Positions 1 to 64,000 of a DNA stretch of 64,000 nt are shown here, piece after piece. Position 1 is the stretch's first letter. Each line of letters starts with the position of its first letter. The notes beneath the pieces were generated by a model. The model saw only the letters and a list, made by a program, of their open reading frames with translations. It had not been told where the DNA came from and made no database searches. The stretch lies in assembly GCF_018310535.1 (NCBI RefSeq), contig NZ_CP074102.1, forward strand, positions 7,068,001 through 7,132,000. Reading direction: 5' to 3'. Origin of the DNA: Streptomyces mirabilis. Its GTDB lineage: Bacteria; Actinomycetota; Actinomycetes; Streptomycetales; Streptomycetaceae. Both the position numbers and the translations under genes were made by a program.

Positions 1-208
1 GGCTGCCACTGGTGGTCTGGTTCTCGCGGGTGCGGGCCTGGCTGTCGCCGACTCGGGTGCCCAGGGTGCCGCTGTGCACTCCCCGGGCGTCATCTCCGGC
101 AACGTCATCCAGGTGCCCGTTCACGTCCCGGTGAACGTCTGCGGCAACACGGTCTCCGTGATCGGGCTGCTGAACCCCGCCTTCGGCAACACCTGCATCA
201 ACAACTGA
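1..208 (+). CDS. chpH: Short chaplin, 3' end only (ChpH-like)
   Basis: Only the last 68 codons are in the window; the frame starts at base 2. What remains is the tail of a signal peptide and one complete chaplin domain. The domain shows the family pattern: SPGVISGN, then alternating hydrophobic VPVHVPVNVCGN, then IGLLNPAFGNTCINN at the stop. The two cysteines of the domain, which can form a disulfide, are both present. Chaplins are secreted amyloid-forming proteins that lower surface tension and coat aerial hyphae. Ending directly after the second cysteine makes this a short chaplin with no wall anchor. Next to a long chaplin, it matches the chpH-chpC pair of S. coelicolor. The symbol rests on that synteny and the domain; the start is outside the window. 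Confidence 0.9.
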   Translation, partial: AATGGLVLAGAGLAVADSGAQGAAVHSPGVISGNVIQVPVHVPVNVCGNTVSVIGLLNPAFGNTCINN

Positions 209-240
209 CGTTGTGCCTCACCCCATGAGGGTCTGAGCCC

Positions 241-279
241 GTCGGCCCCGGAGCGTGCGCCATGCGCTCCGGGGCCGAC
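241..279 (+). terminator. Hairpin terminator after the short chaplin
   Basis: A perfect 15-bp stem (GTCGGCCCCGGAGCG against its complement) with a 9-base loop lies 32 bases after the chaplin stop. It separates the two chaplin transcripts, so the long chaplin at 360 needs its own promoter or readthrough. Confidence 0.75.
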
Positions 280-359
280 CGGCTTTCGGCGCACGCACGG
301 GACGGATGCGTGCGCTTTCCGGAGGGTCCAAGCCAAGGACTAAGGCAGGGAATTCAGCT

Positions 360-1217
360 ATGCGACAGGTCACCCGCAAGGGCCTGATGACCGTGGCGGC
401 CGCGACCGGCGTACTCGCCGCGACCGGAGGCTACGCACACGCCGACTCGGGTGCGAGCGGCGCCAGTTCCAACTCGCCCGGCGTGCTGTCGGGCAACACG
501 GTGCAGGCACCGGTGCACGTGCCGGTCAACGTCTGCGGAAACACCGTGAACGTCGTCGGGTTGCTCAACCCGGCGATGGGCAACAAGTGCGTCAACCACG
601 GCGGCGGCTACGGCGGTGGTGGTTCGCACTCGGGCGGCGGCTCCCACGCCGGTGGGCACGCGAGTGGCTCGCCGGGCGTAGGCTCCGGCAACCACGTCCA
701 GGTGCCGATCGACGTGCCGGTCAACGTCTGCGGCAACAGCGTGAACGTCGTCGGAGTCGGCAACCCGGCGATGGGCAACGACTGCGCGAACGGACACGGC
801 GGCCACACCCACTATCCGCCCGGCGGCGGTCACCCGGGTCAGCCTGGTCACCCGGGTCAGCCTGGTCACCCCGGTCACCCCGGTCACCCTGGTCATCCCA
901 GTCACCCGGGTCAGCCTGGTCACCCGTGTCAGCCCGGTCATCCGGGACAGCCCGGACACCCCGGCCAGCCTGGGAACCCCGGACACCCGGGTACGCCTGC
1001 ACAGCCCGGTACGCCCGGGCACCCCGGAACCCCGGGCTCGCCGTCCACCTCGCACCCCAACCACCCGGGGACGCAGCACGTCTCCCAGCCGCACAGCGCC
1101 CCGGCGCAGCTCGCCCACACCGGCAGTGACCTGCCGATCGGCGCGGTGATCCCGGCGGGCGCGGGCGCGCTGCTGGCGGGCGCCGTGCTCTACCGCCGGG
1201 CGCGCTCAGGCGCGTAG
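360..1217 (+). CDS. chpC: Long chaplin, two chaplin domains and sortase signal (ChpC-like)
   Basis: A 285-residue cell-wall-anchored chaplin. Residues 1-28 are a signal peptide ending AHA. Chaplin domain 1 spans about residues 38-79 (Cys59, Cys77), a Gly/Ser/His linker follows, and domain 2 spans about 103-144 (Cys124, Cys142). A proline-glycine-histidine repeat (about 157-228) leads to the sorting signal LAHTG (251-255), a hydrophobic segment and the basic tail RRARSGA. That is the layout of long chaplins, which sortase attaches to peptidoglycan so that short chaplins can assemble on the hyphal surface. The start at 360 places the signal peptide correctly; an upstream in-frame ATG at 255 would put basic, non-signal sequence in front. 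An extra cysteine, Cys190, lies inside the repeat. The chpC name rests on adjacency to chpH. Confidence 0.92.
   Translation: MRQVTRKGLMTVAAATGVLAATGGYAHADSGASGASSNSPGVLSGNTVQAPVHVPVNVCGNTVNVVGLLNPAMGNKCVNHGGGYGGGGSHSGGGSHAGGHASGSPGVGSGNHVQVPIDVPVNVCGNSVNVVGVGNPAMGNDCANGHGGHTHYPPGGGHPGQPGHPGQPGHPGHPGHPGHPSHPGQPGHPCQPGHPGQPGHPGQPGNPGHPGTPAQPGTPGHPGTPGSPSTSHPNHPGTQHVSQPHSAPAQLAHTGSDLPIGAVIPAGAGALLAGAVLYRRARSGA
828..1043 (+). repeat. PGH/PGQ-coding tandem repeat in the long chaplin
   Basis: About 70 codons of near-perfect three-residue units (PGH, PGQ, later PGT and PGN), written in 9-base DNA units such as GGTCACCCG. The glycine every third residue resembles collagen-like spacer sequence. It probably forms a stiff arm across the cell wall between the second chaplin domain and LAHTG. 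Such repeats change length easily, so copy number may vary between strains. Confidence 0.85.
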
Positions 1218-1271
1218 ACCGGCAGGACAGGGAGAAGCCCGGGCCTGGAACGGGGGCCGGGGCAGGGGCGA

Positions 1272-1339
1272 TCGCTTCGCCACAGGCATCTCCTGTGGCG
1301 AAGCGACCGGAGCGGGCCCGCACTGGCGGGGCCCGCTCC
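1272..1339. terminator. Two tandem perfect hairpins between convergent genes
   Basis: Hairpin 1 (1272-1306) has a 15-bp perfect stem with a 5-base loop. Hairpin 2 (1309-1339) has an 11-bp perfect stem (GGAGCGGGCCC) with a 9-base loop. They lie between the long chaplin (+) and the DUF5703 gene (-), so together they can stop transcription from both sides. Confidence 0.8.
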
Positions 1340-1356
1340 GTTTCAGCCGCTTTCGC

Positions 1357-1545
1357 TCACCACGTGGCACGCACCTGGCGGATGATCCGCCGGCGCAGCC
1401 GCACCTTGCGGCTGCCGTCGGGGTGCAGGCTGAGGCGGTCCAACTCCCAGTGTCCGTACTCCGCATGGTCCGTCAGCAGGCGTGTCGTCTCCTTGCGGGA
1501 AACCCCGCGCGGCACGTACACGTCGACAAATTCGTATTCCGGCAT
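1357..1545 (-). CDS. DUF5703 family small protein
   Basis: A 62-residue basic protein with no signal peptide or membrane segment. The N-terminus MPEYEFVDVYVPRGVSRKE followed by a short helix and a basic C-terminus (RLRRRIIRQVRATW) fits the small conserved actinobacterial family DUF5703. The function is unknown; the alternating charged and hydrophobic pattern suggests a compact alpha/beta fold. It is transcribed on its own, divergent from the acidic protein at 1593, with only 47 bases between the two starts, so the promoters must overlap. The family assignment is from memory of conserved Streptomyces proteins at this locus. Confidence 0.75.
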   Translation of the reverse strand: MPEYEFVDVYVPRGVSRKETTRLLTDHAEYGHWELDRLSLHPDGSRKVRLRRRIIRQVRATW

Positions 1546-1592
1546 CGCATCTATTGTGCGGGCAGAGGCCCTGTACGGATAGCGTCTGCACT

Positions 1593-2300
1593 ATGTCTGA
1601 TGCTGTGCAGCCCACCGCTGCCGAGGTACGCGCCGCCGCCGAGGCTGTCAAGACCGCTCTCGACCGCCACCTGGCCGCGGTCGAGCGCAGGTCGGGCGAT
1701 GACGACCCGGCCGTATACGAGGCGTTCAACGAGCTGGCCGCCGCGGCCGAGGAGTACGACGAGCTGCTCTACGACCGATACGACGAGGTCACTCCCTTCG
1801 AGATCCCCGGCAGCGACGACACGCTGCCTCCGTACACGGGCCCCGAGGAGCCGAACGCGCTGAGCGTGGTGATCCGCCGGGACTACGCGGTGGTGGAGCC
1901 GCAGCGACTGCTGGCACAGGCCCAGCGGGTGGAGGCCGTGGAGGAGGACGGGGCCACCGCGGCCGCGGGCTTCGACGCGGCGTCCGGCACAGTGCATGGG
2001 GCGCTCGGCGTCCTGTTCGGCGAGTTCGAGCCGGACGAGATCGCCTCCCGGCACAAGGAGTTCGGTCTGGAGGAGGGCGACTCCACACTCTGGGTCACGG
2101 CCGCCGACGAACCGGCCGACCCCGGCGAGTGGCTGGAGACCCCCTTCGAGGCGATCGACCCGCAGCGTGTGGTCTGCCGCTTCGACGTCAGCGCGGTCTT
2201 CGACGACGAGTCGGACGACGACGACCTGGAGGACGACCTCGGCCCGGACTCCGAGCTGGACCAGGACGGGGATCTCGAGCCGCTGGACGCCGATCGCTGA
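1593..2300 (+). CDS. Conserved hypothetical acidic protein
   Basis: A 235-residue soluble protein that I cannot name. The N-terminal 50 residues are Ala/Glu-rich helix (AEVRAAAEAVKTALDRHLAA). A mixed region follows with a conserved-looking stretch around SVVIRRDYAVVEPQRLL, and the C-terminus is extremely acidic (DDESDDDDLEDDLG). There is no signal peptide or membrane span. The ATG at 1593 begins MSDAVQPTAAE and follows a promoter-like TAGCGT at 1580; the upstream in-frame extension is basic and codon-poor and was rejected. Conserved placement between chaplins and the helicase-like gene suggests a core Streptomyces protein, possibly nucleic-acid mimicking or chaperone-like, but that is speculation. 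Confidence 0.7.
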   Translation: MSDAVQPTAAEVRAAAEAVKTALDRHLAAVERRSGDDDPAVYEAFNELAAAAEEYDELLYDRYDEVTPFEIPGSDDTLPPYTGPEEPNALSVVIRRDYAVVEPQRLLAQAQRVEAVEEDGATAAAGFDAASGTVHGALGVLFGEFEPDEIASRHKEFGLEEGDSTLWVTAADEPADPGEWLETPFEAIDPQRVVCRFDVSAVFDDESDDDDLEDDLGPDSELDQDGDLEPLDADR

Positions 2301-2358
2301 GCGCCGCGGCACAGGATCCCGAGCATCCCGTCGGGGGAGAGCTGAGCACCGCGTCACA

Positions 2359-2400
2359 GGAAGGTGGCGGTCACCGGAAGCCCGGTGGCCGCCACCTTCC
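2359..2400. terminator. Long bidirectional hairpin terminator
   Basis: A 19-bp stem with one G-T wobble and a 4-base loop lies between the convergent acidic protein (+) and the helicase-like gene (-). It can act in both directions. Confidence 0.8.
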
Positions 2401-2432
2401 CACGTACGGGAGCCGTGTCCCTGGGCGGCGGC

Positions 2433-4697
2433 TCAGCCCGCTGCCGGGACCTGTGCCTTGAGCAGGGCGGGCAGGCGCGTGGTGCGCGGCTTCTGCGGGA
2501 CCTCGGCCACCGCCCGCTGCAGGGCCTGCTCCACCCCGTGGACCACGGACAGATGGCGCTCGGCACGGCCGAAGGCCGTGTAGACCCAGGGCCTGGTCAG
2601 GGCCGCCGCTGCGTCACCGGGGAGCACCACGACCGCGGCGGGCCAGCGCAGACCGACCGCCTGGTGCGCCGTGAGTGCCCAGCCGTGCCGCACGGACTGC
2701 TCCACCCGCTCCTTCGGTACGACGACGGGCAGACCCGAGCACTCCAGGTGCAGCCCGTCGGCGTCGGCCTTCACCACGTGCCCCACCGCCGTACGGCCCG
2801 GAGCGGGGGAGTGGGCGACGCGGTCCCCGGGGTCGAAGCCCCCGAAGCGGCCGGGACCCGGGTTCAGCCGCTCCTTGAGCGCGCTGTTCAGCGCGCGGGT
2901 GCCGGCCGCGCCGCCGTGCCCCGGGGTGATCACCTGCGTCTGCTCGGCCGGAATGCCGATGGCGCGCGGCACCGAGTCCGCGACCAGCTGCACGGTCCGG
3001 TGCACCGCCTCGCCGGCGTCCCGCACGGGGACGATCACGACTTCCTTGCCGGGCGCCTCGACCTGGTTGAGCTCGCCGATGCCCACCCCGGAGACCAGCT
3101 CCCCGACGGGGCCGGGATCCGGCGTCCGCGAGGCCACCTGCGGGCACACCCGGGCGGCGAGCAGATCGGCGAAGACCCGCCCCGGACCCGCCGACCACAG
3201 CACCCCCGGGTCCCCGCTCAGCACCAGCCGCGCGCCGTCCGGCAGCGATTCGGCGAGCATCGCCGCCGTCTCGACGTCCAGCTGCGGTGCGTCCAGGACG
3301 ACCAGGAGGTCCAGGGCGAAGGCGCCGTCCGTGTCCCGGCCCGGACCCTCGGCGCCCGAGAGGAGTCCCGCGACGGTGGTGACCCCGGTGACCGGCCCGT
3401 CCCCGGCGTCGCCCGACGGGCCGCCGTCCGAGGGGCCGTCCGGAAGGTCGTACCGCGCCGGACGGGCCGTGAAGTCGTCACGGCCGCTCGGCGCGTGGGT
3501 GGCGGCCCAGCCGCGCAGGCCGAGACCGCGCGCGGCGTGCAGCAGTGCCGCCGCCTCGGCCTGGGACGCGTGACCGCCGGTGTGCAGGACCAGGCCGTGG
3601 CCCGCGACCGCCCGGATCAGCTCCGCGGCGGAGCGGGTGGCCGACGCGGCGGCCCGCTCCCACCCGTCGGCGGAGCCGTCCGTCTTCGGTACGGAGTTCA
3701 TGACCCGGGCCAGTCCGTCGGCGAGGCTCTCCTCGGCCAGCGCGTACCGCTCCAGGCCGATGAGGACACGGACCGGCCGCTCCTCGGACTCCTCGGCGCC
3801 CTCCTCCTGGGCCGGGGGCGCGGTGTCGAGGGCGTCCTGGAAGACCAGTGCGTCGCCCTCCGCGAGGGCGCTCTGCACGGCCGCGTCGGGATCCGGCACC
3901 GCGCGCTGGGCGAGCGCGGCGGCGAGCGCCGGGGCGTCGAGGGCGGTGTGCCCGGCGAGGGCCGCCTGCTCGAGGAGCCATACGGTGACCGCCCGCCCGC
4001 GCCGCTCGTCGTCAGGGCGGCACTCCGCGCCGAGCAGCGCGCGGGCGAACCCGTCGGCCTGCTCGGGCCGCACCCCGGCGACCCGCAGCAACTGCCAGGG
4101 GTCCTCGCGCAGCTGGTCGTCCGCGCCCTCGCCGAGGGCCGCGAGGGCCCCCGGTGCGAGGGTGTCGGGTGCGCCGCCCTCGCTCAGTACGGCGCGTACG
4201 GCGGCGACGGCTTCCGGCGCGAGGGCCGCCGAGGTCTCGGCCGGGGCGGCCACCGGCTGGGGGCGCGGCACGGGCTCCGGGGCGACCGCTCTGCGCGGCG
4301 TCGGCTCGGGCTCACGGAAGGCGGTGGCCACGGGCTTCTCGCCGCTTTCCACGGCCCGCACCGCCGCGAGCAGATCGGCGGCCGTCCCACTGAGCTTGGC
4401 CCCGGCCGCGATCGGCCCCTGCTTCTCGGCCTTCCGCCGCTCGATCCGCTCCCGCTCCAGCCGCTGCGCCGCCAACTCGGCCTCTGCCTCGGACAGCTTT
4501 GTGGCGTCCGCCGCGCCTTCGGATTCCGCGCCGCCCTCGACCGTGGTCTCCTCGTCCTCGGAGAGCGTGGTGCCGGCGTCCGTGCTCACGTCCGTGGCCG
4601 TACCCGCGTCCGTGTCCGCGGACGGCGGGTCGGCGGTCGCTCCCGCGCCCGGCGTCCCCGGCTCCACTTCCTCCGTGGTCTCGGGCTCCGTGCTCAC
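2433..4697 (-). CDS. RecD2-like helix-hairpin-helix protein with lost ATPase motifs
   Basis: A 754-residue protein with the layout of a RecD2/YrrC-type superfamily 1 helicase. Residues 1-150 are acidic and disordered. A helix-hairpin-helix lies near 195-225 (LREDPWQLLRVAGVRPEQAD), followed by a RecA-like region (about 360-520) and a C-terminal UvrD_C_2-like end (ALTAHQAVGLRWPAAVV, then VYTAFGRAERHL at 705-716). The ATPase motifs are broken. Where RecD2 has GGPGTGK[ST] this protein reads GGHASQA (374-380), without the lysine, and the Walker B Asp-Glu has become VVLDAP (466-471). It therefore probably binds DNA or partners without powering unwinding. It starts with GTG overlapping the stop of the upstream aldo/keto reductase (GTGA), so the two are translationally coupled. 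Confidence 0.8.
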   Translation of the reverse strand: MSTEPETTEEVEPGTPGAGATADPPSADTDAGTATDVSTDAGTTLSEDEETTVEGGAESEGAADATKLSEAEAELAAQRLERERIERRKAEKQGPIAAGAKLSGTAADLLAAVRAVESGEKPVATAFREPEPTPRRAVAPEPVPRPQPVAAPAETSAALAPEAVAAVRAVLSEGGAPDTLAPGALAALGEGADDQLREDPWQLLRVAGVRPEQADGFARALLGAECRPDDERRGRAVTVWLLEQAALAGHTALDAPALAAALAQRAVPDPDAAVQSALAEGDALVFQDALDTAPPAQEEGAEESEERPVRVLIGLERYALAEESLADGLARVMNSVPKTDGSADGWERAAASATRSAAELIRAVAGHGLVLHTGGHASQAEAAALLHAARGLGLRGWAATHAPSGRDDFTARPARYDLPDGPSDGGPSGDAGDGPVTGVTTVAGLLSGAEGPGRDTDGAFALDLLVVLDAPQLDVETAAMLAESLPDGARLVLSGDPGVLWSAGPGRVFADLLAARVCPQVASRTPDPGPVGELVSGVGIGELNQVEAPGKEVVIVPVRDAGEAVHRTVQLVADSVPRAIGIPAEQTQVITPGHGGAAGTRALNSALKERLNPGPGRFGGFDPGDRVAHSPAPGRTAVGHVVKADADGLHLECSGLPVVVPKERVEQSVRHGWALTAHQAVGLRWPAAVVVLPGDAAAALTRPWVYTAFGRAERHLSVVHGVEQALQRAVAEVPQKPRTTRLPALLKAQVPAAG

Positions 4698-5677
4698 AGC
4701 GTGCTCCAGTCGTGATCGGGATAGTGGTGCACCGGTGCCGACACATCGTCGAGCGCCCGGCAGATCTCGTCAGGAAGACTAAGGGTCTCCACTGACAACG
4801 CGGCCGTGAGCTGCTGCGCGTTGCGCGCGCCGACGATCGGGGCGGCGACACCTGGCCGGTCGCGGACCCACGCGAGGGCGACCTGCAACGGCGTGACCGC
4901 GAGGCCGTCCGCCGCCGTCGTCACCGCGTCCACGATGCCGCTCGCCGTGTCGTCCAGGTACGGCGCGACGAACGGCGCGAGGTGCTCCGAGCCGCCCCGG
5001 GAGTCCGACGGTGTGCCGCCGCGGTACTTCCCGGTGAGCACACCCCGCCCGAGCGGGGAGGACGGCAGCAGGCCCACACCCAGGTCGAGCGCCGCGGGCA
5101 GCACCTCCCGCTCCACGCCGCGCTGGAGCAGGGAGTACTCCATCTGCGTACTCGCGATCCGTGTCCGTGTCCCGGGCGCCGCCAGCTGCCAGGTCGCCGC
5201 CTTGGCGAGCTGCCAGCCGCAGAAGTTGGACACCCCCGCGTACCGCGCGCGACCGCTGCTGACCGCGAGGTCGAGCGCCTGGAGGGTCTCGTCCAGCGGG
5301 GTGTCCGGGTCGAAGGCGTGGACGTGCCACAGATCCACGTAGTCCGTGCCGAGGCGCTGAAGTGAGGCGTCGAGTGCCGACAGAAGATGCCCGCGCGAGC
5401 CGTCGAACCGCCGGTCCGGGTCGGGCACACTGCCCGCCTTCGTGGAAATGACCAGGTCGCGACGCGGCACGAGCCCTTCTATGAGCTGTCCGAGCAGATA
5501 CTCCGACTCCCCGTCCCCGTACACATCCGCGGTGTCGACGAGGTTCCCGCCCGCTTCCCAGAACACCTTCAACAGCTCCGCGGCGTCGTGCTCGTCGGTA
5601 TCCCGCCCCCACGTGAGGGTGCCGAGTCCGATCCGGGACACACGCAGGCCGGTACGGCCGAGATGCCTCTGCTCCAT
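4694..5677 (-). CDS. Aldo/keto reductase
   Basis: A 327-residue NADPH-dependent aldo/keto reductase of the YajO/Tas-like type. The N-terminus MEQRHLGRTGLRVSRIGLG is the typical first strand of the TIM barrel. Asp-Tyr of the catalytic set is visible in LVDTADVYGDGESE, and the cofactor end shows PIVGARNAQQL. The start at 5677 is chosen because homologues begin exactly there; an upstream in-frame start would add unrelated residues. The substrate is unknown. It is the first gene of a two-gene operon with the helicase-like gene, overlapping it by four bases. Confidence 0.9.
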   Translation of the reverse strand: MEQRHLGRTGLRVSRIGLGTLTWGRDTDEHDAAELLKVFWEAGGNLVDTADVYGDGESEYLLGQLIEGLVPRRDLVISTKAGSVPDPDRRFDGSRGHLLSALDASLQRLGTDYVDLWHVHAFDPDTPLDETLQALDLAVSSGRARYAGVSNFCGWQLAKAATWQLAAPGTRTRIASTQMEYSLLQRGVEREVLPAALDLGVGLLPSSPLGRGVLTGKYRGGTPSDSRGGSEHLAPFVAPYLDDTASGIVDAVTTAADGLAVTPLQVALAWVRDRPGVAAPIVGARNAQQLTAALSVETLSLPDEICRALDDVSAPVHHYPDHDWSTL

Positions 5678-5827
5678 GGACGCCGAGATTACTGGCCAGA
5701 ACTCGCCTCGTGGGGGCCCTGTGGACAACCTGGATGATCAGACCTGAACCCGTTCCTGCCGCCGCGCCCACCAGCGCGCTAGGGTCTCCGGCACAAGGGA
5801 CGTTACTGATCGGTAAGGGGATCGGCC

Positions 5828-6883
5828 ATGCAGCTCGGGATCAACCTCGGCTACTGGGGCGGCGGAATGGACGCGGACAATCTCGCCGTCGCCCAGGAGG
5901 CCGACCGACTGGGATACGCGGTGTGCTGGGCCGCCGAGGCCTACGGCTCGGACGCGGCCACCGTGCTCACCTGGGTCGCCGCCAAGACCGAGCGCATCGA
6001 CGTCGGTTCGGCGATCTTCCAGATCCCGGCCCGTCAGCCCGCGATGACCGCGATGACCGCCGCGACGCTCGACTCGCTCTCCGGCGGGCGCTTCCGCCTC
6101 GGCCTCGGTGTCTCCGGGCCGCAGGTCTCCGAGGGCTGGTACGGCGTCAAGTTCGACAAGCCGCTGGCCCGCACCCGCGAGTACGTCGAGATCGTACGCA
6201 AGGCGATGACCCGCGAGCGGCTGTCGTACGAGGGCGAGCACTGGACGCTGCCGCTGCCGGACGGTCCGGGCAAGCCGATCAAGCTGACGGTGCACCCGCA
6301 GCGTGAGCACATCCCGCTGTACATCGCCGCGATCGGCCCGAAGAACCTGGAGCAGACCGGCGAGATCGCCGACGGCGCCCTGCTGATCTTCCCCTCGGCC
6401 GAGCACCTCGAGGACACCGCGCTCCGCCACCTGCGCGCGGGCCGCGAGAAGGCCGGCAAGACCATGGAGGGCTTCGACGTCTGTCCGACGCTGCCGCTCG
6501 CCGTCGGCGCCGACAAGGACGTGACGGCGCTCGCCGACATGTTCCGCCCCTACACCGCGCTGTACGTCGGCGGCATGGGCAGCCGCAAGCAGAACTTCTA
6601 CAACCAGCTCGCCCAGCGCATGGGGTACGAGAAGGAGGCCGCCGAGATCCAGGACAAGTACCTGTCCGGCGACAAGGAGGGCGCGGCCGCCGCCGTTCCG
6701 CACGCGCTGATCGACCAGACCACCCTGCTCGGCTCCGTGGACCGCATCGCCGACCGGATGAAGGCCTACGCGGCGGCGGGCGTCACCACCCTCACGCTGT
6801 CGCCCGCCGGCTTCACGCTGGAGGACCGGATCGCCTCGCTCCGCGCCGGTTCGGACGCGCTGGAGCGGGCCGCTCTGGCGTAA
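5828..6883 (+). CDS. LLM-class F420-dependent oxidoreductase
   Basis: A 351-residue luciferase-like monooxygenase-fold protein. The start MQLGINLGYWGGGMDADN, the segment RLGYAVCWAAEAYGSDA and the later SGGRFRLGLGVSGPQV are typical of the actinobacterial family that uses coenzyme F420 rather than flavin. It follows AAGGGG upstream of the ATG. A hydride-transfer reaction on an unknown carbonyl or imine substrate is expected. It stands alone, divergent from the aldo/keto reductase, with 150 bases between the two starts. Cofactor choice is inferred from family resemblance and not from a diagnostic residue I can verify here. Confidence 0.88.
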   Translation: MQLGINLGYWGGGMDADNLAVAQEADRLGYAVCWAAEAYGSDAATVLTWVAAKTERIDVGSAIFQIPARQPAMTAMTAATLDSLSGGRFRLGLGVSGPQVSEGWYGVKFDKPLARTREYVEIVRKAMTRERLSYEGEHWTLPLPDGPGKPIKLTVHPQREHIPLYIAAIGPKNLEQTGEIADGALLIFPSAEHLEDTALRHLRAGREKAGKTMEGFDVCPTLPLAVGADKDVTALADMFRPYTALYVGGMGSRKQNFYNQLAQRMGYEKEAAEIQDKYLSGDKEGAAAAVPHALIDQTTLLGSVDRIADRMKAYAAAGVTTLTLSPAGFTLEDRIASLRAGSDALERAALA

Positions 6884-7118
6884 CGCGCCGGAACCCCTCC
6901 CCGGAGGGACGGAAGAAGTTCTGCGGCCGTGGTGGGGGCTCGGGGGGTCTTCCCCGCCACGGCCGTCACGGAGAACAACGCGCGGGCGTGCCCTGGGTTA
7001 CGCGCCGGAGCCCGGCCCGTCATCCTTCGTTCGGCGCATTTGTCCGACACATCGGTTGCCGGGCCCCCGGCATCCCATTTGACTCGTTTTCTGCGGACCC
7101 TGCAGAAAGGTGTCATCG

Positions 7119-7907
7119 ATGCTTTCGGCCAAGAGTCTGTTCCAGGAGATCCTCGACAACGACGCGTCGTTCCGGCTCTTCTGCTCCATAGCCGCCAGCG
7201 GGGAGTCGCAGGGTGGCTGGGAGAACGCCCGCATCGCCGCCCTCGTCCCGCAGAGCGCACGCGAACTCGCCCCGAAGATCACCCGGCACGGAGCCGATGA
7301 GGACAAGCACGGGCGGATCTTCCACGCCCTGATGACCAAGCGCGGCCTGGCACCGGTCGAGGTCCCGGCCGACACCGACTACACGATGCTCCTGGAACGG
7401 CACGGAATCGGCCTCGCCCACGACAAGCTGAAGAGCGAACAGCCACTCACCGTACGAGACATCGTCACCTACCTCGCCCACAGCAGGGTCACCGAACAGC
7501 GTGCCTCCGAGCAGATGAAGCTGCTGCGCAGGTACTTCGCCGACCATCCCGACATCGGTCGCGCGGTCCGGATGATCTCCCAGGACGAGGACAGGCACCT
7601 CGCCTACTGCCACGAGGAGCTGCTCCGCCTCGCGTCCGACGGACACGGCCGCGCCATCCAACGGACGCTGCGCGCGTGCGCGCTCGCCGAGATCCGCGTC
7701 TATCGGGACGTCAGTCTCGCCGTGATGGCCCACATGGGACGCATCCTCGGCTGGTCGAGGGTCAGGGCGGCGACCCTCGCCGCGGCCATCCACACCGTCT
7801 ACGCCTACGAGCGCGCCGCGGGCTGGCGCCGCATGGTCTCCCTGAAGATGCCGGAACACCGCGATGCCCTGGGCGGCCCCGCGACGCCCGCACCGGAGGT
7901 GGCGTGA
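7119..7907 (+). CDS. Ferritin-like domain protein
   Basis: A 262-residue all-helical protein. Two E-x2-H motifs, in GADEDKHGRIFH and SQDEDRHLAYCHEE, are spaced as in ferritin-like di-iron or di-metal carboxylate proteins, so metal binding in a four-helix bundle is likely. There is no signal peptide. The ATG at 7119 is preceded by GAAAGG at 8 bases. The function is unknown; relatives include demethoxyubiquinone hydroxylase-like and rubrerythrin-like proteins. It is monocistronic and converges on corA. Family assignment is moderate because only the two metal motifs are diagnostic. Confidence 0.75.
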   Translation: MLSAKSLFQEILDNDASFRLFCSIAASGESQGGWENARIAALVPQSARELAPKITRHGADEDKHGRIFHALMTKRGLAPVEVPADTDYTMLLERHGIGLAHDKLKSEQPLTVRDIVTYLAHSRVTEQRASEQMKLLRRYFADHPDIGRAVRMISQDEDRHLAYCHEELLRLASDGHGRAIQRTLRACALAEIRVYRDVSLAVMAHMGRILGWSRVRAATLAAAIHTVYAYERAAGWRRMVSLKMPEHRDALGGPATPAPEVA

Positions 7908-7955
7908 CCCGCGGCCGCGAACCCTCCGTGCGTCGCGCACCTGGCCGCACGCCGG

Positions 7956-8954
7956 TCACAGCCAGCCCCGCCGCTTGAAGAGGTGGTACAGCAGGAATTC
8001 CAGCGCCGCCATCGCCAGGATCACCGCCGGGTACGACCAGAGCCAGTGCAGCTCGGGCATGTGGTCGAAGTTCATGCCGTAGATGCCGGCGATCATCGTG
8101 GGGACCGCGGCCATGGCCGCCCACGCCGAGATCTTCCGCATGTCGTCGTTCTGGCGCACGCTCATCTGCGCGAGATGCGCCGAGAGGATGTCCGAGACCA
8201 GCCGGTCCAGGCTCTCCACCGACTCGTTCACACGGGCCAGATGGTCGTTGACGTCACGGAAGAAGGGCTGCGCCTTCTCGTCCACGAACGGCACCCGGGC
8301 GCCGGCGGTGCCCGAGCCCGAGAGCCGGGTCAACGGAACGGTCAACGGGCCCGTCGCCCGCCGGAACTCCAGGATCTGCCGCTTGAACGTGTAGATCTTG
8401 GACGCGGTGTGCCGTGAACCGCCGCCGCTCGGCGAGAAGACCTCCGCCTCCAGCTTCTCCAGGTCCGTCTGGAGCTCGGTCGCCACCTCCAGGTAGTGGT
8501 CGACCGTCGCGTCGGCGATCGAGTAGAGCACCGCCGTCGGCCCGTGCCGCAGCATCTCGGGGTCCTCCTCCAGCCGGCGGCGCACCTGCGCGAGAGGCGA
8601 GCACTCCCCGTGCCGGACGGTCACCACGAACGCGTCCCCGATGAACACCATCACCTCGCCGGTGGTGACGACATCGCTCTCCGCCTCGTACGCGACCGGC
8701 TTCAGGACCACGAACAGCGAATCGTCGAACATCTCCAGCTTGGGCCGCTGATGCGCCTTGAGGGCGTCCTCGACCGCCAGCGGGTGCAGCCTGAACTCCT
8801 CGGTGACGAGGTCGAACTCCTGCTCCGTCGGCTCGTACAGCCCGATCCAGATGAACGCGTCGCCCTCGGCGCGTGCCAGATCCAGGGCGTCGGAGAGGTC
8901 CTCGGGGCCCTCCGTCCGGCGCCCGTGGTGGTAAATGGCGCAGTCGACGATCAC
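7956..8954 (-). CDS. corA: CorA-family magnesium/cobalt transporter
   Basis: A 332-residue pentameric channel subunit. The long cytoplasmic N-terminal domain contains HPLAVEDALKAHQRPKLE and a helical stalk. Two C-terminal membrane helices follow, with the ion-selectivity signature YGMNF in the loop between them. The cytoplasmic basic tail is FKRRGWL. The GTG at 8954 (MIVDCAIY) is chosen to match family starts and follows GGGAG at 10 bases; a longer in-frame start at 8990 is possible. It would carry Mg2+ (or Co2+/Ni2+) inward. It converges with the ferritin-like gene and diverges from the phosphomutase. Confidence 0.9.
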   Translation of the reverse strand: MIVDCAIYHHGRRTEGPEDLSDALDLARAEGDAFIWIGLYEPTEQEFDLVTEEFRLHPLAVEDALKAHQRPKLEMFDDSLFVVLKPVAYEAESDVVTTGEVMVFIGDAFVVTVRHGECSPLAQVRRRLEEDPEMLRHGPTAVLYSIADATVDHYLEVATELQTDLEKLEAEVFSPSGGGSRHTASKIYTFKRQILEFRRATGPLTVPLTRLSGSGTAGARVPFVDEKAQPFFRDVNDHLARVNESVESLDRLVSDILSAHLAQMSVRQNDDMRKISAWAAMAAVPTMIAGIYGMNFDHMPELHWLWSYPAVILAMAALEFLLYHLFKRRGWL

Positions 8955-9052
8955 GGAGGGTATTCTCCCGTCGCCCGGCCGCCACCGCACTCCGGCCGCC
9001 GTTGTCCACAGGCCCCTCCGGGTCCCCGAGTCACCCGTTTACGCTGGGCCGC

Positions 9053-9739
9053 ATGCCCACCCTGATTCTCGTACGGCACGGACGTTCGACCGCCAACACC
9101 GCTGGGCTGCTCGCCGGCTGGACGCCCGGCGTCGCCCTCGACGAGCGTGGCGCCCAGCAGGCCGCGGCGCTGCCCGGCCGGCTCGCCGCGCTGCCCATCT
9201 CCGAAGTCGTCACCAGCCCCCTGCAGCGCTGCCAGGAGACCGTGCAGCCGCTGCTCGACGCCCGCCCCGAGCTGCGCTTGCACACCGACGAGCGGATCGG
9301 TGAGGCGCACTACGGCGACTGGTCCGGCCGCAAGCTCGCCGAGCTGAGGGACGAGCCGCTGATGGAGGTCGTACAGGCGCATCCGTCCGCGGCCGCGTTC
9401 CCCGGCGGAGAATCGATGCGGGCCATGCAGACGCGGGCGGCCGAAGCGGTGCGCGAGTGGAACGCGCGCGTGGAGCGCGACCACGGCGGCGACGCGGTCT
9501 ACGTCATGTGCTCGCACGGCGACATCATCAAGTCCCTCGTCGCGGACGCACTCGGACTTCATCTCGACCTCTTCCAGCGGATCTCTGTAGAACCGTGTTC
9601 CATCACCGCGATCCGTTACACACGACTGCGTCCTTTCCTTGTGCGCCTCGGGGACACCGGCGACCTCGCCTCCCTGGCGCCGCGCGAGGAGCCCCCCAGC
9701 GGCGACGCCCCGGTCGGGGGCGGTGCGGGCGCACCGTGA
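9053..9739 (+). CDS. Histidine phosphatase, MSMEG_4193-type phosphomutase
   Basis: A 228-residue histidine phosphatase-superfamily protein. The phosphohistidine motif LVRHGRS is at residues 5-11, and the second histidine is in MCSHGDIIKSL. The segment NTAGLLAGWTPGVALDERG matches the actinobacterial subfamily TIGR03848, which is always found beside DUF3090 and SCO1664-type genes, as it is here. The start at 9053 is fixed by the family N-terminus. It is the first gene of an apparent operon leading to mshC. The substrate is unknown. Confidence 0.87.
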   Translation: MPTLILVRHGRSTANTAGLLAGWTPGVALDERGAQQAAALPGRLAALPISEVVTSPLQRCQETVQPLLDARPELRLHTDERIGEAHYGDWSGRKLAELRDEPLMEVVQAHPSAAAFPGGESMRAMQTRAAEAVREWNARVERDHGGDAVYVMCSHGDIIKSLVADALGLHLDLFQRISVEPCSITAIRYTRLRPFLVRLGDTGDLASLAPREEPPSGDAPVGGGAGAP

Positions 9740-9860
9740 TCGTCGGCCGCAGTAGGGTGAAGCGGTCGAAGCAGCGCAGTAGTTGTCAGCAAGTTGTCAG
9801 CAGCCGATGAGGGCCCAGGCAGTCAGCCGGCCCACATGCCGATTCCAATGGAGACAGGAC

Positions 9861-10451
9861 GTGTCCCGTCAGGTGTTCCTCTACGACCCCCCGGACCGTT
9901 TCGTGGCCGGTACGGTCGGGTTGCCCGGGCGCCGTACCTTCTTCCTACAGGCCTCCTCAGGCCCCCGGGTGACCAGCGTCGCCCTGGAGAAGACCCAGGT
10001 CGCGGCGCTCGCCGAACGCATGGACGAGCTCCTCGACGAGGTCGTACGGCGCACCGGCGGCAGCGCACCCGTCCCGGCCGTGGCCCCCACCGAGGTGTCC
10101 GACACCGCTCCTCTCGACACCCCGGTGGAGGAGGAGTTCCGGGTCGGCACGATGGCGCTGGCCTGGGACGGTGACGAACAGCGCATGATCGTCGAGGCGC
10201 AGGCCCTCGTGGAACTCGACGCCGACACCGACGAGGACCTCGCCGAGGCCGAGGAAAGGTTGCTTCAGGACGAGGAGAACGGTCCGCCGATGCTCCGCGT
10301 CCGGCTCACCGGCGCGCAGGCCAGGGCCTTCGCCAAGCGCGCCCTCGACGTCGTGAACGCGGGCCGGCCGCCCTGCCCGCTGTGCAGCCTCCCGCTCGAC
10401 CCGGAAGGACACGTATGTCCGCGCCAGAACGGATACCGCCGCGGAGCGTGA
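9861..10451 (+). CDS. DUF3090 family protein (MSMEG_4192-like)
   Basis: A 196-residue protein of the conserved actinobacterial DUF3090/TIGR03847 family, starting with GTG (MSRQVFLYDPPDRFVAGTVG). It ends with a likely metal site, PCPLCSLPLDPEGHVCPRQNG, which has a C-x2-C pair followed by H-x-C and resembles a small zinc ribbon. The family is partnered with the phosphomutase just upstream and the SCO1664-like protein downstream, whose start overlaps it by 37 bases, so the three are probably co-translated. The function is not known. Confidence 0.87.
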   Translation: MSRQVFLYDPPDRFVAGTVGLPGRRTFFLQASSGPRVTSVALEKTQVAALAERMDELLDEVVRRTGGSAPVPAVAPTEVSDTAPLDTPVEEEFRVGTMALAWDGDEQRMIVEAQALVELDADTDEDLAEAEERLLQDEENGPPMLRVRLTGAQARAFAKRALDVVNAGRPPCPLCSLPLDPEGHVCPRQNGYRRGA

Positions 10452-11242
10452 CCACGGCCGAGCTGCTCGCCCTGGGCGAGCTGAAAGTGCGCGGACGGAT
10501 CCGTGAGGCCTCGAACGCGGTGCTGTACTGCTCCGTTTCGTACGAGGGCCGGGACGCGTTCTGCGTCTACAAACCGGTCGCCGGGGAGCGGCCCCTGTGG
10601 GACTTCCCCGACGGGACCCTCGCCCAGCGTGAGGTGGCCGCGTACGAGGTCTCCGAGGCCACGGGCTGGGGTCTGGTACCCACCACCGTGCTGCGCGACG
10701 GGCCCTACGGCGAGGGCATGTGCCAGCTGTGGATCGAGGCCCTGCCCGAGGCCGACGGGGACGGGCTGCTGGCCCTGGTGGAGGCCGAGGAGCCCGAGGC
10801 GGGCTGGAAGGCGATCGGCTTCGCCGAGGTCGGCGAGGGGGAGACGGCGCTGCTCGTGCACGCCGACGACGTCCGGCTGCGACGGCTCGCCGTGCTCGAC
10901 GCCGTGATCAACAACGCCGACCGCAAGGGCGGGCATCTGCTGCCCGCCGGTGAGGGGCGGTTGTACGGCATCGACCACGGGGTCACCTTCAACGCCGAGA
11001 ACAAGCTGCGCACGCTGCTGTGGGGCTGGGCGGGGGAGTTGCTGACGCCGGAGGCGGTCGAGGTCCTCACCGCCCTGCGGGACGGCCTGGCGCCGGGCGC
11101 GCCGCTCGCCACCCGGTTGGCCGAACTCATCACCACCGCCGAGATCGACGCCACACGCGCGCGTGTCGAGGCGATGCTCGCCTCGGGGAAACACCCGGAG
11201 CCGAGCGGGGAGTGGCCGGCGATCCCCTGGCCACCGGTGTAG
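10415..11242 (+). CDS. SCO1664 family protein (PI3/4-kinase-like fold)
   Basis: A 275-residue protein of the TIGR03843/SCO1664 family. It shows features of a distant phosphatidylinositol 3/4-kinase-like fold: a lysine strand AFCVYKPVAGERPLWDFP, the catalytic-loop-like VINNADRKGGHLL and the metal-loop-like YGIDHGVTFN. It may therefore be an atypical kinase, though no substrate is known. The start at 10415 lies inside the end of DUF3090, which fits translational coupling. With the phosphomutase and DUF3090 it forms a three-gene cassette found ahead of mshC in many actinobacteria. Confidence 0.85.
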   Translation: MSAPERIPPRSVTTAELLALGELKVRGRIREASNAVLYCSVSYEGRDAFCVYKPVAGERPLWDFPDGTLAQREVAAYEVSEATGWGLVPTTVLRDGPYGEGMCQLWIEALPEADGDGLLALVEAEEPEAGWKAIGFAEVGEGETALLVHADDVRLRRLAVLDAVINNADRKGGHLLPAGEGRLYGIDHGVTFNAENKLRTLLWGWAGELLTPEAVEVLTALRDGLAPGAPLATRLAELITTAEIDATRARVEAMLASGKHPEPSGEWPAIPWPPV

Positions 11243-11713
11243 ACACCCTCGACCGTCCGAGGGCCGGGCTCACCTCGCACCGGGTACACCGGGTACGCCG
11301 ACCGGGCCGAGCTCGCGGTGTCCGCGTCGCAGGGGGCGGCAGTCGTGGGTGTGGTGTGGCGCACGTGTGGGGCGTGGGGCGCCGGTTTGGGTGGTGCGCG
11401 CCCGTAGCCGCGGCCGGTGGCCGCGAGACCCGCTGCCTCGCGCGTAGCCGGCTCTGGCGGCGCACAGATGCGTGGGGCGGGGCTCGGGCCCGGCGGCTCG
11501 CGCTCACGGCGCATGTGAGGGGGCGGACCGTCGGCGGCGGCGCGCGCCCGTCTCGGTGGGTGGCCCTGGGCGGTGGGTTGTGCCGTCGTACGGCGGCCTC
11601 ACCCCCGTAGGACCCGGTGACGCACACCGTCGGGCGTTGCGCAAGAGGGCCTTCCGCGTCATCAGGGCTGGTCCGGTTCGTATACGGAAGTTCCGTCCGG
11701 TTAGGCTCATGAC
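11243..11713. other. 471-base intergenic region before mshC
   Basis: I see no convincing gene here. It is extremely GC-rich, lacks strong ribosome binding sites, and its open frames show no familiar protein pattern. The last 40 bases hold the mshC promoter. Confidence 0.5.
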
Positions 11714-11714
11714 A
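11703..11714 (+). promoter_or_regulatory. Extended -10 giving a leaderless mshC transcript
   Basis: TAGGCT (11703-11708) ends 5 bases before the mshC ATG. That places the expected transcription start at or next to the A of the ATG, and there is no Shine-Dalgarno sequence. A leaderless mRNA is therefore likely. No clear -35 was seen. Confidence 0.5.
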
Positions 11715-12943
11715 TGCATGCCTGGCCCGCTTCTGAGGTCCCCGCCCTGCCTGGTGAGGGCCGCGACCTCCAGATCCACGACACCGCGACCGGCGGCCTC
11801 GTCACACTCGACCCCGGTCCCGTCGCCCGTATCTACGTCTGCGGCATCACGCCGTACGACGCGACCCACATGGGTCACGCGGCGACCTACAACGCGTTCG
11901 ACCTCGTTCAGCGCGTGTGGCTCGACACCAAGCGGCAGGTTCACTACGTCCAGAACGTGACCGACGTCGACGACCCGCTCCTGGAGCGGGCGGAGCGCGA
12001 CGGCGTCGACTGGGTAGGACTCGCCGAGAAGGAGACCGCCCTCTTCCGTGAGGACATGACCGCCCTGCGGATGCTGCCGCCGCGGCACTACATAGGCGCC
12101 GTCGAGGCGATACCCGGCATCGTGCCGCTCGTCGAGCGGCTGCGGGACGCGGGCGCGGCGTACGAGCTCGAAGGGGACGTCTACTTCTCCGTCGAGTCCG
12201 ACCCCAACTTCGGCAAGGTGTCCAACCTGGACGCCGCCGCCATGCGCCTGCTCTCCGCCGAGCGGGGCGGCGACCCGGACCGTCCGGGCAAGAAGAACCC
12301 GCTCGACCCGATGCTCTGGATGGCGGCGCGGGAGGGGGAGCCCAGCTGGGACGGGGGTTCGCTCGGCCGCGGCCGGCCCGGCTGGCACATCGAGTGCGTC
12401 GCCATCGCCCTCGACCACCTCGGGATGGGCTTCGACGTTCAGGGCGGCGGCTCCGACCTCGCCTTCCCGCACCACGAGATGGGCGCCTCGCACGCCCAGG
12501 TGCTCACCGGCGAGTTCCCGATGGCCAAGGCGTACGTGCACGCCGGCATGGTCGCCCTCGACGGCGAGAAGATGTCGAAGTCCAGGGGCAACCTCGTCTT
12601 CGTGTCGAAGCTCCGGCGCGACGGCGTCGACCCGGCCGCCATCCGCCTCGCCCTCCTCGCGCACCACTACCGCGCCGACTGGGAGTGGACGGACAACGTC
12701 CTCGCGGACGCGGTCGCCCGTCTGGAGAACTGGCGGGCGGCGGTGTCGCGTCCCGACGGGCCGTCCGCCGAGGCACTGGTCGAGGAGATCCGCGAGGCCC
12801 TCGCGAACGACCTGGACGCACCGGCCGCGCTCGCCGCGGTCGACCGCTGGGCGGCGCTCCAGCGTGAGACGGGCGGTACGGACGAGGGCGCCCCCGGCGT
12901 CGTCTCGCGCGCCGTGGACGCCCTCCTGGGCGTGGCCCTGTAG
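11714..12943 (+). CDS. mshC: Cysteine:GlcN-Ins ligase of mycothiol synthesis
   Basis: A 409-residue class I aminoacyl-tRNA synthetase-fold enzyme. MshC joins cysteine to glucosaminyl-inositol with ATP, the third step of mycothiol biosynthesis. The zinc/cysteine site begins with Cys in [16 protein letters not shown], which also has the HIGH-like motif THMGHA. Further motifs are WHIECVAIA and HHEMGASHA (zinc histidines) and the KMSKS loop EKMSKSRGN. The length fits MshC rather than the roughly 460-residue CysS because the tRNA-binding C-terminus is short. The start [14 protein letters not shown] is the typical MshC N-terminus. It sits next to a PAC2-family gene in most Streptomyces; here the accessory block 13.0-16.6 kb lies between them. 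Confidence 0.95.
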
Positions 12944-12959
12944 TTCCTCTCGTACGTGT

Positions 12960-12992
12960 GGGGCGCCGGGCGGTCGTACCGCCCGGCGCCCC
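12960..12992. terminator. Bidirectional hairpin terminator
   Basis: A perfect 15-bp stem (GGGGCGCCGGGCGGT) with a 3-base loop, followed by TTCGTTCTT, lies between the convergent mshC and the Q-rich gene. Confidence 0.85.
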
Positions 12993-13014
12993 TTCGTTCT
13001 TCGTTCTCAGAGCG

Positions 13015-13560
13015 TCACTTGTTCACGATGACGGCCTGCACGGCGTTGCTGTTGGCGTCGTAGACGCCGATGACCTGCTGCCCGTAGGCGAAGGCCTGCT
13101 GGACCTCGTCGTGGGTGACCTGGTTGGGGTTCACCAGGGGGCGCCAGGCGTTGTCGATGAACAGGTAGAGGATCGACGGCTGGCCGGGGAGCGGGGTGAC
13201 CACGTCCCAGAAGTGCTGGGCGATCCCGCTCGTCAGGACCTGCGCCTGCTGCTGTTGCTGCTGCCCGCCGAGCTGCTGGAGCAGCTGCTGGAACGGCTGC
13301 TGCTGCCCCATCTGCTGGAGCTGCTGCTGGAGGTGCTGCGGAATCTGCTGCAGCGGGATGTGCTGCTGCGGGTTCTGCTGCTGCGGGTTCTGCTGCTGCG
13401 GGTTCTGCAGCTGTCCGAACGGCTGCTGCATCTGCGGTCCGAACGCCATGGGCTGCTGCTGTCCGAACTGCTGGGGCGGTGCCGTGCTCGGTCCCTGCTG
13501 CCCCAGCTGGATGCCCTGCTGGTGCCCTTGCTGCTGACTCATCTGCGGGGTGGTGCTCAT
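13015..13560 (-). CDS. Glutamine-rich protein with subtilase-shared C-terminal domain
   Basis: A 181-residue protein in two parts. Residues 1-107 are low complexity, with about 49 glutamines plus Pro, Asn, Met and Phe and units such as QQNPQQQNPQQ, like prion-type or condensate-forming domains. Residues about 110-181 form a folded domain: SGIAQHFWDVVTPLPGQPS, LYLFIDNAWRPLVNPN, then VQQAFAYG and a final strand AVQAVIVNK. That domain closely resembles the C-terminus of the subtilase encoded 60 bases upstream (residues 514-585 there): SG-x-AE-x-YWD, LFVAGDWRNLNNP, AFAGG and a closing hydrophobic strand. There is no signal peptide, so it is cytosolic. A ribosome site (GGAAGG) lies 10 bases before the ATG. 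I do not recognise the family; it is probably the partner or substrate of the protease. Confidence 0.85.
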   Translation of the reverse strand: MSTTPQMSQQQGHQQGIQLGQQGPSTAPPQQFGQQQPMAFGPQMQQPFGQLQNPQQQNPQQQNPQQHIPLQQIPQHLQQQLQQMGQQQPFQQLLQQLGGQQQQQQAQVLTSGIAQHFWDVVTPLPGQPSILYLFIDNAWRPLVNPNQVTHDEVQQAFAYGQQVIGVYDANSNAVQAVIVNK

Positions 13561-13620
13561 ACGGGTGCCACCTTCCGTGAATCATCGAATGGTTGACTTG
13601 CGGCTACGCCCTCGGATACG

Positions 13621-15378
13621 TCAGCCCGTGACCACCAGGCCGACGATCTCGTCCTCCGAGAACCAGACACGTACGTCGGGCCGTCCGCCCGCGAAGGCGG
13701 AGTGCACCGCCTGACGGATCTCGGGGGAGGGGTTGTTGAGGTTGCGCCAGTCACCGGCCACGAACAGCCGGAGCCTGGGCGGGAGTTCGCGCGGGTACGG
13801 CAGCAGCTCGTCCCAGTACCGTTCGGCCTGGCCCGAGCCGACCGCCTCCGGCAGCAGACGGGTGACCGCCGCCTTGATGTCCGGCCGGTTGCCGATCCGC
13901 TGGGAGGCGGGTCGGCCCGGCGCGTCCTGCTGCGGGGAGCCGGTGGCCCGCAGCACCGCGCGGGCACGCTCCGGGGACATCGGTTCCTGGGCCGCCGCCT
14001 TGAGCATGCCCTGCAGCGCGGCCAGGGCGCCGACCACCACCGGGGAGGCGGAGGAGGTCCCGGAGAACGTGTCCGTGTACCAGCCGATCTCCTCGGCACC
14101 GCCCTGCAGATCGCCGGGCCGGTCCCAGAAGCCGCCGGTGGTCGTGACCTCGCGCCCCCAGCCCTGTGCGTCCACCCGCGCCCCGTAGTTGGAGAAGGCG
14201 AGGCGGGAGCGGTCCGGGCCGTGGTCGCGGCCGTGCGTGCCGGGCGGCGGTGCGCCCGCGCCGACCAGCACCGCGCCGGAGGACGGGTTGGCGGGGTTGA
14301 AGGGGTTGCGCCACCACGCGGGGAACTCGGCGGGGCGCCGCTCGTACACCGCGTCGTCGAGCGACTCGGCGCCGTTGCCCGCGGCCGCCACGACGAGCAC
14401 CCCCTTGGCGGTCGCGTACCGGATGGCCGCGAAGTTGTCGGGCCACCACTCGATCGCGATGTAACCCTGCTGGTCGTCGCGCTCCTCGAAGTCGAACCGC
14501 GGCCCTGGGGCGTGCAGTTCGACCAGGATGATGTCACCGGGACCCAGCCGTTCGGCCGCCGCGTGGATCGCGGCCGCCGTGCCCATGCCCTGGAAGGACG
14601 CGGCCGCGGTCACCGCGTCCGGCGCGATGCCGGTGATCCCGCGCTCGTCGCGGTCGCCGCCGATCACCCCGATGACGGCGGTGCCGTGGTTGCGCCAGGC
14701 GAGGTCCGTCAGCGGGGTGCCGACGACCACGCCCGCGAGCTTCGCGGACAGGTCCTCGTGGCCCAGCTGCCACGCCCCCTCCACATCGATCACCGTCACG
14801 CCCTGGCCCGTACCGCCCGGCCGCTGCCAGGCCCAGTGGGCGTCGATGCCCTCGGGCGCCGGCCGCAGATAGCCCTGGCGGCTGGTGAAGTCCGGGGTGA
14901 CCGGCGCCCCTTCCTTCGTCCGGCGGCCGTCGTCCGGGCCCGCCGAGCCCTGTGCGGTCCGCCCGGCCGACCCCACCGAGGCGGGGACGGCGCCGGGCTT
15001 CACGTACGCCGTGTCGATCTCCGGCAGCGCGGCGATCCGTGAACGAAGCTCCTGGGCGCGGCTCTCGACGCCGCGCACCCGGTAGAAGAGCGCGAGGTCG
15101 CTTCCGCCCCCGCCGTCCGCCGGCTCGGACTGCCGCAGTCGCTCCTCGCCGCCGAACAGCGGCTCCAGGGCGAGCTGTTCGTCGCTGAGGAACATGTTGA
15201 GGGCCGCCACGTCCGAGCCCGCCGCCGAGCGGACGCCCTCGGCGCCGGCGAGCAGCCGGGCCTCGGGGCGTGCGACGACGATCAGCTCCTGCTCGGCTCC
15301 CCGGTAGGTGAACCCCGCTCCGTCGGGTCCCGGCCCGGCCGTTCCCGGGCCCTGCGTCGGCTGTACCTGGTCGGTCAT
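13621..15378 (-). CDS. Cytosolic S8 subtilisin-like protease with shared C-terminal domain
   Basis: A 585-residue serine protease. The subtilase triad is complete: Asp198 (TVIDVEGAW), His231 (RNHGTAVIGV) and Ser442 (FSGTSSASP), with oxyanion Asn335 (AAAGNGAE). Residues about 25-130 may act as a propeptide or sensing domain (FTYRGAEQELIVVARPEARL), and residues 135-165 are a disordered linker. Residues 514-585 form the domain shared with the Q-rich protein encoded downstream on the same strand. There is no signal peptide, transmembrane segment or Tat motif, so it is probably intracellular, unlike most Streptomyces subtilases. The start at 15378 follows GAGAGGAGCGG; the upstream in-frame ATG (15534) has no support. 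The pairing suggests regulated proteolysis, perhaps with the shared domain driving assembly. Confidence 0.88.
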   Translation of the reverse strand: MTDQVQPTQGPGTAGPGPDGAGFTYRGAEQELIVVARPEARLLAGAEGVRSAAGSDVAALNMFLSDEQLALEPLFGGEERLRQSEPADGGGGSDLALFYRVRGVESRAQELRSRIAALPEIDTAYVKPGAVPASVGSAGRTAQGSAGPDDGRRTKEGAPVTPDFTSRQGYLRPAPEGIDAHWAWQRPGGTGQGVTVIDVEGAWQLGHEDLSAKLAGVVVGTPLTDLAWRNHGTAVIGVIGGDRDERGITGIAPDAVTAAASFQGMGTAAAIHAAAERLGPGDIILVELHAPGPRFDFEERDDQQGYIAIEWWPDNFAAIRYATAKGVLVVAAAGNGAESLDDAVYERRPAEFPAWWRNPFNPANPSSGAVLVGAGAPPPGTHGRDHGPDRSRLAFSNYGARVDAQGWGREVTTTGGFWDRPGDLQGGAEEIGWYTDTFSGTSSASPVVVGALAALQGMLKAAAQEPMSPERARAVLRATGSPQQDAPGRPASQRIGNRPDIKAAVTRLLPEAVGSGQAERYWDELLPYPRELPPRLRLFVAGDWRNLNNPSPEIRQAVHSAFAGGRPDVRVWFSEDEIVGLVVTG

Positions 15379-15663
15379 CGCGTACCGCTCCTCTCGGTTC
15401 GGTCCTGCGGGTGCTGCCGTGTCCCGTCCCCGGGCCGCGCCTTCGGGGCACAACCTGGCACGCCCACGGCGTCTCGTCCACCCCGGTTTCGCCAACTCGG
15501 TTTGAAAACAAGTTGAATTGGGAAACCTGTGCAATCCGTCCTGAAACAGATGTCACGCAGCAAACAGGCCAAAGGCTGCGGAGTCAGGTGTCATGTGGTG
15601 GGGTGGCAGGGACAGTTGATCGCCGGACCGGTCAACTTCCGGTCCCGCCCGGAAGGACGCACC
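15379..15663. promoter_or_regulatory. Divergent promoter region between subtilase and SMP-30-like gene
   Basis: This 285-base spacer contains an unusually AT-rich patch at about 15490-15575. The patch has A- and T-runs and a loose inverted repeat (AACTCGGTTTGAAAACAAGTT region). It probably carries both divergent promoters and possibly a repressor site. No gene was seen. Confidence 0.5.
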
Positions 15664-16638
15664 GTGACATCCACGCACCGTTCGTTCGAAGACCGTCTCA
15701 GCCGCCGAAGACTGCTCACCGCCGGTGCCGCGACCGTCGGCACCGTGCTCGCCGGGTCCTCGACCGGCCCGGCCTGGGCAGCGGAGAAGTCGTTACCCAC
15801 CGTCATACATCTGCCGAACGGCATCCGCCCGGAGGGCATCACCATCGGCGGCGGTCCGTACGCCTACCTCGGATCCATCGCCGACGGTTCGGTCTACCGC
15901 GCCGATCTGCGCACCGGACAGGGCCGGACCATCGCCCCGGGGCCGGGTACGGCGGCGGCCGGGCTCAAACTCGACGGCAGGGGGCGGCTGTTCATCGCCG
16001 TGGTCGGCACGGGCGCCCGCGTGGTGGACGTCCGTACCGGCGCCGAACTCGCGTCGTACGTCCTCGCCACGGAGCCCGAGACCTTCGTCAACGACGTGGT
16101 CCTGACCCCCCGCGCGGTCTGGTTCACGGACTCCTACCAGCCCACGCTGTACGCGCTGCCGCTCGGCCCGGGCGGCGCCCTGCCGGACGCGGCCGACGTC
16201 GTACGGCTCCCCCTGAGCGGCGATTGGAGCCAGGTGCCCGGCGCCACGATCAATGCCAACGGGATCACACGGACCCCGGACGGTGCCGCCCTGCTCGTCG
16301 TGCAGACCGGGGTCGGCGGCCTGCACCGGGTCGACCCGAGGACCGGAGTCACCCGGCTCGTCGACCTCGGCGACGCGGCGCCCCTCGTCAACGGCGACGG
16401 GCTGCTGCTCACCGGCCGGACGCTGTACGCGGTGCAGAACATGCAGAACGCGATCGACGTCTTCCGGCTCTCGCCCGACGGGCGCAGCGGCGTCTTCCAA
16501 CGCCGCCTCACCGACCCGGACCTCGACGTGCCGACCACCGTGGCCGCGTACGGGGACCGCCTGTACCTGCCCAACGCCCGCTTCACGACCACCCCGACGC
16601 CGGACACCCCGTACGACGTGATCGCCGTCGAACGCTGA
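15664..16638 (+). CDS. Tat-exported SMP-30/gluconolactonase-like beta-propeller
   Basis: A 324-residue secreted protein. The twin-arginine signal (LSRRRLLTAG, then a hydrophobic stretch and AWA) predicts folded export through Tat. The mature part is a repeated beta-strand propeller with SMP-30-like segments (ADGSVYRADLRTGQ, LDGRGRLFIAVVG, INANGITRTPDG). Relatives are often mislabelled superoxide dismutase in Streptomyces; no such motif is visible. Sugar-lactone hydrolysis is possible but unproven. GTG at 15664 follows GGAAGG. Codon 44 is TTA (15793-15795), the only TTA I found in the annotated genes of the window, so translation should depend on the bldA leucyl-tRNA and rise late in development. 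Confidence 0.8.
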   Translation: MTSTHRSFEDRLSRRRLLTAGAATVGTVLAGSSTGPAWAAEKSLPTVIHLPNGIRPEGITIGGGPYAYLGSIADGSVYRADLRTGQGRTIAPGPGTAAAGLKLDGRGRLFIAVVGTGARVVDVRTGAELASYVLATEPETFVNDVVLTPRAVWFTDSYQPTLYALPLGPGGALPDAADVVRLPLSGDWSQVPGATINANGITRTPDGAALLVVQTGVGGLHRVDPRTGVTRLVDLGDAAPLVNGDGLLLTGRTLYAVQNMQNAIDVFRLSPDGRSGVFQRRLTDPDLDVPTTVAAYGDRLYLPNARFTTTPTPDTPYDVIAVER

Positions 16639-16668
16639 CGCGAGGAGACCTCGGGGTACGGAACGCGG

Positions 16669-16699
16669 AGGGGCGGTGCGCCAGGTGCGCACCGCCCCT
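16669..16699. terminator. Bidirectional hairpin terminator
   Basis: A perfect 13-bp stem (AGGGGCGGTGCGC) with a 5-base loop lies between the convergent SMP-30-like gene and the PAC2 gene. Confidence 0.85.
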
Positions 16700-16750
16700 T
16701 CCGTCAGCCCGGCTTCCGCCCGCCCGGACGGATCCGTCCGATCGGTCCGC

Positions 16751-17746
16751 TCAGTCCTCCGGGGAGTCCTCGTCCTCGGTGCCGGTCTCCGGCCGCGGGG
16801 ACTTCGGGGGCTTCGGACGACCGCCGGGGTTGTCCCGCAGATACGAGGAGCTGTCGCTGCCGTCGGCCGTGGCGTGTCCGCCGGGGGCCGGGCCCGCCGG
16901 ACCGCCGCCGTCCCGCCGCCGCAGATAGCGCTCGAACTCGCGTGCGATCGCCTCGCCCGACGCCTCCGGCAGCTCCGCGGTGTCCCGGGCCTCCTCCAGC
17001 GTCTGCACGTACTCGGCGACCTCGCTGTCCTCGGCGGCCAGCTGGTCCACGCCCAGCTGCCAGGCCCGCGCGTCCTCGGCCAGCTCGCCCAGCGGGATCC
17101 GCAGGTCGATCAGGTCCTCCAGACGGTTGAGGAGGGCCAGCGTCGCCTTCGGGTTCGGCGGCTGCGACACATAGTGCGGTACGGCCGCCCACAGCGACAC
17201 CGCCGGTACGCCCGCGTGTGTGCACGCCTCCTGGAGGATGCCGACAATGCCTGTGGGGCCCTCGTACTTGGTCTCCTCCAGGTCCATCGTGCGGGCCAGG
17301 TCCGGGTCGGAGGTGACCCCGCTCACCGGTACCGGACGCGTGTGCGGGGTGTCACCGAGCAGTGCGCCCAGGATCACCACCAGCTCCACACCCAGCTCGT
17401 GTGCGAAGCCGAGCAGCTCGTTGCAGAACGAGCGCCACCGCATCGACGGCTCGATCCCGCGGACCAGCACGAGGTCGCGCGGCTTCTCGCCGCCGACCCG
17501 GACCACCGACAGGCGCGTGGTCGGCCAGGTGATCTTGCGGACCCCGCCGTCCAGCCACACCGTGGGGCGGTTCACCTGGAAGTCGTAGTAGTCCTCGGCG
17601 TCCAGCGCCGCGAACACCTCGCCCTTCCACTCCCTGTCCAGATGCGCGACCGCGGTGGAGGCGGCGTCGCCGGCGTCGTTCCAGCCCTCGAACGCGGCCA
17701 CCATGACCGGGTCGATCAGCTCGGGAACCCCCTCGAGCTCGATCAC
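16751..17746 (-). CDS. parJ: PAC2 family protein, likely ParJ
   Basis: A 331-residue PAC2-family protein. The family start MIELEGVPELIDPVMVAAFE and the segment FEGWNDAGDAASTAV are clear, and the C-terminal 50 residues are disordered and acidic. PAC2 proteins are related to proteasome-assembly chaperones. In S. coelicolor the PAC2-type gene beside mshC encodes ParJ, which restrains ParA polymerisation during chromosome segregation in aerial hyphae; the symbol rests on that synteny and on memory of the literature. GTG at 17746 follows GGAAGGAGG, and TAAGGT on the minus strand (17786-17791) may be its -10. A role in proteasome assembly cannot be excluded, since the proteasome genes are 40 kb away in the same window. 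Confidence 0.8.
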   Translation of the reverse strand: MIELEGVPELIDPVMVAAFEGWNDAGDAASTAVAHLDREWKGEVFAALDAEDYYDFQVNRPTVWLDGGVRKITWPTTRLSVVRVGGEKPRDLVLVRGIEPSMRWRSFCNELLGFAHELGVELVVILGALLGDTPHTRPVPVSGVTSDPDLARTMDLEETKYEGPTGIVGILQEACTHAGVPAVSLWAAVPHYVSQPPNPKATLALLNRLEDLIDLRIPLGELAEDARAWQLGVDQLAAEDSEVAEYVQTLEEARDTAELPEASGEAIAREFERYLRRRDGGGPAGPAPGGHATADGSDSSSYLRDNPGGRPKPPKSPRPETGTEDEDSPED

Positions 17747-17801
17747 CCAGCGCCTCCTTCCGACGTGCCCCTTACGTACGCCCCAACCTTACGGCGTGCC
17801 C

Positions 17802-17822
17802 AGGGGGCCTCCGCAGCCCCCT
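17802..17822 (-). terminator. Small hairpin after the GntR gene
   Basis: A 7-bp perfect stem (AGGGGGC) with a 7-base loop lies between the GntR stop and the PAC2 promoter. It may end the salvage operon transcript. Confidence 0.5.
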
Positions 17823-17916
17823 TGCACGGGGGAGTGAACGGATCACTGCCCCACCGAAGGGCCGGAAACACTCGTGATCGCCGTCATGAACCAGCCCCGA
17901 GTCATCCGAGCTGTTT

Positions 17917-18588
17917 CTACAGGGTGCTGCGCAGCCACTGCTCCACGCTCGCGATGTGCACCGTCGCCCACGAGCGGGCCGCCTCCGCGTCGCGGTCCCG
18001 CAGGGCGGACAGGATCGCCCGGTGCTCGTGCAGGGTGCGGCTGACCGCGTCCTCCTGGGTGAGGCCGCGCCAGATCCGGGCCCGGGTGGTCGGTCCCGAG
18101 AGGCCGTCCAGCAGCGAGCACAGGACCGAGTTCCCGGAACTCTGCACGATGCCCCGGTGGAACTCCAGGTCGCAGGCGACGAGCTCCTCCACCGAGGGGG
18201 CGGCGCCCAGCGCGTCCAGCTGGGAGGTCAGGGCGTGCAGTTGCTGCTCGCTGATCCTCGAGGCTGCCATCGCCGTCGCGGCGGGCTCCAGGATCCGGCG
18301 CACGGCGAGGAACTCGAGCACCGTGTCGTCCCGGTGGAAGTCGACGACGAAGCTCAGCGCCTCCAGGAGGAGCTGGGGGTCCAGGCTGGTGACGTACGTG
18401 CCGTCGCCCTGCCGTACGTCCAGGATGCGGATCAGCGAGAGCGCGCGCACCGCCTCCCGCAGGGAGTTCCGGGACAGGCCGAGGTCGGCGGCGAGCTCGC
18501 TCTCCTTGGGAAGCCGGTCGCCGGGGCGCAGCGTGCCGGAGACGATCATGCCCTTGATCTTCTCGATCGCCTCATCGGTGACTGCCAT
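17917..18588 (-). CDS. GntR/FadR-type transcriptional regulator
   Basis: A 223-residue regulator. Residues 1-70 are a winged helix-turn-helix (PKESELAADLGLSRNSLREAVRAL), and the rest is an all-helical FCD ligand domain. The FCD metal-site pattern is visible: Asp and His in ACDLEFHRGIVQ and His in RTLHEHRAILSAL and TVHIASVEQWL. FCD regulators usually sense small organic acids or sugar derivatives and leave DNA on binding. The ATG at 18588 follows GGGAGG at 6 bases. It is encoded 98 bases downstream of the deaminase on the same strand, so it probably controls the nucleoside importer/salvage operon. The ligand may be a salvage intermediate; this is inference. Confidence 0.85.
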   Translation of the reverse strand: MAVTDEAIEKIKGMIVSGTLRPGDRLPKESELAADLGLSRNSLREAVRALSLIRILDVRQGDGTYVTSLDPQLLLEALSFVVDFHRDDTVLEFLAVRRILEPAATAMAASRISEQQLHALTSQLDALGAAPSVEELVACDLEFHRGIVQSSGNSVLCSLLDGLSGPTTRARIWRGLTQEDAVSRTLHEHRAILSALRDRDAEAARSWATVHIASVEQWLRSTL

Positions 18589-18688
18589 GGCCGACCTCCC
18601 TGTCACTCCGGATGTCGCTGAGTCATCCGATGTCTTGGGCCATTATGTGGGGTCACCAGGCCGAACGGACACACAATCCACGGTCGGA

Positions 18689-19990
18689 TCAGGCGAGAGC
18701 CTCCAGATCGGCGAGGGCGGCGGCCTCGTCGAGCGTCGTGAGCACGCGGTCCCGCATCAGGATCCTGCCGTCGACGACGGTGTCCCTCACGTCCGCCGAG
18801 TGCGCGGCGTAGGCGAGCGTGGACCACGGGTTGTGCACCGGCCGCACATGGGGCGCGTTCAGGTCGAGGACGATCAGGTCGGCGCGCTTGCCCGGCTCCA
18901 GGGAGCCCAGGTGGTCGCCGAGGCCCAGCGCGCGGGCACCCTCGAGGGTCGCCATCCGGACCGCCTGTTCGGCGCCCACGGCCGTGGGATCGCCGGCCGC
19001 CTTGTGGACCAGCGCCGCCTGCCGCACCGCCCCCAGCATGTCCAGCGTGTTCGAGCTGACCGCTCCGTCCGTGCCGAGCCCGACCGTCACACCCGCGCTC
19101 AGCAGGCGCGGCACCGGAGCGATGCCGCAGCCGAGTTTCAGATTGGAGACCGGACAGTGCGCGACGGAGGTGCCGGTGCGGGCCAGGGCCGCGATCTCGG
19201 GTCCCGTCAGATCCACGGCGTGCGCGATCAGCAGATCGGGTCCGAGCAGCCCGAGTGAGTCGAGCAGTTCCACGGGCCGACCGCCGTGGCGGACCTCGAC
19301 GGTGGCGACCTCGGTCGCGTTCTCCGCCGCGTGGATGTGCAGCAGCGCGCCGAACTCCTGTGCCAGCGCGGCGATGCCGGTGAGCTGATCGGGCGAGAGC
19401 GCGTAGGTCGAGTGCGCGAACAGGACGGGTCGGGTGCCGGGCCGAGCCATCGCGCGATCGGCCAGGTCACGGCGGGCCCACGCCATCCGGTCCTCGTACG
19501 CGATGCCGTCCGCCGGCTCCGGTACGTCCATGAAGGTCGGCCCGGTGTGCAGCCGCCAGCCCGCCTCCCGGGCGACCCGCTCGGCCGCCTCGTGGAACCA
19601 GTACATGTCGAGTGCCGAAGTGACCCCCGCCCGTACGCTCTCGGCGATCGCGGCCCGCACCCCCGCGGCGACGTTCTTCGGTGACAGCAACTCCGCTTCC
19701 CAGCGCAGCACCCGCTCCAGGAAGCCCTGGAGCGTGACGTCGTCGGCGCGGCCGCGCAGCAGCGTCATCGCCAGGTGTGTGTGGGTGTTGACGAGGCCGG
19801 GCAGGACGAGACAGCCCGTCGCGTCGAGGGTCTCGGCGGCCTCGTACCGCGTGCACAGCTCCTCGGCGGCGCCGACTTCACGGATCTCGCCGTCGCGGAC
19901 CGCGACCGCGCCTGAGCGTACGAAGGTGCCCGCCTCGTCGACGGTGAGGACGTCCCCGCCGTGGACCAGCAGATCGGCGTGCTCGCTCAT
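18689..19990 (-). CDS. Amidohydrolase, MTA/SAH deaminase-like
   Basis: A 433-residue metal-dependent deaminase of the amidohydrolase superfamily. Metal ligands are visible: His70 and His72 (LVNTHTHLAM), the strand LHIHAAEN, IAHAVDL, and Asp in GLGTDGAVSSN. The family converts 5'-methylthioadenosine (MTA) to 5'-methylthioinosine and S-adenosylhomocysteine to S-inosylhomocysteine; other members act on 8-oxoguanine, guanine or chlorinated rings. The genomic setting with mtnA, mtnB, mtnC, mtnD and mtnK favours MTA. It overlaps the upstream phosphorylase by 4 bases (ATGA), so the two enzymes are co-translated. Assignment to MTA is inferred from context. Confidence 0.8.
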   Translation of the reverse strand: MSEHADLLVHGGDVLTVDEAGTFVRSGAVAVRDGEIREVGAAEELCTRYEAAETLDATGCLVLPGLVNTHTHLAMTLLRGRADDVTLQGFLERVLRWEAELLSPKNVAAGVRAAIAESVRAGVTSALDMYWFHEAAERVAREAGWRLHTGPTFMDVPEPADGIAYEDRMAWARRDLADRAMARPGTRPVLFAHSTYALSPDQLTGIAALAQEFGALLHIHAAENATEVATVEVRHGGRPVELLDSLGLLGPDLLIAHAVDLTGPEIAALARTGTSVAHCPVSNLKLGCGIAPVPRLLSAGVTVGLGTDGAVSSNTLDMLGAVRQAALVHKAAGDPTAVGAEQAVRMATLEGARALGLGDHLGSLEPGKRADLIVLDLNAPHVRPVHNPWSTLAYAAHSADVRDTVVDGRILMRDRVLTTLDEAAALADLEALA

Positions 19991-20745
19991 GCGGCGCACG
20001 CCCTGTCTTCCGCCAGCAGACGCAGTGCTTCCAACGCGACCACCGCACCGCGCTCCACGCCCGTCGCGACGACGTCGCGGTGCGGGTTGTAGCCGCCGGT
20101 GTTCTCCTCGTCGACCAGCTCGTCCGCGTTCGCGCCGTCGATCACGAGCACGCCGCCCGCGACGAGACCGCGCAGCGACGCGGTGACCAGCAGCGCGGAC
20201 AGCTCCATCTCGATCGCCGCGAGGCCCGCGTTGTCGTAGGCGGTCAGCGGGATCAGGCCCGGCTGGAAGGCCGCCCGGGTCCACACGAGACCCCGGTGGT
20301 GCGGGGCGTCCGCGGCGCGGGCCGCGCGCTGGAGCGCGAACACCGCCTCGGGGGACGATACCGCCGGGTACTCCGGCGGCAGCAGCTGCTGGGTCACCCC
20401 GTCGTCCCGTACGGCCGCCTCCGCGATGACGAGATCCCCGTCCCCGATGCCCGGGCGCATCGCCCCGGCCGTGCCGAACCGCAGGAAGGTCGTGACGCCC
20501 GCGTCGGCCAGCTCCTGGAAGAGCAGGATCGCGCCCGGCGCGCCGACTCCGTGCGAGGCTACGGTGACCGGCAGACCCTTCCAACTGCCGCTGAACACAC
20601 GGTACTCACGGTGGTAGGAGACCTCCTCGACGCCGTCGAGCAGGGCGGCGACGGCCGCGGCGCGCGCCGGGTCGCCGACGACCACGGCGGACGGCGGCAG
20701 ACCGGTGCGGGGTATCCGGGTGATGGGCAGCAGGTCCTGGGTCAT
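19987..20745 (-). CDS. Nucleoside phosphorylase (Udp/MTI phosphorylase-like)
   Basis: A 252-residue PNP/UDP-family phosphorylase. The phosphate and ribose site shows VVGDPARAAAVA, the family glycine-rich segment is TFLRFGTAGAMRPGIGDGD, and the ribose-binding MEMELSAL-like motif is IEMELSALLV. Overall it resembles the uridine phosphorylase branch more than the trimeric MTA phosphorylase MtnP. With a deaminase in the same operon, the expected substrate is methylthioinosine, giving hypoxanthine and methylthioribose 1-phosphate for MtnA. This is the route reported for Pseudomonas aeruginosa. Uridine or inosine remain possible substrates. The ATG at 20745 overlaps the preceding permease stop. Confidence 0.8.
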   Translation of the reverse strand: MTQDLLPITRIPRTGLPPSAVVVGDPARAAAVAALLDGVEEVSYHREYRVFSGSWKGLPVTVASHGVGAPGAILLFQELADAGVTTFLRFGTAGAMRPGIGDGDLVIAEAAVRDDGVTQQLLPPEYPAVSSPEAVFALQRAARAADAPHHRGLVWTRAAFQPGLIPLTAYDNAGLAAIEMELSALLVTASLRGLVAGGVLVIDGANADELVDEENTGGYNPHRDVVATGVERGAVVALEALRLLAEDRACAA

Positions 20746-21608
20746 GAGACGGCTCCAGCGGGGGTGGTACGGCGACGGCGGCGGGCCGTCGTGAGGAAGA
20801 GGGCGCCGAGCGTGACGACGTACGGCGCGGCGTCGGTCGCCTGCTGGGGCAGGCCGAGGCCCTGCAGACGGAAGCCGGCGGCCTCGGCGAGGCCGAAGAG
20901 CAGCGCGGCGAGCAGGACGCCGAGAGGCAGGGCGCGGCCGAGCATGACCGCGACGACGGCGATCCAGCCGCGCCCCGCCGTCATGTTCTCGGAGAACAAC
21001 GTGACGTTGCCGAGGGCGAGTTGGGCCCCCGCGAGCCCGCACAGGACACCCGAGACGAGTACGGCCGCGTACTGGTACTTGGCCGGGCTGACACCGAGGG
21101 TCGCCGCGGCCTGAGGTGCCTCGCCGACCCCGCGCAGGCGCAGTCCCCACACGTGCCGCGAGAGCATCAGCGTGGCCACCGCGACCGCGGCCCAGGCCAG
21201 ATAGGCGAGTGGCGAGAAGCCACCGATCAACGGCAGTCCGGCCAGTGACGGATCGTCAAAGGTGCCCTGCACACCGAAGACCGTACGCAGCAGGAAGCTG
21301 GTCAGGCCGACGGAGAGGAGGTTCATGGCGATGCCCAGAACCACCGCGTCCCCGCGCAGGGTCACCGCGCCGACGGCGAGGATCAGGGAGTACGCGGCGG
21401 CGGCGAGCGCGGCCGCGAGGACGCCGAGCCAGGGGCTGCCGGTGAACCAGCTCGTGGTCACGGCCGTGAAGCAGCCCATCAGCATCATGCCTTCGAGGCC
21501 GATGTTGAACACGCCCGCCCGTTCGCAGAGCGCGCCGCCGAGCGCGGCCAGCAGGATGGGGGTGAGCGCGCGCAACGCCGACATGAGGAGATCGGAGTCG
21601 AAGAACAT
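20742..21608 (-). CDS. Nucleoside ABC transporter permease (NupQ-like)
   Basis: A 288-residue integral membrane protein with about eight hydrophobic segments. The segments LCERAGVFNIGLEGMMLMG and GRGWIAVVAVMLGRALP are the hallmarks of the second permease in BMP-type nucleoside importers. It starts within the stop of the first permease (TGATG) and ends within the start of the phosphorylase. It is part of a six-gene operon. Confidence 0.9.
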   Translation of the reverse strand: MFFDSDLLMSALRALTPILLAALGGALCERAGVFNIGLEGMMLMGCFTAVTTSWFTGSPWLGVLAAALAAAAYSLILAVGAVTLRGDAVVLGIAMNLLSVGLTSFLLRTVFGVQGTFDDPSLAGLPLIGGFSPLAYLAWAAVAVATLMLSRHVWGLRLRGVGEAPQAAATLGVSPAKYQYAAVLVSGVLCGLAGAQLALGNVTLFSENMTAGRGWIAVVAVMLGRALPLGVLLAALLFGLAEAAGFRLQGLGLPQQATDAAPYVVTLGALFLTTARRRRRTTPAGAVS

Positions 21609-22642
21609 CAGACAGCAGCCTTCTTCCGGAGCCGGCCGCGCGGGAAGCGCAGCCGGGCCGCCAGGAACACGATGACGATGGCCTGCAGCACCTGCGTCAG
21701 TTCACGCGGCACCTCGGTCGTGCGCTCCATCGAGAGCCCGCCGACCTGGAGCACGGCGAAGAAGAACGACGCCAGCACCGTGCCCAGCGGGGCCGCGCCC
21801 GCCAGCAGCGCGGCGGTCAGGCCCGTCCAGGTGTAGCCGGGGGCGGTGAGAGCCCCGTCGAGGAAGCGGTACGGGAAGCTCAGTACGCCGATCGCGCCGA
21901 CCAGCCCGGCCAGCGCGCCCGAGGTGGCCATCAGCCGCAGCGTCAGCCCCCTGCGGTCGACGCCCGCGTACGCGGCGAAACGGGAGTTGAGTCCGGTCAT
22001 CCGGATCTCGTAGCCGATGGCCGTGCGCCGGTCGGTGAACCAGTACGCGGCCGCCGCCAGCGCGACCAGCAGCAGCCCGACCGTCACGGTCGACGAGCCG
22101 AAGGCCGGCAGCGCGACCCCGTCCAGCAGTTGCCGCGTCTGCGGGAGGCTGGAGCCGGGCTCCTTGAGCGGATAGCGGGCCAGGTAGGAGGCGAGCGACG
22201 ACGCCGGATAGCTGAGCAGCAGGCTGCTCACCAGGAGCGGAACCCCGAAGTGGTTCTCGCACAGGGCGGCCAGGGCGGCATACCCGCCGCCCGCCGCCAT
22301 GCCCGCGAGGAGCGCGAGGACGACGGTGAGCGGTGCGGGCAGTGGCGCGTACAGCCCGGTGACGGCCGCGGCCATCCCGCCGAGCACCAGTTGGCCGTCC
22401 CCGCCGAGGTTGATGAGCCCGGCGCGCAGCGGGATCGCCAGCGCCAGGGCCAGGCCGAGGACGCTGGTGACGGTGGTCAAGGTCGATCCGATGCCGTCGG
22501 CGCCGAGAGAGCCGCTCAGGACGGCACCGTACGCGGTGAAGGGATCGGCGCCGGTGCCCACGAGGAAGAGGGCGCCGATGATGACGCCGGCGAGGACGGA
22601 GAAGGTGACGGGGGAGCGGAGGGCTCCCGTTATTCGGTTCAT
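21608..22642 (-). CDS. Nucleoside ABC transporter permease (NupP-like)
   Basis: A 344-residue permease with about eight to nine membrane segments. LINLGGDGQLVLGGMAAA and YTWTGLTAALLAGAAPLGT are family markers of the first permease of nucleoside importers. The stop of the ATPase gene lies 1 base upstream. It pairs with the permease at 20742-21608 to form the membrane channel. Confidence 0.9.
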   Translation of the reverse strand: MNRITGALRSPVTFSVLAGVIIGALFLVGTGADPFTAYGAVLSGSLGADGIGSTLTTVTSVLGLALALAIPLRAGLINLGGDGQLVLGGMAAAVTGLYAPLPAPLTVVLALLAGMAAGGGYAALAALCENHFGVPLLVSSLLLSYPASSLASYLARYPLKEPGSSLPQTRQLLDGVALPAFGSSTVTVGLLLVALAAAAYWFTDRRTAIGYEIRMTGLNSRFAAYAGVDRRGLTLRLMATSGALAGLVGAIGVLSFPYRFLDGALTAPGYTWTGLTAALLAGAAPLGTVLASFFFAVLQVGGLSMERTTEVPRELTQVLQAIVIVFLAARLRFPRGRLRKKAAV

Positions 22643-22643
22643 G

Positions 22644-24170
22644 TCAGTCTCCGACCTCCACCGGAGCCGCGCCGCCGGCCATCGCCAGCCCCAGCGTCCG
22701 TTCGTCCGCCTCGTCCTTCGGGTACGTCGCCGTCACGCGGCCCTCGTACATCACCAGCACCCGGTCCGCGAGCCCGCGGATCTCGCTGAGCTCGGCCGAG
22801 ACCAGCAGGACGGCGTGGCCCGCGTCGCGGTAGGCGATCAGCTCGTCGTGGATGTTCTGGATGGCGCCGATGTCGACCCCGCGCGTCGGCTGCTCCACCA
22901 GCAACAGCGGTGCCTCGTGGTCGAGTTCACGGCCGATCAGCAGCTTCTGGAGGTTGCCGCCGGACAGCGCGGAAGCGGGCACCTCAGGCGTGGCCGCCTT
23001 GATGCCGAAGCGCTCGACGAGCCGCCGCGCGTGGGCGCGTACGGCCGCGGGCGGCAACAGCCCGCGGGACGAGAGGGACGTACGGTGGTGGCCCATCGCG
23101 AGGTTGTCCGCGACGGACGCGGCGGGCGCCGTACCCACCGCGTGCCGGTCCTCGGGTACGTGGGCGAGGCCTCGCGCCCGCCGTTCGGTCGCGGAGGCGT
23201 GCGTGATGTCCCGGCCCCGCAGGGTGACCCGCCCGGCCGTGATCCGCCGCAGTCCGGCCAGCGCCTCGATCAGCTCGCTCTGGCCGTTGCCCGCGACGCC
23301 CGCGATGCCGACGATCTCGCCCGCGCGGACGGTGAGCCGGACCTCGCGCACCGCGTCCGTGGTGACATCCTCCACGTCCAGCACCACGTCGCCCGGGGTG
23401 CCCGGGGCGTGCACGCGGTCCAGCTCGACCGCGCGGCCCGTCATCGCGGCGGCGATCTCGTCGGCGGTCGTCTCGGCGGTGCGCAGCCGGGCGACGACGC
23501 GTCCGTCGCGCAGCACCGTGACGTTGTCGCTGCCTTCGAGGACCTCACGCAGCTTGTGCGTGACAAGGATCACCGTGCGGCCCTGCGCGGTCAGCGACTT
23601 GAGTACCGCGAACAGGGCGTCGGCCTCCGCGGGGGTGAGCACCGCGGTCGGCTCGTCGAGGATGAGCGTACGGGCGCCGCGGTGCAACAGCTTCAGGATC
23701 TCCACGCGCTGGCGCAGTCCGACCGGCAGGTCGCCGACCCGGGCGTCCGGATCGACGGCGAGGCCGTGCTCCGCGGCGAGTTCGCGCACCCGGCGTCTGG
23801 CCGCCGCCCGGTCGACCAGACCGAAGCGGCGCGGCTCGGCCGCGAAGACGACGTTCTCGGCGACCGTCAGAGAGTCGAACAGCTTGAAGCTCTGGTGGAC
23901 CATGCCGAGCCCGGCGGCCATGGCGGCACCGGGGTCCGCGAAGGTCACCGTACGACCGTCGATCCGTATCTCACCGGCATCCGGCCGCTCCATGCCGTAC
24001 AGGACCGACATGAGCGTGGACTTGCCCGCGCCGTTCTCGCCCATGAGCGCGTGGATCTCACCGCGCCCGACGGTCAGGTCGACGGCGTCGTTGGCGAGCG
24101 TGCCGGGGAACCGCTTGGTGATTCCCCGGAGTTCGACGGCGACCTCGGCGTCAGCTCGCTGCGGGGTCAT
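22644..24170 (-). CDS. Nucleoside ABC transporter ATP-binding protein
   Basis: A 508-residue tandem ATPase of the sugar/nucleoside type. Domain 1 carries Walker A GENGAGKST and the Walker B region TLILDEPTAVLTPAEA. Domain 2 carries the weaker Walker A-like GIAGVAGNGQSELIEALAG and signature SALSGGNLQKLLIGRE. Asymmetric domain 2 is typical of the RbsA/NupA class. It energises the two permeases encoded downstream and overlaps the binding-protein gene by 20 bases. Confidence 0.92.
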   Translation of the reverse strand: MTPQRADAEVAVELRGITKRFPGTLANDAVDLTVGRGEIHALMGENGAGKSTLMSVLYGMERPDAGEIRIDGRTVTFADPGAAMAAGLGMVHQSFKLFDSLTVAENVVFAAEPRRFGLVDRAAARRRVRELAAEHGLAVDPDARVGDLPVGLRQRVEILKLLHRGARTLILDEPTAVLTPAEADALFAVLKSLTAQGRTVILVTHKLREVLEGSDNVTVLRDGRVVARLRTAETTADEIAAAMTGRAVELDRVHAPGTPGDVVLDVEDVTTDAVREVRLTVRAGEIVGIAGVAGNGQSELIEALAGLRRITAGRVTLRGRDITHASATERRARGLAHVPEDRHAVGTAPAASVADNLAMGHHRTSLSSRGLLPPAAVRAHARRLVERFGIKAATPEVPASALSGGNLQKLLIGRELDHEAPLLLVEQPTRGVDIGAIQNIHDELIAYRDAGHAVLLVSAELSEIRGLADRVLVMYEGRVTATYPKDEADERTLGLAMAGGAAPVEVGD

Positions 24171-25209
24171 CGACCTTCAGCTCCCCGGCGACGATCTGGT
24201 CGCGCAGCGCCTTGACCTTCGTCAGGACGTCCTTGTGCTGGGCGATGACGCACTTGGAGGAGTCGACGCCGGCCTCAAGACCGGTCAGGCTGATGCCGCC
24301 CTCCTTCAGGCCGTACGACACGGTCGTGCCCGCCTTGCCGCCGAGGACCTGGTCGATGCCCTTCTCCACGGCGACGTCCGTGCGCTTGATCACATTGTCG
24401 ACGACCGTGCCGGGCGAGGAGACGCACTGGTTGACGTCGACGCCGTACGCGAACGCGCCCTTGGCCTTCGCGGCCTCGAAGACGCCGTAGTTGCCGGCCG
24501 CGGCCGCCGCCATGATCTGGTCGGTGCCCTTGGACAGGAGCGAGTTCGCCTGCTCCTTCGCGCGCGCCGAGTCGTCGAACGGGGACTGGCCGCCGACGAA
24601 GCGCGTCGAAGTGGACGTCTTGGCGGCCACCTTCTTGGCGCCGGCCGCGAACGGGTCGCTGTAGCGCCGGAACTGGGGCGTGTCGAGGACGTCCACCGCG
24701 CCGACCTTGCCGCTCTTGCTGAGCAGTCCGGCCTCCGCGCCCGCGAGGTACACGCCCTCGTGCTCGCGGAAGACCGCGCAACCGACGTTCTTGAACGTCT
24801 TCGTCGTGCACGCGTCGATCATCAGGAACTGCTGGTCGGTGTGGGCCTTGGCCTGCTGCGCGACCAGGTCGGCGAACTCGAAGCCGACCAGCACGATGAC
24901 GTCGGGCTTGGCTTCCACCGCGGCCTGCACGTTCTGCTGCTGCGAGGCGGTGTCGGAGGACTCGTAGACCTTCTGCGTCCCGTCGAGCCCCTTGGCCGCG
25001 GCCTTCACCCCGTCGACCGCGAGCTTCAGGAACTCGTTCTGCCCGACGGCGTCGGGAGTGACCAGAGTGAAGGACTTGCCGCCGCTCTTGGCGCCTTCGG
25101 AGGAACTGTCCTTGGCGGCGGCGTTGCAGGCGGTGGCGAGGAGCGCGGTGCCCGCCGCGAGGGCGGCGAACTGGAGAGGGCGGCGACTTCTGCGGGACAC
25201 GGGGGACAT
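24151..25209 (-). CDS. BMP-family nucleoside-binding lipoprotein
   Basis: A 352-residue lipoprotein with signal peptide RRPLQFAALAAGTALLATAC and lipidation at Cys28. The mature part is a BMP/Med-type periplasmic-binding fold (FTLVTPDAVGQNEFLKLAVDG, DVIVLVGFEFADLV, IMAAAAAGNYGVFEAAK). BMP proteins bind purine nucleosides. With a phosphorylase and deaminase in the same operon, the ligand may be MTA or a related nucleoside. The ATG at 25209 follows GGAAGG at 8 bases; an earlier in-frame ATG at 25242 would precede that site. It is the first full-length gene of the operon, preceded by a leader-peptide frame at 25320-25385. Confidence 0.9.
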   Translation of the reverse strand: MSPVSRRSRRPLQFAALAAGTALLATACNAAAKDSSSEGAKSGGKSFTLVTPDAVGQNEFLKLAVDGVKAAAKGLDGTQKVYESSDTASQQQNVQAAVEAKPDVIVLVGFEFADLVAQQAKAHTDQQFLMIDACTTKTFKNVGCAVFREHEGVYLAGAEAGLLSKSGKVGAVDVLDTPQFRRYSDPFAAGAKKVAAKTSTSTRFVGGQSPFDDSARAKEQANSLLSKGTDQIMAAAAAGNYGVFEAAKAKGAFAYGVDVNQCVSSPGTVVDNVIKRTDVAVEKGIDQVLGGKAGTTVSYGLKEGGISLTGLEAGVDSSKCVIAQHKDVLTKVKALRDQIVAGELKVDDPAAS

Positions 25210-25319
25210 GGGGATGACCTTCCAGTGGGTGCGGCGGGGCACGCTGGGGCGGCAGCGCGAAGAGGGCGGAGCGGTGAGGGGGGTGGAGCTCGGGATGAAC
25301 GGCGGGAGCTGAACTGCGG

Positions 25320-25385
25320 TCAGCTACGACAGCCGTCGGCGGCGCACCGGCCGAAGTCGAGGAAGCGGCGCATCGTGAGCAGCAC
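25320..25385 (-). CDS. Cysteine-containing leader peptide ahead of the nucleoside importer operon
   Basis: A 21-residue frame starts with GTG, 4 bases after GGAGG, and ends 110 bases before the lipoprotein start. The peptide contains RRFLDFGRCAADGCRS at its end, with two cysteines. The pattern D-x2-R-x5-C-R is identical in spacing to the leader at 28876-28947 and resembles actinobacterial leader peptides found before sulfur genes. It is too short for a stand-alone protein. A ribosome stalling at the cysteine codons could switch downstream expression. I did not see a clear downstream terminator stem, so the mechanism (transcriptional or translational) is open. Confidence 0.65.
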   Translation of the reverse strand: MLLTMRRFLDFGRCAADGCRS

Positions 25386-25443
25386 ACGTCCTCCTTCACG
25401 TCGGCCTGGGGGCTGCGGGTGCTGGAGAGTAACACCGGTTTCA

Positions 25444-25455
25444 GGACACGTGTCC
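25444..25455. promoter_or_regulatory. Palindrome GGACACGTGTCC between divergent salvage operons
   Basis: A perfect 12-bp palindrome lies between the importer operon leader and mtnA, where a shared regulator could control both directions. No second copy was noticed near the other salvage genes. Confidence 0.4.
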
Positions 25456-25528
25456 GACTGTCTCGAACTGTGGTTCGCAAAGGTCAGGTACGGTGTCGCG
25501 CATCTTCGGAACATCAGGAGTGCCCGTT

Positions 25529-26560
25529 ATGCCCCAGGAACTACGCGCCGTCGACTGGACCGGAAACAGCCTCGCGCTCATCGACCAGACGGTGCTGCCG
25601 CACCGCACCGAGACCCGCGAGATCCGTGACGTGGACGGGCTGGTGGACGCGATCCAGCGGCTCGTCGTGCGCGGCGCGCCGGCGATCGGGGCGGCGGGGG
25701 CGTACGGGGTGGCGCTCGCGCTGTTGCAGGGCGAGCGCGAGGGCTGGTCGGTCGAGGAGACGCGGGCGGCCGTGGCCCGCGTCCGTGCTGCGCGCCCGAC
25801 CGCGGTCAACCTCATGGTGTGCGTCGACCGGGTGATGGCCCGCTTCGACGAGGGACTGGACGCGGTGCTCGCGGAGGCCGCGGCCGTCCAGCGCGAGGAC
25901 GTCGAGGCGAACCGGGCGATGGGGGCGTACGGCGCGGACTGGCTGCTCAAGAAGGCCGGGGCGGACCGGCCGCTGCGGGTGCTCACGCACTGCAACACCG
26001 GTGCGCTCGCCACCGCCGGCTGGGGCACGGCGCTCGGCGTCATCCGTGAACTGCACGCGCGCGGCCTGGTCGAGGTCGTGTACGCCGACGAGACGCGTCC
26101 CCTCCTCCAGGGCTCCCGCCTCACCGCCTGGGAACTCGTCCAGGAGGGCATCCCGCACTACGTCCAGGCCGACGGTGCCGCCGCGGGAACGATTCTGAGG
26201 GGCGAGGTCGACGCGGCGATCGTCGGTGCCGACCGCATCGCCGCCAACGGCGACACGGCCAACAAGGTGGGCACGGTCGGGGTCGCCCTCGCCTGCGCGG
26301 ACGCCGGAATCCCGTTCCTGGTGGCCGCCCCCACCACGACGGTCGACCTGGCCACGGCCACGGGTGCCGACATCCACATCGAACTCCGCGGCGAGGACGA
26401 GGTACTGGAGTGGTCGGGCATACGCACGGCGCCCATCGGGTCCCGAGGCCACAACCCGGCCTTCGACGTCACCCCGGGCCGCCTGGTGACGGGCCTGGTG
26501 ACGGAACGAGGGGTGCTGGAGATATCGGCAGGCGAACTCCCGGCCCACCACCTGCGCTAG
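25529..26560 (+). CDS. mtnA: Methylthioribose-1-phosphate isomerase
   Basis: A 343-residue enzyme that converts methylthioribose 1-phosphate to methylthioribulose 1-phosphate. Family motifs are RGAPAIGAAGAYGVALA, the catalytic-cysteine segment THCNTGALATAGWGTA, YADETRPLLQGSRLTAWEL and the catalytic aspartate in VGADRIAANGDTANKVGT. The eIF2B-like fold and length fit MtnA. The ATG at 25529 follows CAGGAG at 8 bases; a further in-frame GTG at 25493 would add residues not seen in the family. It is single, convergent with mtnB and divergent from the nucleoside importer operon. Confidence 0.95.
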   Translation: MPQELRAVDWTGNSLALIDQTVLPHRTETREIRDVDGLVDAIQRLVVRGAPAIGAAGAYGVALALLQGEREGWSVEETRAAVARVRAARPTAVNLMVCVDRVMARFDEGLDAVLAEAAAVQREDVEANRAMGAYGADWLLKKAGADRPLRVLTHCNTGALATAGWGTALGVIRELHARGLVEVVYADETRPLLQGSRLTAWELVQEGIPHYVQADGAAAGTILRGEVDAAIVGADRIAANGDTANKVGTVGVALACADAGIPFLVAAPTTTVDLATATGADIHIELRGEDEVLEWSGIRTAPIGSRGHNPAFDVTPGRLVTGLVTERGVLEISAGELPAHHLR

Positions 26561-26586
26561 CCGCAGGGGGCGGACTCACACGGTGC

Positions 26587-26632
26587 TTTCGTCCCGGGTG
26601 AGTCCACCTCTTTCGTCCCGGGTGGGTCCACC
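26587..26632. repeat. Two 22-base direct repeats between mtnA and mtnB
   Basis: TTTCGTCCCGGGTG followed by (A/G)GTCCACC occurs twice, 24 bases apart, with one mismatch. An 8-bp stem GGACTCAC/GTGAGTCC (26572-26605) overlaps the first copy and may help terminate the convergent genes. Confidence 0.6.
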
Positions 26633-26644
26633 CGCCGCGGTCGC

Positions 26645-27253
26645 TCAGCGGCCCGTCAGTTCCAACTCCAGCAGCCACTCCACCACTTCGGTGTGATGGC
26701 GGGCCCGGCGCGGGTCCGTGCCCCAGACGTACAGGCCGTGGCCCGCGACGACGACCGCCGGCATGCGCGGGTCGCGAGCCGCTTCCAGGCGGTCGCCAAG
26801 GACCTTCATGTCCTGGCTGTTGGCGATGACGGGGAGGGTGACCTCGACGTCGTGGGCGGGCAGGCCGACGCCCTTGAGCATCTCCAGGTCCCGGAACACG
26901 ATGCCCCCGGGCTCCCGGCGCCCCATGGCCACGGACGCGACCGTGTGGACATGGACGACAGCCCCCGCACCCGTGAGCGCGGCCACGCGCGCGTGCAGCT
27001 CGGCCTCCGCCGACGGCTTCCCGCCGACGACCGCCGCACCCGAACCGTCCACCAGCACCACGTCGTCGGGCGTGAGTTCACCCTTGTCGTGCCCGCTCGC
27101 GGTGACGGCGAGCCGCAGCGGGTCCCGGCTCAGGACGACGGACAGGTTGCCGGACGTGCCGCGCATCCAGCCGAAGGAGGCGAAGCGGGCCGACTCGGCG
27201 GCCAGGACCGCGCCCGCCTCCTTGAGGTCGAGGGCCGGCGTCTCGGCGGTCAT
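26645..27253 (-). CDS. mtnB: Methylthioribulose-1-phosphate dehydratase
   Basis: A 202-residue class II aldolase-fold zinc enzyme that dehydrates methylthioribulose 1-phosphate to the diketopentyl phosphate. The zinc ligands appear as VVHVHTVASV and VVAGHGLYVWG. The core GWMRGTSGNLSVVLS and the acid/base region AEAELHARVA fit the family. It overlaps mtnC by 4 bases (ATGA), so it is the last gene of the translationally coupled mtnD-mtnC-mtnB operon. Confidence 0.93.
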   Translation of the reverse strand: MTAETPALDLKEAGAVLAAESARFASFGWMRGTSGNLSVVLSRDPLRLAVTASGHDKGELTPDDVVLVDGSGAAVVGGKPSAEAELHARVAALTGAGAVVHVHTVASVAMGRREPGGIVFRDLEMLKGVGLPAHDVEVTLPVIANSQDMKVLGDRLEAARDPRMPAVVVAGHGLYVWGTDPRRARHHTEVVEWLLELELTGR

Positions 27254-27969
27254 GTGGTGCTCCTCGCGATGGTGATCTCGTCGAACGTCCCCGCCTGCGG
27301 GTGATCGCCGACGCCCTGCTCGTAGTACGGCTCCCCGGGGCGGCGTACCCCCACGGTCCGCCACCCGGCCGCCCGCGCCGCGTCCAGCTCGCCGGGCCGG
27401 TCGGAGAGGAACAGCAGCCGGTCGGGCGCGCTGCCCAGCGCCGCGGCGATCGTCGCGTACGACGCCGGCTCCTGTTTGGGCCCCGCGTTCTGCGTGTCGT
27501 ACAACCCCTCGACGAGCGGCAGCAGATCGCCCTCGGGACTGGACCGGAACCAGGCCCGCTGCGCGGCCACGGACCCCGACGAGTACACGTGCAGCCGTAC
27601 GCCCGCCGCGTGCCACGCGCGCAGCGCCGGGACGACGTCCTCGTAGAAGTGCGAGACGAGGTCGCCGCGTGCGAAGCCCTCGGACCAGATGATGCCCTGG
27701 AGGGTCTTGAGCGGGGTGGCCTTGCGATCCTCGTCGAGCCAGCCGTTCAGGGCCTTCTCGACGCGGGCGGCGTCCGCGTCGGGCTCCGCGATCAGCTCCC
27801 GCACCTGCGCGGTCGCCCGCGCCACCTCCGGATCACCGCTCCGCTCCGAGAGCAGTGCTCCGAACCGGGAGCGGGAGTACGGGTACAACACGTCCACGAC
27901 GAAGCCCGTGGCGCTCGTGGTGCCCTCGATGTCGAGCACCACGGCGTCCACGTCGAACCGGAGCGTCAC
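27250..27969 (-). CDS. mtnC: Enolase-phosphatase E1
   Basis: A 239-residue HAD-superfamily enzyme that enolises and then dephosphorylates the diketo phosphate to acireductone. HAD motif I reads [15 protein letters not shown], where Asp-x-Glu-Gly is characteristic of the E1 branch. Later motifs include [14 protein letters not shown] and the metal-binding loop [18 protein letters not shown]. It overlaps both neighbours by 4 bases. Confidence 0.94.
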
Positions 27970-28565
27970 GCCGTGGCCCGGTCCCGCTGGTACCCCGCGT
28001 CGATCGTGTCGAAGTCCGGGAAGCGGTCCGCGATCCGGTCACCGGTGAAGTTCCCGACCCAGCCGTCCTCCTCGTGGAAGAACCGGATCGCGGTGAACGA
28101 CGGCGACGTCCCCATGTCGAACCAGTGCGTCGTACCGCGCGGCACGCCCAGCAGGTCGCCCTTCTCGCACAGCACGGCGTGCACCTCGCCGCCGACGTGG
28201 AGGTAGAAGATCCCGGACCCCGAGACGAAGAAGCGCACCTCGTCATCGTCGTCGTGCGTGTGCTCCTGGAGGAACTTCGCGCGCGCCCCCTTCGCCTTGG
28301 CGGGGTACTCGGGGTCGTCGCTCGGGTGCAGCCCGAGGACGTCGACCGTCGTGAAGCCCTCCTCCGCGTTCAGCTTCTCGATCTCGGCACCGTAGGCGGC
28401 GAACACCGTGTCGCTGTCCGCGTCCGCGGGCACGTCCTCGCGGACCGGCCACTGCTCGTAGCGCACACCGATCGGCGCGAGCGCGGCGGCGATCTCGGCC
28501 GGGTCGGAGGTACGGCGCACCAGTGTCTCGGGTCCGGACTCGGGCCAGCTCGTCAGCAGGGTCAT
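27966..28565 (-). CDS. mtnD: Acireductone dioxygenase
   Basis: A 199-residue cupin. ARD splits acireductone with O2 to formate and the methionine precursor 4-methylthio-2-oxobutanoate; the Ni form gives carbon monoxide instead. The metal ligands of the family are all present: His102, His104 and Glu109 ([13 protein letters not shown]) and His147 (TTHWFD). It is the first structural gene of its operon, preceded by a possible leader peptide at 28672-28731. The final transamination step is not encoded here and could use a general aminotransferase. Confidence 0.95.
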
Positions 28566-28671
28566 GAGAGAAACTCCAAGGGATGGATGGGATGTCCGGA
28601 TACCGAGACTGGCATCGGTGCCCGGACCGGAGTTGAGGAAGGCGGCGTGCAGGAGGCGGGAGAGCCGGTGG

Positions 28672-28731
28672 TCAGCCGCGACACGCCGCGCCGGTGCAGC
28701 GGTGCATCGCTGTCGCGCATGGTGTCGTCAT
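28672..28731 (-). CDS. Possible cysteine-rich leader peptide ahead of mtnDCB
   Basis: A 19-residue frame [19 protein letters not shown] with three cysteines, two of them near the stop. Its ATG lies 6 bases after GAGG, and the stop is 106 bases before mtnD. It shares the C-R end with the other two leaders but not their D-x2-R-x5-C-R pattern, so it is the weakest of the three. A -10-like TACCAT (28763-28768, minus strand) lies upstream. Confidence 0.45.
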
Positions 28732-28839
28732 CGGAAGCCTCACTGTCCAACGTCGTCCGGCGATGGTAACTCCCGCCCGGTGATCGGCCGAGTGCGACGA
28801 AGCGGTTGTTCCACATACTGAGAAACGACGTCCAATACT

Positions 28840-28869
28840 TTGACGGCTGGCTGGAAACGTTCACATGAT
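28840..28869 (+). promoter_or_regulatory. Promoter for a leaderless leader-peptide transcript
   Basis: TTGACG (28840-28845), an 18-base spacer and CATGAT (28864-28869) form a vegetative-type promoter. The expected transcription start falls at about 28876, the A of the leader-peptide ATG, which has no Shine-Dalgarno sequence. Confidence 0.6.
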
Positions 28870-28875
28870 CTGCCT

Positions 28876-28947
28876 ATGAAGACGCTGCTGCTCGTGCGGC
28901 GGCTGTACGTGGACTTGCTCCGGTCGACCACAGCCCGCTGTCGCTGA
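28876..28947 (+). CDS. Cysteine leader peptide ahead of the methylthioribose importer/mtnK operon
   Basis: A 23-residue frame contains RRLYVDLLRSTTARCR at its end. The VDLLR core and the terminal C-R match the short leader peptides found before many Streptomyces sulfur-metabolism genes. The D-x2-R-x5-C-R spacing is the same as in the leader at 25320-25385. It appears to be translated from a leaderless mRNA. Downstream, CCGGAGCG (28955-28962) is fully complementary to CGCTCCGG (29057-29064), which could form a stem whose pairing depends on ribosome position at the cysteine codon. The mechanism is inferred. Confidence 0.75.
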   Translation: MKTLLLVRRLYVDLLRSTTARCR

Positions 28948-29118
28948 CCTCCCCCCGGAGCGCTCAACCACGCCCCGCCCTCGGTGCGTTCCCCGTGAAC
29001 CCGAGGCGCCCGCCCGTGTACGAGACGTATGTCGCCCTGGCATGTTTCCTCCCCGGCGCTCCGGACCGGCACTCCCTCTTCGCCTCGCTCATTCTGCTTG
29101 TCCAGCCCTGGAGCCCTC

Positions 29119-30225
29119 ATGTCCCGTACCGCCCGCACCCGCGCCCCCCTCGCCGCGCTGTCGCTCGCTTCCGTCTCCGCGCTCTTCCTCGCGGGCTGCT
29201 CCCAGTCCTCCAACGCCTCGCAGAGCGCCGGTGACCGGGCCGCCTCGGCCTCCGCCGCGACCGGCAAGAAGCCCGCCCCGTTCAGCAAGGGCGACGTGAA
29301 GGTGGCCCTGGTCCGGCAGAGCGGCGCCGGCGACTACTTCGAGCAGTGGGGCAACGGCGCCAAGGCGCAGGCCAAGGCCCTCGGCATCGACCTGACCGTG
29401 TACGACGCCCAGGCCGACAACGCCAAGCAGGCCACCGACCTGTCCTCGGCCATCAACTCCGGCGCGCAGGCCATCATCGTCGACCACGGCTTCCCGGCCA
29501 CGATCCAGCCCGAGATCGACCAGGCGGTGAAGAAGGGCATCAAGGTCGTCGTCTACGACGTCGAGACCACCAACAAGAGCGTCGTCAGCACCAAGCAGGA
29601 CGACGCGAGCATGGCGCAGGCCGTGCTCGACGTCATGGCGAAGGACCTCGGCAAGAACGCCAAGGTCGGTTACGTCAACGTCGCCGGGTACGCCGCCCTC
29701 GACAAGCGCGACAGCGTCTGGAAGAAGACCGCCGACGCCAATGGCTGGAAGCAGGCGTTCAAGGTCGGCAAGGTCACCGACTCCACCGCCACCGACAACG
29801 TTCCCCTGGTGTCCGCCGCGCTCACCCAGAACTCCGACGTGACCGGCGTCTTCGCCCCCTATGACGAGCTCGCCAAGGGCACCGTACTCGCCGTTCAGAA
29901 CAAGAAGCTCCAGGGCAAGGTGAAGGTCTTCGGGGCGGACGTCTCCAACGCCGACATCCAGAACATGACCGCCAAGGACAGCCCGTGGGTCGCCACGGCG
30001 GGCACCGACCCGTCCGCGGTCGGCGCCGCCGTCGTCCGTACGGCCGCCCTGGAACTGGCCGGTCAGCTGAACACCACCTCGGTCGAGTTCCCGGCCGTCG
30101 CCATCACCCAGGACTTCCTGAAGCAGAACAAGATCGAGAACATGGACCAGCTGCGCACGGCGCTGCCCGCGCTGAACCTCTCCAAGGTCAGCACCGCGGA
30201 CTGGATTCCCAATGTCGCCCACTGA
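29119..30225 (+). CDS. Sugar-binding lipoprotein (RbsB-like), likely for methylthioribose
   Basis: A 368-residue lipoprotein with signal LAALSLASVSALFLAGC and lipidation at Cys27. The mature part is a type I periplasmic-binding fold (KVALVRQSGAGDYFEQWGNG, INSGAQAIIVDHGFP, TGVFAPYDELAKG) like ribose-binding RbsB. Since the operon ends in mtnK, the ligand is probably 5-methylthioribose. The ATG at 29119 follows GGAG at 5 bases. It is overlapped by the downstream ATPase gene. Confidence 0.88.
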   Translation: MSRTARTRAPLAALSLASVSALFLAGCSQSSNASQSAGDRAASASAATGKKPAPFSKGDVKVALVRQSGAGDYFEQWGNGAKAQAKALGIDLTVYDAQADNAKQATDLSSAINSGAQAIIVDHGFPATIQPEIDQAVKKGIKVVVYDVETTNKSVVSTKQDDASMAQAVLDVMAKDLGKNAKVGYVNVAGYAALDKRDSVWKKTADANGWKQAFKVGKVTDSTATDNVPLVSAALTQNSDVTGVFAPYDELAKGTVLAVQNKKLQGKVKVFGADVSNADIQNMTAKDSPWVATAGTDPSAVGAAVVRTAALELAGQLNTTSVEFPAVAITQDFLKQNKIENMDQLRTALPALNLSKVSTADWIPNVAH

Positions 30226-31744
30226 CGCACCGGTGGAGAGCGCGGCGGTCGCCCTCGACGACGTCAGCATGGCCTTCGGGGGCAGGACGGTGCTCGCCTC
30301 CGTCTCCCTCGACATCGCGCCGGGCAGCGTCGTCGCGCTGCTCGGCGCGAACGGCGCCGGCAAGTCCACGCTCATCAAGATCCTGTCCGGTGTGCACACG
30401 GAGCACGGCGGACAGGTGAGCGTGAACGGCGTGCCCGCCGCGCTCCACTCCCCCCTCGCCGCCCGCCGGCTGGGCATCCAGACAGTGCACCAGCGCATCG
30501 GCGAGGGCATCGTGCCCGGCCTCTCGGTCGCGGAGAACCTGGTCTTCGAGGAACTGGCCCAGACGCGCGGCAACCCGTTCCTGAACGGACGCCGGCTGCT
30601 GGCCCGCGCCCGCGAGATCCAGTCGGCCCTCGACCTCGGCTGGAGCGACGCCGTGCTCAGGCGGGACGTCACCGAACTCGGCATCTCCGACCGCCAGTTG
30701 CTGATCCTGGCCCGGGCCCTGGCGACCCGGCCCCGCCTCCTCGTCCTCGACGAGCCGACCTCCGCGCTCTCCGCCACCGAGGCGGAGCGCCTGTTCGCGC
30801 TCGTCGAACGGATGAGGTCGGAGGGCATCGCGGTGCTCTACGTCTCCCACCGCCTCGGCGAGATCGACGCGCTCGCCGACCGCCTGGTCGTCCTGCGGGA
30901 CGGCCGTCTCACCGAGGACCAGGTCAAGCCCTTCGACTGGGACAGCGCCCTGCGCGCCATGCTCGCCCAGGCCCAGGAGACGACCACCGCCCGGCCGCAG
31001 CACACGGGCGAACACGGCGAGGTCGTCCTCTCCCTGCGCGGCGTCCCGCTCCTGGCGGGCCACCCGCCCCAGGACCTCGACCTGCGCGCCGGCGAAGTCA
31101 CCGGCGTCGTCGGGCTGCTGGGCGCGGGCAAGACCGAACTGGCCCGCGGCCTCTTCGGCGCCGCACCCTTCACCGGGGGAGCCGTCGAGCTGGACGGCAA
31201 GCCCTACGAGCCGCGCCGCCCGGCCGACGCCATCCGCGGCGGCATCCACCTGGTCCCGGAGGACCGGCACGCGGACGCGCTGGTCCCCGGCTGGTCGGTG
31301 GCCCAGAACATCTCCCTGCCGTTCCTCAGGTCGCTCTCCACGGTGGGACTCGTGAGCCGCGCCAAGGAGGACGCGCTCGGCCGCGCCACCATCGAGCAGC
31401 TCGGCGTCGTCGCCAGGGACGAACACAGCACCGTCGAGGAGCTGTCCGGCGGCAACCAGCAGAAGGTCGTCGTCGGCCGCTGGCTCGCCGAGAACCCCCG
31501 TGTCCTCATCCTGGACGAGCCGTTCCGAGGTGTGGACATCGGCGCCCGCCGCGACATCGGCCGCCGCGCCCGCGCCCTGGCCGCCGAAGGAGCCGCCGTC
31601 CTCGTCCTGTCCGCCGACGTCGACGAGATCCTCGAGATCGCCGACCGGGTCGTCGTCCTGGCCGCGGGCGAGATCCGCCTCGACGCCTACGGGGAAGACG
31701 CGGAGCGCGACCGCGTGATCCAGACCATCTCGGCGTCCGTCTGA
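30212..31744 (+). CDS. Sugar ABC transporter ATP-binding protein (RbsA-like)
   Basis: A 510-residue tandem ATPase. Domain 1 has Walker A GANGAGKST and a Walker B region LLVLDEPTSALSATEA. Domain 2 has the Walker A-like GLLGAGKTELARG and signature ELSGGNQQKVVVGRWLAENP with the following RVLILDEPFRGVDIGA. The start overlaps the end of the binding-protein gene by 14 bases. It powers uptake through the permease at 31770. Confidence 0.92.
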   Translation: MSPTDAPVESAAVALDDVSMAFGGRTVLASVSLDIAPGSVVALLGANGAGKSTLIKILSGVHTEHGGQVSVNGVPAALHSPLAARRLGIQTVHQRIGEGIVPGLSVAENLVFEELAQTRGNPFLNGRRLLARAREIQSALDLGWSDAVLRRDVTELGISDRQLLILARALATRPRLLVLDEPTSALSATEAERLFALVERMRSEGIAVLYVSHRLGEIDALADRLVVLRDGRLTEDQVKPFDWDSALRAMLAQAQETTTARPQHTGEHGEVVLSLRGVPLLAGHPPQDLDLRAGEVTGVVGLLGAGKTELARGLFGAAPFTGGAVELDGKPYEPRRPADAIRGGIHLVPEDRHADALVPGWSVAQNISLPFLRSLSTVGLVSRAKEDALGRATIEQLGVVARDEHSTVEELSGGNQQKVVVGRWLAENPRVLILDEPFRGVDIGARRDIGRRARALAAEGAAVLVLSADVDEILEIADRVVVLAAGEIRLDAYGEDAERDRVIQTISASV

Positions 31745-31769
31745 TGCCCGGCACACCAGGAAGTACGCC

Positions 31770-32810
31770 ATGACCACCACCCAGAGCACCCCCGCGCGGG
31801 CGGCGACCCCATCCGCGCCCGCCGTCGGCCACCGGATCCAGAGCGCCGTCATCAAGTACGGCTTCGTCTTCGTCACCGTCACGCTCTTCACGTACTTCGC
31901 GATCAGCGAGCCGTCCTTCCGCGACTCGGCGACGCTCCTCGACACCCTCCGGTACGTCTCCGTCGCCGCCATCCTCGGCCTCGGCGTCACGCTCACCATG
32001 GCCGTCGGCGGAATGGACATGTCCGTCGGCGCCGTCGCCGGGCTCGGCGTCACGGTCGCCGCGAAGACGATGGTCACCTACAACCAGGTCGGCACGGTCG
32101 CGATCCTCGCGGTCGTCGCGGCGGGCGCACTGGCCGGGTTGCTGAACGCCCTGCTGATCGTCGTCCTCAAGATCCCCGACATGCTGGCCACGCTCGGCAC
32201 CATGTTCGTGATCCAGGGCACCAAACTCATCCTGGTCGACGGCCAGTCCATCACCCCCGGCATGACCCGGTCCGACGGCACCACCGCGCCCGGCAGGTTC
32301 ACCGAGGGCTTCCTGCGCATCGACCGCGGCACCCTACTCGGCGTACCCGTCTCGGTGCTGATCTTCGGCGCGCTGACCGTCGTCGCCTGGGTGTTCCTGG
32401 CCCGCACCCGCTGGGGGCGTGTGCTGTACGCGATCGGCGCCAACCCCGAGGCCTCGCGACTGGCCGGCATCCGGGTCGGCGCGTACCGGGCACTCGCCTA
32501 CGTCCTGTCCGGCGTCCTCGCCTCCATCGGCGGCCTGATCCTGGCCTCCCGCATCGGCCAGGGCGATGTCTCCGCCGGTACCTCCCAACTGCTCGAAGCC
32601 GTCGCCGTCGCCCTCGTCGGCACCTCCGTCCTCGGCCGGGGCCGCCCCAACGTGTGGGGCACGGCCCTGGGCGCCGTCCTGATCGGGATCATCACCACGG
32701 GTCTGACCATCAAGGGACTGCCGTACTACACGCAGGACGTCGTCGAGGGCGCGGTCCTCATCCTCGCCCTGGTCTTCAGCTTCACCCTGTCCAAGCGCCG
32801 CACCGCATAA
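31770..32810 (+). CDS. Sugar ABC transporter permease (RbsC-like)
   Basis: A 346-residue membrane protein with about nine hydrophobic segments. Characteristic stretches are VGGMDMSVGAVAGLG, IPDMLATLGTMFVIQG and the cytoplasmic coupling loop YAIGANPEASRLAGI. Only one permease is present, so it would form a homodimer as in ribose importers. It lies 25 bases after the ATPase gene and 15 before mtnK. Confidence 0.92.
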   Translation: MTTTQSTPARAATPSAPAVGHRIQSAVIKYGFVFVTVTLFTYFAISEPSFRDSATLLDTLRYVSVAAILGLGVTLTMAVGGMDMSVGAVAGLGVTVAAKTMVTYNQVGTVAILAVVAAGALAGLLNALLIVVLKIPDMLATLGTMFVIQGTKLILVDGQSITPGMTRSDGTTAPGRFTEGFLRIDRGTLLGVPVSVLIFGALTVVAWVFLARTRWGRVLYAIGANPEASRLAGIRVGAYRALAYVLSGVLASIGGLILASRIGQGDVSAGTSQLLEAVAVALVGTSVLGRGRPNVWGTALGAVLIGIITTGLTIKGLPYYTQDVVEGAVLILALVFSFTLSKRRTA

Positions 32811-32825
32811 GGGAGTTACGAGTCG

Positions 32826-33986
32826 ATGGGCTACCGCATCCTGGAGACCGAGGACGTCGCCGGCTATCTGCGCGAGCGCGGCCACTGGGGCACCGACGAG
32901 CCGGCGGTCCGCGAGGTCTCCGACGGCAACATGAACCGCGTCTTCCTCGCCACCGCCAACGACGGCACCCGGAGCCTCGCCGTCAAGCAGGCCCTGCCCT
33001 GGGTGCGGGTCGCGGGCCCCTCCTGGCCGATGAGCCCCGAGCGCGCCGACGCCGAGGCCCGCGCCTACGAGCAGGTCGCCAAGGTCGCCCCGGACAAGAT
33101 CCCGGCGATCCACGGCTACGACTCCGACAACTACGCCCTCGTCATGGAGGACATGTCCGACCTGGAGGTGCTGCGCACGATCCTCAACGAGGGCGGCACC
33201 TACGGCCCGGACACCTCCCGCCGCGTCGGCGAGTTCGTCGCCCAGCTCTCCTTCGCCACCAGCGACTTCGGCATGCCCTCCGCCGAACGCAAGGCGCTGA
33301 TCGCGGCCTCCGTCAGCCCCGAGCTGTGCAAGGTCACCGAGGACGTCGTGCTCTGCGAGCCGTACCTCGAGCACGAGCACAACCACTGGCACCCCGGCCT
33401 CGACGACCTCGCCGCCGCCTTCCGCTCCGACCCGCGACTGCGCACCGAGGTCGCCGAACTGCGCCACCTCTTCATGACCGGCGCACAGGCCCTGCTCCAC
33501 GGCGACCTGCACACCGGCAGCATCATGGTCGGCACGCGCGAGGGCGCCCCGGTGGTACGGGTCTTCGACCCCGAGTTCTCCTTCGTCGGGCCGATCGGCT
33601 TCGACCTCGGCCTGTACTGGGCGAACACGCTCGTCTCCGCGGCCCGCGCGGACGCGCTCGGTGTCGAGGGCGACCACGGCGACCAACTCCGGCTCTCCTG
33701 GGACGCGTTCAGGGCGGAGTTCCGCCGCCTGTGGCCGACCCGCGTGGACACCTTCTTCGACGACGCCTTCCTCGACCGCTTCCTGGACCGCCTCTGGACC
33801 GAGTCCCTGGGCTTCGCCGGCGCGGAGATCGTCCGCCGCGTCATCGGCTTCGCCCACCTCACCGACCTCACCACCCTCCCGGACCCGGTACCCGCCTCCC
33901 GGCGCGCGCTCCTCCTCGGGCGCGAACTGATCGTCCGCCGCGCGGAGTTGACGTCACCAGAGGATGTCGAGGCTCTCCTGCGCTGA
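32826..33986 (+). CDS. mtnK: 5-methylthioribose kinase
   Basis: A 386-residue aminoglycoside-phosphotransferase-fold kinase that phosphorylates imported or recycled methylthioribose to the 1-phosphate used by MtnA. The N-terminal lobe shows SDGNMNRVFL and the lysine VKQALPWVR. The catalytic loop is HGDLHTGSIMV and the metal motif VFDPEFSFVGPIGFDLG. The pattern HGDLHTGS is typical of MtnK. It is last in the importer operon and is followed by a strong terminator. Confidence 0.94.
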   Translation: MGYRILETEDVAGYLRERGHWGTDEPAVREVSDGNMNRVFLATANDGTRSLAVKQALPWVRVAGPSWPMSPERADAEARAYEQVAKVAPDKIPAIHGYDSDNYALVMEDMSDLEVLRTILNEGGTYGPDTSRRVGEFVAQLSFATSDFGMPSAERKALIAASVSPELCKVTEDVVLCEPYLEHEHNHWHPGLDDLAAAFRSDPRLRTEVAELRHLFMTGAQALLHGDLHTGSIMVGTREGAPVVRVFDPEFSFVGPIGFDLGLYWANTLVSAARADALGVEGDHGDQLRLSWDAFRAEFRRLWPTRVDTFFDDAFLDRFLDRLWTESLGFAGAEIVRRVIGFAHLTDLTTLPDPVPASRRALLLGRELIVRRAELTSPEDVEALLR

Positions 33987-34014
33987 CGGGCGCTCGGCCG
34001 TGGCGGCGCACGCG

Positions 34015-34047
34015 GAGGGGCGGCTCCCCCCGTGGGAGCCGCCCCTC
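34015..34047. terminator. Bidirectional hairpin between mtnK and glpD
   Basis: A perfect 14-bp stem (GAGGGGCGGCTCCC) with a 5-base loop lies between convergent mtnK (+) and glpD (-). It marks the right edge of the salvage island. Confidence 0.85.
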
Positions 34048-34078
34048 AAACCGATCGGATCACCCGCTCAGGGTGTGG

Positions 34079-35695
34079 TCACTTCTTGTCGAGCAGGTCC
34101 TGCACCTTGCCGCGGACCTCGTCCGTGGCGAGCCCGCGGATCGTCAGCGTCGTACGGCGGCGCAGCACGTCGTCCGTCGTCTCGGCCCACTCGTGGTCGC
34201 GGGCCCACACGACCTGCGCCCAGATCTCCGGGGCGTCCGGGTGGACGCGCTCGCCGAGCTCCGGGTTCTCGTTGGCCAGGCGCGCGATGTCGAAGGCCAG
34301 CGAACCGTAGTGCGTCGCCAGGTGCTTGGCGGTGTCGGCGCCCATACGGGGGCCGGGCGCCGGGCCGTCGACGAGCAGCCGGTGGGCGACCGCGCGCGGG
34401 TTGGCGACACCCGGCAGCGGCAGCTTCTTCGGCAGCTCGGAGATCGGCTCGAAGTCCTCGCCCAGCGGGTGGCCCGGCAGCGACTCCAGCTTCTTCATGA
34501 CCGTACGGCCGATGTGCCGGAAGGTGGTCCACTTGCCGCCCGCGACGGACAGCATCCCGCCACGGCCCTCCGTGACGACCGTCTCGCGCTTGGCCTTCGA
34601 GGTGTCGCCGGGACCGCCGGGCAGCACCCGCAGACCGGCGAAGGAGTACGTGATCAGATCACGGGAGAGCTGCTGGTCGCGGATGGAGAACGCGGCCTCG
34701 TCCAGGATCTGGGATATGTCCTTCTCGGTGACCGAGACATCCGCCGGGTCGCCCTCGTACTCCTCGTCGGTCGTGCCGAGCAGCAGCATGTCCTCCCAGG
34801 GGAGGGCGAAGGTGATGCGGTACTTGTCGATCGGGGTCGCGAGCGCGGCCTTCCAGGGGGAGGTGCGCTTGAGGACCAGGTGCGCGCCCTTGGAGAGGCG
34901 GATGGACGGCGCCGCGTTCGGGTCCTCCATCCTGCGCAGGTGGTCGACCCAGGGGCCGGTGGCGTTGAGGACGAGGTGCGCGTTGACCCCGAACTCCGCG
35001 CCGTTCGTACCGTCCTTGAGGTCCGCGCCCGTGACCCGGCCCTTGGTGAAGCGCAGGCCGGTCACCTCCGCGTGGTTGAGGACGACCGCGCCCGCCTCGA
35101 CGGCCGCGCGGACCGTCATCAGCGCCATGCGCGCGTCGTTCATCTGGTCGTCGCCGTACACGGCCACGGCCTTGAGGTTCTCGGTGCGCAGCTCCGGCAC
35201 GTCCTGCTGCGCCTTGGCCGGCGAGAGCAGGTGGCCGACGCCGTCGCCGAACGCCGACAGTGCGGAGTAGGCGAAGACGCCCGCCCCGAGCTTCGCCGCG
35301 CCGTGCGGCCCGCCCTTGTACACGGGGAGGTAGAACGTGAGCGGGTTCGCCAGGTGGGGGGCCACCTGGCGGGAGACCGCACGGCGCTCGAAGTGGTTCT
35401 CCGCCACCAGCTTCACCGCGCCGGTCTGCAGGTAGCGCAGACCGCCGTGGAGCAGCTTGGAGGAGGCGGAGGAGGTGGCGCCGGCGAAGTCGCCGGCGTC
35501 GACCAGAGCCACCCGCAGACCGGACTGCGCGGCGTGCCAGGCGGTGGAGATGCCCAGGATGCCGCCGCCGATCACGAGAAGGTCGTACGTCGCCTTGGAG
35601 AGCTGCTCCCGGGTCTCGGCGCGGCTCGGGTTGGAGCCGGAGGCCGGGTGCGTACCGAGGGCAGGCACGGACTGCAGGGTGGACTGACTGGTCAT
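34079..35695 (-). CDS. glpD: Glycerol-3-phosphate dehydrogenase (gylB)
   Basis: A 538-residue FAD enzyme that oxidises sn-glycerol 3-phosphate to dihydroxyacetone phosphate and feeds electrons to the quinone pool. The FAD-binding start is YDLLVIGGGILGISTAW, followed by the family segment ATSSASSKLLHGGLRYLQ. The C-terminal extension (about residues 400-538) is the helical domain seen in aerobic GlpD. It is the third gene of the gyl operon, 19 bases after glpK. Confidence 0.95.
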   Translation of the reverse strand: MTSQSTLQSVPALGTHPASGSNPSRAETREQLSKATYDLLVIGGGILGISTAWHAAQSGLRVALVDAGDFAGATSSASSKLLHGGLRYLQTGAVKLVAENHFERRAVSRQVAPHLANPLTFYLPVYKGGPHGAAKLGAGVFAYSALSAFGDGVGHLLSPAKAQQDVPELRTENLKAVAVYGDDQMNDARMALMTVRAAVEAGAVVLNHAEVTGLRFTKGRVTGADLKDGTNGAEFGVNAHLVLNATGPWVDHLRRMEDPNAAPSIRLSKGAHLVLKRTSPWKAALATPIDKYRITFALPWEDMLLLGTTDEEYEGDPADVSVTEKDISQILDEAAFSIRDQQLSRDLITYSFAGLRVLPGGPGDTSKAKRETVVTEGRGGMLSVAGGKWTTFRHIGRTVMKKLESLPGHPLGEDFEPISELPKKLPLPGVANPRAVAHRLLVDGPAPGPRMGADTAKHLATHYGSLAFDIARLANENPELGERVHPDAPEIWAQVVWARDHEWAETTDDVLRRRTTLTIRGLATDEVRGKVQDLLDKK

Positions 35696-35714
35696 TGCGG
35701 GTCGTTACTCCTTG

Positions 35715-37253
35715 TCAGTTCTCGTCTTCGATCCAGCCCATGGTCCGCTCCACGGCCTTGAGCCAGCTCTTGTACTCACGGTCGCGGATCTCCGCGTCCA
35801 TGTTGGGGGTCCATTCCGCGGCCCGGCGCCAGTTGGCGCGCAGGTCCTCGGTGTTGGTCCAGAAGCCGACGGCGAGACCGGCGGCGTAGGCGGCGCCGAG
35901 GCAGGTGGTCTCGGCGACCATCGGGCGCACCACGGGGGCGTCCAGGACGTCGGCCAGGGTCTGCATCAGCAGGTTGTTGGAGGTCATGCCGCCGTCGACC
36001 TTGAGGGCCGTGAGTTCGACGCCGGAGTCCTTCGTCATGGCGTCGGTGATCTCACGGGTCTGCCAGGCGGTGGCCTCCAGGACGGCGCGCGCGATGTGCG
36101 CCTTGGTGACGTACCGGGTCAGACCGGCGATCACACCGCGGGCGTCGGAGCGCCAGTACGGGGCGAACAGACCGGAGAAGGCCGGCACGAAGTAGGCACC
36201 GCCGTTGTCCTCGACCGAGGACGCGAGGGTCTCGATCTCGGCGGCGGACTTGATCAGGCCCATCTGGTCGCGCATCCACTGCACCAGCGAACCGGTGACG
36301 GCGATCGAGCCCTCGAGGGCGTAGACCGGAGCCTGGTCGCCGATGCGGTAGCCGACCGTGGTGAGCAGGCCCGAGTACGAGTTGATGATCTTGTCACCGG
36401 TGTTCATCAGCATGAACGTGCCGGTGCCGTACGTGGACTTGGCCTCGCCCTCGGAGAAGCAGGTCTGGCCGAACAGGGCCGCCTGCTGGTCGCCGAGCGC
36501 GGAGGCGACCGGGATGCCGCCGAGCAGCTCGCCGAGCCGGCCGCCGGTCACCTCGCCGTACACCTCGGCGGAGGAGCGGATCTCCGGCAGCATGGCCAGC
36601 GGGACGCCGATGGACTCGGCGATCTTGTCGTCCCATGCCAGGGTGTGCAGGTTCATCAGCATGGTGCGGGAGGCGTTGGTGACGTCGGTGACGTGGTGGC
36701 CACCGTTCGCACCGCCCGTCAGGTTCCAGATGACCCAGGTGTCCATGGTGCCGAAGAGGATGTCCCCGGCCTCGGCGCGCTCGCGCAGGCCGTCGACGTT
36801 GTCGAGCAGCCAGCGGGCCTTGGGGCCGGCGAAGTAGGACGCGAGCGGCAGGCCGGTCTCGCGGCGGAAGCGGTCCTGGCCCACGTTGCGGCCGAGCTCC
36901 TTGCAGAGCGCGTCGGTGCGGGTGTCCTGCCAGACGATGGCGTTGTGGACGGGCTCACCGGTGTTCTTGTCCCACAGCACGGTGGTCTCGCGCTGGTTGG
37001 TGATGCCGATGGCCTTGATGTCGTCGCGGGTGATGCCGGCCTTCTCGATGGCCCCGGCCACGACTTCCTGGACGTTGGTCCAGATCTCGGCGGCGTTGTG
37101 CTCGACCCAGCCCGGCTTCGGGAAGATCTGCTCGTGCTCCTTCTGGTCGACGGAGACGATGCGTCCGTCGCGGTCGAAGACGATGCAGCGGCTGGACGTG
37201 GTGCCCTGGTCGATCGCGGCGATGAAGGGCCCGGCGGTGTGTGCGTCGGTCAC
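35715..37253 (-). CDS. glpK: Glycerol kinase (gylA)
   Basis: A 512-residue FGGY-family kinase. The N-terminus [21 protein letters not shown] is the phosphate-1 site, and [10 protein letters not shown] and [17 protein letters not shown] motifs ([14 protein letters not shown]) fit GlpK closely. It converts glycerol to sn-glycerol 3-phosphate. The gene lies 132 bases after glpF, with a hairpin and short direct repeats in that gap, which may lower expression relative to glpF. Confidence 0.96.
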
Positions 37254-37292
37254 GGTGTGCTCCTGAAGGTTCCGTATGAAAGGGGCTGACTC

Positions 37293-37330
37293 ACGGCGTA
37301 TTGCTCACAGCCTGACGGCGTATTGCTTAC
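37293..37330. repeat. Two 16-base direct repeats between glpF and glpK
   Basis: ACGGCGTATTGCTCAC and ACGGCGTATTGCTTAC lie 22 bases apart, two helical turns. A related ACGCGTATTGC occurs upstream of glpF at 38290-38300. They could be regulator sites for an internal promoter. Confidence 0.5.
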
Positions 37331-37360
37331 GGCTCGGAAAACCTTGCGGTTCAAAGAGGG

Positions 37361-37382
37361 CCCGAGGCCCGAAGGCCTCGGG
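37361..37382. terminator. Intercistronic hairpin in the gyl operon
   Basis: A perfect 9-bp stem (CCCGAGGCC) with a GNRA-like CGAA loop lies 3 bases after the glpF stop. In the minus direction it has no clear U tail, so it may stabilise the glpF mRNA end or cause partial termination rather than full stop. Confidence 0.55.
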
Positions 37383-37385
37383 GTT

Positions 37386-38180
37386 TTAAGCAAAGGCGAC
37401 GTTGTAGAGGCCTGCGGCGATCGCGCCGCCGATCAGCGGACCGACGACCGGAACCCAGGCGTAGCTCCAGTCGGAGCCGCCCTTGTTCGGCAGGGGGAGC
37501 AGCGCGTGCACGATGCGCGGGCCGAGGTCACGGGCCGGGTTGATCGCGTAACCGGTGGGTCCACCGAGGGAGAGGCCGATGGAGACAACCACCAGCGCGG
37601 TGATCAGGGCGCCCAGCGGGCCGAGGCCGTTGCCCTTGTCGTTGAGACCCTGCGTGAGAACCGCGAGCACCAGCACGACGGTGGCGATGATCTCCGTGGC
37701 GAGGTTCTGCACCGCGTTGCGGATCTCGGGGCCAGTGGAGAAGATACCGAGCACGGGGCCCGCGCCCTTCTCCTCCGCCTCGACGGCCTTGGCACCAGCG
37801 GCCTGCGCGTCCGCGGCCCCGACGATGTCGGGGTCGGTCAGGTGCGCGTGGAACTGTCCGTAGTACACGACCCAGACCAGCGTGGCGCCGATCATCGCGC
37901 CGAGCAGCTGGCCGCCCCAGTACACCGGCAGGTTGTTCCAGCCGCCGTCCTTGATGGTCAGCGCCAGCGTCACGGCCGGGTTCAGGTGTGCGCCGGACAG
38001 CGGCGCGGAGGTGTAGACCGCCGTGAGGACCGCGAAGCCCCACCCGAAGGCGATGGCGAGCCAGCCGGCGTTTCTGGCCTTGGAGGCCTTCAGCGTGACG
38101 GCGGCACAGACGCCACCGCCGAGCAGGATGAGTATGGCGGTACCTATGGTCTCGCCGATGAAGATGTCGGAGCTGGACAC
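37386..38180 (-). CDS. glpF: Glycerol uptake facilitator (gylC)
   Basis: A 264-residue aquaglyceroporin with six membrane helices. The two pore motifs appear as LNPAVTLAL and [10 protein letters not shown], where Arg after the second NPA-type loop forms the selectivity filter. It allows passive glycerol entry, which is trapped by GlpK. It is the first gene of the operon and lies downstream of a region with GylR-type operator sequence and TTATYGA repeats. Confidence 0.95.
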
Positions 38181-38301
38181 CCGCGACTCCTTTGTCCTTC
38201 GTCCAGGGGAAGGCGAACCCCGGGTCCCACCGGTGGTTCGCGCCCTCGGGGGTGAGGGCGATGCCGGCCCATGGCGTTGTCACACTCTAACGCGTATTGC
38301 C

Positions 38302-38323
38302 GGTAGGTGTTCGACAATGCCGA
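38302..38323. promoter_or_regulatory. GylR-type operator upstream of glpF
   Basis: GGTAGGTGTTCGACAATGCC continuing to CGA contains the imperfect palindrome TTCGACAATGCCGA. The same sequence, inverted and nearly identical, occurs upstream of gylR at 39340-39360. Two copies in front of the two gyl transcription units are what an IclR-type repressor with autoregulation needs. Confidence 0.6.
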
Positions 38324-38373
38324 CCGATGGACGGGAGTCTTGCCCTGGGGTTACCAGCTCGTCAAGGGTTCCG

Positions 38374-38415
38374 TTATCGAAAACACGATCGTTATTGATC
38401 GCTGCGAGTTATCGA
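38374..38415. repeat. Three TTATYGA elements upstream of glpF
   Basis: TTATCGA (38374), TTATTGA (38392) and TTATCGA (38409) are spaced 18 and 17 bases in an AT-rich patch between gylR and glpF. They lie farther upstream of the glpF start than the palindrome and could be an activator or second repressor array. Confidence 0.45.
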
Positions 38416-38456
38416 TCTTGAGAGGCCTCGGCGGCTCGCGCGTACATGCCAAAAGG

Positions 38457-38483
38457 GGCCGGTACGTAGGACACGTACCGGCC
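38457..38483. terminator. Hairpin downstream of gylR
   Basis: A perfect 11-bp stem (GGCCGGTACGT) with a 5-base loop lies 37 bases beyond the gylR stop on the minus strand. It ends the gylR transcript before the glpF promoter region. Confidence 0.7.
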
Positions 38484-38519
38484 TGTTGTCGTACGGGGTT
38501 CAGCTCGTCGTTCGGGGTG

Positions 38520-39284
38520 TCAGAACCGTCCGGCTCCCAGGTCCCGGGAGACCGCGCGGGCGCAGTCCCGCACCGCCGCGATCAGCTCGGGGCGCAGCTC
38601 GCCGTCCCGGCAGATCCGCTCCACGGCTCCCGTGATGCCCACCGCGCCCACCGGCATGCGCCGCCGGTTGTGGATGGGTGCCGCGACCGAGGCGACGCCC
38701 GTCCATGTCTCCTCGACGTCGTCGGCGTACCCGCGTGCGCGGGTCAGGTCGAGGACTCCCTCGAACTGCTCCGGTTCGACCGTCGTGCGGGCCGTGAACG
38801 TCTTCCGCTCGGCCTCCAGGACCTCGCTGTGCGCCACCGGGTCGTAGGCCGACAGGACCTTGCCCAGGGCTGTGGAGTGCAGCGGCTGCATGGCCCCGAC
38901 CTCCAGCACCTGACGGCTGTCGTCGGGCCGGAACACGTGGTGCACGATCAGCACGCCGTGTTGGTGCAGCACACCCAGGTAGACGCTCTCGCCGCTGGAG
39001 CGGGCCAGGTCGTCGGTCCACACCAGCGCCCGCGCGCGCAGCTCGTGCACGTCGAGATAGGTGGTGCCGAGCCGCAGCAGCTCGGCACCCAGCTGGTAAC
39101 GCCCCGAGACGCTGTCCTGTTCGACGAAGCCCTCCTGCTGGAGGGTGCGCAGAATGCCGTGGGCCGTACCCTTGGCCAGGCCCAGCGAGGAGGCGATGTC
39201 GGACAGACCGAGCTGCCGCTCGCCGCCCGCCAGGAGCCGCAGCATCGCCGCCGCCCGTTCGAGCGACTGGATGTTCCGTGCCAT
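38520..39284 (-). CDS. gylR: IclR-family glycerol operon repressor
   Basis: A 254-residue IclR regulator. The N-terminal winged helix includes LGLSDIASSLGLAKGTAHGI, and the C-terminal GAF-like effector domain ends in DCARAVSRDLG. In S. coelicolor GylR represses the gyl operon and itself and is relieved by glycerol or glycerol 3-phosphate. Its position and direction, immediately upstream of glpF-glpK-glpD on the same strand, match that system. A palindrome related to the one before glpF lies about 55 bases before its start. Confidence 0.93.
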   Translation of the reverse strand: MARNIQSLERAAAMLRLLAGGERQLGLSDIASSLGLAKGTAHGILRTLQQEGFVEQDSVSGRYQLGAELLRLGTTYLDVHELRARALVWTDDLARSSGESVYLGVLHQHGVLIVHHVFRPDDSRQVLEVGAMQPLHSTALGKVLSAYDPVAHSEVLEAERKTFTARTTVEPEQFEGVLDLTRARGYADDVEETWTGVASVAAPIHNRRRMPVGAVGITGAVERICRDGELRPELIAAVRDCARAVSRDLGAGRF

Positions 39285-39339
39285 CGCCGTGCTGCCTCCG
39301 TCCCCTTCGACCGACAGCGTGCGCCTCCGCTACCGCCGT

Positions 39340-39360
39340 TCGGCAATGTCGAACACTACC
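39340..39360. promoter_or_regulatory. GylR-type operator upstream of gylR
   Basis: TTCGGCAATGTCGAA is a 15-bp palindrome with one mismatch. Read on the minus strand, GGTAGTGTTCGACATTGCCG matches the site at 38302-38323 apart from one inserted and one changed base. This supports autorepression by GylR. Confidence 0.6.
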
Positions 39361-39553
39361 GTTCGTTGCCGAGCTCCCGCTAATGGGTCGTCGCAACATG
39401 TTCGGTCTGTCTTAACACCCCGGACGCACACGCCACGCCCGTCCGCCCCGTGGACGCCCCTGACCCTGTGACGGTGCTCGGGCTACCCTGACGGCGTGCG
39501 CCTTCCATGGGAAGCGCAAAGCCGACAGCCGTCGCACTTCAGGGAGCACCTTC

Positions 39554-42500
39554 ATGGCTTCGTTGCCGAACCCGTCCCTTTCGTCCGAGCTTGCCGAGAA
39601 CCGGACCCGCATCGCCGCGCTCCGCGAGGCGCTCGCCGAGCGTGTCGTGGTGGCCGACGGCGCGATGGGCACGATGCTGCAGGCGCAGGACCCGACGCTC
39701 GAGGACTTCGAGAACCTCGAGGGCTGCAACGAGATTCTGAACCTCACCCGCCCCGACATCGTCCGTTCCGTCCACGAGGCCTACTTCGAGGTGGGCGTGG
39801 ACTGTGTGGAGACGAACACCTTCGGCGCCAACCACTCGGCGCTCGGTGAGTACGACATTCCCGAGCGCGTGTACGAGCTGTCCGAGGCCGGTGCGCGCAT
39901 CGCCCGCGAGGTGGCGGACGAGTTCACGGCGTCCACCGGACAGCAGCGCTGGGTGCTCGGCTCCATGGGCCCCGGCACCAAGCTGCCGACTCTGGGCCAC
40001 GCCCCGTACACCACTCTCCGCGACGCCTACCAGCAGAACGCCGAGGGCATGATCGCCGGTGGTGCCGACGCGCTGATCGTGGAGACCACTCAGGACCTGC
40101 TTCAGACGAAGGCCGCGGTCCTCGGCGCCCGCCGCGCGATGGACGCCACCGGCCTGGTCCTGCCGCTCGTCGTCTCGGTGACTGTCGAGACCACGGGCAC
40201 CATGCTGCTCGGCTCCGAGATCGGCGCAGCGCTGACCGCGCTGGAACCGCTCGGCATCGACATGATCGGCCTCAACTGCGCCACCGGCCCCGCCGAGATG
40301 AGCGAGCACCTGCGCTATCTGGCCCGCCACTCCCGCATCCCGCTGTCCTGCATGCCGAACGCCGGTCTTCCGGTGCTCGGCAGGGACGGCGCGCACTACC
40401 CGCTGACGGCACCTGAGCTGGCCGGCGCCCAGGAGACCTTCGTACGCGAATACGGCCTCTCCTTGATCGGCGGCTGCTGCGGTACGACCCCGGAGCACCT
40501 GCGCCAGGTCGTCGAGCGGGTCCGCGATCTCACCCCGACCGCCCGTGACCCGCGCCCCGAACCCGGCGCCGCCTCCCTCTACCAGACCGTCCCGTTCCGC
40601 CAGGACACCGCGTACATGGCGATCGGCGAGCGCACCAACGCCAACGGCTCGAAGAAGTTCCGCGAGGCCATGCTGGAGGGCCGCTGGGACGACTGTGTGG
40701 AGATGGCCCGCGACCAGATCCGCGAGGGCGCCCACATGCTCGACCTGTGCGTCGACTACGTCGGCCGGGACGGCGTCGCGGACATGCAGGAACTCGCCGG
40801 ACGCTTCGCCACCGCCTCCACGCTGCCCATCGTCCTGGACTCCACCGAGGTCGAGGTCCTGCGCGCCGGCCTGGAGAAGCTCGGCGGCCGGGCCGTCATC
40901 AACTCCGTCAACTACGAGGACGGTGACGGCCCCGAGTCCCGCTTCGCGAAGGTCACCCGGCTGGCGCAGGAGCACGGCGCGGCGCTGATCGCGCTGACCA
41001 TCGACGAGGAGGGCCAGGCCCGTACCGTCGAGACCAAGGTCGCCATCGCCGAACGGCTCATCGAGGACCTGACGACGAACTGGGGCATCCACGAGTCGGA
41101 CATCCTCATCGACGCCCTGACCTTCACCATCTGCACCGGCCAGGAGGAGTCCCGGAAGGACGGCATCGCCACCATCGAGGCGATCCGGGAGCTCAAGCGC
41201 CGCCGCCCCGACGTGCAGACCACGCTGGGCCTGTCGAACATCTCCTTCGGTCTCAACCCGGCCGCCCGCATCCTGCTCAACTCGGTCTTCCTCGACGAGT
41301 GCGTCAAGGCGGGCCTGGACTCGGCGATCGTGCACGCGTCGAAGATCCTCCCCATCGCGCGCTTCGACGAGGAGCAGGTCACCACCGCCCTCGACCTGAT
41401 CTACGACCGGCGCATCGCCCAGCAGGGCGACGAACCAGCCTACGACCCCCTCCAGAAGCTGATGGCGCTGTTCGAGGGCGCCACCACCAAGTCGCTGAGG
41501 GCGGGCAAGGCCGAGGAACTGGCCGCGCTGCCCCTGGACGAGCGACTCAAGCGGCGCATCATCGACGGCGAGAAGAACGGCCTCGAGGCCGACCTCGCCG
41601 AAGCCCTCCAGACCCGCCCCGCCCTCGACATCGTCAACGAGACGCTGCTCGACGGCATGAAGGTGGTCGGCGAGCTGTTCGGCTCCGGCCAGATGCAGCT
41701 GCCGTTCGTGCTCCAGTCCGCCGAGGTCATGAAGACCGCGGTCGCCTACCTCGAACCGCACATGGAGAAGTCGGACGCCGAGGGCAAGGGCACCATCGTG
41801 CTGGCGACCGTGCGCGGCGACGTGCACGACATCGGCAAGAACCTCGTCGACATCATCCTTTCCAACAACGGCTACAACGTCGTCAACCTCGGCATCAAGC
41901 AGCCGGTCTCCGCGATCCTGGACGCCGCCGAGGAACACCGGGCCGACGTCATCGGCATGTCGGGCCTGCTGGTCAAGTCCACGGTGATCATGAAGGAGAA
42001 CCTGGAGGAGCTCAACCAGCGCGGTCTGTCCGCCGAGTACCCGGTCATCCTCGGCGGCGCCGCCCTGACGAGGGCGTACGTCGAGCAGGACCTGCACGAG
42101 ATCTACGAGGGCGAAGTCCGCTACGCCCGGGACGCGTTCGAGGGCCTGCGCCTGATGGACGCGCTCATCGGGGTCAAGCGGGGCGTGCCGGGGGCCGTGC
42201 TGCCGGAGCTCAAGCAGCGCCGGGTGCGCGCCACCGCACCGACGGTCGTCGAGGAGCGCCCGGAGGAGGGTCACGTCCGCTCGGACGTCGCCGTCGACAA
42301 CCCGGTGCCCACCCCGCCCTTCTGGGGCACCCGTGTCATCAAGGGCATCCAGCTCAAGGAGTACGCCTCCTGGCTGGACGAGGGCGCCCTGTTCAAGGGT
42401 CAGTGGGGCCTGAAGCAGGCCCGTGCGGGCGACGGACCGACGTACGAGGAACTCGTCGAGACCGAGGGCCGGCCCCGGCTGCGCGGACTGCTGGACAAGC

Positions 42501-43099
42501 TCCAGACCGACAACCTGCTCGAAGCGGCCGTCGTCTACGGCTACTTCCCCTGTGTGTCCAAGGACGACGACCTGATCCTCCTGGACGAACAGGGCAACGA
42601 GCGCACCCGCTTCACCTTCCCGCGCCAGCGCCGCGGACGGCGGCTGTGCCTGGCCGACTTCTTCCGGCCCGAGGAGTCCGGTGAGCGGGACGTCGTCGGC
42701 CTCCAGGTCGTCACGGTCGGCTCCCGCATCGGCGAGGAGACGGCCAAGCTCTTCGAGTCGAACTCCTACCGCGACTACCTCGAACTGCACGGCCTGTCCG
42801 TGCAGCTGGCCGAGGCCCTCGCCGAGTACTGGCACGCCCGCGTCCGCTCCGAGCTCGGCTTCGCCGGTGAGGACCCCTCGGCCATCGAGGACATGTTCGA
42901 CCTCAAGTACCGCGGTGCCCGCTTCTCCCTCGGCTACGGTGCCTGCCCCGACCTGGAGGACCGCGCCAAGATCGCCGAACTCCTGGAGCCCGAGCGCATC
43001 GGCGTCCACCTCTCGGAGGAGTTCCAGCTGCACCCCGAGCAGTCCACGGACGCGATCGTGATCCACCACCCGGAGGCGAAGTACTTCAACGCGAGGTGA
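39554..43099 (+). CDS. metH: Cobalamin-dependent methionine synthase
   Basis: A 1,181-residue four-module enzyme that transfers the methyl group of methyltetrahydrofolate to homocysteine through cobalamin. The homocysteine domain holds zinc ligands Cys242, Cys308 and Cys309 (GLNCATG, GGCCGTTPEH). Then come the folate barrel (AIGERTNANGSKKFRE), the cap, and the B12 domain with cobalt-ligand His758 in RGDVHDIGKNLVDI. The C-terminal reactivation domain carries RFSLGYGACPDLEDRAKIAE, with Tyr for SAM binding. It follows GGGAG at 8 bases. No cobalamin riboswitch fits the 270-base upstream gap. It closes the methionine cycle that the salvage island also feeds. Confidence 0.96.
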   Translation: MASLPNPSLSSELAENRTRIAALREALAERVVVADGAMGTMLQAQDPTLEDFENLEGCNEILNLTRPDIVRSVHEAYFEVGVDCVETNTFGANHSALGEYDIPERVYELSEAGARIAREVADEFTASTGQQRWVLGSMGPGTKLPTLGHAPYTTLRDAYQQNAEGMIAGGADALIVETTQDLLQTKAAVLGARRAMDATGLVLPLVVSVTVETTGTMLLGSEIGAALTALEPLGIDMIGLNCATGPAEMSEHLRYLARHSRIPLSCMPNAGLPVLGRDGAHYPLTAPELAGAQETFVREYGLSLIGGCCGTTPEHLRQVVERVRDLTPTARDPRPEPGAASLYQTVPFRQDTAYMAIGERTNANGSKKFREAMLEGRWDDCVEMARDQIREGAHMLDLCVDYVGRDGVADMQELAGRFATASTLPIVLDSTEVEVLRAGLEKLGGRAVINSVNYEDGDGPESRFAKVTRLAQEHGAALIALTIDEEGQARTVETKVAIAERLIEDLTTNWGIHESDILIDALTFTICTGQEESRKDGIATIEAIRELKRRRPDVQTTLGLSNISFGLNPAARILLNSVFLDECVKAGLDSAIVHASKILPIARFDEEQVTTALDLIYDRRIAQQGDEPAYDPLQKLMALFEGATTKSLRAGKAEELAALPLDERLKRRIIDGEKNGLEADLAEALQTRPALDIVNETLLDGMKVVGELFGSGQMQLPFVLQSAEVMKTAVAYLEPHMEKSDAEGKGTIVLATVRGDVHDIGKNLVDIILSNNGYNVVNLGIKQPVSAILDAAEEHRADVIGMSGLLVKSTVIMKENLEELNQRGLSAEYPVILGGAALTRAYVEQDLHEIYEGEVRYARDAFEGLRLMDALIGVKRGVPGAVLPELKQRRVRATAPTVVEERPEEGHVRSDVAVDNPVPTPPFWGTRVIKGIQLKEYASWLDEGALFKGQWGLKQARAGDGPTYEELVETEGRPRLRGLLDKLQTDNLLEAAVVYGYFPCVSKDDDLILLDEQGNERTRFTFPRQRRGRRLCLADFFRPEESGERDVVGLQVVTVGSRIGEETAKLFESNSYRDYLELHGLSVQLAEALAEYWHARVRSELGFAGEDPSAIEDMFDLKYRGARFSLGYGACPDLEDRAKIAELLEPERIGVHLSEEFQLHPEQSTDAIVIHHPEAKYFNAR

Positions 43100-43180
43100 C
43101 TCGGCGCGAGGCGAGTCAGCGGGCCCCCACAACCAACAGGCGTTTCACCTGACGCCGTCGTACACTGGACGGTCCACAGC

Positions 43181-43209
43181 AGGCCGGTTCCCCCTGAGGG
43201 AACCGGCCT
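43181..43209 (+). terminator. Hairpin terminator after metH
   Basis: A perfect 12-bp stem (AGGCCGGTTCCC) with a 5-base loop, followed by TCTCGTCCCT, lies 28 bases before the HAD gene start. The HAD gene must therefore either tolerate readthrough or start transcription inside this gap. Confidence 0.75.
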
Positions 43210-43236
43210 TCTCGTCCCTCAAGGAGGTGCGCCAGG

Positions 43237-43938
43237 ATGACCACTACGGTTCCCGCGCTCGGTACCCGTACGGCCGAAGGCTCAGCGCTGCAGGCCGTGC
43301 TCCTGGACATGGACGGCACCCTGGTGGACACCGAGGGGTTCTGGTGGGACGTCGAGGTCGAGATCTTCCGGACGCTCGGGCACACCCTCGACGACTCCTG
43401 GCGCCATGTGGTGGTCGGCGGCCCCATGACCCGCAGCGCGGGCTTCCTGATCGAGGCCACCGGGGCCGACATCACGCTCGGCGAGCTCACGGTGCTGCTC
43501 AACGACGGTTTCGAGGACCGTATCGACCGGGCGCTGCCGCTGATGCCGGGGGCGGCCAGACTCCTCGCGGAGCTCGCCGCGCACGAGATCCCCACCGCCC
43601 TGGTCTCCGCCTCGCACCGGCGCATCATCGACCGTGTTCTGGCCTCCCTGGGCCCCCAGTACTTCGCGCTGACCGTCGCGGGCGACGAGGTGGAGCGGAC
43701 CAAGCCCTTCCCCGACCCCTATCTGCTGGCGGCGTCCGGACTCGGCGCCGAACCGGCCCGGTGTGCCGTCATCGAGGACACCGCCACGGGCGTCGCCGCC
43801 GCGGAGGCCGCGGGCTGCCACGTGGTCGCCGTCCCCTCCGTCGCCCCGATCGCCCCCGCCGTCCGGCGCACGGTCGTGACCTCCCTCGAAGAGGTCGACC
43901 TGCCTTTTCTCCGTGGCCTGATGACGGAAATGCGCTAG
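43237..43938 (+). CDS. HAD-superfamily hydrolase (subfamily IA)
   Basis: A 233-residue HAD phosphatase. Motif I is LLDMDGTLVDTEG, motif II is in ALVSASHRRI, and motif III/IV are TKPFPDPYLLAA and CAVIEDTATGVAAAEAAGC. The layout is that of phosphoglycolate phosphatase, beta-phosphoglucomutase and related cap-type C1 enzymes. The substrate is unknown. AAGGAGG precedes the ATG. It is separated from metH by a terminator. Confidence 0.87.
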   Translation: MTTTVPALGTRTAEGSALQAVLLDMDGTLVDTEGFWWDVEVEIFRTLGHTLDDSWRHVVVGGPMTRSAGFLIEATGADITLGELTVLLNDGFEDRIDRALPLMPGAARLLAELAAHEIPTALVSASHRRIIDRVLASLGPQYFALTVAGDEVERTKPFPDPYLLAASGLGAEPARCAVIEDTATGVAAAEAAGCHVVAVPSVAPIAPAVRRTVVTSLEEVDLPFLRGLMTEMR

Positions 43939-44383
43939 GCGTTCACCCAGCGTGCATAACCGAATGTGCCGCTATCCCCTGCGTATCCGCAGGTAAGGGC
44001 CCCGGACCTGCCACGGGAAATTCAATCCGGGGCCGGATGGCCGAATTCCGGTACTCTCCCACCGAGTTGGCGGTGTGAGGTTCGTCACCTGGCAGGGGGT
44101 CGACATTCGGACTGCCGTGTGCAGTGACCCCCCTTTCGGGGGTGGTCGACGTGCCCTTGTGTCCCGATTGGTGGAACGCTGCACTAATCCTTCCGCTGTC
44201 GGGTTATCGGTGCGTCCACGCCCGGTTTCGCAGCGTGATGGGAACTCAACTCCGGTCTCTGCGGGCCGCCCTGGTGGTGCGGACTAATGTCGTCGCGAGA
44301 ACCTCGCCATAACCCCGGTGACTCGCCCGCACCACCCCTGCATGGCGGGTACACGGACACGACAGCTCTGGAGAAACTCGAGC
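43939..44383. other. 445-base intergenic region before the peptide-binding lipoproteins
   Basis: No convincing gene. It holds a small hairpin ACCCCC/GGGGGT (44127-44143) flanked by two GTCGAC palindromes (44099-44104 and 44145-44150), a possible operator, and probably the promoter of the downstream lipoprotein pair. Confidence 0.45.
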
Positions 44384-45991
44384 ATGAACCGCAAGACTTT
44401 GGTGCTGCCGGCCGTTGTCGGCTTGCTCGCCCCGGTGCTCGCCGCGTGTGGCGGTTCCAACAGCGGGGGAAGCGGCGGCGACGCGATCGTCGTGGGCACC
44501 ACGGACCGGTTCACCGCATCGAAGGATGCCCCGGCTCCTCTCGACCCGGCGTACGCGTACGACGTCGGCACCTGGAACATCCTGCGCCAGACCGTGCAGA
44601 CGCTGATGGTTCAGCCCCGCGGTGACGGCGACCCCCAGCCCGAGGCTGCCGAGAGCTGCGGTTTCACCGACTCCGGCAACGAGCGTTACGCCTGCACGCT
44701 GCGCGACGGACTGAAGTTCGCGAGTGGTGACCCGATCACCGCCAAGGACGTGAAGTTCTCGATCGACCGCGCGATGTCACTCAAGGCCGACAGCGGTGTG
44801 TTCGCGCTGCTGTCCACCGTCGACACCGTGGAGACGCAGGGCGACCGCCAGGTGATCTTCCACCTGAAGACCGCGGACGCCACCTTCCCGTTCAAGCTGT
44901 CGACCCCGGTCGCCGGCATCGTGAACCCGAAGGACTACGAGAAGGGCAAGCTGCGCGACGGCTTCTCCGTCGACGGCTCCGGCCCGTACACCCTCCAGGC
45001 CGACGTCAAGAACGACGAGGCCGACAAGATCACCTTCACCAAGAACCCGAACTACAAGGGTCTGTTGAAGCCGAAGAACGACAAGGTCGAGATGCGCTCC
45101 TTCGAGAGCGCCGACGCCATGGGCGCCGCGCTCAACAAGGGCGACATCGACCTCATGACCCGCGCGATGACGCCGGCGCAGATCACCAAGCTCGGTGCCG
45201 CCGGTGCGACCGGCAAGATCGACCTGGTCGAGATGCCCGGCCTCGAGATCCGCTACCTCGGCTTCAACACCGATGACCCGACGGTGAAGAGCAAGGCCGT
45301 CCGCCAGGCCATGGCCGAGGTGATCAACCGCGGCGAGCTCGTCTCCAAGGTGTACGGCTCCCAGGCCGAGCCGCTGTTCTCGATGGTCCCGGCCACCATC
45401 ACGGGTCACTCCAACTCGTTCTTCAACAAGTACGGCGACCCGAGCGTCTCCAAGGCCACCACGACGCTGAACAAGGCCGGCATCACCACCCCGGTGAAGC
45501 TCACCCTGCACTACACGACCGACCACTACGGCTCGGCCACCGGGCAGGAGTTCGAGGTGCTGAAGAAGCAGCTCAACGCCAGCGGCCTGTTCAGTGTCGA
45601 GATCAAGGGCGAGCCCTGGACGACGTTCCGTCCGGCCGAGAAGAAGAACGAGTACCAGGTCTACGGCATGGGCTGGTTCCCCGACTTCCCGGACGCCGAC
45701 AACTACCTGGCGCCGTTCCTCGACAAGGACAACACCCTCGGCTCGCCGTACGTGAACTCCACGATCCGCGGCACGCTGATCCCGGAGTCCCGCCGCGAGG
45801 CCGACCGCCTCACCGCGTCGAAGAGCCTCACCGAGATCCAGGACAAGGTGGCCGACGACGTACCGCTCCTGCCGCTGTGGCAGGGCAAGCAGTACATCGC
45901 CGCGCGGGACGACATCACCGGCACCGAGTGGGCGCTCAACTCGTCCTCCACGCTCCAGCTGTGGGAGCTCGGCCGCGGTGTGAGTGGCTGA
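44384..45991 (+). CDS. Family 5 solute-binding lipoprotein (peptide/nickel type), first of two
   Basis: A 535-residue DppA/OppA-type lipoprotein with lipidation at Cys22 (VVGLLAPVLAACGGS). Family features are YDVGTWNILRQTVQTLM, RDGLKFASGDPITAKDVKFS and FPFKLSTPVAGIVNPKDYEK. It would bind peptides or similar ligands outside the membrane. No permease or ATPase gene is adjacent, so it is an orphan that must use a transporter encoded elsewhere or act as a sensor. GGAG lies 10 bases before the start. It is paralogous to the next gene and shares its order of motifs. Confidence 0.88.
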   Translation: MNRKTLVLPAVVGLLAPVLAACGGSNSGGSGGDAIVVGTTDRFTASKDAPAPLDPAYAYDVGTWNILRQTVQTLMVQPRGDGDPQPEAAESCGFTDSGNERYACTLRDGLKFASGDPITAKDVKFSIDRAMSLKADSGVFALLSTVDTVETQGDRQVIFHLKTADATFPFKLSTPVAGIVNPKDYEKGKLRDGFSVDGSGPYTLQADVKNDEADKITFTKNPNYKGLLKPKNDKVEMRSFESADAMGAALNKGDIDLMTRAMTPAQITKLGAAGATGKIDLVEMPGLEIRYLGFNTDDPTVKSKAVRQAMAEVINRGELVSKVYGSQAEPLFSMVPATITGHSNSFFNKYGDPSVSKATTTLNKAGITTPVKLTLHYTTDHYGSATGQEFEVLKKQLNASGLFSVEIKGEPWTTFRPAEKKNEYQVYGMGWFPDFPDADNYLAPFLDKDNTLGSPYVNSTIRGTLIPESRREADRLTASKSLTEIQDKVADDVPLLPLWQGKQYIAARDDITGTEWALNSSSTLQLWELGRGVSG

Positions 45992-46079
45992 CCGGTCCTT
46001 CACAGGGCGCCGGGTCCCGTGGACCCGGCGCCCGACCGCCCGACCCGGCGCCCGCTCCACGTGGCGTTCCAGAGAAACA

Positions 46080-47681
46080 ATGACAAGGCACCTCCTCGTG
46101 AACATGCGCAACCAGTGGCCAGTCCTGTCCGTCGCGACGGGGCTGGCCGCCGGTCTGCTCGCCGGCTGCGGCTCGCAGACGAGCGAGCCCGGCAGCACAG
46201 GCTCCTCCCTGGTGATGGGGATGTCCGACGACGTCCTGGCCACCGACCCGGCATCCGGTTACGACCCGGGGTCCTGGCTGTTGTTCAACAACGTCTTCCA
46301 GTCGTTGCTGAGCTTCCCCGACGGCGGTACGGAGCCGGTTCCCGAGGCGGCCAAGGAGTGCGCGTTCTCGGACGCCACGACCAAGGTCTACAAGTGCACG
46401 CTCCAGGACGGCCTGAAGTTCAGCAACGGTGACGCCCTCACCTCCGAGGACGTCAAGTTCTCCTTCGACCGCATTCTGAAGATCGACGACGCCTCCGGTC
46501 CGGCCGTCATGTTCCCCATGCTCGACACGGTCCAGACCCCGGACTCGAAGACCGTCGTCTTCAGGCTGAAGTACGCCGACGCCACCTTCCCCAGCAAGAT
46601 CGCCTCCGGCGCCGGCTCGATCGTGGACCACCAGCAGTACGCGGACAACGGGCTGCGCAGGGACGACCAGGCGGTCGGCTCGGGCCCGTACAAGCTGGAC
46701 TCCTTCGGCAAGGACCAGGCCGTCTTCTCGGTCAACGACAGCTACAAGGGCACCGCCAAGGTGAAGAACTCCGGCATCACGCTGAAGTTCTTCCACGGCG
46801 ACCAGACCGCCCTGAAGAAGGCGCTGCTGAACCACCAGGTCGACATCGCCTACCGAGGTCTCGCCGCCGACGACATCGCGGACATCAGCAACGACACCTC
46901 CACCGGCAGGGGCGTCAACGTCGTCGAGGGCACCAGCGCCGAAGTCCAGCACATGGTCTTCAACATGGACGACCCGGTCGCCGGCAAGCTCGGCGTGCGC
47001 AAGGCCATCGCCTATCTGCTCGACCGCGAGGCCCTGGTCAACAAGGTCTACAAGGACACCGCGACGCCGCTGTACTCGATCGTCCCGGCCGGTGTCACCG
47101 GCCACAACACGGCCTTCTTCGACCGCTACGGCGCCCGCCCCTCGAAGACGAAGGCCGCCGCCGCGCTCCGGGCCGAGGGCATCACCGGCAAGGTCGAGCT
47201 CACGCTCTGGTCGACCCCCTCGCGCTACGGCCCCGCCACCGACCAGGAGTTCAGGGCGATCGCCCAGCAGCTCAACGCCAGCGGGCTGTTCGACGCGACC
47301 GTGAGGTCCGTCGCGTACAGCCAGTACGAGAAGGACATCGCCAAGGGCAAGTACGGCGTGTACGTGAAGGGCTGGGTGCCCGACTACCCGGACCCCGACA
47401 ACTTCACGGCCCCCTTCTTCGGCAAGGGCAACGTGCTGAGCAACCACTACACGAACAGCACGATCACCGGTCGGCTCATCCCGAAGACGGCCGCCCAGAG
47501 CGACCGCTCCTCGACCGACACCGAGTACGGCAAGATCCAGGACATCGTGGCCGAGGACCTCCCGGTCATCCCGATCTGGCAGGCCAAGCAGTACGCGATC
47601 GTGCGGGACAACGTCTACGGCCTCGAGTACTGCCTCGACGCCTCGACGGTGTTCCGCTTCTGGGAGATCAGCAAGGACTGA
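46080..47681 (+). CDS. Family 5 solute-binding lipoprotein, second of two
   Basis: A 533-residue paralogue of the preceding lipoprotein, lipidated at Cys30 (ATGLAAGLLAGCGS). It has the same landmarks: YDPGSWLLFNNVFQSLL, LQDGLKFSNGDALTSEDVKFS and ISKD at the end. The start is uncertain; ATG at 46104 would give a shorter signal peptide that looks more typical. The gene is 88 bases after its paralogue, likely one transcript, and again no channel genes follow. A tandem duplication with divergence is the simplest history. Confidence 0.85.
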   Translation: MTRHLLVNMRNQWPVLSVATGLAAGLLAGCGSQTSEPGSTGSSLVMGMSDDVLATDPASGYDPGSWLLFNNVFQSLLSFPDGGTEPVPEAAKECAFSDATTKVYKCTLQDGLKFSNGDALTSEDVKFSFDRILKIDDASGPAVMFPMLDTVQTPDSKTVVFRLKYADATFPSKIASGAGSIVDHQQYADNGLRRDDQAVGSGPYKLDSFGKDQAVFSVNDSYKGTAKVKNSGITLKFFHGDQTALKKALLNHQVDIAYRGLAADDIADISNDTSTGRGVNVVEGTSAEVQHMVFNMDDPVAGKLGVRKAIAYLLDREALVNKVYKDTATPLYSIVPAGVTGHNTAFFDRYGARPSKTKAAAALRAEGITGKVELTLWSTPSRYGPATDQEFRAIAQQLNASGLFDATVRSVAYSQYEKDIAKGKYGVYVKGWVPDYPDPDNFTAPFFGKGNVLSNHYTNSTITGRLIPKTAAQSDRSSTDTEYGKIQDIVAEDLPVIPIWQAKQYAIVRDNVYGLEYCLDASTVFRFWEISKD

Positions 47682-47704
47682 CTCCACCACCGCCGGTACG
47701 AACG

Positions 47705-47741
47705 CCGAGGGCGCCCTCTTCGTGGAAGGGGGCGCCCTCGG
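47705..47741 (+). terminator. Terminator after the lipoprotein pair
   Basis: A 12-bp stem (CCGAGGGCGCCC) with extra internal pairing lies 24 bases after the stop, between convergent genes, and can serve both strands. Confidence 0.75.
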
Positions 47742-47776
47742 TCGTGCTCCTGGGGGAGTGGACGGCGTATCGGGGG

Positions 47777-48451
47777 TTACTGCTGTGCGCCCGGGCGCAC
47801 CAACCCGCTCTCGTACGCGTACACCGCGGCCTGCACCCGGTCGCGCAGCCCCAACTTGGTGAGCACATGGCCCACATGCGTCTTGACGGTGGTCTCGCTG
47901 ACGAACAGGTCGGCGGCGATCTCCGCGTTCGACAGGCCGCGCGCCACCAGCTTCAGCACCTCGACCTCCCGCTCGGTCAGGGTGTGCAGCGTGTCGGGCA
48001 CCGGCTCGTCGCCGGAGGGCAGATGACCCGCGTACTTGTCGAGAAGCCGACGGGTGATGCTCGGCGCGAGCATCGCCTCGCCCGCGGCGACCACCCGGAT
48101 CGCCTGCACCAGCTCATTGGCCGGCGCGTCCTTGAGGAGGAAGCCGCTGGCCCCGGCGCGCAGCGCCTCCACCACGTACTCGTCGAGGTCGAAGGTCGTC
48201 AGGACGAGCACCTTGGCCGGTCCGTCCCGCCCCGGCCCGGTGATCTGCCGGGTCGCCTCCACCCCGTCCATCCTCGGCATACGGATGTCCATCAGAACCA
48301 CATCGGGCTGCAGCGCACGTACCTGATCGAGTGCCTGGAGACCGTCACCGGCCTCACCGACGACCGCGATGTCCTGCTCCGCCTCCAGAATCATCCGGAA
48401 GCCGGTACGCAGCAGCGGCTGGTCGTCGACCAGTAGGACGCGGATGGCCAC
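47777..48451 (-). CDS. NarL/LuxR-type response regulator without adjacent kinase
   Basis: A 224-residue two-component regulator. The receiver domain has the acidic pocket VLLVDDQPLLRTG, phosphoacceptor Asp55 (VVLMDIRMPRMDG) and the conserved Thr and Lys regions (VLTTFDLDEYVV, FLLKDAP). The C-terminal LuxR HTH is LTEREVEVLKLVARGLSNAE. GTG at 48451 follows AGGAGA. No sensor kinase lies beside it, so its partner is unknown. Confidence 0.92.
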   Translation of the reverse strand: MAIRVLLVDDQPLLRTGFRMILEAEQDIAVVGEAGDGLQALDQVRALQPDVVLMDIRMPRMDGVEATRQITGPGRDGPAKVLVLTTFDLDEYVVEALRAGASGFLLKDAPANELVQAIRVVAAGEAMLAPSITRRLLDKYAGHLPSGDEPVPDTLHTLTEREVEVLKLVARGLSNAEIAADLFVSETTVKTHVGHVLTKLGLRDRVQAAVYAYESGLVRPGAQQ

Positions 48452-48514
48452 GTAAGTCTCCTTGAGGTCTGTCCGGCGGACCAGGCCGGAGCTGAGCAAC
48501 GCGCCGGACAGGCC

Positions 48515-49537
48515 CTAATCCCGCCCCATTCTGCCCTGCTCGGTGACGCCTGACTCCGGCGCCCTGACCGGCAGCGGATAGGGCGGGGGAGTACCGCCGA
48601 ATTCCGGACATACGGCTTGGTGGTCGCACCAACCGCAGAGCTTGGTGGGCCTCGGTCGCCAGTCGCCCGTCTCGGTGGCCTGCCGGATCGCCTCCCACAG
48701 GGCGAGCAGCTTGCGCTCGACCCGCTCCAGGTCCTCGATCATCGGGTCGTACGTCACCACGTCGCCGCTGCCGAGGTAGACGAGCTGGAGCCGGCGCGGG
48801 ACCACCCGCTTCAGCCGCCACACCACCAGGGCGTAGAACTTCATCTGGAACAGCGCACCCTCGGCGTACTCCGGCCGCGGCGCCTTGCCCGTCTTGTAGT
48901 CGACGATCCGGACCTCGCCCGTCGGGGCCACGTCGACGCGGTCGATGATGCCGCGCAGCTTCAGCCCGGAGTCGAGCCGGGCCTCGACGGCCAGCTCGCG
49001 CTCGGCGGGCTCCAGCCGCGTCGGGTCCTCAAGACTGAACCAGCGCTCCACCAGCTGCTCGGCCTCGCCCAGCCAGCGCGTCAACCGCTCGCCGTCGGGA
49101 TCGTCGGCGAACAGCTCCACGACCTCCGGCCGCGTCTCGCGCAGCCGGTCCCACTGCCCGGGAATGAGCGACTTGGCGCGCGGAGCCGTCCGCTCCGCCG
49201 CCGGAGCGTCGAAGAGGCGCTCCAGCACCGCGTGGACCAGCGTGCCGCGGGTGGCCGCCTCACTCGGCTTCTCGGGGAGTCTGTCGATCACCCGGAACCG
49301 GTAGAGCAACGGGCACTGCATGAAGTCGCCGGCCCGTGAGGGTGACAGCGAGCTCGGAGGCAGGGCCGGTCGGGCCGCGGGAACCGCCGACGCGTCCGTC
49401 GCCTCGGCCACGGCGGCTTCGGCCACGTCAGCCTCGGCCACGGCAGCCTCGGCCACGGCAGCCTCGGCCGTGACGGCTTCGGCCGCGTCGGCTTCGGTCG
49501 GCTCGGGCGGCACGGCGCCCCCGGTGCTGGTTTCCAT
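48515..49537 (-). CDS. RecB-family PD-(D/E)XK nuclease with Fe-S cysteines
   Basis: A 340-residue exonuclease-like protein. The nuclease core shows the Asp of GIIDRVDVAPTG and the D-x-K of VRIVDYKTGKAP. Cysteines suited to a 4Fe-4S cluster bracket it: Cys in DFMQCPLLYRFR upstream and C-x2-C-x5-C in KLCGWCDHQAVCPEF downstream, as in AddB and Cas4. Residues about 15-45 are an Ala/Glu/Val repeat (AEAAVAEA) coded by a short tandem DNA repeat. The function in Streptomyces is unknown; no cas genes are near. It diverges from the site-2 protease gene. Confidence 0.85.
   Translation of the reverse strand: METSTGGAVPPEPTEADAAEAVTAEAAVAEAAVAEADVAEAAVAEATDASAVPAARPALPPSSLSPSRAGDFMQCPLLYRFRVIDRLPEKPSEAATRGTLVHAVLERLFDAPAAERTAPRAKSLIPGQWDRLRETRPEVVELFADDPDGERLTRWLGEAEQLVERWFSLEDPTRLEPAERELAVEARLDSGLKLRGIIDRVDVAPTGEVRIVDYKTGKAPRPEYAEGALFQMKFYALVVWRLKRVVPRRLQLVYLGSGDVVTYDPMIEDLERVERKLLALWEAIRQATETGDWRPRPTKLCGWCDHQAVCPEFGGTPPPYPLPVRAPESGVTEQGRMGRD
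49395..49495 (-). repeat. Tandem repeat coding AEAAVAEA in the RecB-like gene
   Basis: Units of about 18 bases (CTCGGCCACGGCAGC type, plus-strand reading) recur four to five times and encode Ala/Glu/Val runs. Copy number probably varies between strains. Confidence 0.7.
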
Positions 49538-49724
49538 GTCCACAGACCTTACGGCCCGCCACTGACAGTGAGTGCACAGTAGGGGCTTGTGCGCGCTTGT
49601 GCGACGGAGCGGAAAACAGAGGGGGTGCCGGGGCGGAACGCGTCGCGACGGACGCATACCATCGACCCAGACCCTCCTGCTTCGCATGATCGGGAGCGGG
49701 AGACGCTTCGAACGAGGGGACATC

Positions 49725-51341
49725 GTGGACGAGAGCGGCGGGAGCGGGCAGCCGCGGTCCGGCACCGACGAAGCGACCGAGCGCCACGGGGAGCAGCGGG
49801 CCCCCTCGGCCGCGGATGCCACGCGTCCCGGACCGGAGGGCTCCGAGCACCCCACCGGGCCGACACCACCCACGACCCCGGGCACCCCCGAGGCCGCCCC
49901 GTCCCCCGACGGCCCCCACGACCCCACCGACTCCGCCCGCGAGGCCGCGACGCAGGGCGACTCCTCGAGCGGGGCCGAGGACGGGGCCGAGGTGCCCGTC
50001 GATTCCTCCCACCGGGCCGAGGCACCCGCCGGTCCCGGTTCCCCTTCCGATTCCTCTGACGAGGCCGACGCGCGTCACGGCTCCTCCGCCGGAGGCCACC
50101 CGCACACCGAGCCCGAACACCCCCGAACCCTGGCCCACTCCGGAACCGGCACCGGTACCGGCAAGACGCAGCCCCCGCGACGCGGCCGGGAGCCCGGTGG
50201 CGGGCTGCTGATGGGGCGGCCGTTCGGTGTGCCCGTGTACGTGGCGCCCAGCTGGTTCCTCGTGGCCGCGCTGATCACCTGGGTGTTCGGCGGCCAGCTC
50301 GACCGCGTGCTGCCCGAACTCGGCGCCCTGCGCTACCTCGTGTCCCTCTTCTTCGCGGTCGCCTTCTACGCCTCCGTCCTCGTCCACGAGCTGGCCCACA
50401 CGGTCGCCGCCCTGCGCTTCAAACTGCCGGTGCGCCGGATCCAGCTGCAGTTCTTCGGCGGCGTCTCGGAGATCGAGAAGGAGGCCGAGACCCCGGGCCG
50501 GGAGTTCGTACTGTCCTTCGTCGGACCACTGCTCTCCCTCGTCCTCTCGGGCCTCTTCTACCTCGCCATGCTGGCCGTCGAGCCCGGCACGGTCCCCGGC
50601 GTGCTGCTGGCCGGCCTGATGATCTCCAACCTGATCGTGGCCGGCTTCAACCTGCTCCCCGGTCTGCCCCTGGACGGCGGCCGTATGCTCCGCGCGGTCG
50701 TCTGGAAGATCACCGGCAAGCCGATGAGCGGCACGATCGCCGCCGCCTGGGTCGGCCGCGCCCTCGCCGTCTCCGTACTGATCGGCCTGCCCCTGCTCAC
50801 CCAGTCCGGAGCGCTCGGCGCCACCCAGGACAACATCGGCGGCATGGACACCGTCACCGACGCCCTGCTCGCCGCGATCCTCGCCGCGATCATCTGGACC
50901 GGCGCCGGCAACAGCCTCCGCATGGCCCGTCTGCGCGAACACCTGCCCGAGCTGCGCGCCCGCTCACTCACCCGGCGCGCGGTCCCGGTCGAGACCAGCA
51001 CCCCGCTCTCGGAGGCGCTGCGCCGCGCCAACGACGCAGGCGCCCGTGCGCTGGTCGTCGTCGACGCCAACGGCGAACCGCTCTCCCTCGTCCGCGAGGC
51101 CGCCATCGTCGGCGTACCGGAGCACCGCCGCCCCTGGGTCGCCGTCAGCGGCCTCGCCCAGGACCTCACCGACGGCATGCGCGTCTCCGCGGAACTCGCC
51201 GGCGAGGCCCTCCTGGACACTCTCCGTGCCACCCCGGCGACCGAGTACCTGGTGGTGGAGGACTCGGGCGAGATCTACGGAGTCCTGTCGGCGGCGGACG
51301 TCGAGCGAGCCTTCGTCAAGGCGATGGCCCGCCCGTCCTGA
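49725..51341 (+). CDS. Site-2 protease (M50) with CBS domains
   Basis: A 538-residue membrane metalloprotease. Residues 1-160 are a disordered Pro/Ser/Asp-rich cytoplasmic tail. Six or so membrane segments follow; the zinc motif HELAH (221-225) and GLPLDGGRM supply the ligands. The C-terminal CBS pair (about 410-538) binds adenosine nucleotides in relatives and could regulate activity. GTG at 49725 follows GAGGGGA; the long upstream frame extension lacks support. Substrates are unknown; related proteins cleave anti-sigma factors or membrane-bound precursors. Confidence 0.9.
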   Translation: MDESGGSGQPRSGTDEATERHGEQRAPSAADATRPGPEGSEHPTGPTPPTTPGTPEAAPSPDGPHDPTDSAREAATQGDSSSGAEDGAEVPVDSSHRAEAPAGPGSPSDSSDEADARHGSSAGGHPHTEPEHPRTLAHSGTGTGTGKTQPPRRGREPGGGLLMGRPFGVPVYVAPSWFLVAALITWVFGGQLDRVLPELGALRYLVSLFFAVAFYASVLVHELAHTVAALRFKLPVRRIQLQFFGGVSEIEKEAETPGREFVLSFVGPLLSLVLSGLFYLAMLAVEPGTVPGVLLAGLMISNLIVAGFNLLPGLPLDGGRMLRAVVWKITGKPMSGTIAAAWVGRALAVSVLIGLPLLTQSGALGATQDNIGGMDTVTDALLAAILAAIIWTGAGNSLRMARLREHLPELRARSLTRRAVPVETSTPLSEALRRANDAGARALVVVDANGEPLSLVREAAIVGVPEHRRPWVAVSGLAQDLTDGMRVSAELAGEALLDTLRATPATEYLVVEDSGEIYGVLSAADVERAFVKAMARPS

Positions 51342-51403
51342 GCTGTACGCGCCCCCGCCCGAGCGTGGTCGGCGCCCCGCGCAGGGACCGGTAGGCTGGT
51401 CAC

Positions 51404-52306
51404 ATGTCCGAACCGACCGGTGCCGCCCGCAGGCGCGGGCCCTTCAAGGTCGGGGACCAGGTTCAGCTGACCGACCCCAAGGGCCGCCACTACACGTTCA
51501 CGCTCGAGGCCGGGAAGAACTTCCACACCCACAAGGGTTCCTTCCCCCACGACGAGCTGATCGGCGCTCCCGAGGGCAGCGTTGTCCGCACCACGGGGAA
51601 CGTCGCCTATCTCGCGCTGCGCCCCCTGCTCCCCGACTACGTCCTGTCCATGCCCCGCGGCGCTGCCGTGGTCTACCCCAAGGACGCGGGGCAGATCCTG
51701 GCCTTCGCCGACATCTTCCCCGGCGCGCGCGTCGTGGAAGCGGGCGTGGGCTCCGGCTCGCTCAGCAGCTTCCTGCTGCGCGCCATCGGCGACCAGGGCA
51801 TGCTCCACTCCTACGAGCGCCGCGAGGACTTCGCGGAGATCGCCCAGCAGAACGTGGAGCGCTACTTCGGCGGCCCGCACCCCGCCTGGCAGCTCACCGT
51901 CGGCGACCTCCAGGACAATCTGTCCGACACCGACGTCGACCGTGTCATCCTCGACATGCTCGCCCCCTGGGAGTGCCTGGAGGCCGTCTCCAAGGCGCTC
52001 GTCCCCGGCGGCATCCTGTGCTGCTACGTCGCCACCACCACCCAGCTCGCGCGGACCGTCGAGTCCATCCGCGAGATCGGCTCCTTCAACGAGCCGTCCG
52101 CGTGGGAGTCGATGATCCGCAACTGGCACGTCGAGGGCCTGGCGGTCCGCCCGGACCACCGGATGATCGGCCACACCGGCTTCCTGCTCACCGCCCGCCG
52201 CCTCGCGGACGGTGTCGAGCCGCCCATGCGTCGCCGCCGCCCGGCCAAGGGCGCATACGGCGACGACTACACCGGTCCGAACGCCGACGGCGGCTCAGGC
52301 CGCTGA
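51404..52306 (+). CDS. trmI: tRNA (adenine-58-N1)-methyltransferase
   Basis: A 300-residue TrmI-family enzyme. The N-terminal beta domain (FKVGDQVQLTDPKGRHYTF) and the SAM-binding motif VVEAGVGSGSLSSFLLRAI are characteristic, followed by VDRVILDMLAPWECLEAV. It methylates A58 of the T loop of many tRNAs. It is encoded immediately before the arc/proteasome locus in many actinobacteria, a synteny kept here. Confidence 0.93.
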   Translation: MSEPTGAARRRGPFKVGDQVQLTDPKGRHYTFTLEAGKNFHTHKGSFPHDELIGAPEGSVVRTTGNVAYLALRPLLPDYVLSMPRGAAVVYPKDAGQILAFADIFPGARVVEAGVGSGSLSSFLLRAIGDQGMLHSYERREDFAEIAQQNVERYFGGPHPAWQLTVGDLQDNLSDTDVDRVILDMLAPWECLEAVSKALVPGGILCCYVATTTQLARTVESIREIGSFNEPSAWESMIRNWHVEGLAVRPDHRMIGHTGFLLTARRLADGVEPPMRRRRPAKGAYGDDYTGPNADGGSGR

Positions 52307-52349
52307 CCCGAGCGGCGCCCACGCCGTCGACGTACTCAACGCACCACAC

Positions 52350-52391
52350 CTGCGGCCGAGTTCCCGGAAGCACTCCGGAGCTCGGCCGCAG
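52350..52391 (+). terminator. Terminator after trmI
   Basis: An 11-bp stem (CTGCGGCCGAG) with an inner CCGGA/TCCGG stem lies 43 bases after the stop. Confidence 0.7.
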
Positions 52392-52572
52392 CGCGTTCCC
52401 GTGCGCGGGCCGCGGGACAGGCGGACAACTCCGCCGCAAGCCCTTTCCGTTGGCCCGCCGCCGTGACACGCCGCCAGAAGTCCGGACCCCGCCGTTCCAC
52501 CCCACTGTGACGTGTGGCACCATGCTGGCCACCCCACCCCCACCGTCACGGCCCTCCCAGGAGACGCTCCTA

Positions 52573-53151
52573 GTGCAGCAATCCGTCGTCCCGGAACTGG
52601 CACACACCCACACCCGTCCCATCCACTGGCTCGCCACGGCCACCGCCCTGGCCGGAGTCGTCGCCCTCTCCTCGGTCCTCCAGCCCGGCTCCGCGACGGC
52701 GGCCCAGCCCGGCCCCGGGGCCAAGTCCGCCCCGGCCGCGACGGCGCCCCCGGACTCCGCGGGCGTCACGTTCCCGATCGACTGCGGGCCCGTCAAGGTC
52801 CTCGTGCAGAAGAAGGCGTCCGGAGACCTCGACGGCGACGGCAGCCCGGAGACGGTGGCCGTGGTCCGCTGCGACGCGGGCATCGGCACCCCGCCCAACG
52901 GCGTCTACGTCATCACCCGGGGCGGGTCGGGAGCCAAGAAGCCCCGCGTCGTGGCCACCCTGGTCGACCCGAAGGACCGCCTCAGTGTCACCGACTTCGC
53001 GGTGCGTGACGGCGCCGTCACGGCGACCCTGCTCGGCTACTCCTCTGCCGACGTGCCGAGTTGCTGCCCGGACGTGAAGGAGCAGGCCAAGTGGCAGTGG
53101 AAGAACGGCACGTTCATCCGCTCGACACCCTCCGGGGCCCAGAACGCATGA
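52573..53151 (+). CDS. Secreted hypothetical protein with FG-GAP-like segment
   Basis: A 192-residue probable secreted protein. Residues about 15-47 form a signal (IHWLATATALAGVVALSSVL, then ATAAQ). A low-complexity Ala/Pro stretch follows and then a small beta-rich domain with GDLDGDGSPETVAVVRCD, a calcium-type FG-GAP/VCBS pattern, and four cysteines that could form disulfides. The function is unknown. GTG at 52573 follows AGGAG; an upstream in-frame ATG at 52522 is possible. Confidence 0.65.
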   Translation: MQQSVVPELAHTHTRPIHWLATATALAGVVALSSVLQPGSATAAQPGPGAKSAPAATAPPDSAGVTFPIDCGPVKVLVQKKASGDLDGDGSPETVAVVRCDAGIGTPPNGVYVITRGGSGAKKPRVVATLVDPKDRLSVTDFAVRDGAVTATLLGYSSADVPSCCPDVKEQAKWQWKNGTFIRSTPSGAQNA

Positions 53152-53199
53152 GAAGTATGTGAGAAAAGAGACATGTCGTGACGCGGAGTGCCCTGAGGG

Positions 53200-53505
53200 T
53201 CACTCCGCGTCGGGGCCGTAGACCTCGACCCTGTCCGAAACTCGACGTACGTGGATGCAGTCGCCCGGGCACTCCTTCGCGGAGTCGGCGACATCCCGCA
53301 GAAGCGTCAGCGGTACGGGCGTTGTGGCGCCCGGGGCCTGCAGGAGCTCGTCGTCGGCGCTCTTCACATAGGCCAGGCCGTCGATGTCCAGCTCGAAGAC
53401 CTCCGGCGCGTACTGGGCGCAGATGCCGTCTCCGGTGCAGAGATCCTGGTCGATCCAGACCTCGAGTGCCTCGCCGCCGCCTGGGGCCTCCTGCTGCACG
53501 GTCAT
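53200..53505 (-). CDS. Ferredoxin, 3Fe-4S/4Fe-4S type
   Basis: A 101-residue ferredoxin. The cluster cysteines appear in DLCTGDGICAQYAPEVFEL (C-x5-C) and SAKECPGDCIHV, the arrangement of actinobacterial single-cluster ferredoxins that pass electrons to cytochrome P450s or other oxidoreductases. AGGAGAA directly precedes the ATG. It diverges from arc, 253 bases away, and no partner enzyme lies beside it. Confidence 0.88.
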   Translation of the reverse strand: MTVQQEAPGGGEALEVWIDQDLCTGDGICAQYAPEVFELDIDGLAYVKSADDELLQAPGATTPVPLTLLRDVADSAKECPGDCIHVRRVSDRVEVYGPDAE

Positions 53506-53692
53506 TTCTCCTGCCGTTTCCTGCGTCGAGCGATCCGCAGACTGGGGAATCGGGCCAGCTCTGACGGGTGTTGAACACGTCGACCCTACCTCCGCCCGCT
53601 TCCCGACCGTGTTCGGTGGGTATTCCCCTGGCGTGAGGGAGAGCGCAAGGGTGAAGATCGGACACACCCCGACAGTCTTTGTGATCTAGGGG

Positions 53693-53720
53693 TTTCAATC
53701 GACACCCACCCAGGTAGGGT
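53693..53720 (+). promoter_or_regulatory. Probable arc promoter
   Basis: TTTCAA (53693-53698), 16 bases, then TAGGGT (53715-53720) resembles a vegetative HrdB-type promoter. It lies about 38 bases before the arc start. Confidence 0.5.
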
Positions 53721-53758
53721 CTGGAAGCGTCCAGCTCCCCTTGGAGGAGGTGAGGACC

Positions 53759-55525
53759 GTGGCAGCCCACGACGACGACATGAACCGCGGCATCCGCCCG
53801 GGACGAGGGTCCGATGACCCTGCCGGGCAGGTTGCCTACCTTGAGCAGGAGATCGCCGTCCTGCGACGCAAGCTCGCCGACTCTCCGCGGCACACGAGGA
53901 TTCTCGAAGAGCGGATCGTCGAGCTGCAGACCAACCTGGCCGGCGTGTCCGCACAGAACGAGCGGCTCGCCAACACGCTCCGTGAGGCCCGCGACCAGAT
54001 CGTGGCCCTCAAGGAAGAGGTCGACCGGCTGGCACAGCCACCGGCCGGTTTCGGTGTCTTCCTCGTGGCGAACGAGGACGGCACGGCGGACATCTTCACC
54101 GGGGGCCGCAAGCTCCGGGTGAACGTCAGCCCCAGCGTGGAGCTCGAAGAGCTCAGGCGCGGCCAGGAAGTGATGCTCAACGAAGCCCTCAACGTGGTCG
54201 AGGCCATGGAGTACGAGAGCGTCGGCGACATCGTCACCCTCAAGGAGATCCTCGAGGACGGCGAACGCGCCCTCGTGGTGGGGCACACCGACGAGGAACG
54301 GGTGGTACGGCTCGCCGAGCCGCTGCTGGACGTCACCATCCGTCCCGGCGACGCTCTGCTTCTCGAACCCCGTTCCGGCTATGTCTACGAAGTTGTCCCC
54401 AAGAGCGAGGTCGAGGAGCTCGTCCTCGAAGAGGTCCCGGACATCGGCTACGAGCAGATCGGCGGCCTGGGAAACCAGATCGAACTGATCCGCGACGCGG
54501 TCGAGCTCCCTTACCTCTACCCCGACCTCTTCAAGGAGCACGAACTGCGGCCGCCCAAGGGTGTGCTGCTCTACGGGCCTCCTGGATGCGGCAAGACGCT
54601 CATCGCCAAGGCGGTCGCCAACTCGCTGGCCAAGAAGGTCGCCGAGGTCACCGGCCAGGCCACCGGCAAGAGCTTCTTCCTGAACATCAAGGGCCCCGAG
54701 CTCCTGAACAAGTACGTCGGCGAGACCGAGCGGCAGATCCGCCTCGTCTTCCAGCGTGCTCGTGAGAAGGCCAGCGAGGGCACCCCCGTCATCGTCTTCT
54801 TCGACGAGATGGAGTCCCTCTTCCGCACCCGTGGATCGGGCGTCAGCTCGGACGTGGAGAACACCATCGTCCCCCAGCTGCTCGCCGAGATCGACGGCGT
54901 GGAAGGCCTGGAGAACGTGGTCGTGATCGGCGCCTCGAACCGCGAGGACATGATCGACCCCGCGATCCTGCGCCCCGGACGACTCGATGTGAAGATCAAG
55001 ATCGAGCGCCCGGACGCCGAGGCCGCCAAGGACATCTTCGCCAAGTACCTCACACAACGCCTACCGCTGCACTCCGACGACCTCGGTGAGCACGGCGGGG
55101 ACCGGGCGGCCACCGTCCACGGCATGATCCAGACCGCCGTGGAGCAGATGTACGCCGAATCCGAGGAGAACCGCTTCCTCGAGGTCACCTACGCCAACGG
55201 CGACAAGGAAGTCCTGTACTTCAAGGACTTCAATTCCGGCGCCATGATCGAGAACATCGTCGGCCGCGCCAAGAAGGCAGCGATCAAGGCCTTCCTCGAG
55301 CAGAACCAGAAGGGCCTTCGGGTCTCCCACCTCCTCCAGGCGTGCGTGGACGAGTTCAAGGAGAACGAGGACCTCCCGAACACCACCAACCCGGACGACT
55401 GGGCCCGAATCTCCGGAAAGAAGGGCGAACGGATCGTTTACATCCGTACGCTCGTCACTGGAAAGCAGGGCGCGGACACCGGACGCTCCATCGACACGGT
55501 GGCGAACACCGGGCAGTACCTGTAA
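53759..55525 (+). CDS. arc: Proteasome-associated AAA+ unfoldase ARC (Mpa)
   Basis: A 588-residue hexameric ATPase. Residues 25-90 are the coiled coil that binds Pup ([17 protein letters not shown]), followed by two OB-fold domains. The AAA+ module has Walker A GPPGCGKT (273-280), Walker [11 protein letters not shown], and arginine-finger region [15 protein letters not shown]. The C-terminus GQYL carries the penultimate Tyr that docks on the 20S core. It unfolds pupylated proteins and feeds them to PrcBA. GTG at 53759 follows GGAGG. A terminator follows directly. Confidence 0.96.
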
Positions 55526-55534
55526 AAGCCAGGG

Positions 55535-55569
55535 CGGCTGCGGGTGCCCTCCACGGGTACCCGCAGCCG
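55535..55569 (+). terminator. Terminator after arc
   Basis: An 11-bp stem (CGGCTGCGGGT/ACCCGCAGCCG) starts 9 bases after the arc stop. Confidence 0.75.
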
Positions 55570-55759
55570 ACTGCTTTCCGGGGCACGGCTGGAGCAGAGC
55601 AATGACGCAAATGATCTCCCCACCAGCGCAGAGGCGTTCTAGGCTCTTTCGTACCGCCGAGTCGCGCGTTGCGGGGACGGGCACCGCACACGCACCGGAG
55701 CACCAGCGGTACTTGAGCAGCGCCCCCGACCGAGGGCGCTGCCGGGCAAGGAGGGCCGC

Positions 55760-57271
55760 ATGACCGTACGGCGAGTAATGGGCATCGAGACGGAGTACGG
55801 GATCTCCGTCCCCGGCCACCCCAACGCCAATGCCATGCTCACCTCGTCCCAGATCGTCAACGCGTACGCGGCGGCGATGCACCGGGCGCGCCGCGCCCGC
55901 TGGGATTTCGAGGAGGAGAACCCGCTGCGGGACGCGCGAGGCTTCGACCTCGCCCGCGAGGCCGCCGACTCCAGCCAGCTCACCGACGAGGACATCGGCC
56001 TGGCCAATGTCATCCTCACCAATGGCGCACGGCTGTACGTGGACCACGCACACCCGGAGTACAGCGCTCCCGAGGTCACCAACCCGTGGGACGCCGTCCT
56101 GTGGGACAAGGCCGGCGAGCGCATCATGGCGGAGGCCGCGGAGCGCGCGGCCCAGCTCCCCGGCGCCCAGCCGATCCACCTCTACAAGAACAACACCGAC
56201 AACAAGGGCGCCTCGTACGGCACGCACGAGAACTACCTGATGAAGCGGGAGACCCCCTTCTCGGACATCGTGCGCCACCTCACGCCGTTCTTCGTCTCAC
56301 GCCAGGTCGTCACCGGAGCGGGCCGCGTCGGTATCGGCCAGGACGGGCACGAGCACGGCTTCCAGCTCAGTCAGCGCGCGGACTACTTCGAGGTCGAGGT
56401 GGGCCTCGAGACCACGCTCAAGCGCCCCATCATCAACACGCGCGACGAGCCGCACGCGGACGCCGAGAAGTACCGCAGGCTGCACGTGATCATCGGTGAC
56501 GCGAACCTGTCGGAGATCTCGACCTATCTCAAGCTGGGCACGACCGCCCTGGTCCTGTCCATGATCGAGGACGGCTTCATCGCCGTCGACCTCGCCGTCG
56601 ACCAGCCGGTGCGCACGCTGCACCAGGTCTCGCACGACCCCACGCTGAAGCGGCTCGTCACGCTGCGCAGCGGACGCACGCTGACCGCGGTGCAGCTCCA
56701 GATGGAGTACTTCGAGCTGTCGCGCAAATACGTGGAGGAACGGTTCGGGGCGGACGCCGACGACCAGACCAAGGACGTCCTGGCCCGCTGGGAGGACACC
56801 CTCAACCGCCTGGAGAACGACCCGATGAGCCTCTCGGGGGAGCTCGACTGGGTGGCCAAGCGGGAGCTCATGGAGGGCTACCGGCGCCGTGACGGCCTCG
56901 ACTGGGACGCGGCACGGCTGCACCTGGTCGACCTCCAGTACGCCGACGTACGGGCCGAGAAGGGCCTGTACAACCGTCTGGCGGCGCGCGGCAAGATGAA
57001 GCGGCTCCTAGACGAGCGGGACGTCGAGCGGGCCCGTACGAAGCCGCCGGAGGACACCCGTGCGTACTTCCGCGGGCGCTGTCTGGAGCAGTACGCGGAC
57101 GATGTGGCGGCGGCCTCCTGGGACTCGGTGATCTTCGATCTGCCGGGCCGGGACTCGCTCCAGCGCGTCCCAACCCTGGAGCCGCTTCGCGGAACGCGTA
57201 ATCACGTCAAGGAGCTCCTAGACCGCTGCCGCACGGCGGAGGACCTGGTCAGGGTCCTGTCAGGCGGCTGA
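55760..57271 (+). CDS. dop: Pup deamidase/depupylase
   Basis: A 503-residue member of the carboxylate-amine ligase-like Pup enzyme family. The N-terminus [16 protein letters not shown] has the catalytic Glu-Glu/Asp region, and [20 protein letters not shown] is the family signature. The N-terminal insertion between GISVPGHPN and EYSAPEV separates Dop from PafA. Dop converts the terminal Gln of Pup to Glu and removes Pup from targets. It has its own upstream region and is separated from pup by a hairpin. Confidence 0.94.
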
Positions 57272-57325
57272 CCGGGCCGCCAGGGGCGTCGGAGCCCGGG
57301 CGGCGCAACGGGGTGGAAAGACGCG

Positions 57326-57359
57326 ACGTCCGGGAATCATCGAGGTGGCTCCCGGACGT
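57326..57359 (+). terminator. Hairpin between dop and pup
   Basis: A perfect 10-bp stem (ACGTCCGGGA) with a 14-base loop lies 55 bases after dop. A -10-like TAGGGT (57396-57401) follows, so pup probably has its own transcript and can be made in excess. Confidence 0.6.
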
Positions 57360-57437
57360 TGTAGCAACTGCGGGGCCGATGTCGGACCCTGCTTGTAGGG
57401 TCTGATCAAGAACGTCGAACCGAGCGGGGTGAGGGTT

Positions 57438-57656
57438 ATGGCGACCAAGGACACCGGCGGCGGACAGCAGAAGGCGACGCGTTCCACCGAGGAGGTCGAG
57501 GAGCAGGCGCAGGACGCGCAGGTATCGGACGACCTCAAGGAACGCCAGGAAAAGCTGAGCGACGACGTCGACTCGGTTCTGGACGAGATCGACGATGTCT
57601 TGGAAGAGAACGCCGAGGACTTCGTGCGCTCCTTCGTTCAGAAGGGTGGCCAGTAG
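57438..57656 (+). CDS. pup: Prokaryotic ubiquitin-like protein Pup
   Basis: A 72-residue intrinsically disordered tag. It ends in GGQ; Dop deamidates Gln72 to Glu and PafA then links it to substrate lysines. Residues 30-60 (KERQEKLSDDVDSVLDEID) form the helix that docks on the ARC coiled coil. The ATG at 57438 (MATKDTGGG) matches the family start; an in-frame ATG at 57429 would add three residues. The Gln ending makes Dop essential for pupylation here. Confidence 0.96.
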   Translation: MATKDTGGGQQKATRSTEEVEEQAQDAQVSDDLKERQEKLSDDVDSVLDEIDDVLEENAEDFVRSFVQKGGQ

Positions 57657-57820
57657 GCCACTTTTCCCTTCGATTCGAAGGCCTTACGCGGAGGCGACTG
57701 AGCGCCGGAAGGGCTGGGCGTGAAGTGCTGCTCGCGGTGACGGGAAATCGGGCCGCGGGCAGCCTTCGCCGGCGATGCCCGCCGCTCGTAGGGGTGTCGC
57801 ATTTTCATGGGGCTGTGCGT

Positions 57821-57876
57821 GATCAAAGGGCTCCGTGAGATCAAGGGGCTCCGTGAGATCGAAGCGGCTCCGCGTC
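57821..57876 (+). repeat. Three 18-base tandem repeats upstream of the endonuclease VII remnant
   Basis: GATCAAAGGGCTCCGTGA, GATCAAGGGGCTCCGTGA and a decayed third unit starting GATCGAAGCGGCTCCGCG follow one another directly. Each unit holds an in-frame stop in at least one reading frame. They mark where the 5' part of the nuclease gene appears lost. Confidence 0.75.
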
Positions 57877-57880
57877 ATCA

Positions 57881-58099
57881 ATGGAGCCCTGCGGGATCGG
57901 TTTGAAAGGTCCCGCAGTTCATGTGGATCACCGCCATGAGACGGGTAGGGTCCGTGGCGTACCGTGCTTCAACTGCAATTCGGCCATCGGCAAGTTGGGA
58001 GATGATCCCGACGCTGTTCGTCGGGCTGCCGCCTACTTGGAAGGATCCCCGTGGAAGCCAACACTCGTAGCACCGGGCGTCTACCGGCTGCCTTCCTGA
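57881..58099 (+). pseudogene. Endonuclease VII fragment, 5' part lost
   Basis: A 72-codon frame keeps the catalytic and second zinc half of a recombination endonuclease VII: VDHRHETGRVRGVPCFNCNS, with the His-Asp-His core and C-x2-C. The expected first zinc pair has become PCGIG, with only one cysteine, and everything upstream is missing; a stop occurs in frame at 57854. No Shine-Dalgarno precedes the ATG. Relatives carry an intact endonuclease VII gene between pup and prcB, so this is probably a decaying remnant. Its end still overlaps the prcB start by 49 bases, which may be why it persists. Confidence 0.7.
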
Positions 58100-58896
58100 C
58101 GCCCGGGTCGTCGTCCTTCATGGACTTCCTGTCCGAGCACCAGCCGGAGATGCTGCCGGGCAAGCGGCAGCTGCCGCCCGTCCAGGGCGTGATCGAGGCC
58201 CCGCACGGCACGACCATCGTCGCCGTCACGTTCCCCGGCGGAGTGGTCCTCGCCGGCGACCGCCGGGCCACCATGGGCAACATGATCGCTCAGCGCGACA
58301 TCGAGAAGGTCTTCCCGGCCGACGAGTACTCGGCGGTGGGCATCGCCGGTACGGCCGGTCTGGCCGTCGAGATGGTCAAGCTGTTCCAGCTGGAGCTGGA
58401 GCACTTCGAGAAGGTGGAGGGCACCACCCTCTCCCTGGAGGGCAAGGCGAACCGGCTCTCCACCATGATCCGTTCCAACCTCGGCATGGCCATGCAGGGC
58501 CTCGCCGTGGTCCCTCTCTTCGCGGGTTACGACGTGGACCGCGACAAGGGCCGCATCTTCTCCTACGACGTCACCGGCGGCCGCTCCGAGGAGCACGGCT
58601 ACGCCTCCACCGGCTCCGGCTCGATCTTCGCGCGCGGTGCCATGAAGAAGCTCTACCGCGACGACCTGACCGAAGAGCAGGCCACGACCCTCGTCATCCA
58701 GGCGTTGTACGACGCGGCCGACGACGACTCGGCGACCGGCGGTCCCGACGTCGCCCGCCGGATCTACCCGATCGTCACCGTGATCACCGAGGACGGCTTC
58801 CGCAGGCTCACCGACGACGAGTCCTCCGAGATCGCCCGCGCGATCCTGGAGCGGCGTCTGGAGCAGCCGGACGGTCCGCGGGCCGCGCTGCTCTGA
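58051..58896 (+). CDS. prcB: 20S proteasome beta subunit
   Basis: A 281-residue threonine protease precursor. The propeptide of 53 residues ends HG and the catalytic nucleophile is Thr54 ([19 protein letters not shown]), which is freed by self-cleavage during assembly. Lysine and aspartate partners of the active site are in GDRRATMG and [12 protein letters not shown] at 58051 follows GGAAGG. It lies 58 bases before prcA and works with PrcA, ARC and the Pup enzymes. Confidence 0.96.
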
Positions 58897-58954
58897 GCCC
58901 GGCTCCTTTCGCCAAGGTGACCCAGTGACTTCGACAGAAAGGGACGGATAACCG

Positions 58955-59701
58955 GTGTCGACGCCGTTCTATGTCTCACCCCAGCAGGCCATGGCCGACC
59001 GGGCGGAGTACGCCCGTAAGGGCATCGCCCGCGGTCGCAGCCTCGTTGTGCTGCAGTACGCCGACGGCATTGTGTTCGTCGGCGAGAACCCGTCCCGTGC
59101 GCTGCACAAGTTCAGCGAGATCTACGACCGGATCGGCTTCGCGGCCGCCGGCAAATACAACGAATACGAGAATCTGCGGATCGGTGGTGTGCGCTACGCC
59201 GATCTTCGGGGTTACACCTATGACCGTGATGATGTGACCGCTCGGGGTCTGGCGAATGTGTACGCGCAGACGCTGGGCACGATCTTCTCCTCGGCCGCCG
59301 AGAAGCCGTACGAGGTGGAGCTCGTTGTCGCCGAGGTGGGGGAGACCCCCGAAGGCGACCAGATCTATCGGCTGCCGCACGACGGGTCCATCGTGGACGA
59401 ACACGGGTCCGTCGCGGTGGGTGGCAATGCCGAGCAGATCAGCAGCTATCTGGACCAGCGCCACCAGGACGGGATGTCGCTGGCGGAGGCGCTGAAGCTG
59501 GCCGTGCAGTCGCTGTCGCGGGAGCCGAACGGGGGCGAGCGGGAGATCCCCGCGGAGCGCCTGGAGGTCGCGGTCCTGGACCGTACGCGTCCGCAGCAGC
59601 GCAAGTTCAGGCGGATCGTCGGGCGTCAGCTGGGCCGGCTGCTGGAGGAGGGCGGCGCGGAGACCGCCACGGAGGCCGAGGACGCCGAAGACGAGGAGTG
59701 A
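58955..59701 (+). CDS. prcA: 20S proteasome alpha subunit
   Basis: A 248-residue subunit of the outer rings. The N-terminus [23 protein letters not shown] forms the gate that ARC opens. The fold is that of beta without a catalytic threonine. Residues 225-248 are an acidic disordered tail. GTG at 58955 follows AAAGGGACGG. It is the last gene of the prcB-prcA pair and is followed by a very long inverted repeat. Confidence 0.95.
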
Positions 59702-59744
59702 CCGTTGGTCTTCGCCCTGCCCGCCGGGTGCCGGTGGGTGGGGC

Positions 59745-59855
59745 GGGGCAGGGCCGGTACATCAGCCCGTCGCCGCCGGATCGGACGTTGCCCCATGGGG
59801 AGCCGTTTCCAGACCCGGACGCAGGCGACGGGCTTTGATGTACCGGCCCTGCCCC
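59745..59855. terminator. 111-base element with 30-bp inverted arms
   Basis: The left arm (59745-59774) and right arm (59824-59855) are complementary over 30 bp except for a two-base TT bulge; the loop is 49 bases. A TTTT tail follows the right arm. It lies between convergent prcA and the LacI gene and can act as a terminator on either strand. The unusual arm length also allows a relic of a small mobile element. Confidence 0.7.
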
Positions 59856-59895
59856 TTTTGTGCGTCGGCGGCCGCGGGTGCGTGGGGCGGGCGGT

Positions 59896-60912
59896 CTACG
59901 GGGAGCGTGGTGGGGCTGTGGAGCCTCGTACGACCAGGTGTACCGGGATGTCGCCCACGGGGGGTGTTCGGCCGTCCAGGACGGCCAGGAGGGCTTCCAT
60001 GCCGCGTTCGCCGAAGCGTTCCGCGTCCAGGCGGACGGTGGTGAGCTCCGGGTCGATGGCCTGGGCCAGTGCCAGGTCGTCCAGGCCTGTGATGGAGAGG
60101 TCCTCGGGGATGCGCAGGCCCAGGCGGCGTGCCGCCTTGTAGGCGCCTGCCGCCAGTTTGTCGTCGTCGCAGACCAGGGCGGTGGGGCGGGGGCCGGGGG
60201 CGGCGAGCGCCGTCTCCGCGACGGCCAGGGCGTCCTCGAAGGAGATCGGGGCTCGGGTCGTGCGGAGGTCGGTACCGGGGACCTCGGACAGGCGCTCGGC
60301 CAGTTCCCGGGCGCGTACCTCGAAGGTCCAGGACGGGATGTCCGCCGCCAGATGGAGGAAACGGCGGTGGCCCAGGGACAGGAGGTGCTCGGCCACCTGT
60401 CGTACGCCGTCCTTGATGTCGAGATTGACGGTCGCCGCGCCGAGGCTGCCCTCCGGGTCGCTGTCGAGCATCACCAGGGGGAGCTGGTCACCCCGGATGG
60501 CGGTCAGGGCGTCCGCGGCCATGGAGGAGGCGATGACACCGTCCAGGGCGGCCGCCGCGGAGCCGAACGGGTCACGGGCGGGGCCGATGCCCTCGGGGGA
60601 GGGGTACAGGACCACGCCGAAGCCGTGGTCCGCCGCGACGCGGGCCGCGCCGGTGTAGACGCCCGCGAAGAACTCGGTGGTCAGCGCGGGGACCACCAGG
60701 AGGACCGTACGGGTGCGGCCCAGGCGGAGGTTGCGCGCGGCCAGGTTCGGGCGGTAGCCGAGCTCCTGGGCGGCCTCGCGGACGCGTTCCGCGGTCGTCT
60801 CGGAGACCCGGCCGCGCCACTTGTCGCCCAGCACCAGGGAGACGGCGGCCTGGGACACCCCGGCGGCCTGGGCGACGTCACGGCTCGTCGGGCGGGTGCT
60901 ACCTCGTGCCAC
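59896..60912 (-). CDS. LacI-family transcriptional regulator
   Basis: A 338-residue repressor. The HTH is TSRDVAQAAGVSQAAVSLVL, followed by the hinge LGYRPNLAARNLRLGRT and a periplasmic-binding-like effector domain (VLLVVPALTTEFFAGVYTG). GTG at 60912 follows AAGGAG at 10 bases; the longer frame from 60954 would extend into the operator side. It diverges from an MFS gene with a palindrome between them, so the transporter and the regulator itself are the probable targets. The sugar or ligand is unknown. Confidence 0.9.
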   Translation of the reverse strand: MARGSTRPTSRDVAQAAGVSQAAVSLVLGDKWRGRVSETTAERVREAAQELGYRPNLAARNLRLGRTRTVLLVVPALTTEFFAGVYTGAARVAADHGFGVVLYPSPEGIGPARDPFGSAAAALDGVIASSMAADALTAIRGDQLPLVMLDSDPEGSLGAATVNLDIKDGVRQVAEHLLSLGHRRFLHLAADIPSWTFEVRARELAERLSEVPGTDLRTTRAPISFEDALAVAETALAAPGPRPTALVCDDDKLAAGAYKAARRLGLRIPEDLSITGLDDLALAQAIDPELTTVRLDAERFGERGMEALLAVLDGRTPPVGDIPVHLVVRGSTAPPRSP

Positions 60913-60956
60913 CGGCGACCTGCTCCTTCGTCTGGACTCGCGGACTGGGCACATGG

Positions 60957-60983
60957 TACGTATGACACAGGGCGTTATACGTA
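60957..60983. promoter_or_regulatory. 27-bp LacI-type operator between lacI-like and MFS genes
   Basis: TACGTATGAC and GTTATACGTA form an inverted repeat with one mismatch around a 7-base centre. It sits midway between the two divergent starts (60912 and 61037). Confidence 0.65.
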
Positions 60984-61036
60984 AAACCTCGTGTGCATGA
61001 CCAGTCGGACGTCACGCGTTACCGGAAGGGCATGAC

Positions 61037-62296
61037 ATGGCCGCGGGATACCTGGAGATCCTCAGGGCGAGGCACGCCGCACGGCTGCTCGCCGGCACGC
61101 TCACCGGGCGGCTGCCGAACGCCACCGCCGCCATCGCCGTCGTGCTCTTCGTGCGGGCGCAGGGCGGGACGTACAGCCTGGCCGGTGCGCTCGCCGCCGT
61201 GTACGGGGTGGGCAACGCCGTGGGGCAGCCGCTGCTCGGGCGGCTCGTGGATCTGTACGGGCAGCCCCGCGTCCAGCTGCCGGCCTCGCTCGTCTCGGCC
61301 CTCGGGATGGGCGTCTTCGCCTTCTCGGGCACCGACCCGCTGCCGGTGGCGTATCTCTCGATGGTCGTCGCCGGGCTCTTCACGCCGCCTCTGGAGGGCG
61401 GTCTGCGGGCGTTGTGGCCCTCCGTGCTGCGCCGGGAGGAGCAGGTGCACACCGCGTACGCGATGGACGCCGTGGCGCAGGAAGTCATGTTCACCGTCGG
61501 ACCCTTGCTCCTGACCCTGTGCGCTTCGCTCTGGTCCGCCCGGGCGGCGCTGCTGATCCTGAACGTCGTCGGGGTACTGGGCGCCCTCTCCGTGGTCCTC
61601 TCGCCGCCCTCGCGCGCGTGGCGTTCGGCACCGCGCGAGGCGCACTGGCTCGGCGCGTTGCGCTCACCCGGGCTGCTGGCGCTGCTCGGCGCGTTCCTGT
61701 TCGTGGGGATCGCGCTCGGCTCGATCACGGTCGCCGCGGTGTCGTACGCCGACGACCACGGCGGCGACGCGGTCTACGGCTGGCTGATGGCGGCCGTGGG
61801 GCTCGGGGCCCTCGTCGGTGGGACGGCGTACGGGGCGCGGCGGTGGAGCGGCGCGCCCGAGCGGCGACTGCGGGGGCTGGTCGCCCTTCTGGCGGTGTGT
61901 TACCTGCCACTCGTGCTGATGCCGGGCGCGGTCGCGATGACGGCCCTCGCGGCGCTCGCCGGGGTCTTCCTGGCCCCCTGCATCGCCTGCGCTTTCATCA
62001 TCGTCGACCGGCACGCGCCGAGGGGCACCGTCACCGAGGCGTTCTCCTGGCTTGTGACGACGTTCACCGTGGGAGCGTCGGTCGGAACGGGCCTGGCGGG
62101 CCCGGTCGTCGAGTGGGGCGGGGCGGTGTGGGGCTTCGCCCTGCCGGGTGCCGCGGGTGCCGCCGCGCTGGTGGTTCTGCTGGCCACGGGGCGGGTCCTC
62201 GCAGCTACCGGGGACGGTGCGGTCGTTGCGGTCTCATCGGAAAATGATCCAAACCGTGCCGTCGAACCCCGTTTCAGCTCGGGGGATCGGGCGTAA
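61037..62296 (+). CDS. MFS transporter
   Basis: A 419-residue membrane protein with about 12 hydrophobic helices. The segment GNAVGQPLLGRLVDLYGQPR is the MFS loop 2-3 motif. The pattern of long hydrophobic helices with few charged residues fits drug or metabolite exporters. The ATG at 61037 follows GGAAGGG. The substrate is unknown; control by the neighbouring LacI regulator suggests a sugar-linked or small-molecule inducer. It ends 9 bases before pafA, so some pafA transcription may come from this promoter. Confidence 0.88.
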   Translation: MAAGYLEILRARHAARLLAGTLTGRLPNATAAIAVVLFVRAQGGTYSLAGALAAVYGVGNAVGQPLLGRLVDLYGQPRVQLPASLVSALGMGVFAFSGTDPLPVAYLSMVVAGLFTPPLEGGLRALWPSVLRREEQVHTAYAMDAVAQEVMFTVGPLLLTLCASLWSARAALLILNVVGVLGALSVVLSPPSRAWRSAPREAHWLGALRSPGLLALLGAFLFVGIALGSITVAAVSYADDHGGDAVYGWLMAAVGLGALVGGTAYGARRWSGAPERRLRGLVALLAVCYLPLVLMPGAVAMTALAALAGVFLAPCIACAFIIVDRHAPRGTVTEAFSWLVTTFTVGASVGTGLAGPVVEWGGAVWGFALPGAAGAAALVVLLATGRVLAATGDGAVVAVSSENDPNRAVEPRFSSGDRA

Positions 62297-62305
62297 TGTT
62301 CAGTC

Positions 62306-63667
62306 ATGGACCGCCGCATTTTCGGGCTGGAGAACGAGTACGGCGTCACGTGTACGTTCAGGGGACAGCGCCGCCTGTCTCCCGACGAGGTGGCGCGGTA
62401 CCTCTTCCGCCGTGTCGTGTCATGGGGCCGCAGCAGCAATGTCTTTCTGCGGAACGGTGCCCGCCTCTATCTCGACGTGGGATCACATCCGGAATACGCG
62501 ACACCCGAATGTGACAACGTGACGGAACTCGTCACTCACGACAAGGCCGGCGAGCGCATTCTCGAAGGACTCCTGGTCGACGCCGAACGACGCCTGCACG
62601 AGGAAGGAATCGCGGGCGACGTCTACCTGTTCAAGAACAACACCGACTCGGCGGGCAACTCCTACGGGTGCCACGAGAACTATCTGGTGGCCCGGCACGG
62701 GGAGTTCTCCCGGCTCGCGGACATTCTCATTCCCTTCCTGGTCACCCGGCAGCTGCTGTGCGGTGCCGGCAAGGTGCTGCAGACCCCGCGCGGCGCCGTG
62801 TACTGCGTGAGCCAGCGCGCCGAGCACATCTGGGAGGGCGTCAGCTCGGCGACGACCCGCTCCCGGCCGATCATCAACACCCGCGACGAACCGCACGCCG
62901 ACGCCGAGCGCTACCGGCGGCTGCACGTCATCGTCGGTGACTCGAACATGTCCGAGACGACGATGCTCCTCAAGGTCGGCGCCACCGACCTGGTACTGCG
63001 CATGATCGAGGCCGGTACGGTCATGCGCGACCTCACCCTGGAGAACCCCATTCGGGCGATCCGCGAGGTCAGTCACGACATCACGGGCCGGCGCAAGGTG
63101 CGTCTGGCCAGCGGCCGGGAGGCCTCCGCGCTGGAAGTGCAGCGGGAGTACTTCGAGAAGGCCGTGGACTTCTGCGAGCGCCGCGGCATCCGCACCGGCA
63201 CGGTCGAGCAGGTGCTCGAACTGTGGGGCCGCACGCTCGACTCGATCGAGGCCGAAGACCTCGACCGGATCGGTACCGAAATCGACTGGGTGATGAAGTA
63301 CAAGCTCATCGAGCGGTACCGGGCCAAGCACAACATGACGATGTCGCATCCCCGGGTCGCGCAGATAGACCTCGCATATCACGACATCCACCGGCGTCGT
63401 GGTCTGTACTACCTGTTGGAGAGGAAGGGGCAAGCCACCCGGATCTGCAACGATTTGAAGATCTTCGAGGGCAAGTCCGTGCCGCCGCAGACCACTCGGG
63501 CCCGGCTGCGCGGCGACTTCATCCGGCGCGCTCAGGAGCAGCGCCGCGATTTCACCGTCGACTGGGTCCATCTCAAGCTCAACGACCAGGCGCAACGCAC
63601 GGTGTTGTGCAAGGACCCGTTCCGTTCGGTCGACGATCGGGTGGAGAAGCTGATCGCGGGAATGTGA
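62306..63667 (+). CDS. pafA: Pup-protein ligase
   Basis: A 453-residue ligase that joins the C-terminal Glu of deamidated Pup to substrate lysines with ATP. The N-terminus [18 protein letters not shown] carries the catalytic Glu-Asn-Glu-Tyr region, and [19 protein letters not shown] is the Pup-enzyme signature shared with Dop. It lacks the longer Dop insertion. Spacing of 9 bases from the MFS stop suggests co-transcription. It completes the pupylation set in this window. Confidence 0.95.
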
Positions 63668-63674
63668 GCGCTGA

Positions 63675-63733
63675 GTTCCGCGTGTGATGGCGGAACGCAA
63701 CGCGGGGCGCCGTACGTTTTCCGTACGGCGCCC
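63675..63733 (+). terminator. Two tandem hairpins after pafA
   Basis: GTTCCGC/GCGGAAC (63675-63696) and the stronger GGGCGCCGTACG/CGTACGGCGCCC (63705-63733, 12 bp perfect) lie between pafA and the next gene, followed by TTCTC. Confidence 0.8.
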
Positions 63734-63796
63734 TTCTCACGTCGTAGAGTTGCGCGCACGCCATCAACCAAGATCGATCGATACGAGGCCCTCACC

Positions 63797-64000
63797 GTGC
63801 GCCGACGCTCCCTCCTCATTGCCGTACCCGCCGGACTGGTCACGCTCGCCGGATGCGGTGACGACAAGTCGGACAAGGCCAAGTCCAGCAGCAGCCCGTC
63901 CCCGTCGGCCCCCGCGTCCGCCTCGGCGGCGCCGCCGCCGAAGATCGTCGACGGTCCGCTGCCGGCGATCACGGCCGGGACGAAGTTCGGTGAGAAGCCG
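63797..64000 (+). CDS. Lipoprotein, 5' end only; probable FKBP-type isomerase
   Basis: The first 68 codons of a lipoprotein: signal RRRSLLIAVPAGLVTLAGC with lipidation at Cys19, a Ser/Pro/Ala-rich linker, and KIVDGPLPAITAGTKFGEKP at the window edge. At this place beside pafA, relatives encode a secreted FKBP-type peptidyl-prolyl isomerase, and the visible end fits its N-terminus. The catalytic domain is outside the window, so the function is inferred from synteny. GTG at 63797 follows GAGG at 8 bases; TAGAGT (63745-63750) may be its -10. Confidence 0.7.
   Translation, partial: MRRRSLLIAVPAGLVTLAGCGDDKSDKAKSSSSPSPSAPASASAAPPPKIVDGPLPAITAGTKFGEKP

Follow-up and report, generated by a model that had tools for sequence, protein, structure and literature searches.

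How an apparently cytosolic subtilase of Streptomyces mirabilis may be tied to the small glutamine-rich protein encoded beside it is the question raised by two adjacent genes in the window, the stretch of 64,000 nucleotides that was analyzed. Both genes lie on the minus strand, 60 bases apart, in the adjacent and co-directional arrangement that an earlier sequence-only reading had described, and inspection reveals no visible export signal at the N-terminus of either product, again in keeping with that reading. The upstream gene, P0001 (13621..15378, minus strand), codes from an ATG start for an S8 subtilase of 585 residues. The downstream gene, P0002 (13015..13560, minus strand), codes for a Q-rich partner of 181 residues, whose start is conserved (MS[TI]TPQ-like in most relatives) and is preceded by a ribosome-binding-like GGAAGGTG, found upstream also in the other loci that were read for it.

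The assignment of P0001 to the subtilases rests on a match to PF00082 well above the curated cut-off (E 3e-15; 56.7 bits versus 21.8) and on the Asp-His-Ser triad and oxyanion Asn of Peptidase S8, represented by D198, H231, S442 and N335. The catalytic region spans residues 159-508 (13855..14904, minus strand), with the Pfam match covering residues 225-480. It is preceded by a prodomain-like N-terminal region (residues 23-133; 14980..15312, minus strand), a name suggested by its conservation, by the structural model, in which most of residues 31-127 reach a pLDDT of about 80-93, and by the alignment of the Haloferax and Nostoc relatives, which begins at residue 29. The full-length model was too weak for use in questions of fold or interface, having a mean pLDDT of 61.9 and values below 50 for residues 514-551 and 565-585. 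The best NCBIfam matches include the Type VII secretion mycosin and the PatA/PatG cyanobactin proteases, which share the subtilase fold with P0001, yet its scores of 45 and 19.6 bits lie far below the respective cut-offs of 278.75 (equivalog) and 421.05. Among the best 80 of 93 relatives, the catalytic Asp position is occupied by D in 78 and by V in 2, and the other active-site residues are kept in all 80. The two subtilases with Val (VTVIVVEGAW, loci L109 and L110) retain their partner, which suggests a non-proteolytic role there.

The two gene products resemble each other at their C-termini. The subtilase tail (residues 509-585; 13624..13854, minus strand) and the C-terminal domain of the partner (residues 105-181; 13018..13248, minus strand) had been matched by eye, and the match holds in computation. 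A single BLASTP comparison of subtilase residues 512-585 with partner residues 108-180 yields 24 identities in 74 positions (42.4 bits, E 3e-9). The comparison of the C-termini as profiles, which the sequence-only reading had proposed, was run on 18 partner domains versus 15 subtilase tails, the two families being kept apart, and is significant, with a probability of 98.0% and an E-value of 1.5e-13 over 67 columns. In its own genome, the 77-residue partner domain has at E <= 1 no match apart from the subtilase tail (E 9e-7) and itself. The BLASTP, profile and own-genome scores together place the C-terminal likeness far beyond chance. The final hydrophobic strand noted earlier is reproduced in the domain model, as strand 75-81 of 82, and structural comparison finds candidate small OB barrels among the fold matches of the shared domain; Pfam contains no match for it at E <= 1. 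A tree places the partner domains apart from the subtilase tails, with a support of only 0.19. Weak domain matches in three further genomes, G518 (E 0.0027), G606 (E 0.001) and G744 (E 0.0096), were judged on reading to be due to chance, the first being, by eye, a sigma-factor gene read on the wrong strand and the others partial alignments inside unrelated frames. Streptomyces is the only genus in which the domain is known, following searches of 394 genomes of the class, 200 of the family and 296 of the phylum, which are overlapping sets in which remoter copies could escape the search.

The remainder of the partner is a Q-rich low-complexity part (residues 1-104; 13249..13560, minus strand), characterized by its composition in relatives. 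Among the best 80 of 93 relatives, this segment contains on average 43% Q (range 33-51%), followed by Gly, Pro and Leu; lysine is absent from the segment in 80/80, and cysteine is absent from every partner. The short motif QQP[FY] is present in 79/80 of these partners, its longer form QQP[FY][QH][QH]LL[QEH]Q in 73/80, and P[ST]T[SA]P in 71/80. By its composition, the segment is probably disordered or prion-like. P0002 as a whole matches nothing in Pfam, NCBIfam or PADLOC at E <= 1, and on its sequence the partner is a low-complexity stretch followed by the shared domain, without any other recognized domain. The open-licence literature of PubMed Central yielded nothing on the idea of a nitrogen reserve or spore protein for this partner.

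The pairing of the two genes is conserved, as was found in the search for such pairing that the sequence-only reading had suggested. Among the 93 relatives obtained from a scan of 84,980 species genomes, the best 80 were retained, and in each of these a domain-bearing subtilase is followed immediately by the partner, at a distance of 32-129 bases (median 54). With the partner domain at the head of the query, the scan tests the direction from partner to subtilase. Both genes also occur in records named S. avermitilis. The domain is carried by 24 of 150 Streptomyces genomes, the same 24 that contain a subtilase match at E <= 1e-20; 21 of them have the adjacent pair on the same strand, three (G011, G108 and G018) have the subtilase alone, and none has the partner alone. 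Independent occurrence, which would have spoken against a linked system, therefore applies to one gene only: the partner is never found apart from the subtilase (0/150), whereas the subtilase occurs without the partner in 3/24, and in those three genomes the tail must serve alone. The orphan subtilases of G011 and G108 retain the Asp, His and Ser motifs. The orphan of G018 (L016:5845-7632) lies at another locus and has Ala for the catalytic Asp (VGVVAVEGAW), and is possibly inactive.

The surroundings of the pair are stable as well. In 13 of the 14 loci read it is located between a PAC2 gene and a class I synthetase-type gene, which we take to be MshC, the exception being G018, whose orphan subtilase lies elsewhere; an SMP-30-like gene stands beside the pair in some of these loci. 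The nine neighbors scanned are CorA, a histidine phosphatase, DUF3090, one without a match, the class I synthetase type, SGL, PAC2, GntR-FCD and an amidohydrolase. Among the 126 pair-free genomes, 15 were read, and in these the flanking genes are separated by 87-732 bases (12 genomes) or by about 3.4-3.5 kb (three genomes), with neither gene traced between the flanks in any of the 15 (tblastn, E <= 1e-5). These empty sites, together with the joint carriage of the two genes, indicate that the pair is mostly present or absent as a unit. We consider it very probable that the two genes form a real and dedicated functional unit.

The conservation of the individual parts is informative with regard to the tail. 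Among the best 80 of 93 loci, the mean pairwise identity is 0.868 for the tail, 0.855 for the catalytic region and 0.797 for the N-terminal region, and a tail conserved like the catalytic region would matter to the protease with or without the partner. The partner domain has a mean pairwise identity of 0.555 and a minimum of 0.259 in the same set, and occurs in two types, with [FY]WDV present in 30 and absent in 49 (group distance 0.556). At none of the 77 tail positions does the majority residue differ between the partner types. The distances of partner domains and tails, with the catalytic region allowed for, show a partial r of 0.116 (permutation p 0.006, 79 loci), and the evidence for co-adaptation is thus mixed, an invariant tail standing against a weak excess correlation.

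Upstream of the subtilase gene is an inverted-repeat block, TTCAACTTGTTTTCAAACCGAGTTG (15493..15517, minus strand), which occurs once in its own genome when up to 3 mismatches are allowed. A repeat near CAACTTG-N9-CAAGTTG lies within 350 bases upstream of the subtilase in 67/80 loci (best 80 of 93), and is missing from L017 and L018, both of them loci of orphan subtilases. Elsewhere in the same loci the pattern has 0 matches in 1,864,244 bases, both strands counted, a contrast which overstates independence because the pattern was built from these very sequences of common descent. The repeat may be an operator of the subtilase gene.

The protease belongs to a clade that extends far beyond Streptomyces, comprising 4800 proteins at E <= 1e-60 to a Haloferax subtilase, among 7996 scored. 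That subtilase, WP_014732744.1, is encoded on a plasmid of the salt-loving archaeon Haloferax mediterranei and is an ortholog of P0001, with 55% identity over residues 29-509. It ends in another type of tail, about 81 residues long, and the next gene downstream, at a distance of 62 bases, codes for WP_004061042.1, a protein of 84 residues with 64/81 (79%) identity to this tail. The Haloferax tail type gives a profile probability of 0.2% with the Streptomyces domain, and the two are unrelated. By sequence, Haloferax shows the same pairing logic with an unrelated domain, a case which the earlier reading lacked. The two pairs have in common the protease clade, the gene order and the copy of the tail in the next gene, yet a Q-rich part is absent from the Haloferax partner, whose identity with the tail is 79%, compared to about 30% for the Streptomyces copies. 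Since the Haloferax partner is the domain alone, a low-complexity scaffold is not general. With a bacterial query, the Haloferax-type tail was found among plasmids only in the Haloferax record, and was not found in phages or viral contigs.

A segment of 100-105 residues follows the protease end motif in 118 of the 120 best-listed relatives, and the nature of the C-terminus varies within the clade. A subtilase of genome G733 (L217:3874-6459) carries a C-terminal array of DUF346 repeats (E 1.4e-12), the tail of a Nostoc relative has a weak FG-GAP-like match (E 0.00093, below cut-off), and the relatives read from Mycetohabitans, Paenibacillus and genus g31 have no comparable tail. Together with the Haloferax case, these different and missing tails indicate that the tail is exchangeable. 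In the Nostoc and Bradyrhizobium relatives the downstream genes are not copies of the tail, and these, like the tail-less relatives, speak against a universal occurrence of the arrangement in the clade. A tail copied in the next gene is thus apparent in two lineages, with Haloferax as the single case outside Streptomyces.

Several of the relatives have other neighbors. Genus g31 codes for the protease in 50 of 118 genomes, without a tail in the six loci read, and internal stop codons in 6 of the 50 matches indicate that the gene is decaying in part of the genus. In these six loci (L173, L219, L220, L221, L222 and L223) a gene for a small membrane-like protein precedes the subtilase in 6/6, and Pfam confirmed DUF308 in both of the products tested. 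A remoter subtilase with an apparent export signal adjoins a large conserved gene in the six loci read of genus g37 (L174-L178 and L180). On a Paenibacillus plasmid (L184:2614-6080), a subtilase of the clade stands beside a trypsin-like protease and another S8 protease; the annotation assigns the N-terminal region of the clade member to a gene of its own upstream.

Known systems offer two points of comparison. In the available part of the account of effector-associated domains, or EADs (PMC7159879), a second copy of a small domain is found in an adjacent gene and homotypic contact is proposed. The likeness to the present pair lies in the small non-enzymatic domain on a core protein with a copy in the adjacent gene, in the peptidases among the coupled parts, and in the frequency of such systems in multicellular actinobacteria (PMC7159879, same part). 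According to the same part of that source, most EADs are all-helical and adjacent copies tend to be each other's nearest relatives, whereas the shared Streptomyces domain is mainly beta and its copies are dissimilar and apparently old. Furthermore, the nine neighbors scanned include no NTPase, vWA, MoxR or GTPase core gene, and the partner has no recognized effector domain. Pfam holds EAD models, and the shared domain has no Pfam match at E <= 1. The pair would thus work like EADs but is not filed among them, because an NTPase core gene is missing from the nine neighbors.

The other comparison is with HET-Q2, an S8 protease which cuts HET-Q1, the two being encoded by adjacent genes, according to the part available of PMC10989679. 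HET-Q1/HET-Q2 and the protease-gasdermin pairs resemble the present pair in placing an intracellular S8 protease beside a dedicated partner, but the same part of PMC10989679 mentions no domain shared by protease and partner. By Pfam, P0002 is not a gasdermin, as it has no match there at E <= 1. The open-licence literature of PubMed Central contained no described family with such an arrangement, in agreement with the sequence-only reading. Adaptor coupling of adjacent genes is a known kind of organization, to which the subtilase pair would add a new example.

Phage defence, one of the roles suggested earlier for the pair, receives no support. PADLOC-DB 2.0.0 gave no match for the pair (E <= 1) or for the nine neighbors (E <= 0.001), among which clustering with defence genes had been thought worth checking. 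A defence island was rejected on this ground and on account of the unvarying position among housekeeping-type genes in 13/14 loci read. Spread by phage or plasmid was rejected as well, the domain having no relatives in viral contigs or in the phage and plasmid collections.

We favor a mechanism in which the domain copies act as a coupling adaptor between the Q-rich protein and the protease, a tentative preference, held at somewhat under even confidence, which draws on the analogy with EADs (PMC7159879, available part). The cytosolic-looking subtilase ends in a small non-enzymatic domain, and the partner combines a Q-rich segment with a second copy; the two copies would meet, the low-complexity part would build an assembly, and the partner would recruit or tether the protease to it, thereby setting where or when the protease acts. 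The change of partner-domain type under an unchanged tail majority fits poorly with a finely matched interface. A tail conserved whatever the partner type, and also in partner-less genomes, would be consistent with a module that recognizes a glycan or protein target, in which case the module of the partner competes, shields or bridges and the copies need not touch. This is the strongest rival, unlikely but with an appreciable chance of being correct, since other tails of the clade resemble modules for binding, among them the DUF346 repeats in G733 and, as a weak match, the FG-GAP-like tail of the Nostoc relative, and since in Haloferax the partner consists of the bare module; the candidate small OB barrels among the fold matches point the same way. 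DUF346 occurs in lectins, and small OB barrels include glycan-binding subunits.

The partner could alternatively be a dedicated substrate, docked by the domain and cut in its Q-rich part by the subtilase, for turnover, signal release or use as a nitrogen reserve. Adjacent genes for protease and substrate follow a known logic (HET-Q2/HET-Q1; PMC10989679, available part), a Q-rich, lysine-free and probably disordered segment would be suitable, and the active site is intact in 78/80 loci (best 80 of 93), yet Val replaces the catalytic Asp in two partner-bearing loci (L109 and L110), three subtilases lack a partner, and in Haloferax the domain makes up the whole partner, and we regard this explanation as improbable. 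It is very unlikely that the partner restrains a harmful intracellular protease as an inhibitor or immunity protein: the protease is always present where the partner occurs, but the partner gene is second in order, and the partner-less subtilases of G011 and G108 keep their Asp, His and Ser motifs, although the third orphan, in G018, has Ala for the catalytic Asp. Tandem duplication would set two copies side by side without any functional link, which seems extremely improbable for a pair that is kept across species despite the low identity of its partner domains (mean 0.555, minimum 0.259), is absent as a unit, and has its arrangement repeated with another domain in Haloferax.

The coupling-adaptor mechanism may be extended to a general and undescribed class of intracellular subtilases, in archaea and bacteria, with an exchangeable C-terminal adaptor that is always or often copied next door. 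In Streptomyces, a prion-like Q-rich segment would have been acquired by the partner and would draw the protease together in condensates or filaments, thus forming a switch and a subtilase counterpart of adaptor-driven caspase activation. In this full form the proposal is a speculative one and rather unlikely to hold throughout. The protease family is large, and its tails and neighbors have barely been examined so far. If true, the pair would be a minimal case of NTPase-free coupling in which a subtilase relies on a copied adaptor domain, and an unrelated adaptor would have taken its place in another domain of life. Whether a prion-like partner gathers or activates intracellular proteases of bacteria would then also become testable.
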